A stretch of DNA of 33,477 nucleotides from an uncultured Clostridia bacterium (GTDB taxonomy: Bacteria; Bacillota; Clostridia; Oscillospirales; Oscillospiraceae), in NCBI GenBank assembly GCA_946411475.1, contig CAMKED010000012.1, positions 1 to 33,477 on the forward strand. The letters run 5' to 3'. How positions within the stretch are numbered: the first letter of the stretch is position 1; the number at the start of each line of letters is the position of its first letter. The notes under the pieces were generated by a model. That model did not search any database, was not told the origin of the DNA, and saw nothing but the letters and a program-made list of their open reading frames with translations. Positions 1-33,477 of the stretch are shown piece by piece. The position numbers were made by a program, and so were the translations under genes.

Positions 1-64
1 TTCGTCGACGATAGTATGCGGGCGACTGCATGTGAAAATAGATAACGCCAACATTAAAAAGAAG

Positions 65-90
65 GCTCCGGCTAAAAGCCGGAGCTTTTT
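65..90 (+). terminator. Rho-independent terminator of an upstream gene outside or at the edge of the window
   Basis: gctccggc-taaaa-gccggagc followed by ttttt. Confidence 0.8.
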
Positions 91-114
91 ACATATAGAA
101 ATGGAGGGCACGTT

Positions 115-582
115 ATGATCGTTCGTTTTGCAACAGAAAAAGATTTGCCTGCTGTCAATGTTCTGCGCAAGCAGGTCAATGATCTGCACGTCGCGGCCAA
201 GCCGGAGGTTTTTAAGCCGGGCTTTCCCGACGAGCTGCGGGATTTTCTCTTTGAGGCGTTCCAAAATCCGGATTTTGAGATTGTTGTGGCGGAAGAGCGT
301 GGGACGCTGCTCGGATTTGCCATGCTGGAACCGTTTTATAAGCCGGAATCTCCCTATCGGTATGCGCAATCCTTCCTTTCGATCCATGAGTTTGGCGTGG
401 ACGAAGCGGCCCGCCGGCGGGGGGTCGGCTGTGCGTTAATGGAGTTCATTCGTGCGCTGGCCGGAGAAAGAGGCTTTTCCCAACTGAGGCTGACTGTGTG
501 GGAGTTTAATCAGGACGCACGGAATTTCTATGAGAAGGTCGGATTTTCTGCGTTTCAGCGTTCGATGGAGATGCCGGTATGA
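115..582 (+). CDS. GNAT family N-acetyltransferase
   Basis: ORF with RBS (ggaggg); GNAT-like features EFGVDEAARRRGVGCALMEFI and NFYEKVGF. Confidence 0.85.
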   Translation: MIVRFATEKDLPAVNVLRKQVNDLHVAAKPEVFKPGFPDELRDFLFEAFQNPDFEIVVAEERGTLLGFAMLEPFYKPESPYRYAQSFLSIHEFGVDEAARRRGVGCALMEFIRALAGERGFSQLRLTVWEFNQDARNFYEKVGFSAFQRSMEMPV

Positions 583-1217
583 AGCTGTCAAAACAGGATG
601 TACGCCGCGAGCTGGAGCTGCTTCCGGCGGGATATAAGACCAAGGATCTGGATGCCCTGATCGCGAAGTTAATCCGTCAGAAAGCTAACGTTTCGGCGCT
701 GCGCGATTCTGTGTTAACGGAGCAGGACCTCCATCGAATCTATTATTATGTCAACCTGAAGCAAATTAAGGATGTTCGCGCCCGTATGACCTTTATTCAT
801 AAGAACTTGTTGTTTTCCGATTGGTGGCATACGGATCAACTCATTCATTTTGTGGCGGACCTGCCGTTTGCCGAGGCCCTGGACTATGCAAAGGCTTACG
901 TGCAAAGCGCGGATCCTTTCATTCGCCGCTGGGGCTACGTCCTGTTCATCTCCCGTCTGGGCCGCGGTCACGCGGCGGAGCTGCTTCCGCTGATGCAAAA
1001 CGACGAGGCCTACTACGTCCGTATGGCGGAGGCCTGGCTGATTGCGGAGCTGGCCATCGACGAGCCGGAGGCGGTGCATGTCTGGATGGCCGGGAACGAA
1101 CTGCGCTACGACGTCAACGGCAGGGCCATTCAAAAAATCTGTGATTCCTTCCGCATTTCCGCTGCCTGGAAGGAGGCCTTCAAGGCCCTGCGTCCGGCAT
1201 TGAAGGCGCGTTCGTGA
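579..1217 (+). CDS. AlkD-like DNA alkylation repair protein (HEAT-repeat fold)
   Basis: 212 aa; LLFSDWWHTDQLIHFV, FIRRWGYVLFI, YYVRMAEAWLIAEL are typical of this family; overlaps upstream stop by 4 bp. Confidence 0.7.
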   Translation: MKLSKQDVRRELELLPAGYKTKDLDALIAKLIRQKANVSALRDSVLTEQDLHRIYYYVNLKQIKDVRARMTFIHKNLLFSDWWHTDQLIHFVADLPFAEALDYAKAYVQSADPFIRRWGYVLFISRLGRGHAAELLPLMQNDEAYYVRMAEAWLIAELAIDEPEAVHVWMAGNELRYDVNGRAIQKICDSFRISAAWKEAFKALRPALKARS

Positions 1218-1224
1218 GGGCGAT

Positions 1225-1740
1225 TCAAAGCGTGATCCAGTATCGTTCCAGCCGGACGCTCCTGCGGGGCTCTGTCACGGTCGCGTCGTAGACGCCGCCG
1301 TTTTTCAGAATGACCTTCCGGCTGGCCTCGTTCTCCACGCGGCAGCAGACCAGCACCCGATCCAGCCCTCTGGCCTTGCAGATTGGCAGCACGTCGTGCA
1401 GAATTTGGCTTGCATAGCCTTTGCGCCGCTCGGAGGGTCGGACGGAGTAGCCGATATGGCCCGCGTACTGCGCGGTGTATTCGTTGAGGCAGTGCCGGAA
1501 CTGCAGCATGCCGAGCACGCGCCCATCCTCCCGGACGGCAAGATATTGCGTCGCGGGAACCTGTCCATCCGGGACGGTCTCCGGCTGCTTGCAGGTCTCA
1601 AGGTAGGCCAGCCAGTCCTCCGTGCGCTCGAAGCGGCGCAGGGAGCCGCAGCCGTCCATGGAGCTTTCTGCTTCCAAAAACTCCCGGCGGTAGTCCTGGA
1701 TTTCTTTGTCGTACGCCATGCTCGGTTCGATCAGTTTCAT
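1225..1740 (-). CDS. GNAT family N-acetyltransferase
   Basis: MKLIEPSMAYDKEI...HIGYSVRPSERRKGYASQIL; internal ATG at 1740 preferred over the 1791 start in the track. Confidence 0.8.
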   Translation of the reverse strand: MKLIEPSMAYDKEIQDYRREFLEAESSMDGCGSLRRFERTEDWLAYLETCKQPETVPDGQVPATQYLAVREDGRVLGMLQFRHCLNEYTAQYAGHIGYSVRPSERRKGYASQILHDVLPICKARGLDRVLVCCRVENEASRKVILKNGGVYDATVTEPRRSVRLERYWITL

Positions 1741-1831
1741 AGATACAACCCCCTTTTTTCGCATCATAGCAAAGGAGCGCACGCCTGTCAAGACGCAGCA
1801 GGGGATCGGATGCGCTTCACAGTTTTTTTCC

Positions 1832-1860
1832 TTGCGTTGCGTGCTGTATTTCAGTATAAT
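1832..1860 (+). promoter_or_regulatory. sigma-A type promoter of the MalY/PatB-like gene
   Basis: TTGCGT-17 nt-TATAAT upstream of the ATG at 1895. Confidence 0.65.
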
Positions 1861-1894
1861 ATACGATACAAAGAAAAAGAAACGAGGAATTGAT

Positions 1895-3106
1895 ATGCAC
1901 TACGATTTTACAACCCTCCCCGATCGGCGGGGAAAGGACGCCATCGCGGTGGACATGGTGGGCCTGCCCGGCGGCTTTGCCCCGGCCGGCCCCAAGGACG
2001 GCTTCTCGGTGATCCCCATGTGGGTGGCCGACATGAACTTCCTGGCCTGCCCGTCCATTCAGGAGGCCGTCATCCGCAGGACGCAGCATCCGGCCTTCGG
2101 CTATTTCCAGCCCTCGCAGGAATACTTTGACAGCATCATCCTCTGGCACAGGCTCCGCAACGGCGTGGAGGGCCTCGAGCCGAAGCACATCGGCTACGAG
2201 AACGGCGTCCTGGGCGGCGTGGTTTCCACGCTGAACGTGCTCTGCTCCCGCGGCGACACGGTGTTGCTCCAGAGCCCGACCTATATCGGCTTCACGCACG
2301 CGCTGAAAAACAACGGCTACGAGATCGTCCACAACCCCATGTACCGTGACGAAGCGGGCGTGTGGCGGCTGGACTACGAGGACATGGAGCGGAAGATCGT
2401 GGAGCGGAACATCCACGCGACGGTATTTTGCAGCCCGCACAACCCCTGCGGCCGCGTCTGGGAGCGCTGGGAGATCGAGAAGGCCATGGCCATCTTCGAG
2501 AAGCACGACGTCTGGGTCGTCTCCGACGAGATCTGGTCCGATCTGATCCTGGACGGACACAAGCATATCCCGACCCAGTCCGTGAGCCCCTGGGCCCGCG
2601 AGCATGTGGCGGCCATGTACGCCCCGTCCAAGACCTTCAACCTGGCGGGTCTGGTGGGCAGCTACCATATCATCTACAACGACTGGCTGCGCGACCGGCA
2701 GGCCAAGGAGAGCTCGCTGAGCCACTACAATGCGATGAACGTCCTGTCCATGCACGCGCTGATCGGCGCCTACGGCGAGGCGGGCCAGCTCTGGGTGGAC
2801 GAGCTGCGGCAGGTGCTGACTGAGAACGTGCGCTTTGCCTGCGACTATATCCGGGAGCACTTCGAGGGCGTCACGCTGATGCAGCCCGAGGGGACCTATA
2901 TGCTCTTCCTCCACTGCGAGGACTGGTGCAAGGCCCACGGGAAGACCATTGACGAGCTGCAAGCGCTGGGCACCGACGTCGGCGTGGCCTGGCAGGACGG
3001 CCGCATGTTCGAGGATCCCTGGGGCATCCGCGTCAATCTGGCCTTGCCGCTGTCCGTCGTGCGGGAGGCCTTCGAGCGGCTGGACAAGTACGTATTCAAT
3101 GCGTAA
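1895..3106 (+). CDS. MalY/PatB family pyridoxal-phosphate aminotransferase (cystathionine beta-lyase like)
   Basis: PMWVADMNFLACPSIQEAV, FCSPHNPCGRVW, YAPSKTFNLAGL (PLP lysine); promoter places the start at 1895. Confidence 0.88.
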   Translation: MHYDFTTLPDRRGKDAIAVDMVGLPGGFAPAGPKDGFSVIPMWVADMNFLACPSIQEAVIRRTQHPAFGYFQPSQEYFDSIILWHRLRNGVEGLEPKHIGYENGVLGGVVSTLNVLCSRGDTVLLQSPTYIGFTHALKNNGYEIVHNPMYRDEAGVWRLDYEDMERKIVERNIHATVFCSPHNPCGRVWERWEIEKAMAIFEKHDVWVVSDEIWSDLILDGHKHIPTQSVSPWAREHVAAMYAPSKTFNLAGLVGSYHIIYNDWLRDRQAKESSLSHYNAMNVLSMHALIGAYGEAGQLWVDELRQVLTENVRFACDYIREHFEGVTLMQPEGTYMLFLHCEDWCKAHGKTIDELQALGTDVGVAWQDGRMFEDPWGIRVNLALPLSVVREAFERLDKYVFNA

Positions 3107-3124
3107 CTGACGGTATTTTGCCAT

Positions 3125-3155
3125 AAAAAATCCGCCCGGCTCGGGCGGATTTTTG
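3125..3155 (+). terminator. Rho-independent terminator
   Basis: tccgcccg-gct-cgggcgga followed by ttttt, with an A-run upstream so it may be bidirectional. Confidence 0.85.
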
Positions 3156-3182
3156 CGTTATGCGCAATTCTTCCGGGTTACC

Positions 3183-3758
3183 TTATACCTCGGAATTGTC
3201 CCGGCCTCGGAGGAAGCCCCGGAGGTAACGAATCAGCAGACGCGCTTCCTTGTCGGGCAGAACGTGTTGATCGAGGCCAATGCTGCCGTTGGTGTGCAGC
3301 AGCTCGAGAAGATTCTTCTGGTGGATCACGTAGAGCAGATAGAACACACCGGCGAAGAGAATACTGATGACCGCATCCAGGGTCGGGTTAAAGGCGATGC
3401 CGTCTCCGAAGTGCGTCAGCTTGTCGAGCAGCAGAAGCACGGGCCCGAGCATCAAAAAAAAGAAACTCAGCGAAAGCAGAAATTTGTTTCTCAGACGCAG
3501 GTATTTGAGGTCCTGGAACTCCTCCAGGTCGATTCGGAAATCGGTTGGCTGGGTCTGATAGGAGCGGTGATCCCGGCTGACGGTGCATTTTCCCATACAG
3601 TAAATTGCCCGGTCGGAGAGGACGGCAAAACACTTTTTGCGAATGCCCTTTTCCAAATAGGTTTCCAACTGCGGGCTTCCGGCGACGCAGATCAGTTTTT
3701 CATCCGGCTCAAGGAAGATCTCGCTCTGCAGCCTGGCTTCGTTGATGATTTGCGGCAT
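3183..3758 (-). CDS. Membrane protein of unknown function, two predicted TM segments, N-terminal PH-like region
   Basis: MPQIINEARLQSEIFLEPDEKLICVAGSPQLE...; hydrophobic stretches FLLSLSFFFLMLGPVLLLL and AVISILFAGVFYLLYVI. Confidence 0.55.
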   Translation of the reverse strand: MPQIINEARLQSEIFLEPDEKLICVAGSPQLETYLEKGIRKKCFAVLSDRAIYCMGKCTVSRDHRSYQTQPTDFRIDLEEFQDLKYLRLRNKFLLSLSFFFLMLGPVLLLLDKLTHFGDGIAFNPTLDAVISILFAGVFYLLYVIHQKNLLELLHTNGSIGLDQHVLPDKEARLLIRYLRGFLRGRDNSEV

Positions 3759-3840
3759 AGTATGCCTCCTGTTTCCGATTTCGTTCGCCCCATATAGTAC
3801 CATGTTTTCAGCCTAATGTCAACGAAACGGAAAGAAAATC

Positions 3841-3869
3841 TTGCGAATCCGGAAATCATTCGGTATAAT
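3841..3869 (+). promoter_or_regulatory. Promoter of mnmG
   Basis: TTGCGA-17 nt-TATAAT, downstream of the 3816 ATG in the track and upstream of the ATG at 3903. Confidence 0.6.
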
Positions 3870-3902
3870 AAGGGGAAAGAATCATGGGACGAGGAACAGC
3901 CT

Positions 3903-5945
3903 ATGCGTTATTATGCCGGAACTTATGACGTGGCCGTGATCGGCGCGGGACACGCCGGGATCGAAGCGGGCCTGGCCGCAGCCAGACTTGGCAAAAAAAC
4001 GGTCGTGTTTACAATCAACCTGGATGCGGTGGGGAATATGCCGTGCAATCCTGCCATCGGCGGCACGGGCAAGGGCCACCTGGTCCGGGAGCTGGACGCG
4101 CTGGGCGGCCAGATGGGCATTGCCGCGGATCACTGCTGCATCCAGTATCGGATGCTGAACCTGGGCAAGGGCCCGGCCGTTCACTCCCTCCGCGCCCAGG
4201 CGGACCGCCGCCGCTATCAGGAATATATGAAGCACGTGCTGGAACAGCAGGAGAATTTGGATCTGAAACAGGCGGAAATCGTCTCGATCGAGACGGAGCA
4301 AGGCGCGGTTCGCGGCGTTGTCACACGCCTGGGAGCCTTCTACGAGGCCAAGGCGGTCATTTTGGCGACGGGAACCTTCCTGGACAGCCATATCATCATC
4401 GGCGAGACGACGATCTCCTCCGGCCCGGACGGTATGCACGCGGCCGTCGGTCTTTCCGACTGCCTGCGCGGCCTTGGGCTGTCCCTGCGCCGCTTCAAGA
4501 CCGGCACCCCGCCGCGCATCAACGCCCGCAGCGTGGACTTCTCCCAAATGGAGCTCCAGCCGGGCGACGAGAGGATCGAGCCGTTCTCGTTTACAACCGT
4601 AGCGCCGGCAATCTGCCGGCCGGATGCGGGCTCCGGTGACGGAATGCAAAATGCAGAATGCAGAATGCAAAATGAGGGATCAGGGATCAAGGATCAGGGA
4701 TCAGAGAACGGGGGAGAACGGATTCTTCGCTGTGCTCAGAATGACAGCGTTGGGGGCGGCGCCCTCGACGCCCCGCGCAACCTTGCCGTCTGTTATCTGA
4801 CCTATACCAACGAAAAGACCCACGAGATTATTCGCAACAATCTGTCCCGCAGCCCGATCTACGACGGCTCCATCACGGGCGTCGGCCCGCGCTACTGCCC
4901 CTCCATCGAGACGAAGATCGTCCGCTTTGCGGACAAGCCCCGCCACCAGCTTTTTGTGGAGCCGACGGGGCTGAACACCGAGGAGCTGTATTTGCAGGGC
5001 TTTTCCTCCTCGCTGCCCGAGGACGTGCAGCTTGAGATGCTGCATTCCGTTCCCGGTCTGGAACAGGCCGAGATGATGCGTCCGGCCTATGCGATTGAAT
5101 ACGACTGCGTAGACCCCACGGAGCTGCTGCCCACGCTGGAATGCAAAAAAGTCTCCGGCCTCTACGGGGCGGGGCAGTTCAACGGCTCCTCCGGCTACGA
5201 GGAGGCCGCCGTTCAGGGCTTCGTGGCTGGGGTCAACGCTGCCTTGAAGCTGAACGGGGCAGAGCCGCTGATTTTGAAGCGCTCCGACGGCTACATCGGC
5301 GCGCTGATCGACGATTTAGTGACCAAGGGCACCGAGGAGCCCTACCGGATCATGACCTCCCGCAGCGAGTACCGTCTGCTCCACCGCCAGGACAACGCGG
5401 ATCAGCGCCTGTCCGCCATCGGCCACCGGATCGGTTTGATTTCCGACGAACGCATGGCCGCCGTGGCCGAAAAATACGCGGCCGTGGCGCGGGAGATCAA
5501 GCGCTTGGAGCATAGCGGCGTCGCGGCCTCGGCGGAATTGAACGAGTTCCTCGCGGCGCGCGCCTCCGCTCCGGTGGAGACCTCGGCCCGTCTGGCCGAC
5601 CTGGTCCGCCGCCCGGAGCTGGGCTATGAAGCGATTGCACCCTTTGACCCGGAGCGCCCGGCGCTGCCTGCCGCCGTCACGGAGCAGGTGGAGATCCAGA
5701 TCAAATACGCGGGCTATATCGCCCGGCAGGAGCAGCAGGTCGAGGCGTTCCGCAAGGCGGAAGCCCGCCGCCTGCCCCCGGACGTCGACTACGACGCGAT
5801 CCCTGCTCTGAAAGTCGAGGCGCGGGAGAAGCTGAACAAGATCCGCCCGGTCTCCGTCGGCCAGGCGTCCCGCATCTCCGGCGTCAGCCCCGCCGACGTG
5901 GCGGTGCTGCTGGTGTGGCTGGAGCAGAATAAAGGGAAGAAGTAA
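3903..5945 (+). CDS. mnmG: tRNA uridine-5-carboxymethylaminomethyl(34) synthesis enzyme MnmG, carrying an in-frame repeat insertion
   Basis: [72 protein letters not shown]; repeat-derived residues between PFSFTT and [11 protein letters not shown]. Confidence 0.96.
4599..4748 (+). repeat. Composite dispersed repeat (three modules) inserted in frame within mnmG
   Basis: gtagcgccggcaatctgccggc hairpin + gaatgcaaaatgcagaatgcagaatgcaaaatgagggatcaggg words + cggattcttcgc...ctcagaatgacag; each module recurs elsewhere in the window. Confidence 0.85.
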
Positions 5946-5955
5946 GAATTTGTTT

Positions 5956-6042
5956 GTAGGGACAAGCATTGCTTGTCCGCCGCTTCCCTGTAGGGGCGCA
6001 CAGTGTGTCCGCGTCTCCCGTAGGGGCGGTCATTGGCCGCCT
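5956..6042. repeat. Three tandem GTAGGG-framed hairpin repeats with different cores
   Basis: gtagggacaagcattgcttgtccgc, gtaggggcgcacagtgtgtccgcg, gtaggggcggtcattggccgcc. Confidence 0.8.
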
Positions 6043-6050
6043 GCTGGCGC

Positions 6051-6352
6051 AGTTGAGAATTGAAAGTTGAAAATTGAAAATGTCGGTGTTTTGCAGATTG
6101 CCATCTGCAAAAAGAAAAACGGTATCTATTCAGTCGCACCTGCTCCGTAGTGGCCGCGCACCTGCGCGGCCATGGCGCGGATTGCTATTTCGGGGCTTTA
6201 TGGCCGCGCAGGTGCGCGGCCACTACGACCCTACTGAAAGATACGAAAAACGATAAAACCGCCTGGAAAACCGTGATCTTTTTTGCTCATCGTTCAAATA
6301 GCAATTTGAACGATACTACCACTATCAACGTTCCATTTTCAACTTTCAACTG
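6051..6352. repeat. Composite palindromic repeat (word arm - hairpin - nested element - hairpin - inverse word arm)
   Basis: gttgagaattgaaagttgaaaattgaaaatg arm at 6052 and inverse ccattttcaactttcaactgc near 6332-6352; hairpins ttttgcagattgccatctgcaaaa and atcgttcaaatagcaatttgaacgat; 6052-6112 matches the reverse complement of 19608-19668 with one mismatch. Confidence 0.85.
6121..6244. mobile_element. MITE-like element copy, expanded in the middle, with terminal inverted repeats
   Basis: ggtatctattcagtcgcacctgctccgtagtggccgcgc is identical to the reverse complement of the matching end of 17011-17088; far end is cactacgaccctactgaaagatac. Confidence 0.65.
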
Positions 6353-6381
6353 CCTTTCCGTGTGTTCGCCGTTCCCTCGCA

Positions 6382-6454
6382 GGGGCGGCTGAAACCTCCC
6401 CTGCTTGCAGGGGAGGGGGACCGGCCTCAAGGCCGGTGGAGGGGTGCCGCCCGC
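6382..6454 (+). repeat. 73-bp repeat copy (palindromic sub-modules)
   Basis: ggggcggctgaaacctcccctgcttgcaggggagggggaccggcctcaaggccggtggaggggtgccgcccgc; near-identical inverted copy at 31100-31172. Confidence 0.9.
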
Positions 6455-6496
6455 ACGAGGCAGAAACCCTTCAGACTTTGTAACAGGAGGTTCCAA

Positions 6497-7087
6497 ATGC
6501 AGCTCTATCACATTAGCCAAACGCTCCGTCTCGGCGACGAGCTGACGCCCGGCCGCCAGAACTTTTCGGACCTGGCGGAGCCCTTCATGCAAGGGCTGGA
6601 ACGCGGGCCGGACTGCTTTATCGCCATGCTGCTCAACGGGAAATATATGTTCGCGGTGATGAACCACTCCCGCCTGCGGGAGTGGGCCGACTATGCCAAG
6701 TGGGCGACAGAAGGTCTCTTTGAGTTCGTGCGCCGCCGCAGCTTCCCCGAGGCCGTCAGCCGCCTGCGCTGTGTCTACTATTACGACAACACGGAGGACT
6801 GCGTCCGGCTGTTCCGGGAGGATTGGGGCGAGGAGAACCCGGAGGAGCAGGAAAAGGTTCGCCTTTTCGCCGTGGAGGCGGACGATCCCGCCCCCCAGCG
6901 CCGGGATATGTGCGTCTATGACGAGGCCTACGACGCGATCGAGCGGCTGGACGTCGACGCGGCTCTGGCCGCCGCGGAACGCTATTTCCGGGGCGAAGCG
7001 TCAGAAAGCCCCATTTGGGAGCTCCTGAGCGACAAGCCCGCCCGGGCCGTCCGGGACCTGACCCACCTCCTGGGTCCTGCCCCGTGA
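6497..7087 (+). CDS. Protein of unknown function (possibly DUF2441-like)
   Basis: RBS aggagg at 6485-6490 before ATG 6497; upstream part of the track ORF is repeat-derived. Confidence 0.6.
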   Translation: MQLYHISQTLRLGDELTPGRQNFSDLAEPFMQGLERGPDCFIAMLLNGKYMFAVMNHSRLREWADYAKWATEGLFEFVRRRSFPEAVSRLRCVYYYDNTEDCVRLFREDWGEENPEEQEKVRLFAVEADDPAPQRRDMCVYDEAYDAIERLDVDAALAAAERYFRGEASESPIWELLSDKPARAVRDLTHLLGPAP

Positions 7088-7090
7088 CGG

Positions 7091-7133
7091 CGGACAAGCG
7101 ATACCCATGAAGGGCACAGGTGCTTGTCCCTAC
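7091..7133. repeat. GTAGGG-framed hairpin variant (inverted orientation)
   Basis: cggacaagc...gcttgtccctac. Confidence 0.6.
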
Positions 7134-7144
7134 AAACGGTATTG

Positions 7145-7167
7145 GCGGGCAGATTGCCCGCGCTACA
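7145..7167. repeat. TGTAGCG-hairpin repeat (inverted) in the PNP gene leader
   Basis: gcgggcagattgcccgcgctaca. Confidence 0.8.
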
Positions 7168-7196
7168 TTCTCAAATCTCGAAAAGGAGGCCATTCT

Positions 7197-8018
7197 ATGA
7201 TCCCCTATGAACACTACGAACAGAGCGCGGCCTATCTCCGCGAGAAGATCGGAGCCTTTCAGCCTGACATTCTGCTGATTCTCGGCTCCGGCCTGGGGCA
7301 GTTCGGCGAGCTGGTGGAAAAACCCATTTTCGTCCCCTACGCCGAGATCCCCCACTTCCGCCACGCCTCCGCGCCCGGACACAAGGGGCGCTTCGTCTTT
7401 GGGACGATCGCGGGCAAGCGCGTGGCGGTCATGCAGGGCCGCATCCACCTCTATGAGGGCTACACGCCCGAGGAGGCCGTCTACGGCGTCCGGGTGATGA
7501 AGCTGCTGGGCGTGAAGACCATGATCGTCACCAACGCGGGCGGGGCCGTCAATCTGGACTACAAGCCCGGCCAGATCATGCTGATTTCCGACCACATCCT
7601 GCTCTTCCCCATGACGCCCCTGACCGGCTGCAACGATGAGCACTTCGGGGTCCGCTTCCCGGATATGTCTACGGCTTATACCCCCGCCCTGCGGGAGCTG
7701 GCGCGGCAGGCGGCGCAGGAAACCGGCGTCCATCTGAACGAGGGCGTCTACATGTACTTCCCCGGCCCGCAGTATGAGACCCCCGCCGAGATCCGCGCGG
7801 CGCGCCTGCTCGGCGCGGACGCGGTGGGCATGAGTACCGTCCCGGAGGTCATCGCCGCCCGGCACTGCGGCATGGAGATTCTGGGCTTCTCTTTGGCCAC
7901 GAATATGGCCGCCGGCATTCTGGATCAGCCGCTCACCGAGGAAGAAGTCCTGGAAACCGGCGAGGCGTGCAAGGCCATGTTCTCCAAGCTGATGCTCCGC
8001 ATTTTAGAAACGCTGTAG
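7197..8018 (+). CDS. Purine nucleoside phosphorylase (type I)
   Basis: ILGSGLGQFGELVE, GHKGRFVFG, MQGRIHLYEGY, VTNAGGAVN, GPQYETPAEIRAARLLGADAVGMSTVPEVIAARH; RBS aaaaggagg. Confidence 0.95.
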   Translation: MIPYEHYEQSAAYLREKIGAFQPDILLILGSGLGQFGELVEKPIFVPYAEIPHFRHASAPGHKGRFVFGTIAGKRVAVMQGRIHLYEGYTPEEAVYGVRVMKLLGVKTMIVTNAGGAVNLDYKPGQIMLISDHILLFPMTPLTGCNDEHFGVRFPDMSTAYTPALRELARQAAQETGVHLNEGVYMYFPGPQYETPAEIRAARLLGADAVGMSTVPEVIAARHCGMEILGFSLATNMAAGILDQPLTEEEVLETGEACKAMFSKLMLRILETL

Positions 8019-8067
8019 CGGTATACAGCAAGGTGTACATCGAAGCAAGAAAAAAGGAGCAGAGCCC

Positions 8068-8784
8068 ATGAAAATGCGTCAGATTGATTTTGAAGCCAAC
8101 GCCCAAAAGAGACAAGAAATACGGAGGCTCATGGAAAAAGACTACCGCAGATTTGTTTGTACTTTTGTGCTGCTGGGGATTGTCCTGCCACTGGTGATCA
8201 GCAGCCTCATCCCCGAGATGCTGCCGCAATTGATTGGCAGATGCGTGATTTACGATATTGTCCTATTGCATTTTTTGAGGCAAGAGCGAAGGTCGGTAAA
8301 GCTTATTCGCCTGGATAGGGACGTGTATGCGGAATGGATGGAGCTGCAATTCACGGGTAATCGAGATCCTGCGGATTTGCAGCGGGCGCTTGATTTGTGG
8401 GCGAGCTACCGGGAACAGTATCGGGAAAAACACGAAGAGCTTGTCACCATGCTCCGTGATTCGTTGAAGAAAAAGGCGAATCGGGAAGTCACGGTTGCCA
8501 TGATGGCCGGTCTGGTTTTTCTTGCCGGAAAGAAGGAAGACCGGGATTTGCTGCTTCGTGCCAAGTATCGGCACGGACCGGCGGGTCATTTGATCCCGGA
8601 TTGTTGGATTCAAACCCTTGCGCTGCACGAACCGGACTTTCAGACGGAACACGAACGCAAGGCCGGGGAGTTCCGTGCTTATTGGGACAGCAGATACAAG
8701 GAGATAGAGAAACAGAAAAAAAGAAATCAATATCGTGATGCCGGAGTCAGCCGGGGCGTGGTAGCCCGCGGCGATCCGGCGTGA
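8068..8784 (+). CDS. Hypothetical protein with one or two N-terminal TM segments
   Basis: ORF with RBS aaaaggag; FVCTFVLLGIVLPLVISSLI. Confidence 0.55.
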   Translation: MKMRQIDFEANAQKRQEIRRLMEKDYRRFVCTFVLLGIVLPLVISSLIPEMLPQLIGRCVIYDIVLLHFLRQERRSVKLIRLDRDVYAEWMELQFTGNRDPADLQRALDLWASYREQYREKHEELVTMLRDSLKKKANREVTVAMMAGLVFLAGKKEDRDLLLRAKYRHGPAGHLIPDCWIQTLALHEPDFQTEHERKAGEFRAYWDSRYKEIEKQKKRNQYRDAGVSRGVVARGDPA

Positions 8785-8800
8785 AAAGAGGAATCTGATT

Positions 8801-9142
8801 ATGATCAAACGCAGACAGGAAATGACCGTCGAGCCGCGCTTCGAGGTCAAGGGCGGCAAGGGCGGCTACGACTCCACCCATATTTTCACCGCCGCCGAGT
8901 GCGACAAGACAACCCTCTTTGCCGTGAACACCCTGCCTCCCGGCAGCTCGATTGGCGTTCACCCGCATACCACGGAGGGCGAGGCGTATATTGTCCTGCA
9001 AGGTCAAGCCACCGTCACCGAGGACGGGCAGGACTTCCTGCTCGGCCCCGGCGACGCGGAATACTGCACCGGCGGCCACACCCACGGCATTGCAAACGAC
9101 AGCGACGAGCCGCTGGCCTTTCTTGCGATCATCATAAAATGA
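8801..9142 (+). CDS. Cupin domain protein
   Basis: PPGSSIGVHPHTTEGEAYIVLQGQATVTEDGQDFLLGPGDAEYCTGGHTHGIAND. Confidence 0.88.
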   Translation: MIKRRQEMTVEPRFEVKGGKGGYDSTHIFTAAECDKTTLFAVNTLPPGSSIGVHPHTTEGEAYIVLQGQATVTEDGQDFLLGPGDAEYCTGGHTHGIANDSDEPLAFLAIIIK

Positions 9143-9152
9143 GGCACCCCAA

Positions 9153-9389
9153 AGCCTTCCCCTTGAGGGGAAGGTGCCCCGCAGGGGCGGATGAGGTGGA
9201 GCCTCGACAAGCACTCGCTTTCGACGAACTGCACGGAGCAACCGCCCCACCTCATCCGTCAGCGGGCTTGCGGGGGACGCCTGCTGCCACCAGCGCTGAA
9301 GGTTGCCAGTGCGTCAGCATAGCTGCCGCACTGGCGTTAAAACCCACAACAGTTCCCCGGACTGTTGTGTCCCTCAAGGGGAAGGCTTT
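9153..9389. repeat. 237-bp intergenic palindromic element
   Basis: Perfect 19-bp terminal inverted repeats aaagccttccccttgaggg / ccctcaaggggaaggcttt, inner cggatgaggtgg / ccacctcatccg, plus further hairpins (gccagtgcg..cgcactggc, cacaacagt..actgttgtg). Confidence 0.9.
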
Positions 9390-9424
9390 GCTCGAACTGC
9401 GAATACTGAACCGGGAGAACCACC

Positions 9425-10273
9425 ATGCGCTTTAAGAAAGTCTACCTCGAAATCACCAACGTCTGCAACCGGGCCTGCGCGTTCTGCCCCGGAACGAAAC
9501 GAGCCTCCGGCTTTCTGGCGGAGGCGGATTTCGTGTGCCTGCTCGACAAGCTCCGTCCCTGGACGGATTTCCTCTACTTCCACCTGATGGGCGAGCCGCT
9601 GCTCCACCCCGACCTGGGCCGCTTTCTTGGGCTGGCAGGGGAGCGGGGCTTCCGGGTCATTCTGACCACCAACGGCACCCTGCTGGACAAAGTCGGCCCC
9701 GTCCTGCTGGCTGCGCCCGCCCTGCACAAGGTCAATCTGTCCCTGCACTCCTTCGAGGCAAACGATGGAACAGCGCTGGAAGATTATGTCAACCTGTGCG
9801 CAAGCTTCGGCAGGGAAGCAGCGGCCCGCGGCGTGTTGGTGAATTTCCGGCTCTGGAATGGGGACAGCGCTTCCCGCGCGGGCTGGAATGCGGAGAATTC
9901 GTGCATTCTGGAACTGCTTGCGCAGGCATTTCCGCGCCCGTGGAGCCCCAGCCGGACCGGGGAACGCCTGGCGGAGCGGGTCTTCCTCGACCGGGCCGAG
10001 ATCTTTGACTGGCCGGACGGGGAAGCGGAGGCCGAAAACGCCCACCATTCCTGCTATGGCCTGCGGGATCAGATGGGTGTGCTGGTGGACGGGACGGTCG
10101 TGCCCTGCTGCCTTGACCGCGACGGAGACCTGGCCCTTGGCAATCTGTTGACTGAGGAACTGTCCGATATTCTCGACAGGCCCCGTGCTCGCGCCATCCC
10201 GGACGGCTTCCGCCGGGGCGAGGCGGTAGAGGAATTATGTAAACGATGCGGCTACGCGAACCGCTTTCGTTGA
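9425..10273 (+). CDS. Radical SAM protein with SPASM-like C-terminal cysteine motif
   Basis: TNVCNRACAFCPG (CxxxCxxC), CCLDRDGDLALGNLL...CKRCGY. Confidence 0.88.
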   Translation: MRFKKVYLEITNVCNRACAFCPGTKRASGFLAEADFVCLLDKLRPWTDFLYFHLMGEPLLHPDLGRFLGLAGERGFRVILTTNGTLLDKVGPVLLAAPALHKVNLSLHSFEANDGTALEDYVNLCASFGREAAARGVLVNFRLWNGDSASRAGWNAENSCILELLAQAFPRPWSPSRTGERLAERVFLDRAEIFDWPDGEAEAENAHHSCYGLRDQMGVLVDGTVVPCCLDRDGDLALGNLLTEELSDILDRPRARAIPDGFRRGEAVEELCKRCGYANRFR

Positions 10274-10277
10274 CGTC

Positions 10278-10302
10278 GTAGGGGCGCACAGCGTGCGCCC
10301 GC
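10278..10302. repeat. GTAGGG-framed hairpin repeat
   Basis: gtaggggcgcacagcgtgcgcccgc. Confidence 0.75.
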
Positions 10303-10310
10303 GCCGCGCC

Positions 10311-10400
10311 AAAGCCTTCCCCCTGGGGGGGAAAGGTGTCATCGGGCGTCTCACAGAAGCCCGATGACGGATGAGGGGGAGGCCCGACAACGGTTCGCTC
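10311..10400. repeat. Partial, diverged relative of the 9153-9389 element
   Basis: aaagccttccccctggggggaaaggtg, internal catcgggc...gcccgatg hairpin, then cggatgagggggaggcccgacaa. Confidence 0.7.
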
Positions 10401-10457
10401 CCCGTGACGCACACTGTGCGCCGCTGCCGGACGTTGTACGTTGAACTCTGAACTACG

Positions 10458-10480
10458 GCGGGCAAATTGCCCACGCTACA
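10458..10480. repeat. TGTAGCG-hairpin repeat (inverted) directly upstream of the NnrD RBS
   Basis: gcgggcaaattgcccacgctaca. Confidence 0.75.
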
Positions 10481-10495
10481 GAAGGAGACAATTCT

Positions 10496-11401
10496 ATGCT
10501 ATCAAAAATGAACGCTGCTTTAAAACGCATGCAGGCGCTGCACCGTGACGGCTGCGTGTTTACCTCAGAAGCTCTGCTTGACAGTCTGCTGCCCAAGCGG
10601 AACCCGAACGCCCACAAGGGGGACGTCGGCCGCGTGCTGATCGTGGCGGGCTCCGTGGGCTATACCGGGGCCCCGGTGCTGGCGGCCAACGCCGCCCTGC
10701 GGAGCGGGTCCGGGCTGATTTTCACCGGGGTCCCTGAGGCGGTCTATCCGATTATCGCGCAGAAGCTCGACGAGCCGATGGTCTTCCCCTTGTCCTGCGA
10801 CGAGGACGGGAGGCTGAACACCCGCGCCGTTCCGGAGCTGGTGCGCCGTTTGGAAAACTGCGACGCCTGTCTGGTCGGTCCCGGTCTGGGCCGGAGCCCC
10901 GCGATCCTGGACGTTGTGAGCGCCGTCCTGACCCACGCCAAATGCCCCGTGATTTTAGACGCGGACGGCATAAACTGTCTGGAGGGGAATATAGATGTTC
11001 TGGGACAGGCGTCCTGCCCCGTGATCCTGACGCCCCACGATGGGGAATTCCGCCGTCTGGGCGGCGACCCGAGCCCGGCGGCCCGTTATGAGAGCGCCAA
11101 GAACCTGGCCCGTACCTGGGGCGTGACCGTGCTGCTCAAGGGCCATCGGACCCTGATCGTCAGCACGGAGAAGAGCTACCTGAACGCGACCGGCAACCCC
11201 GGCATGGCCACCGGGGGCAGCGGGGACGTGCTGGCGGGGATCCTGCTGGCGCTGCTGGGTCAGGGAGCCGCGCCGACCGAGGCTGCCGCAGCGGCGGCCT
11301 GGCTCCACGGCGCCGTGGGCGACTACTGCGCCGAGGCCTGGGGCGAACGCGGCATGACGCCGACGGACATGATTGCGAATCTGCACCTGTTCCTAAAATA
11401 A
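10496..11401 (+). CDS. nnrD: ADP/ATP-dependent NAD(P)H-hydrate dehydratase (NnrD/YjeF C-terminal type)
   Basis: HKGDVGRVLIVAGSVGYTGAPVLAANAALRSGSGL, GLGRSP, TPHDGEFRRL, LKGHRTLI, GNPGMATGGSGDVLAGI. Confidence 0.93.
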   Translation: MLSKMNAALKRMQALHRDGCVFTSEALLDSLLPKRNPNAHKGDVGRVLIVAGSVGYTGAPVLAANAALRSGSGLIFTGVPEAVYPIIAQKLDEPMVFPLSCDEDGRLNTRAVPELVRRLENCDACLVGPGLGRSPAILDVVSAVLTHAKCPVILDADGINCLEGNIDVLGQASCPVILTPHDGEFRRLGGDPSPAARYESAKNLARTWGVTVLLKGHRTLIVSTEKSYLNATGNPGMATGGSGDVLAGILLALLGQGAAPTEAAAAAAWLHGAVGDYCAEAWGERGMTPTDMIANLHLFLK

Positions 11402-11466
11402 GATCTGCCTGTAGGTGCGCACCCTGCGCGCCCCTGCGGCGGAATAAGGTTTAAGGAGTGAACCCT

Positions 11467-12066
11467 GTGCGGCGACTGTTGCTTGCCGTACCAATGATGC
11501 TATGTCTCTGCCTGCTCTGCGCCTGCGCGGGCGGAAGCAACGACCCCTTGCAGGCGGCCATGGATTATCGGACGGAGCTGCTCGGCCACGGGGGCTGCGC
11601 CTTCGAGCTGGAGGCGCAGGCCGATACCGGGGAGCTGGTCTGGGCGCTGACTCTGGCCTGTGAGCTGGACCCCGCGGGCAACGGGACTGTCACGGTCCTG
11701 GCCCCGGAGAGCATTGCCGGGATCAGCGCCGTCTGTGAGGACGGCGGGGCCAGCCTGCGCTATGAAGACCTCACGCTTGGCCTTGGAACCCTGCCCGGTA
11801 CGGAGTTGTCTCCGGCGCAGGCGCCGGGGCGGCTGGTGCGGGCCTGGGCGCAGGCCTGGATCGACTCCGCCGGGGCGGAGCAGGACGGGATCCTGGCCTG
11901 CTTTGAGGACGGAGATCTGACTGTCCTGACCCGGTTTGACGCGGCGGGGCTTCCCACGCGGGCCGAGCTGGCCGTGAACGGGCAGGTGCGTTTTACTGCG
12001 GAGATCCAAAACTTTACTTGGAAAGACGGAAACGAACATGAAACTGCTGAAAAGAACCTGGGCTGA
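11467..12066 (+). CDS. Putative lipoprotein
   Basis: GTG start 8 nt after AAGGAG; signal peptide and lipobox LLCAC. Confidence 0.65.
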   Translation: MRRLLLAVPMMLCLCLLCACAGGSNDPLQAAMDYRTELLGHGGCAFELEAQADTGELVWALTLACELDPAGNGTVTVLAPESIAGISAVCEDGGASLRYEDLTLGLGTLPGTELSPAQAPGRLVRAWAQAWIDSAGAEQDGILACFEDGDLTVLTRFDAAGLPTRAELAVNGQVRFTAEIQNFTWKDGNEHETAEKNLG

Positions 12067-13210
12067 CATTTCCATGGACAATCTCAGCCACAACTATCAT
12101 CTGCTGCGGGACGCGATCCCTGCGGACTGCCGCTTTCTCGGCGTAGTCAAGGCGGACGCCTACGGCCACGGGGCCGTGCCGGTCAGCCGTCAGTTGGTGG
12201 ATCTCGGCGCGGACTATCTGGCCGTGTCGAATATGGAGGAGGCGGTCCAGCTCCGCCGGAGCTATATCCGCCTGCCCATCCTGATCCTGGGCTATACCCC
12301 GGCCTTCTATGCCGAGGATATGGTGGATATGGGGATCCGGCAGGAGGTCCATTCTCTGGAATATGCCTGCCAGCTCTCCGAGGCTCTGGCCGGCTCCGGG
12401 AAGCGGTTGAAGATCCATATCAAGCTGGACACCGGCATGTCCCGCCTGGGCTTCTTTGCCAATGACGAACGAACCGTGGACGAGCTCCGGCAGGTCTGCG
12501 CGATGGAGGGGCTGCTCCCGGAGGGCATTTTCACCCACTTCTCTGTGGCGGATTCTCTGGCCACGGCGGATCAGGCCTTTACGGCAAAGCAGTTTTCCGA
12601 GTTCAACGCCACGGTGGACGCGCTGGCCGCTGCCGGGATCCGGTTCAAGCTGCGCCATTGCTGCAATTCCGCGGCGACCCTGCTGCACCCGGAATACGCG
12701 CTGGATATGGTGCGGCCGGGCATCGCCACCTACGGCATCAGCCCGAGCGAGGAGCTGTCGGGCCGCTTCGATCTGCGGCCGCTCATGAGCCTGCGGACGA
12801 CGGTGTCCCAGATCCGGGCCTTCCGGCCCGACGTGGGCGTGAGCTATGGCCGCAGCTATACGACGCCCTCCGAGCGGACGATCGCCGTGCTTTCGATCGG
12901 CTATGCCGACGGCCTGCCCCGCAGCCTGTCCAATCGAATCAGCTTCCTGCTGCACGGCAAGCGGGTCCCGGTGGTTGGACGGATCTGTATGGATATGTGC
13001 ATGGTGGACGTTACCGAGGTCCCGGAGGCCAAGGTGGGCGACGTGGTCACGGTCTTCGGCACGGACGGCGACGCGGCCATCCCCGTGGACGACCTGGCCC
13101 GCCTCACCGGGACGATCCCCTACGAGACCCTCTGCTCGATCAACAAGCGTACCCCCCGCTTCTACCTCGACGGCGAGCAGCGGATGGAGGTATTGCAGTA
13201 CATCGTATAG
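12038..13210 (+). CDS. alr: Alanine racemase
   Basis: RTWADISMDNLSHNY, VVKADAYGHGAVPVS, LDTGMSRLGF, RICMDMCMVDVT. Confidence 0.96.
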   Translation: MKLLKRTWADISMDNLSHNYHLLRDAIPADCRFLGVVKADAYGHGAVPVSRQLVDLGADYLAVSNMEEAVQLRRSYIRLPILILGYTPAFYAEDMVDMGIRQEVHSLEYACQLSEALAGSGKRLKIHIKLDTGMSRLGFFANDERTVDELRQVCAMEGLLPEGIFTHFSVADSLATADQAFTAKQFSEFNATVDALAAAGIRFKLRHCCNSAATLLHPEYALDMVRPGIATYGISPSEELSGRFDLRPLMSLRTTVSQIRAFRPDVGVSYGRSYTTPSERTIAVLSIGYADGLPRSLSNRISFLLHGKRVPVVGRICMDMCMVDVTEVPEAKVGDVVTVFGTDGDAAIPVDDLARLTGTIPYETLCSINKRTPRFYLDGEQRMEVLQYIV

Positions 13211-13290
13211 GCATTAGGCAACAGGCAATAGGAGAACGTACGCACATCTCTCGTCCACGATTGCCTGTTGCCTATTCAACGATTGCCTGA
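13208..13290. repeat. Word repeat with inverted arms between alr and mazF
   Basis: aggcaacaggcaat (13216-13229) / attgcctgttgcct (13260-13273), perfect inverted repeat, with further TAGGCA copies. Confidence 0.8.
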
Positions 13291-13393
13291 AACTGACAAA
13301 ATTCGACCCTCACGCATAAACTGGAACAGCCGTATATTTTTTCTCAGAACGTGGAAGAATAGAGGCAAGAACAAAATCCGGAGCGTGAGTCGT

Positions 13394-13741
13394 ATGGAAC
13401 CTGTCAGACGGGGCGATATTTATTATGCGGACCTGAGCCCGGTGGTGGGCAGCGAGCAGGGCGGGACCCGGCCGGTGCTGATCGTACAGAACGATACCGG
13501 CAACCGCCATTCCCCCACGGTGATTGCCGCAGCGATCACCAGCCAATTGGGCAAGGCCCGCCTGCCCACCCATATTACGGTTCCCGGCCGGGAGGTCGGG
13601 CTGGCCAAGGATTCGGTGATCCTGTTGGAGCAGATCCGCACCCTGGATAAGCGCCGCCTGCGCGAGCACATGGGCAGGCTCACCGATGAGCAGATGTCCA
13701 AGGTCAACGAGGCCATCGCGGTGTCCTTTGGATTGGAATAA
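13394..13741 (+). CDS. mazF: PemK/MazF family endoribonuclease toxin
   Basis: [58 protein letters not shown]. Confidence 0.93.
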
Positions 13742-13742
13742 C

Positions 13743-13759
13743 GCCGGCAATCTGCCGGC
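13743..13759. repeat. Core of the TGTAGCG-hairpin repeat just after the mazF stop
   Basis: gccggcaatctgccggc. Confidence 0.7.
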
Positions 13760-13767
13760 ATAACTGA

Positions 13768-13803
13768 CACTCCCTTTCGCATACAATGATGCGAAAGGGA
13801 GTG
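13768..13803 (+). terminator. Strong hairpin (terminator or leader structure)
   Basis: Perfect 15-bp arms cactccctttcgcat / atgcgaaagggagtg. Confidence 0.5.
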
Positions 13804-13809
13804 TTCACA

Positions 13810-14361
13810 TTGGAGTATCCAATCATCTATCACGGAGAAGAAACGGGCCGTATTTCCGTCGAGCCGGACGGGCTCTATCACCGGCTTTCTGCCCGCTGCG
13901 AAGAACCGGGACACGGGATCTGGCGGCTCTGGGGCTGTTTCGGCTTTGAAAGCCGCTGCCTGGGGGTTTGCATCCCGGCGGAGGGCGGCCTGCGTCTGGA
14001 AAAGCGTGTCTCGCGCCGGAGCTGGCCGGAGCTGCCGGAAGCGTTCGTGCTTGGCCGGGAGGCCGAGGGCTTCCTGCCCTGGCAGGGCAACATAAAGGCA
14101 CAGACGATCCCGGACGCGATGCTGCGGGAAAACGGCGATGGCACGCGGACGCTTGCCATCTTTGCCCCGCCCGAGGGCCCCGTCCCGCTGGCGGAGTACG
14201 TCAGCCAAATGCGGGAAGGCGAGCTGGACGGGCGAGCCTGCTTGCTGCTGGACTGGCCGCAGGCAGAAGAGGTGAGAATTGAGAATGGAGAATTGAGAAT
14301 GGAACCCGAAAATCTCAATTCTCACCTCTCAATTCTCAACTGTAATTCCACCGGGCAGTGA
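13810..14361 (+). CDS. Hypothetical protein with a repeat-derived C-terminus
   Basis: Likely TTG start at 13810 (ORF track 13786); last ~28 codons (RIENGELRMEPENLNSHLSILNCNSTGQ) come from a word repeat. Confidence 0.5.
   Translation: MEYPIIYHGEETGRISVEPDGLYHRLSARCEEPGHGIWRLWGCFGFESRCLGVCIPAEGGLRLEKRVSRRSWPELPEAFVLGREAEGFLPWQGNIKAQTIPDAMLRENGDGTRTLAIFAPPEGPVPLAEYVSQMREGELDGRACLLLDWPQAEEVRIENGELRMEPENLNSHLSILNCNSTGQ
14269..14342. repeat. Palindromic word repeat at the convergent gene junction
   Basis: gaggtgagaattgag (14269-14283) / ctcaattctcacctc (14314-14328) perfect inverted repeat, with tandem gaattgagaatg words. Confidence 0.9.
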
Positions 14362-15083
14362 TCCGAGCCGAAGATCTCCTGGTGGATGTCGGTGGAGATC
14401 AGCTTTTCCCGCAGCCGGTCGGAGATGACAAAGTAGTCGATGCGCCAGCCCACGTTCTTTTCTCTGGCCCGCATGCGGTAGCTCCACCAGGAGTATTGAT
14501 CCACGGCGTCCGGGTGCTGGAAGCGCCAGGAATCCGTGAAGCCCGCCGCCAACAGCTCGGAAAATTTGCCGCGCTCCTCGTCGGAGAAGCCCGCGTTGCC
14601 CCGGTTGGCCTTGGGGTTTTTCAGGTCGATCTCCTCGTGGGCGACGTTCAGATCGCCGCAGTAGATCACGGGCTTGAGTTTGTCCAGCTTCTGCATATAG
14701 GCGCGCAGGGCGTCCTCCCAGACCATGCGGAAGTCGATGCGCTTGAGCCCGTCCTGGGCGTTTGGCGTGTAGCAGGTGAGAAGCCAGAAGTCCGGGTATT
14801 CCAGCGTGATGAGCCGCCCCTCGTGGTCGAGCTCCTCCACGCCCACGCCGTAGGAGACGCAGAGCGGCTCGTGCTTCGTAAAGACTGCCGTGCCGGAGTA
14901 GCCCTTCTTCTCGGCGGAATACCAGAACTGCCGATAGCCGGGCAGATCAAGCTCCAACTGTCCCGGCTGCATTTTCGTCTCCTGCACGGAGAAAAAATCC
15001 GCGTCCAGGCTGTGAAACGCGTCGAGAAAGCCCTTGTCCACACAGGCCCGCAGCCCGTTGACGTTCCAGGAGATGAATTTCAT
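14322..15083 (-). CDS. exoA: Exodeoxyribonuclease III
   Basis: MKFISWNVNGLRACVDKGF, QETKM, YSGTAVFTK, YCGDLNVAHEEIDL, SDHCPVEL. Confidence 0.95.
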   Translation of the reverse strand: MKFISWNVNGLRACVDKGFLDAFHSLDADFFSVQETKMQPGQLELDLPGYRQFWYSAEKKGYSGTAVFTKHEPLCVSYGVGVEELDHEGRLITLEYPDFWLLTCYTPNAQDGLKRIDFRMVWEDALRAYMQKLDKLKPVIYCGDLNVAHEEIDLKNPKANRGNAGFSDEERGKFSELLAAGFTDSWRFQHPDAVDQYSWWSYRMRAREKNVGWRIDYFVISDRLREKLISTDIHQEIFGSDHCPVELQLRIER

Positions 15084-15173
15084 AGGTCGTACCTCCGAAA
15101 TTTGAGAGTTCGTGTTTGGAATATCGTATCATATTTTTCGACAAAGCGCAACGGCTGCCCGGAAAAAATGTGG

Positions 15174-15202
15174 TTGTAATACGGCATTTCTTGTGATATA
15201 AT
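15174..15202 (+). promoter_or_regulatory. uppP promoter
   Basis: TTGTAA-17 nt-TATAAT. Confidence 0.65.
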
Positions 15203-15221
15203 ATCAGAACGCAAAGCGCGA

Positions 15222-15265
15222 TTTGCATTTCATTTTGCATTCTGCATCGTGCATTTCGCATTCCA
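15222..15265. repeat. TGCATT-word repeat in the uppP 5' leader
   Basis: atttgcatttcattttgcattctgcatcgtgcatttcgcattc; inverse of the gaatgcaaaatg word. Confidence 0.8.
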
Positions 15266-15285
15266 TTCCCGGAGGGGGCTTTTAT

Positions 15286-16110
15286 TTGCTTGAACTTCTG
15301 AAAACAATCTTCCTCGGCATCGTGGAGGGGATCACGGAATGGCTGCCTGTGAGTTCCACGGGCCACATGCTGCTGGTGGATGAATTCCTCCGGCTGGACG
15401 CTTCCGACGAATTCAAGGAGATGTTCTTCGTTGTCATCCAGCTGGGCGCCATCCTGGCGGTGGTGCTTCTGTTCTGGAACCAGCTCTGGCCCTTTGCCAG
15501 AAAGCCCCAGGGGGGCGTCATGCTGAAGCAGAAGACCGTCTCCCTTTGGCTCAAAGTGATCGTGGCCTGCATCCCCGGCACCATCGCAGCCCTGCTGCTG
15601 GACGACTATATCGACGCCCATCTTTCCACCCCCACCGTCATTGCCGGGACCCTGATCCTCTACGGCGTTGGCTTCCTGGTGGTGGAGCGCTGGAACCGGG
15701 GCAGGACCCCCAAGGTCCAGCAGGTGGAGGACATTACATACCCCCTGGCCCTGGGCATCGGCCTGTTCCAGGTGCTGTCCATCATCCCCGGCACCTCCCG
15801 TTCCGGGGCCTGCATCATCGGAGCCCTGATCCTGGGAGTGGCCCGGCCCGCTGCCGCAGGCTTTACCTTCCACCTGGCGGTGCCCGTCATGTTCGGCCTG
15901 AGCTTTCTGAAGCTGCTGAAATTCGGCTTCCGCTTCGCCGGGTCGGAGCTGCTGATCCTGCTGGTGGGCATGGCGGTGGCTTTTCTGGTCTCCCTGGCGG
16001 TGATCCGCTTCCTGATGAACTACATCCGCAAGCACGGCTTCGAGCTCTTCGGATACTATCGGATCGTTCTGGGTATCATAATTCTGTTATATTTTTATCT
16101 GGTGAGGTAA
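15286..16110 (+). CDS. uppP: Undecaprenyl-diphosphatase
   Basis: TTG start after GGAGGGGG; GIVEGITEWLPVSSTGHMLLVDEFL, IPGTSRSGACIIGALILG. Confidence 0.95.
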   Translation: MLELLKTIFLGIVEGITEWLPVSSTGHMLLVDEFLRLDASDEFKEMFFVVIQLGAILAVVLLFWNQLWPFARKPQGGVMLKQKTVSLWLKVIVACIPGTIAALLLDDYIDAHLSTPTVIAGTLILYGVGFLVVERWNRGRTPKVQQVEDITYPLALGIGLFQVLSIIPGTSRSGACIIGALILGVARPAAAGFTFHLAVPVMFGLSFLKLLKFGFRFAGSELLILLVGMAVAFLVSLAVIRFLMNYIRKHGFELFGYYRIVLGIIILLYFYLVR

Positions 16111-16116
16111 TTACAA

Positions 16117-16935
16117 ATGAGCGAATGCACACATGATTGTTCCACCTGCGGGCAGGACTGCGCCTCCCGCAACGAGGAGAGCCTGCTGGCCCAACTGAAT
16201 CCCAAGTCCAAGGTCCGCAAGGTCTATGCCGTTGTCTCCGGCAAGGGCGGCGTGGGCAAATCCACCGTCACCTCCATGCTGGCGGTTGCCATGCAGAAGC
16301 GCGGCCACCGGACGGCCATTCTGGACGCCGACATCACCGGCCCCTCCATCCCAAAGGCCTTTGCCCTGGACTCCACTGACGCCTACGAAGACGGCCTGCT
16401 GGCCCCGGCTGTGACCCGGACCGGCATTCAGGTCATGTCCCTGAACCTCCTGCTGGAGACCGAGACAGCCCCCGTGGTCTGGCGCGGCCCCGTGCTGGCC
16501 GGTGCGGTAAAGCAGTTCTGGACTGACGTGTTCTGGGATAACGTAGACTATATGTTCGTCGATATGCCTCCCGGAACCGGCGACGTGCCCCTGACGGTTT
16601 TCCAGAGCCTGCCCATCGACGGCATCATTCTCGTGACGACCCCGCAGGATCTGGTCTCCATGATCGTTGCCAAGGCTGTGGAGATGGCCAAGCTCATGCA
16701 CCTGCCCATCATCGGCATCGTGGAGAACTATGCCTGGCTGACCTGCCCCGACTGCGGCAAGAAGATCGAGGTCTTCGGCAAGTCCCACGTTGAGGAGATG
16801 GCCACGAAGTATGATCTGCCCGTCCTGGCCCGTCTGCCCATCGACACCAAGGTGGCCGGCTTCATGGACGCCGGCGAGGCCGAGAGCGTCGATACCGACG
16901 ATCTGGAAGACGCAGTCAATCTGCTGGCAAGGTAA
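16117..16935 (+). CDS. Mrp/NBP35 family P-loop ATPase (Fe-S carrier)
   Basis: VSGKGGVGKSTVTSMLA, ILDADITGPSIPK, FVDMPPGTGDVPLTV, CPDCGKKIEVFG. Confidence 0.93.
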   Translation: MSECTHDCSTCGQDCASRNEESLLAQLNPKSKVRKVYAVVSGKGGVGKSTVTSMLAVAMQKRGHRTAILDADITGPSIPKAFALDSTDAYEDGLLAPAVTRTGIQVMSLNLLLETETAPVVWRGPVLAGAVKQFWTDVFWDNVDYMFVDMPPGTGDVPLTVFQSLPIDGIILVTTPQDLVSMIVAKAVEMAKLMHLPIIGIVENYAWLTCPDCGKKIEVFGKSHVEEMATKYDLPVLARLPIDTKVAGFMDAGEAESVDTDDLEDAVNLLAR

Positions 16936-17102
16936 AAAAGGTAAGAAGTAAGAGGTAAGAGGTAAGAAGTAGCTGACAGACTTCTTACCTCTCGCTTTAT
17001 TGAAGAATTTAGGTATCTGTTCAGTAGGGTCGTAGTGGCCGCGCAGGTGCGCGGCCACTACGGAGCAGGTGCGACTGAATAGATACCTTCTTACCTCTTA
17101 CT
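16933..17102. repeat. Composite word repeat at the mrp/barstar convergent junction, with nested MITE-like element
   Basis: ggtaagaagtaagaggtaagaggtaagaag, inverse cttcttacctct twice, nested 17011-17088 element. Confidence 0.85.
17011..17088. mobile_element. 78-bp MITE-like palindromic element
   Basis: Terminal inverted repeats aggtatctgttcagt / actgaatagatacct (14/15) and central gtagtggccgcgca-gg-tgcgcggccactac hairpin; second copy at 6121-6244. Confidence 0.7.
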
Positions 17103-17361
17103 TGCGTATTACGCGAACGTGTCCGCTTTTGGCCGCGTCGTCCAGCATCCGCAGCAACCGTTCCGCGTAGTCGCCCAGACGTTCCCGGAGCAGGTCCTCG
17201 TGCTTCACGGTGATGATACGGTCCTTGCCGGGTTCGGTCAGCAGGTCATAGACCGCATCCAGATTTGCTCCGCAGTCGGCCGGAAGATTCAGCTTTTCCC
17301 GCAGCAGGGCGTGGAGACCCTCCCGGTCCGTCACCCGTTTTCCGTTGATGGTGGCCCGCAT
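17098..17361 (-). CDS. Barstar family ribonuclease inhibitor (immunity protein)
   Basis: 87 aa; LHALLREKLNLPADCGANLDAVYDLLTE is typical of barstar. Confidence 0.88.
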   Translation of the reverse strand: MRATINGKRVTDREGLHALLREKLNLPADCGANLDAVYDLLTEPGKDRIITVKHEDLLRERLGDYAERLLRMLDDAAKSGHVRVIRK

Positions 17362-17363
17362 CG

Positions 17364-17984
17364 TCAGTCCTCCTTCCCATAGAGCAGTTCAAAGTGTTCG
17401 TAGTGGTCGCCGGTGTAGTAGATCAGGCCGTCGTTCGAGAAGACGATCCGCTTTGCCCCGCGGGATTTGGCGCCGAGCGTGTCGATGTCGCACTCAGTCC
17501 AAGTCCGGCCGTCGGCGACGGGGAGCAGGCCTTCGTAGTTGCCGAAGCGGCCGCCGCCGATACATTTTCCGGGCGCATAGGGTTCCAGAGATCCGCCCGG
17601 CCAGCCGAGCTTTTCGGCTTCCTTTTTGGTGATATAGTTGGAGGGCAGATGGCCGAAGAGGTGAATGTAGAGGGCAACCTCTTCCTTGGAGTCATAGACC
17701 CCGTCCTCCTCCACGTGAAGCGCGGGTTCCGTCTCGGGAACGCTTGTTTCCGCCTCAGGCGCCTGCGCAGTCGTAACGGCGGAAGGCTCCGTTTCAGGGG
17801 CGGCGGTCTCGGAATGGTCCGTGGAAGGAACGGCCTCAGTGCTCCCTGGCGCGGTGGTTCCGGGTGCGCCCTGGGTGATAATGGGAATATCTGCGAACGA
17901 TTCCTGCGCGGCAGGCGCGGCTTTACAGCCTGCCAACGCGGCAAGCAGCAGAAGAACGAGCAGAATACCGGTGAAACGACGCAA
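17364..17984 (-). CDS. Secreted/lipoprotein barnase-type ribonuclease
   Basis: TTG start after AAAGGAGG; lipobox LAALAGCK; C-terminal LPSNYITKKEAEKLGW...GGRFGNYEGLLP...RTWTECDID...AKRIVFSNDGLIYYTGDHYEHFELLY; 760-aa track ORF is an upstream read-through. Confidence 0.9.
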   Translation of the reverse strand: MRRFTGILLVLLLLAALAGCKAAPAAQESFADIPIITQGAPGTTAPGSTEAVPSTDHSETAAPETEPSAVTTAQAPEAETSVPETEPALHVEEDGVYDSKEEVALYIHLFGHLPSNYITKKEAEKLGWPGGSLEPYAPGKCIGGGRFGNYEGLLPVADGRTWTECDIDTLGAKSRGAKRIVFSNDGLIYYTGDHYEHFELLYGKED

Positions 17985-18075
17985 AGCAAACGCCTCCTTT
18001 AACAATTGCCTTTCCACATTATACCAATCCCCAATCGCAAATGCAAGAAACAAACCGACAGTATACACAAAAAAC

Positions 18076-18117
18076 ACAAAGAAAATACACAAAAATACAA
18101 AGAAAATACACAAAAAC
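18076..18117. repeat. 21-bp AT-rich tandem duplication upstream of galK
   Basis: acaaagaaaatacacaaaaat / acaaagaaaatacacaaaaac. Confidence 0.8.
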
Positions 18118-18182
18118 CCCTTTTCAAACACAAGCGATTGTGTTAGAATAGCGGACGTGCGCAAAATATCGGAGGATATCCC

Positions 18183-19409
18183 ATGAAATATGCTTACGAT
18201 CAAGTTTATAACCGTCCCGCGGACCGCTCGCGCCTGAGCGCCCTGCGCGATGCGCTGCTGGCCGCGGGCCACCGCCCGGAGGAGATCCGGTATTTCACCG
18301 CACCGGGACGGACCGAGCTGGGCGGAAACCATACCGATCACCAGCACGGCCTGGTTCTGGCTGCCGCGGTGGATGTGGACACCGTTGCTGCCGTCGCGCC
18401 CAACGACCTGGGGCTGGTGCGGCTCTGGTCCGAGGGCTTCCCACCCTGCGAGATCTCCGTGGATCCCGCGCAAAACCCGCCTGCTGCAAAGGAGAGCGCG
18501 CTGTCGCTGCTCCAGGGCATGGCTGCGCTCTGCGGGCCGCTTGGCAAGCCCTGCGGCCTGGATATCCGGGCTTCCTCCACGGTGCTGCCGGGAGGCGGCC
18601 TGTCCTCGTCTGCCTCCTTCGAGGTTCTGCTTGCCGAGATTTTCAACGTCTTGTGGTGCGGCAACCGCCTGCCGCTCCTGAAGCTGGCCGAGCTGGGGCA
18701 GCGGGTCGAAAACGACTGGTTCGGCAAGCCCAGCGGGCGGCTGGATCAATCCGCCAGCGCCGTGGGCGGGGCAACCTACATGAGCTTTGCGAATCCAGAC
18801 GCGCCCGTGGTGGAGAAGCTGGAGCTGGATCTGGACGCTGCGGGCTATGCGCTGTTTATCATCAACTGCGGCGCCAGCCACGCCGACCTGACCGGCGAAT
18901 ACGCGGCCATTCCCGGCGAGCTGCGGAAGCTCTGTGCCTGTTTCGGCAAACAGGTTTTGCAGGAAGTTCCCGAGGAGGCGTTCTATGCCCGCCTGCCGGA
19001 GCTGCGGAAGTCCTGCGGAGACCGCGCCGTCCTGCGCGCCATGCATATCTATGAAGAGAATCGCCGTGTCACAGCCCAGCGCGACGCCCTGCGGCGGAAT
19101 GATTTCGCAGCCTTTTTGCGTCTGGTCCGGGAATCCGGCCTGTCCTCCTGGCGGTATTTGCAGAACGTCACGCCTGTCGGTGCAGCGGCTGAGCAGCCGA
19201 TGGCTCTGACGCTTGCCCTGTGCGAAAAGCTGCTGGCCGGGGAGGGGGCATGCCGGGTCCACGGAGGCGGCTTTGCCGGAACGGCCCAGGCCTACGTGCC
19301 CTTGGAGCGGGCAGACGGCTTCCGTGCGGAGATGGAGCGCGTGCTCGGCACAGACGCCTGCCAGCGCCGCACGGTCCGCGCCGTCGGGGCGGCGGAAGTC
19401 ACGCTGTGA
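18183..19409 (+). CDS. Galactokinase family (GHMP) kinase
   Basis: APGRTELGGNHTDHQHG, LPGGGLSSSASFEV, GRLDQSASAVGG, VHGGGFAGTAQAYV. Confidence 0.88.
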   Translation: MKYAYDQVYNRPADRSRLSALRDALLAAGHRPEEIRYFTAPGRTELGGNHTDHQHGLVLAAAVDVDTVAAVAPNDLGLVRLWSEGFPPCEISVDPAQNPPAAKESALSLLQGMAALCGPLGKPCGLDIRASSTVLPGGGLSSSASFEVLLAEIFNVLWCGNRLPLLKLAELGQRVENDWFGKPSGRLDQSASAVGGATYMSFANPDAPVVEKLELDLDAAGYALFIINCGASHADLTGEYAAIPGELRKLCACFGKQVLQEVPEEAFYARLPELRKSCGDRAVLRAMHIYEENRRVTAQRDALRRNDFAAFLRLVRESGLSSWRYLQNVTPVGAAAEQPMALTLALCEKLLAGEGACRVHGGGFAGTAQAYVPLERADGFRAEMERVLGTDACQRRTVRAVGAAEVTL

Positions 19410-19437
19410 GCTGCGGCCGACGCCGTCCCCAACGGCC

Positions 19438-19460
19438 TGTAGCGCCGGCAATTTGCCGGC
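19438..19460. repeat. TGTAGCG-hairpin repeat
   Basis: tgtagcgccggcaatttgccggc. Confidence 0.75.
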
Positions 19461-19498
19461 CGTCCCCCGTGGCGGCGCACACCGTGCGCCACGGGGAG

Positions 19499-19668
19499 CA
19501 GTTGAAAGTTGAAAATGGAAAGTTGAAAGTGGAGGTATCGTCCAAATTGCCATTTGAACGATAATCAAAAAGAGAACCGTTTTCCCGGACTGCTTCATCC
19601 TATTTTGTTTTGCAGATAGCAATCTGCAAAACACCGACATTTTCAATTTTCAACTTTCAATTCTCAAC
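19499..19668. repeat. Composite palindromic repeat (A-B-spacer-D-A')
   Basis: cagttgaaagttgaaaatggaaagttgaaagtgg, hairpin ggtatcgtccaaattgccatttgaacgat, hairpin ttttgcagatagcaatctgcaaaa, inverse arm ttttcaattttcaactttcaattctcaac. Confidence 0.88.
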
Positions 19669-19745
19669 TCAATCGTCGGGAGATACAGGTTCTTCACGTT
19701 CCCCAACACCTAAGCTTTCATGCCTTCCCCCGTGTTTCGATCCCG

Positions 19746-19752
19746 TTCGACA
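19746..19752 (-). promoter_or_regulatory. Candidate Spo0A box (reverse)
   Basis: ttcgaca = reverse complement of TGTCGAA. Confidence 0.5.
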
Positions 19753-19797
19753 CGCTTCTCCACAAGTTGACATAATTCTGAATATTCAGACAATGAA

Positions 19798-19804
19798 TGT
19801 CGAA
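19798..19804 (+). promoter_or_regulatory. Candidate Spo0A box
   Basis: aaTGTCGAAaaa, matches the known 0A box core. Confidence 0.6.
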
Positions 19805-19924
19805 AAAGCAAGGAAAATTCAAGGGTTTTCCGCATTTTTCTGCTTGAAATATACGCCATTTTATGGTAAGTTATCCGTGCAAAAGAAAGACAGAGCAATT
19901 CCAACATAGTAAGGAGAGGAAACA

Positions 19925-20695
19925 ATGGAAAAACGCACAACCGTCCTGGTTGCGGACGGAAGCGAGGAGTTTTGCATTCAGCTTTCCAAGGCACTGCAAA
20001 ACGGCGGTTATCAGGTAGTAGGAACTGCGACGGACGGACAGTCCGCCCTGGAGCAGCTCAAAGCCGTTGAGCCGGACGTCCTGATTCTGGACTTGATGCT
20101 CCCTAAAATGGACGGAGTCACGGTACTGAAAAACATGCCGCAGAAGAATCGCCCCAAACTCTTGCTTATGGCTGCCTTTGCCACGGATTACGTTGCCGGC
20201 GTCGCGGCGTCGGTTGGCGCGGATTATCTGATGCTGAAGCCGGTTCTGCCGCAGACTGTCGCAGAACGGCTGGAGGAAATCATCCGGACGGACCGTTCGG
20301 CCGATCGCCGCAAGAGCGAGGAGCCGGATATTGAAACCATGGTCACGAACGTTATCCACGAGATTGGCGTTCCGGCCCATATCAAGGGCTATCAATATCT
20401 GCGCGAGGCCATCATCATCGCCGTGGGCGATATGGAGGTCATCAACGCCATCACAAAGGTGCTGTATCCGCAGGTGGCCAAGGCGTTCTCCACGACGCCG
20501 TCGCGCGTGGAGCGAGCGATCCGCCACGCCATCGAGGTGGCCTGGGACCGCGGCGACCTGGATACGCTCCAGCGCTTCTTCGGCTACACGGTCTCCAACA
20601 CAAAGGGAAAGCCAACCAATTCAGAGTTTATCGCCCTGATTGCCGACCGTCTGCAGCTCCAGCTTCGCAGCGGCACCTTGAAAGCCGCGCAGTGA
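19925..20695 (+). CDS. spo0A: Sporulation master regulator Spo0A
   Basis: Receiver domain ([12 protein letters not shown]) plus Spo0A C-terminal domain [24 protein letters not shown]...[24 protein letters not shown]. Confidence 0.97.
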
Positions 20696-20720
20696 TCCCA
20701 ACCGCAACGACCTGCGATAC

Positions 20721-20760
20721 AACGACCTCCGGCGCTTCTTGGAAAGCGTCGGAGGTCGTT
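20721..20760 (+). terminator. Rho-independent-like terminator after spo0A
   Basis: aacgacctccggcgctt...aaagcgtcggaggtcgtt stem. Confidence 0.65.
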
Positions 20761-20774
20761 GCTTGTTACTGTTT

Positions 20775-20933
20775 ATACTGAACTCCCATAAAAAGATTGA
20801 AAAATGTTCTGAGCAGGAATTGCGCCAGACGAGGCGGAGGACGCAGGCGGGCTTGACGCCCGGCAAGGACGACAACGAAGTATGACACAATTCCTGCCGG
20901 AACAGGTTAAAGGTTTCTATGGGAGTTCAGTAT
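20775..20933. repeat. 159-bp element with perfect 16-bp inverted termini; MITE-like or structured RNA candidate
   Basis: atactgaactcccata / tatgggagttcagtat; inner caggaattg / caattcctg; purine-rich centre with gggcttgacgccc hairpin. Confidence 0.7.
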
Positions 20934-22378
20934 TAATGCTTCGCCCAAGTGGACGGTGACAGGGAAATCAGCATGGGATAGATCTCCAGTCTGCCGAACA
21001 GCATGGCGACGGAAAGAACGATCTTGAAGAACGGCGCATAGCCGGCGTAGCTGGCGGCAGGGCCCACGAGATTGAGGCCGGGGCCGATGTTGTTATAGCA
21101 GGCGGCGACGGCGGTAAAATTGGAAACGCCGTCGAAGCCGGGCTGGAAGGAGACAATGAACCAGAACGCGGCAAACAGCACAATATAGAGCGCAAAATAG
21201 GTGCCGATGCTGATCAGGGTCGGGCTGTCCACGGGCTTGCCCTCGAAGCGGACAGAGGTCACGGAACGCGGGTGGAGCAGGTGCCGGATCTCCCGGCGGA
21301 TCGTTTTGTACAGCAGCACCACGCGGGAGACCTTGAGGCCGCCTGCCGTGGAGCCGGCGCAGGCGCCGATGAACATGAGCAGCACCAGGATCATCCGCGA
21401 TACCGTGGGCCATTCGTCGAAGTTCACCGTGGAGAAGCCTGTCGTGGAGGAGATGGAGGTCACCTGGAAGTAGGCGGCCCGGATCCCGTCTGCCGTATTG
21501 CCGACCTGCGGCGTGACGTTCACGGCGATCAGACCCGTTGCAATAAAGACGATGGCGAGGTAGGTCCAGAGCTCCTCACTGCGCAGGGCCGAGCGGAAGC
21601 GCCGCATGGCAAGCAGGAAGTAGAGGTTGAAGTTGACGCCGAAGAGCATCATAAACACCGCGATGACCCACTGCTGATAGGGTGTGTAGTCGGCAAGACT
21701 GGCAGCCTTCATGCCGAAGCCGCCGGTGCCGGCGGTGCCGAAGGTGTGGATCGCGCTGTCAAACAGCGGCATCCCGCCCGCGACGAGGAGGACCAGCTCG
21801 ATCGCCGTCATGACGATATAGAGCAGATAGAGAGTTTTCGCGGTATCCCGCAGCTTGGGGGAGAGCTTGCCCATCGTGGGGCCGGGCATTTCGGCCCGGA
21901 GCACGTGGATTGTCCGCCCGGAGAGGTTCGGCATGATCGCCACCATCAGGACCAGCACGCCCATGCCTCCGATCCAGTGGGTAAAGCTGCGCCAGAACAG
22001 CATGGAGCGGGACATGGCCTCCACGTCGGTGAGGATGGAGGCGCCGGTGGTGGTGAAGCCGGAGACCGTCTCAAAGAAGGCGTCCACGAAGCTGGGGATC
22101 TCCCCGCTGATGACGAAGGGCAGGGCGCCGACCGCGGAGACGATCAGCCAGGCGAGCGCCGTGACAAGGAAGCCCTCCTTGGCAAAGATCACCTGGTTTT
22201 CGGTGTGGCAGAGCTTGCTCAGCAGCAGGCCGAGCCCAATGCAGAGGGCAATGGTGAGCAGAAACGGAACCGTCCCGCCGTCCCAGTAATAGACGGAGAC
22301 GAACAGCGGCAGCAGCAGCAGTCCGCCCTCCAGCAGCAGGATCCGGCCAATCAGGGAAAAGACCATTTTCCGGTTCAT
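20933..22378 (-). CDS. TrkH/KtrB family potassium transporter subunit
   Basis: ETVSGFTTTGASILTDVEAMSRSMLFWRSFTHWIGGMGVLVL, GACAGSTAGGLKVSRV. Confidence 0.95.
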   Translation of the reverse strand: MNRKMVFSLIGRILLLEGGLLLLPLFVSVYYWDGGTVPFLLTIALCIGLGLLLSKLCHTENQVIFAKEGFLVTALAWLIVSAVGALPFVISGEIPSFVDAFFETVSGFTTTGASILTDVEAMSRSMLFWRSFTHWIGGMGVLVLMVAIMPNLSGRTIHVLRAEMPGPTMGKLSPKLRDTAKTLYLLYIVMTAIELVLLVAGGMPLFDSAIHTFGTAGTGGFGMKAASLADYTPYQQWVIAVFMMLFGVNFNLYFLLAMRRFRSALRSEELWTYLAIVFIATGLIAVNVTPQVGNTADGIRAAYFQVTSISSTTGFSTVNFDEWPTVSRMILVLLMFIGACAGSTAGGLKVSRVVLLYKTIRREIRHLLHPRSVTSVRFEGKPVDSPTLISIGTYFALYIVLFAAFWFIVSFQPGFDGVSNFTAVAACYNNIGPGLNLVGPAASYAGYAPFFKIVLSVAMLFGRLEIYPMLISLSPSTWAKH

Positions 22379-22388
22379 GACGGTCCTC

Positions 22389-23747
22389 CTAACTCAGAAT
22401 ATCCGCCAGCGTGTTCAAGCGGTGCTGACCGGCGATGACCACGACCCGGTCACCGGGGAGGATCATATCGCCGCCTGCGGGAATGATGGCCTTGCGGTCG
22501 CGGAGCAAACCGGCAATCAGAATATTCTTTTTCAGCTTCAGGTCCTTGAAGGGAATGCCGGTGTAGGCCGCCTCGTCGCTGACGATGAATTCGAGCGCCT
22601 CGGCCTTGCCGTCCATGAGCTGATAGAGGTTCTCAATGGAGGAGCCCATGGAGGACTGCAGGGCGCGGGCGTAGCGCAGGACGACGTTCACCACGACGGT
22701 TTTCGGCGAGATCACGTTTTCCAGACCCATCTGCGCGGCCATTTTTGCCATCTCGTCGATGTTGACTTTGGCAATGACCTTTCCCACGTGCTGCGCCTTG
22801 GCGTAGTAGGCGGCCAGAATATTCTGCTCGTCCATGCCGGTCAGGCAGACGAAGGCGTCCTGATCCTGCAGACCGACCTCCTGCAGCAGCTCCGGGTGGG
22901 TGCCGTCGCCGCAGAAGGCGGCAATGCCGGGGAGCCAGTCGCTGAACTTGTGGCAGGTTGCCCGGTCCGTGTCGATCAGGCTGACGTTGGAGCCGGAGTT
23001 CAGCAGCATTTTGGAGAGATAAAAGGCAATGCGGCTTCCGCCGAGCAGCATGACGTTCCGGGCCTGCCGCTTGGCCAGACCGGTGATCTTGAAGAGCTTC
23101 CAGAGCTCGATCCGGTCGGCGGTAATGCCAATGCGGTCCCCGGTTTGGAGCACGAAATCACCGCGGGGTATGACGACCTCGCTGCCGCGCTGGACCACGC
23201 AGACCAAAAACTTGGCTTTGAAGCGTTCACGCAGATCCACCAGTTTTTCCCCTACGAAGGGGGAATCCTCTTTCAGCAGCAGCTCCACCATTTCAAAATT
23301 GCGCCGGGAGAAGGTCTCCACCTTGGAGGCTGCGGGGAGCTTGAGGATGTGGTGCATCTCGGCGGCGGTCAGCAGCTCGGGGTTGATGGCCATGGACAGG
23401 TCGAGCTGCTGGCGAAGGAAGCCGAGGGATTTGTCGTTGTATTGGGGATTGCGGATGCGGGCGATCGTGTGCTTCGCGCCCTGGCGCTTCGCCAGGAAGC
23501 ACATCAGCATGTTCAGCTCGTCCGAGCCGGTGACGGCGATAAAGAGGTCGGTCTTCTCCACTCCGGCCTCCGACAGTGCCTCGCAGTCGGCGCCGTTGCC
23601 GGCCATGCACATGACGTCGTACTGGTTGTTCAGTTCTTCCAGCACGTCCGGGCGGTTGTCCATCGCGACAACGTCGTGCCCCTCGTTGACCAGCGCGCCG
23701 AGCAGCGCCACACCGATCTTGCCGCAGCCCACAAGTATGATTCTCAT
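22389..23747 (-). CDS. trkA: TrkA family potassium uptake regulator, two RCK/NAD-binding units
   Basis: MRIILVGCGKIGVALLGALVNEGHDVVAMD, second Rossmann unit NVMLLGGSRIAFYLSKML. Confidence 0.94.
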   Translation of the reverse strand: MRIILVGCGKIGVALLGALVNEGHDVVAMDNRPDVLEELNNQYDVMCMAGNGADCEALSEAGVEKTDLFIAVTGSDELNMLMCFLAKRQGAKHTIARIRNPQYNDKSLGFLRQQLDLSMAINPELLTAAEMHHILKLPAASKVETFSRRNFEMVELLLKEDSPFVGEKLVDLRERFKAKFLVCVVQRGSEVVIPRGDFVLQTGDRIGITADRIELWKLFKITGLAKRQARNVMLLGGSRIAFYLSKMLLNSGSNVSLIDTDRATCHKFSDWLPGIAAFCGDGTHPELLQEVGLQDQDAFVCLTGMDEQNILAAYYAKAQHVGKVIAKVNIDEMAKMAAQMGLENVISPKTVVVNVVLRYARALQSSMGSSIENLYQLMDGKAEALEFIVSDEAAYTGIPFKDLKLKKNILIAGLLRDRKAIIPAGGDMILPGDRVVVIAGQHRLNTLADILS

Positions 23748-23779
23748 TTTGGTTACTCCTTGTTCAGAGTTCAGGGTGT

Positions 23780-23804
23780 GTAGGGACGGCACGCTGCCGT
23801 CCAC
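23780..23804. repeat. GTAGGG-framed hairpin repeat
   Basis: gtagggacggcacgctgccgtccac. Confidence 0.75.
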
Positions 23805-23812
23805 TGGGGGTA

Positions 23813-24007
23813 GTTGAAAGTTGAAGATGGAAAGTTGAAAGTGGTGGTATCGTTCAAATTGTCATTTGAACGATGAAGAAAACGGGATACGCGGACGGCT
23901 GCGAGCCGTCCCTACGTTCTGTGAGCAGCTATCGTTTTTTTCTTTTTGCAGATGGCAATCTGCAAAATACCGACATTTTCAACTTTCAACTTTCAACTTT
24001 CAATTTC
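23813..24007. repeat. Composite palindromic repeat with a nested GTAGGG hairpin
   Basis: gttgaaagttgaagatggaaagttgaaagtgg; ggtatcgttcaaattgtcatttgaacgat; nested gcggacggctgcgagccgtccctac (23891-23915); ttttgcagatggcaatctgcaaaa; inverse arm caactttcaactttcaactttcaatt. Confidence 0.88.
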
Positions 24008-24014
24008 TATTCCG

Positions 24015-24662
24015 CTACCGGATCCGGAAGCATTTCCGAATGTTGCACAGCTCGCCCACCACGTAGGCGACGTCGCCCTCCTTGAAGGGACGGTCCGGCT
24101 TCGGCATTTTGACTGCGCCGTTGATCCGCAGGGAGATCAGGTTGAGCTCGTACTTTCTGCGCAGATCCAGCTCCACCAGGGTCTTGCCGTACCAATCCTC
24201 CGGCACGGCCATCTCGTAAATGGAATAACCGCCCTCGAACTGCATATAGTCCAGGATCTTCTCCGAGGAATACTTGGTGGCCAGACGCAGAGCCACCTGC
24301 TTTTCGGGGTAGACGACCTCGTCGGCCCCATTGCGCAGCAGGAATTTCTCCTGGATCTCGTTTTTGGCGCGGGCAATCACCTGCTTTGCGCCGAGGTCCT
24401 TGAGCAGAGAGGTGGTTTCCAGCGAGGTCTGGAAGTTTTCGGAGACCGTCACCACGCACAGGTCATAGTTGTCCACGCCCAGCGTGCGCAGGAAGTTGGG
24501 ATTCGTGCAGTCGCCGATCTGTGCGTCCGTGACGTAGGGCATCACGGCGTTGATCAGATTTTCCCGCACGTCCACGATCATGATCTCATAGCCCTGCTCG
24601 TTCATCTGGCGGGCCAGCATGGAGCCGAAATTACCGGCCCCCAAGATAAGAACAGACTTCAT
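24015..24662 (-). CDS. ktrA: KtrA/TrkA family potassium channel regulatory protein
   Basis: MKSVLILGAGNFGSMLARQMNEQGYEIMIVDVRE; RCK_N/RCK_C architecture. Confidence 0.93.
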   Translation of the reverse strand: MKSVLILGAGNFGSMLARQMNEQGYEIMIVDVRENLINAVMPYVTDAQIGDCTNPNFLRTLGVDNYDLCVVTVSENFQTSLETTSLLKDLGAKQVIARAKNEIQEKFLLRNGADEVVYPEKQVALRLATKYSSEKILDYMQFEGGYSIYEMAVPEDWYGKTLVELDLRRKYELNLISLRINGAVKMPKPDRPFKEGDVAYVVGELCNIRKCFRIR

Positions 24663-24684
24663 TAGAGCTCCTTTCCATTCTATC

Positions 24685-24742
24685 AATGCAGAATGCAGAA
24701 TGCAAAATCGGTCGAATGCAGTTCATTCTGCATTTTGCATTA
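24685..24742. repeat. GAATGCA-word repeat with inverted arms between ktrB and ktrA
   Basis: aatgcagaatgcagaatgcaaaat ... attctgcattttgcatt. Confidence 0.85.
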
Positions 24743-26083
24743 TCCAACTGTTACCGTGTCCAGCGGCTTCCTGCCCGGGGGATTCTTTCCGCCGGGGAGC
24801 AGGGCGTAGACCAGGGTCAGCGCGCCCACGCGGCCGAGGAACATCAATACCATCAAAATGATCCGCGAGCTCTGGTGCAGACCAGGGGTGATGCCGAGGG
24901 TCAGCCCCACGGTGCCAACGGCGGAGCTGGTCTCAAACATGCAGGTCAGCAGGGGCAGCCCCTCCACCCGGGAGAGGATCGCCGAGCCGACAGAGAACAG
25001 CATCAGGTAGAGGAACAGGATCGTACCGGCGTTCCGGATCACGTCCTGGCCGATCCGGCGGCGGAAGCACTCCACGTCGTCGCGGCGGCGGAACACGGTC
25101 ACACCGGCCAGGAATAGGACAGCGGCGGTCGTGGTTTTCATGCCGCCGGCCGTGGAACCGGGCGAACCGCCGATCAGCATCAGGCCGATCATTTGCAGGA
25201 TGCCGGGTTCGGACATCTTCGTGAGGTCCGTGGTGTTGAACCCGGCGGTACGGGTGGTGACGGACTGGAACAGCGAGCCCAGGATCCGCTCCTTCAGCGG
25301 CAGTTCGCGGTATTCCAGCAGGAAGTTCAGCGCGGCGGGAATCAGAATCAGCAGCGCCGAGGTCACGAGCACCAGCTTGGTATGCAGCCGAAGGCGGCGG
25401 AAGCGGAAACGGTTTTCTCGCAGATCCTCCCAGACCAGGAAGCCGATGCCGCCGATGATGATCAGCAGCATAATGACCGTGTTGACCAAGAGGTCCGAAC
25501 CGTAGCCGGTGAGGGAGGAGTACTTTTCCCGTACCCCCATGAGGTCAAAGCCGGCGTTGCAGAAGGCGGAGACGGAATGGAACGCGCTGTACCACAGCCC
25601 CTTGGCGAAGCCGAAATCGCGGGCGAAGACCGGCAGCAGCAGCAGCGCCCCGCACAGCTCGATGCAGACGGAGCCTCGGAGAATAAAGCCCGCTCGACGG
25701 ACGATGCCGCCCACCTGCGGCGCGGAGATGGACTGCTGCATCATATTGCGCTGGGCCAGGCTGATGCGGCGGCCCCAGAGCCGGAAGAAGGTCAGGGCCA
25801 CGGTGATGACGCCCAGACCGCCGATCTGGATCAGGATCAGGATCACAAGCTGGCCCCAGACGGACCAGTGCGTCGCCGTGTCCTGCACGACCAGGCCGGT
25901 CACGCAGGCTGCGGAGACGGAGGTGAACAGCGCGTCAGGAAAGGAGGTTGCCGTCCCGTCCCGGCTGCAAAGCGGCAGGGTCAGGATCAGGGCCCCCAGC
26001 AGGATCAGCCCTAAAAAGCCCAGAAGGATCACCCGAAAGGAAGCGGTGGTGTGGTTTTTGCGACGCAGAAAACCGATTCGCAA
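24740..26083 (-). CDS. ktrB: KtrB/TrkH family potassium transporter
   Basis: SVSAACVTGLVVQDTATHWSVWGQLVILILIQIGGLG, GGSPGSTAGGMKTTTAAVL. Confidence 0.94.
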   Translation of the reverse strand: MRIGFLRRKNHTTASFRVILLGFLGLILLGALILTLPLCSRDGTATSFPDALFTSVSAACVTGLVVQDTATHWSVWGQLVILILIQIGGLGVITVALTFFRLWGRRISLAQRNMMQQSISAPQVGGIVRRAGFILRGSVCIELCGALLLLPVFARDFGFAKGLWYSAFHSVSAFCNAGFDLMGVREKYSSLTGYGSDLLVNTVIMLLIIIGGIGFLVWEDLRENRFRFRRLRLHTKLVLVTSALLILIPAALNFLLEYRELPLKERILGSLFQSVTTRTAGFNTTDLTKMSEPGILQMIGLMLIGGSPGSTAGGMKTTTAAVLFLAGVTVFRRRDDVECFRRRIGQDVIRNAGTILFLYLMLFSVGSAILSRVEGLPLLTCMFETSSAVGTVGLTLGITPGLHQSSRIILMVLMFLGRVGALTLVYALLPGGKNPPGRKPLDTVTVG

Positions 26084-26100
26084 GCAGGAGACCCCCTTTC

Positions 26101-26152
26101 TGAGTTATGAGCTATAAGTTATGATTGTGCTGCGCACAAGTTATGAGCGCTG
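26101..26152. repeat. AGTTATGA-word repeat
   Basis: gagttatgagctataagttatgattgtgctgcgcacaagttatgagcgctgcgcg. Confidence 0.65.
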
Positions 26153-27541
26153 CGCGCGTTTCGATTCGAAGCCGTGGATCCAATCCGATTTGGTGTAGTA
26201 GATGAAGTAGATGACCGAGCTGATGAACCAGGTCATCGGATACGCCCAGAACAGCAGCGTGATGTTGTGGTCGATCTGCATGGCGATCGTGATGTAGCTG
26301 ACACGCAGCACGCACCAGACGCCGAGCATAATGAACATCGGGACGAAGGCCTTGCCCGCGCCGCGGCAGATGCCCGCAATGCAGTGCGAGAAGGAGAGCA
26401 TACAGAAGAACAGAGATTCAATGTGCGCTTGCCGCACGGCGATGGCGATGGATTCCGGTTCGTCGATGAAAATCGAAACCAGCGGCCTGCCGAAAAGGAA
26501 GACGATCACGCCGATCAGCTCCGCCATGAGCACGGCGGCCAGGATCCCAAAGCGCGCGCCCTGCTTGGCCCGGTCGTATTCCTTTGCGCCGAGGTTCTGA
26601 CCGATGTAGGTGGTCAGGGCCATCGAGAAGGAGGTGATGGGCAGGAAGGCGAAGCCCTCGATCGTGCCGTAGGCGCCGAAGGCGTTGGTGCCGATGTCGC
26701 CGAAGGTGTTGACGTTGGTCTGCACCAGGACGTTGGCAAAGCCGATCACGGAGTTCTGCACGCCGGTGGGCAGACCGAAGCGCAGAATCTCACGCAGGGA
26801 TCTGCCGTCGATCCGCAGCTTGCGCAGGGACAGGGCGTAGACCGTGTCCTTCTTCATGAGCTGGCGCAGGCAGAGCAGGGCGGAGAGCGACTGGGAGATC
26901 GTCGTGGCGATGGCAGCCCAGCGAATGTCCAGGCCCAGGGGCCCGAGGAAGAGCCAGTCGAGGAAGACGTTCGTGACGGAGGAGACAATCAGGAAGTAGA
27001 GCGGGCGCTTGCTGTCGCCCACGGCGTTCATGATCCCCTTGAAGGTGTTGTACATGACCAGGGCCACAGAGCCGAGGAAGTACCAGCGCAGATAGGAGAT
27101 CGCGTAGGGGCGGAGCTTCTCGTCGAGCTGCATCCAAATGGGAATGTAGGAGGCGAGGATCGCGCCGATCACAGTCAGCGTAAGGCCGCAGAGCAGGGAG
27201 ATCAGCACGGCGGTGTGGACGGCCTTGCTCAACTGCTCCGGATCCTTGGCGCCGAAATAGCGGCTGATGACCACGCCTGCGCCCATGGACGCGCCGACGA
27301 AGAAGGAGATCATCAGAAAAATGAGGCTCGTGGAGGACTTGACCGCGCCGAAGGCGGAGTCGCCCAGATACTCGCTGACGATCCATGCGTCGGCGGTGTT
27401 GTAGAGCTGCTGGAAGAGCTGGCTCAGGAAGATCGGGAAGGCGAAAGCTGTGATGACCCGCTTCGGGTCGCCCTGCGTCAACAGGGTGGAGTCGGCGTGC
27501 CGATGCTGCGGCATGTGCATGTGGATGTACTTGAATGGCAT
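26141..27541 (-). CDS. MATE family efflux transporter
   Basis: PIFLSQLFQQLYNTADAWIVSEYLGDSAFGAV, AFGAYGTIEGFAFLPITSFSMALTTYIGQNLGAKEYDRAK. Confidence 0.95.
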   Translation of the reverse strand: MPFKYIHMHMPQHRHADSTLLTQGDPKRVITAFAFPIFLSQLFQQLYNTADAWIVSEYLGDSAFGAVKSSTSLIFLMISFFVGASMGAGVVISRYFGAKDPEQLSKAVHTAVLISLLCGLTLTVIGAILASYIPIWMQLDEKLRPYAISYLRWYFLGSVALVMYNTFKGIMNAVGDSKRPLYFLIVSSVTNVFLDWLFLGPLGLDIRWAAIATTISQSLSALLCLRQLMKKDTVYALSLRKLRIDGRSLREILRFGLPTGVQNSVIGFANVLVQTNVNTFGDIGTNAFGAYGTIEGFAFLPITSFSMALTTYIGQNLGAKEYDRAKQGARFGILAAVLMAELIGVIVFLFGRPLVSIFIDEPESIAIAVRQAHIESLFFCMLSFSHCIAGICRGAGKAFVPMFIMLGVWCVLRVSYITIAMQIDHNITLLFWAYPMTWFISSVIYFIYYTKSDWIHGFESKRAQRS

Positions 27542-27662
27542 GACGATGATTCTCTCTTTACTGTAAAATTTTCATTATATTATACAATATTATTATAGAT
27601 TTGTAAAGCCCCGGAGGCGGCAAAACAGGGGACAAAAACAAACAAAAAGCGAAAGAAAATCC

Positions 27663-27691
27663 TTGCCTCTTTTGCCGAACTGTGGTACAAT
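27663..27691 (+). promoter_or_regulatory. Promoter of the DUF1846 gene
   Basis: TTGCCT-17 nt-TACAAT. Confidence 0.55.
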
Positions 27692-27722
27692 AACCGAGTG
27701 TTGAAAAAGGAGGGGACGTCCC

Positions 27723-29210
27723 ATGCGGAAACTGATCGGCTTTGATAATCAGATGTACCTCGATACCCAATCCGCCCGGATCCGGGAGCGGATTTCCCAG
27801 TTTGGCGGCAAGCTCTATCTGGAATTCGGCGGCAAGCTGTTTGACGACTACCATGCCTCCCGCGTTCTGCCCGGCTTTGCGCCGGACAGCAAGATCCGGA
27901 TGCTCCTCGAGCTCCGCGACGACGTGGAGATCGTCATTCCCATCAACGCATCCGCCATCGAGCAGAACAAGGTCCGGGGCGACCTTGGCATCACCTACGA
28001 CGAGGACGTGCTCCGGCTCATCGACGCCTTCCGCGCCGAAAAGCTCTACGTGGGCAGCGTCGTCATCACCCAGTATGCCGGTCAGGGGGGCGCGGACGTC
28101 TTCCGCCGCCGCCTGGAGCACCTCGGCATCAAGGTCTATACTCACTTTCCCATCGAGGGCTATCCGCATAACATCGCCAAGATCGTTTCGGCAGACGGCT
28201 ACGGCAAAAACGACTATATCGAGACCACAAAGCCGCTGGTGGTCGTGACCGCGCCTGGCCCCGGTTCCGGCAAGATGGCCACCTGCCTGTCTCAGCTCTA
28301 CCATCACTATGAGCGGGGCGAGGCTGCCGGATACGCCAAGTTTGAGACCTTCCCCATCTGGAACCTGCCGCTGAAGCATCCGGTGAACCTGGCCTACGAG
28401 GCCGCCACCGCCGATCTCAACGACGTGAATATGATCGACCCCTTCCACCTGGCCGCCTACGGCGAGACCACGGTGAACTATAACCGCGACGTGGAGATCT
28501 TCCCCGTTTTGCAGTCCATCTTCGAGAAGATCATGGGAAGCTGCCCCTATAAATCCCCCACGGATATGGGCGTGAACATGGTCGGCAACTGCATCGTGGA
28601 CGACGACGTGGTCTGCGAGGCCGCGCGGCAGGAGATCGTCCGCCGCTACTACGCCGCCCTCTGCGATCAGCGCAGGGGCACCGGCGCTGACGAGACCGTC
28701 TTCAAGTTAGAGCTGCTGATGAAGCAGGCCTCCGTCACCCCCGCCATCCGTCCCGTCGTGGCGCGCGCCACGCAGGCCGAGGAGGAGACCGGCGAGCCCG
28801 CCGTCTGCATCCACCTGCCCAACGGCGAGCTGGTCGTGGGCGGCGTATCGGAGCTCATGGGCCCGGCCGCCGCCGCGCTGCTGAACGCGGTGAAGTCCCT
28901 TGCGCGCACCGAGGCGCACCGCCATCTGATCACCCGTGAGGCCATCGAGCCCATCCAGAGCCTCAAAACCAAGTACCTGGGCGGCAAGAATCCCCGGCTC
29001 CATTCCGACGAGATCCTGATTGCCCTGGCCATCTCCGCCGCCACCGACGAGGAGGCAGCCAAGGCCATGAAGAAGCTGACCCGTCTGCGCGAGTGCGAGG
29101 TGCACTCCACGGTCATCCTCGGCGAGCAGGACGCCGCTACCTATGCCCGCCTCGGCATGCGCGTCACCTGCACGCCCAAGTATCAGAGCAAGAATTTGTT
29201 CCATAAATAG
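27723..29210 (+). CDS. DUF1846 domain-containing protein
   Basis: 495 aa; MRKLIGFDNQMYLDTQSARIRERISQFGGKLYLEFGGKLFDDYHASRVLPGF matches this family as remembered. Confidence 0.9.
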   Translation: MRKLIGFDNQMYLDTQSARIRERISQFGGKLYLEFGGKLFDDYHASRVLPGFAPDSKIRMLLELRDDVEIVIPINASAIEQNKVRGDLGITYDEDVLRLIDAFRAEKLYVGSVVITQYAGQGGADVFRRRLEHLGIKVYTHFPIEGYPHNIAKIVSADGYGKNDYIETTKPLVVVTAPGPGSGKMATCLSQLYHHYERGEAAGYAKFETFPIWNLPLKHPVNLAYEAATADLNDVNMIDPFHLAAYGETTVNYNRDVEIFPVLQSIFEKIMGSCPYKSPTDMGVNMVGNCIVDDDVVCEAARQEIVRRYYAALCDQRRGTGADETVFKLELLMKQASVTPAIRPVVARATQAEEETGEPAVCIHLPNGELVVGGVSELMGPAAAALLNAVKSLARTEAHRHLITREAIEPIQSLKTKYLGGKNPRLHSDEILIALAISAATDEEAAKAMKKLTRLRECEVHSTVILGEQDAATYARLGMRVTCTPKYQSKNLFHK

Positions 29211-29212
29211 GG

Positions 29213-29344
29213 ATCAAGGATCAGGGCTCAGGAATCAAGGCGGGTTCAGAGTTCAGCGTTCAGGGTTCAGAGTCTGTAGCGCGGGCAATCTGCCCGCAGC
29301 TCTTGTTCGTACTTGCCCGTAGGGAGCGATGCGCTCAACGCTCC
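29213..29344. repeat. Cluster of word repeats and hairpins
   Basis: ggatcaaggatcagggctcaggaatcaagg; gttcagagttcagcgttcagggttcagag; tgtagcgcgggcaatctgcccgc (29275-29297); gtagggagcgatgcgctcaacgctcc (29319-29344). Confidence 0.8.
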
Positions 29345-29382
29345 AATCATTGATTGTCTGTGCATTCTATAACAGCAAATAG

Positions 29383-29434
29383 AATAAACACAACACCCGC
29401 AAACTATTATTGCTTTGCGGGTGTTGTGTTTATT
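29383..29434. terminator. Bidirectional terminator-like hairpin
   Basis: Perfect 21-bp arms aataaacacaacacccgcaaa / tttgcgggtgttgtgtttatt, 10-nt loop. Confidence 0.8.
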
Positions 29435-29447
29435 GATATGAAACCAA

Positions 29448-30359
29448 CTAATTTAGGTAATAATCTACCAGTTCCGCAAGATTCGACGAACCGCTTTCTA
29501 ATTTTGCAGCGTCAAATTTGCAAATCAACACAATGTCAGCCTTGGCCTCGCCACTAATGCTCAACAGGATTGAGTACAAAGTACTGAAGGCCTCTCGGTC
29601 GGCATAGATATGCCAAAAATCCATAACATTACTGCCTTCTGGTGTGATTTCTATTGAAAAATGTGTTTTCTCATAATTTGAGTATCCCCAATTGTAGTAA
29701 TCGTCCAGTTCAGCTTTGCCGGAGATAACGAACAGTTTTCCGTCGTTGTTTGCTTTGTCATAACGAATGATCTTTTCATCCGGCAACTCTCCGTATTTCT
29801 GATTGAGACCGTCAAGCATTTCGTCTGTCAGCTGTTTTTGCACCATTGTGAAAAGATCGTACACATCTGCTGTTTCTCCGTTCTTGCCAGATATGTCATA
29901 ACGTGTCAGCTTTGGCGATTCTACGTCAGCATAGCAGGTATCTCCGTTTTCTTTATTAAAAACGTCGAGAATGATGTTCTCTGCGCCTTCATCGCTGAAA
30001 TACTGGAATCCAACTTGCGTTGGGTCATCATCAAAGCTGTATTTAATGGTATGAACGCTAAACAAATCGGGATGCTGGTTATCTTTGAAATAAACATAGC
30101 GGTTTTGCCTGTTTGTGTTTTTAATGAAAGCAAGCAAACCTTCCTCGTTATAAGTAATAATATCTAGCGTGTGAAGCTGGAAAATAGCAAAAATGTTATG
30201 CTCCGGGTCTTTCCATGTGCCTTCTACGTTGTCAAAAAGACGCATGTTCTGATGGCTAAGATCATTTTCGTCATAGGATATTTCAGGCGCGCCGCAAGAG
30301 GAAAACAGCAAGACAAGGATGGATAAGGCGAGAAACGTACAGATTCGTTTTCTAAACAT
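29448..30359 (-). CDS. Putative lipoprotein of unknown function
   Basis: MFRKRICTFLALSILVLLFSSCGAP signal/lipobox; lower GC than the surrounding genes. Confidence 0.7.
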   Translation of the reverse strand: MFRKRICTFLALSILVLLFSSCGAPEISYDENDLSHQNMRLFDNVEGTWKDPEHNIFAIFQLHTLDIITYNEEGLLAFIKNTNRQNRYVYFKDNQHPDLFSVHTIKYSFDDDPTQVGFQYFSDEGAENIILDVFNKENGDTCYADVESPKLTRYDISGKNGETADVYDLFTMVQKQLTDEMLDGLNQKYGELPDEKIIRYDKANNDGKLFVISGKAELDDYYNWGYSNYEKTHFSIEITPEGSNVMDFWHIYADREAFSTLYSILLSISGEAKADIVLICKFDAAKLESGSSNLAELVDYYLN

Positions 30360-30379
30360 AAAATAGCCTCCTTTCATAA

Positions 30380-30402
30380 GATGACATTCAGTGAATGTCA
30401 TC
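30380..30402. promoter_or_regulatory. Palindromic operator candidate
   Basis: gatgacattca-g-tgaatgtcatc, perfect 11-bp arms. Confidence 0.6.
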
Positions 30403-30432
30403 TATCCTGGATTATAGCATATAATCTCCAAT

Positions 30433-30453
30433 ATGACAAGCACTAAATGTCAT
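30433..30453. promoter_or_regulatory. Second, imperfect operator candidate
   Basis: atgacaagcactaaatgtcat, same outer half-sites as 30380-30402. Confidence 0.5.
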
Positions 30454-30465
30454 TTTGGAGGTTTC

Positions 30466-30726
30466 ATGTTTACAAACAAAGCGGGAGACGGAAGAAACAA
30501 CCTCTGCGGCGCGGCAATTTCGGCCCAACGAAAGCGGATGAAGCTGTCCCAGAGAGAACTGGCGGAGAAAATGCAGTTGGAAGGAATTGACCTGGACAAA
30601 AATGCCGTGCAGCGGATCGAGTGCGGGAAACGATTTGTGACGGATATAGAGTTGCTGGCGTTTTCCCGCATTTTTCAATTGACAATGGAGCAATTGGTTT
30701 CCGAGCAGGCTGACGGACAGAAATGA
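30466..30726 (+). CDS. XRE family helix-turn-helix regulator
   Basis: ISAQRKRMKLSQRELAEKMQLEGIDLDKNAVQRIECGKRFVTDIELLAFSRIF; RBS tggagg places the start at 30466. Confidence 0.85.
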   Translation: MFTNKAGDGRNNLCGAAISAQRKRMKLSQRELAEKMQLEGIDLDKNAVQRIECGKRFVTDIELLAFSRIFQLTMEQLVSEQADGQK

Positions 30727-30731
30727 ATGGA

Positions 30732-30773
30732 AAAGGGCAGACCCTGGCTGCGTCCAAGGTCTGCCCTTTATTT
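30732..30773 (+). terminator. Rho-independent terminator
   Basis: aaagggcagacc ... ggtctgcccttt then atttc. Confidence 0.75.
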
Positions 30774-30788
30774 CATATTCAGTTGGAA

Positions 30789-31784
30789 TTATCGAAATAC
30801 ATTTCCATCCGCGTCGTAGATTTCCAGCCGCCTGCAAACAACGTGGTTCGGCTTGTATTCCGGCAAATACGTTTCGATCGCCGTCACCAGCAGCAGCGGG
30901 TTCAGCGTCGGGTTCTGCGCGGCGACGACGGCCTCGATCACGACGGTTTCCCCCTTGTCATTCTGCCCACTGTCATTCTGAGCGCCGTAGGGGCGAGCAG
31001 TGCTCGTCCGCGTATCCTCTGATCCCCGATCCTTGTTCCTTGCTCCCTCATTTTGCATTCTGCATTCTGCATTTTGCATTTCGTAAGCCTCTGTGGGTTG
31101 CGGGCGGCACCCCTCCAGCGGCCTTGAGGCCGGTCCCCCTCCCCTGCAAGCAGGGGAGGATTCAGCCGCCCCTACGGAGCACGAGCGAATCATCGGGGCG
31201 ATGTCCAGTTCCACGTCACCCTTTTTGCTGTGCTTTTCCACGACCAGCGACGTCCGGGCGAAGAGTTCCCGAATGGCCGCAATCCTGTCATTCTGAGCGC
31301 CGTAGGGGACGGGTTCCAAGCTGTCATTCTGAGCGAAGCGAAGAATCCGTTCCCCTTCGTTCTCTGATCCCCGATCCTTGCTCCCTGATCCCTCATTTTG
31401 CATTCTGCATTCTGTATTTTGCATTCCTCCGTCGTACTCCAACACCAGCCTCGCCCGCAGCCAGGCCAGCTTCCCGGCCTTGGCGCCGCCCTCATAGCTG
31501 TCCAGGGCCCGCAGACCTGCGGGCAGCACGGGGTTCAGACGGGCGGCGAGCTCGGCGGCAGGAATATCGCAGCCCTCGGCCAGGGTAAATTCCGCGATTT
31601 CGCATTGGCTCTCCACGCCCACGGACAGGGGCATGAGAATCGACAGCTCCGGGTGGGGCGTGAAGCCCTGGCTGTGCTTGAGGTCGATCCCGGCCCGCCG
31701 GAACGAGCGCATCAGCGCCCGCATCAGATCCAAATGGGAGGACCAGACCGCGACGCCCTCTTTGACGAAAAATAATCTGCTCAT
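30789..31784 (-). CDS. TIGR03936/DUF2344 family protein, carrying two in-frame repeat insertions
   Basis: MSRLFFVKEGVAVWSSHLDLMRALMRSFRRAGIDLKHSQGFTPHPELSILMPLSVGVES...; open frame interrupted twice by repeat-derived sequence. Confidence 0.88.
   Translation of the reverse strand: MSRLFFVKEGVAVWSSHLDLMRALMRSFRRAGIDLKHSQGFTPHPELSILMPLSVGVESQCEIAEFTLAEGCDIPAAELAARLNPVLPAGLRALDSYEGGAKAGKLAWLRARLVLEYDGGMQNTECRMQNEGSGSKDRGSENEGERILRFAQNDSLEPVPYGAQNDRIAAIRELFARTSLVVEKHSKKGDVELDIAPMIRSCSVGAAESSPACRGGGPASRPLEGCRPQPTEAYEMQNAECRMQNEGARNKDRGSEDTRTSTARPYGAQNDSGQNDKGETVVIEAVVAAQNPTLNPLLLVTAIETYLPEYKPNHVVCRRLEIYDADGNVFR
30957..31181 (-). repeat. Composite repeat inserted in frame in the DUF2344 gene (insert B)
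   Basis: gtaggggcggct, 73-bp copy (31100-31172), gaatgcaaaatg words, gcggacgagcactgctcgcccctac hairpin, ctcagaatgacag. Confidence 0.88.
31285..31427 (-). repeat. Composite repeat inserted in frame in the DUF2344 gene (insert A)
   Basis: On the minus strand: gaatgcaaaatacagaatgcagaatgcaaaatgagggatcagggagcaaggatcggggatcagag...ggattcttcgcttcgctcagaatgacag...ctcagaatgacag. Confidence 0.88.
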
Positions 31785-31800
31785 AATCGGTACTCCTTGT

Positions 31801-31944
31801 GGAAGTATGAAAAGATGAAAGAATGAAAGAATGAAAAATTTGCGGTGTCGCTTCGCGACGATTTAAAAGATCATTTTTCATATCGCAGATATGAAAAAAA
31901 CCATAATTCTTTCGTTTTTTCATGTTTTCATTATTTCATTTCTC
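31801..31944. repeat. GAATGAAA-word repeat with hairpins and inverse arm between the radical SAM and DUF2344 genes
   Basis: tatgaaaagatgaaagaatgaaagaatgaaaaatt; gtcg-cttcg-cgac; tttttcatatc-gca-gatatgaaaaa; inverse arm ttctttcgttttttcatgttttcattatttcattt. Confidence 0.8.
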
Positions 31945-33477
31945 CTACGGGTCGCACTTCCCGCATTCCAGCAGCCCGTTCGCGCCGCAGCCTGCGCAGC
32001 CGTGGCGGCAGTCGGGCGTGATCTCGGAGCGGTAGGCCCGCTCGCGCTCGCGCAGCAGGAAGCTCTTGCGCACGCCGGGGTCGATGCTGTCCCAGGGCAG
32101 GATCTCGTCGAGACCGAAGCCCCGCGTGGTGTAGAAGTGCCGGTCGATCCCGCATTCGTCCAGCGCGGCAATCCACTTGTCGTAGTTGAAGTACTCCATC
32201 CAGCCGTCCAGCTTGGCCCCGCGCCGCCAGGCGGCCTCCACGACCGCGCCGAGGCGGCGGTCGCCCCGGGCCAGCACGGCCTCCAGCTCGGAGAGCTTGG
32301 CCTCGTGGTAGTTGTACTCCACGCTCTTGTTGTTCAGGTGCTCCTTCAGCAGGCGGCAGCGCCGCAGATACTCGTCCGGGTCGATCTGCTGCTCCCATTG
32401 GAAGCCTGTAAAGGGCTTGGGGACGAAGAAGGCTGTGGCGACGTGAATGCGCACGCCGCGCTTTTTGTTGGAGGCGCAGGCCTTCCAGGTGTTGTAGATC
32501 TTGTAGACCAGATCTCCGATGCCGATCACGTCCTCGTCGGTCTCCGTGGGCAGTCCGAGCATGAAGTAGAGCTTCACGTTGTTCCACCCGCCCGCAAAGG
32601 CAATCTCGCAGGTTTTGAGGATGTCCTCCTCCGTGACGTTCTTGTTGATCGCGTCGCGCAGACGCTGGGTGCCCGCCTCGGGGGCGAAGGTCAGGCCGCT
32701 CTTGCGCACCTTCTGCAGCTTCAGCATCAGATCGCGCGAGAAGTTGTCCGCCCGCAGGGAGGGCACCGACATATTGATGTTCCGGGCCACACAGTATTCC
32801 GTCATCCGGTCCGTCAGCGGCTCCAGATACTTATAGTCCGAGGTGGAGAGGCTGGACAGCGTGATCTCGTTGTCGCCGGAGAATTCCATCGCGTGGACCG
32901 CCTGCCCGTAAAGCGTGTCGGGCTGCCGGGGCCGGACGGGGCGGTAGGTGTAGCCCGCCTGGCAGAAGCGGCAGCCGCGAATGCAGCCTCGCATGACCTC
33001 TAAGTTCATGCGGTCGTGGACAATCTCCGTCATCGGCACGATGGGCTCGGTGGGATACCAGGCCTTGTCCAGATCCTGCACGATCCGCTTGGTGACCTTT
33101 TCCGGGGCGCCGCCCAGCGGCACGATGGCCGCCAGTGTGCCGTCGGCGTTATAGCGATGCTCATAGTGTGAGGGAACGTAGACGCCGGGGATCTTGCCGA
33201 CCTCCCGGAGGAATTCCTCCTTGCTCAGCCCGCGCCGCTTTGCGTCGCGGTAGCAGTTCACGATCTCCACCGTGCTCTCCTCGCCCTCGCCGAGGGAGAA
33301 AAAGTCGATGAAGTCCGCCAGCGGCTCCGGGTTGTAGGTGCAGGCTCCGCCGGCAAAAACAATATTATGTAAACCCTCTCGTTCCTTCGCGTGCAGCGGC
33401 ACCCCGGCCAGATCGAGCATGGTGAGGATGTTGGTGTTTATTGTTTCGGAGCCCACCGAGAAGGCAAGCATGTCAAA
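31945..33477 (-). CDS. TIGR03960-type B12-binding-domain radical SAM protein (N-terminus outside the window)
   Basis: VMRGCIRGCRFCQAGYTYRPVR (CxxxCxxC), EAGTQRLRDAINKNVTEEDIL, CRHGCAGCGANGLLECGKC; frame runs off the window end. Confidence 0.92.
   Translation of the reverse strand, partial: FDMLAFSVGSETINTNILTMLDLAGVPLHAKEREGLHNIVFAGGACTYNPEPLADFIDFFSLGEGEESTVEIVNCYRDAKRRGLSKEEFLREVGKIPGVYVPSHYEHRYNADGTLAAIVPLGGAPEKVTKRIVQDLDKAWYPTEPIVPMTEIVHDRMNLEVMRGCIRGCRFCQAGYTYRPVRPRQPDTLYGQAVHAMEFSGDNEITLSSLSTSDYKYLEPLTDRMTEYCVARNINMSVPSLRADNFSRDLMLKLQKVRKSGLTFAPEAGTQRLRDAINKNVTEEDILKTCEIAFAGGWNNVKLYFMLGLPTETDEDVIGIGDLVYKIYNTWKACASNKKRGVRIHVATAFFVPKPFTGFQWEQQIDPDEYLRRCRLLKEHLNNKSVEYNYHEAKLSELEAVLARGDRRLGAVVEAAWRRGAKLDGWMEYFNYDKWIAALDECGIDRHFYTTRGFGLDEILPWDSIDPGVRKSFLLRERERAYRSEITPDCRHGCAGCGANGLLECGKCDP

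Follow-up and report, generated by a model that had tools for sequence, protein, structure and literature searches.

What fills the gap between spo0A and trkH in the window (the whole 33,477-nucleotide stretch analyzed here), a mobile element, a structured RNA, or both? A preliminary description, made from the sequence without database searches, had left the choice between a MITE-like element and a structured RNA of 159 bp. Comparison with relatives bears out both proposals, the first through copies, target duplications and empty sites, the second through compensatory covariation and strand-specific wobbles in relatives across the class.

A MITE-type element at the trkH stop codon

The two genes are convergent. 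spo0A, with the Pfam domains Spo0A_C and Response_reg, lies at 19925–20695 on the + strand, and trkH, identified by Pfam TrkH, at 20933–22378 on the − strand. The gap between them houses the element directly beyond the spo0A terminator hairpin (20720–20761, + strand), which is host sequence upstream of the insertion and outside the element. All the pieces initially described were found in place, including a second stem caggaattg/caattcctg at 20814–20822/20888–20896. The perfect 16-bp ends are also present, but their outermost bases (A 20775 and T 20933) belong to a TTA target-site duplication. The element proper is therefore the 157 bp from 20776 to 20932, oriented by the strand that carries the conserved RNA fold (+), and its perfect terminal inverted repeats are 15 bp long: TACTGAACTCCCATA on the left (20776–20790, + strand) and its counterpart on the right (20918–20932, − strand). 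According to the sequence and the copy alignment, the left TTA occupies 20773–20775. The right one, for which empty sites give additional evidence, occupies 20933–20935 and is precisely the stop codon of trkH (read on the − strand as TAA), where the right end had been placed from the start.

BLAST identified ten full-length copies in the element's own genome (1.74 Mb, 82% complete), 92–100% identical and five of them fully so, together with about six diverged or partial copies. When these are aligned, the same base stands outside each 16-bp end, always as T-N-A, and the duplication is thus TNA. Among 38 copies of family A from this and other genomes, 37 have identical 3-bp flanks, all of them TNA (TCA 13, TTA 12, TGA 8, TAA 4), in a count made without imposing the TNA rule; the sole exception is CAA/TAA. 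A target-site duplication, proposed as a check, therefore exists and measures 3 bp. The size is held at 157 bp in both own-genome and GTDB copies, and a search with the window element gave matches in 12 of 13 genomes. In three genomes of the same genus (G398, G702, and G372), spo0A and trkH are adjacent without the element; the empty site of the first two has a single TTA where trkH ends. Short, multicopy, devoid of a transposase gene, and having inverted ends, target duplications and empty sites, the 157-bp element is a MITE-type transposon. It is not single-copy and its fold is conserved, the reverse of the outcome named beforehand as contrary to the proposal.

IS1031-group elements prefer TNA and produce exclusively 3-bp duplications (PMC12016507), so that a DDE transposase of the IS1031 kind is the likely motor; related eukaryotic TNA-duplicating groups (PIF/Harbinger-type) are treated in PMC4482050. 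The window element shares the TNA target and the 3-bp duplication with both. Unlike IS5/IS1031 elements, it has no transposase inside, and because its ends TACTGAACTCCCATA are unlike GAACCTGTCTAGTATCT, the published end of one IS1031-group member, we do not class it as a member of IS5/IS1031. We infer that it was probably moved by an IS5/IS1031-type transposase acting from elsewhere. An end-pattern search of 14 genomes, incomplete MAGs from which repeated ISs are easily lost, found no transposase gene between the element's ends, and none of the PF01609 transposases is flanked by them. As candidates for an autonomous parent, this search turned up only MITEs and 28- to 55-bp core-less remnants. 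Ends shared with an autonomous element are not demanded for many accepted bacterial MITEs (PMC2229807).

One core among different ends

An exact pattern for the core retrieved 61 stretches from GTDB genomes. Almost all of these belong to some twelve Oscillospiraceae/Clostridia MAGs, mainly of rumen origin. One of the 61, L044, is a chance coding match. Their ends form several groups, among them A with TACTGAACTCCCATA, B with TACTATTATCCGATAAAA or relatives, and C with TACTAATATTTGATTGAA. The centre, CAGACGAGGCGGAGGACGCAGGCGGGC(T)TGACGCCCGGCAAGGACGACAACG, is nearly unchanged, and the flanking stem alters on both sides jointly. Around this one core we found the ends TACTGAACTCCC, TACTATTATCCG, TACTAATATTTG (TNA), TAGTACTCTGTTAACC (TA), CTAGTGTTCCG and others, and in further genomes the ends are unrelated yet again. 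Genome G123 harbors a further, high-copy group with CTAGTGTTCCG ends, and in G566 the same core sits within TAGTACTCTGTTAACC-ended elements that generate a 2-bp TA duplication. Some elements contain head-to-head double cores; Vescimonas fastidiosa MM35, a cultured isolate, has one of these. These comparisons show that the MITE character and the RNA domain are separable, the domain being common to MITE families with unrelated ends: the ends have been swapped around an RNA core that stayed.

Several loci deserve mention in their own right. In G123 (L101–L111), the CTAGTGTTCCG-ended family has more than 40 matches, mostly identical, and many contigs terminate inside the element, which thus breaks the assembly. 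G566 contains 210-bp versions with an extra hairpin in a core loop (L216–L219), alongside 165-bp versions whose ends are the same. The double-core element of V. fastidiosa MM35 (L298, 19818–20096; about 189,630–189,910 of NZ_AP023416) is unannotated, has ends of about 25 bp (ACCATCGGTTGACAAGGGCAAACA) and lies in an intergenic gap. It is shared letter for letter with G382, and this identical copy shows that the family includes Vescimonas (Oscillospiraceae, Clostridia). A CTAG-type relative on an IMG/VR contig (L151) places the element also on DNA classed as viral. At L238, a related element is apparently inserted in a T-box-like leader, with GGTGGTACCACG and a terminator downstream. The ends of distant families at L165, L169, L174–L176, L244, and L237 resemble tRNA T-arms (GGGGTTCGAATCCC). 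The idea of a tRNA or tmRNA raised by such right ends was dropped, as ARAGORN finds none in those tested among L165–L180.

Outside these genomes, the whole element matched nothing in phage and plasmid collections. The 51-nt core consensus likewise had no match in the phage collections and a single partial one, from Vescimonas, in the plasmid collections. In 121 genomes of the family, the exact core pattern recovered the own genome only; this pattern was too strict, and its result was overturned by a covariance model.

Covariation and strand of the fold

In the window copy, a hairpin fold extends over the entire element, and its energy departs strongly from dinucleotide shuffles on either strand (z = −9.3 for + and −10.5 for −). 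The domain conserved among relatives is about 90 nt long. On the + strand, covariation delimits an outer stem with arms at 20813–20830 (5') and 20880–20897 (3'), whose pairing is kept and whose sequence differs among families. It encloses a near-invariant G-A ladder of tandem GA/AG mismatches with single Watson-Crick pairs between them (5' side 20831–20845, 3' side 20865–20879) and an apical hairpin (20846–20864) with the loop UUGAC in the window copy and C-UGNC-G in most relatives. Covariance model R1, built from 33 sequences and applied at E≤0.001 per genome, gave matches in the family for at least 118 of 401 genomes, from 58 of 106 genera, and in the class for at least 40 of 291, from 30 of 181 genera; as 10–14 candidates were scored per genome, these counts are lower bounds. 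The centre, for which a search in relatives had been advised, thus recurs in family and class. Its carriers are MITE-like repeats with TNA, TA and other types of sites.

Among 30 diverse R1 matches, 94.5% of cells are paired. Double compensatory changes occur at 21 of 26 pairs, where shuffles give 12.3. Covariation scores 0.519, compared with 0.153 for shuffled and no more than 0.093 for slid alignments. Single pairs within the ladder covary too (29-66, 32-63, and 35-60). Almost all the ladder mismatches are GA or AG, apart from a C-A that stays constant. Some distant relatives (L241, L249, and L253) have a Watson-Crick helix in place of part of the ladder, which is therefore not universally required; such replacement is as expected if the overall helix is what matters.

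Several observations indicate the strand. In three sets of matches, G-U outnumbers C-A (34:4, 51:9, and 19:1), which points to the + strand, these alignments having come from a strand-specific model; the asymmetry is weaker in alignment A1 because column 16-80 is mostly C-A. Unconstrained RNAalifold of alignment A2 gives −40.9 kcal/mol on the + strand, where the stem, ladder and hairpin are largely regained, and −20.0 kcal/mol on the − strand. Folded singly, 28 of 30 sequences do better on the + strand. As far as comparative data can tell, covariation shows the core to be a conserved folded RNA domain, apparently read from the + strand. A coding role for the centre was set aside, since a 1-nt core deletion in family D makes a kept reading frame unlikely.

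These data bear on two alternatives. The palindrome could be the usual hairpin of an ordinary MITE, with a centre shared by common descent, ends recombined and no function. Bacterial MITEs do generally form long stem-loops (PMC2229807), and multiple copies, inverted ends and duplications fit this view. Drift, however, would break the stem rather than swap its pairs, and the double-changed cells number 143, whereas shuffles yield 42. A DNA palindrome would not be expected to favor G-U over C-A on one strand, nor to keep G-A mismatches nearly invariant across genera. We consider this alternative quite improbable and strongly disfavored. The second alternative keeps the fold but assigns it to DNA, as an extruded + strand hairpin recognized in transposition or replication. 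The hairpin covers the whole element, DNA too accommodates G-T wobbles and tandem G-A pairs stably, and the window copy showed no conserved promoter. Against this, duplications of this kind typically mark double-strand DDE transposition, one core occurs in both TA- and TNA-duplicating families, and strand-specific G-U tolerance together with the C-UGNC-G loop is more RNA-like. A single-stranded DNA form thus seems to us unlikely, and we favor a folded RNA.

Neither the window element nor the cores of 20 distant loci match any Rfam 15 model, and our literature search gave no report of Clostridia MITEs that contain a conserved RNA core. The core therefore appears to be a new RNA family in the sense that it has no Rfam match in the stretches searched, and many genomes from gut and rumen carry it.

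Role of the RNA and meaning of the core

If the core is an RNA, whom does it serve? Each of the four TNA triplets is a stop codon on one or the other strand. Twelve of 37 noncoding insertions with clean duplications lie exactly on the stop codon of an ORF 150 aa or longer, versus 8.3% expected from noncoding TNA sites, an excess of about fourfold (p = 3e-5) obtained with a simple ORF caller and copies that are not fully independent. The insertions concerned are those at window positions 20933–20935 and at L010, L016, L040, L046, L054, L066, L069, L081, L083, L096, and L117. The excess reflects either a target preference or a survivor effect, which the count does not separate. It could also be read as the mark of a host cis-acting RNA, a terminator, 3'-UTR stabilizer or antiterminator, which the element would supply to the neighboring gene. 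The position of the window copy between convergent genes, beside a terminator, would suit such a role, as would a copy that two Vescimonas (g37) species retain at a shared rpsN-like site (L242 and L247). Yet TNA targeting and harmlessness also account for the stop-codon excess, and site occupancy differs between species. Moreover, the neighbors' orientations look random: around 115 copies, the flanking genes are ++ in 31 cases, −− in 22, +− in 22 and −+ in 20, and the lack of a clear bias argues against a fixed cis-regulatory task. A host cis-acting RNA is in our opinion very unlikely. At L242/L247, the diverged core by the apparent rpsN 3' end suggests long retention or domestication of that copy.

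Full copies reach up to 23 per genome, and core-less derivatives occur as scattered singles. The core is found in every amplified family and location appears indifferent, which suggests selection on the element's spread or on its tolerance. Core-less remnants of 28–55 bp with the same ends were seen at L206, L212, L213, L203, and around position 2637 of L100. The one in the own genome, on contig 21, combines a B-type left and an A-type right end and also lies on a stop codon. L206 has perfect duplications, and with such derivatives the core could be dispensable for transposition itself.

The reading that we regard as probable joins a MITE at the trkH stop codon, a covarying RNA core, swapped ends, and a role of the RNA in self-propagation. 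A TNA-duplicating transposase provided from elsewhere, probably of the IS5/IS1031 type, would have inserted the MITE at the TTA of trkH. The + strand RNA is predicted to fold into the variable, paired outer stem, the G-A ladder between single pairs and the apical hairpin, and across Clostridia the ends have changed while this domain is retained. The RNA would be required for the element itself to spread or be tolerated, not for the adjacent genes, possibly through binding to a host or transposition protein that is widely conserved. More tentatively, we propose a mobile RNA domain that may enter the ends of any available DDE transposon, the RNA being what is selected and propagating through a class-wide protein partner.

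The Correia/NEMIS, ERIC, RUP, and CIR repeats resemble the window element in size, inverted ends, duplications and hairpin: they are 100–200 bp long, have inverted, TA-type ends, duplications and stable hairpin transcripts, and some exert RNA-level effects or contain a conserved internal motif (PMC2229807). According to the same review, they are confined to particular species or groups (PMC2229807); the Clostridia core, in contrast, covaries and is class-wide among unrelated ends. Coxiella QMITE1 likewise combines a conserved core with variable ends and is transcribed, but it belongs to one species, and the available portion of its description reports no covarying RNA domain (PMC5896051). Our literature search found nothing similar to a class-wide covarying core inside MITEs.

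In eukaryotes, SINE superfamilies retain a shared central domain while both ends change between families. The kept centre is common to these and the Clostridia elements. SINEs are retrotransposons, whereas the latter have DNA-transposon ends and duplications. MITEs are commonly regarded as dead, pared-down transposons, with the ends as their defining feature. In the Clostridia elements, what is conserved is a folded RNA at the centre, and the ends and the insertion chemistry change across the class, which raises the question of why a DNA-only parasite would need an RNA. If our more tentative reading is true, these elements would be a bacterial counterpart of SINE superfamilies with a shared central domain, for which transposon ends are interchangeable.
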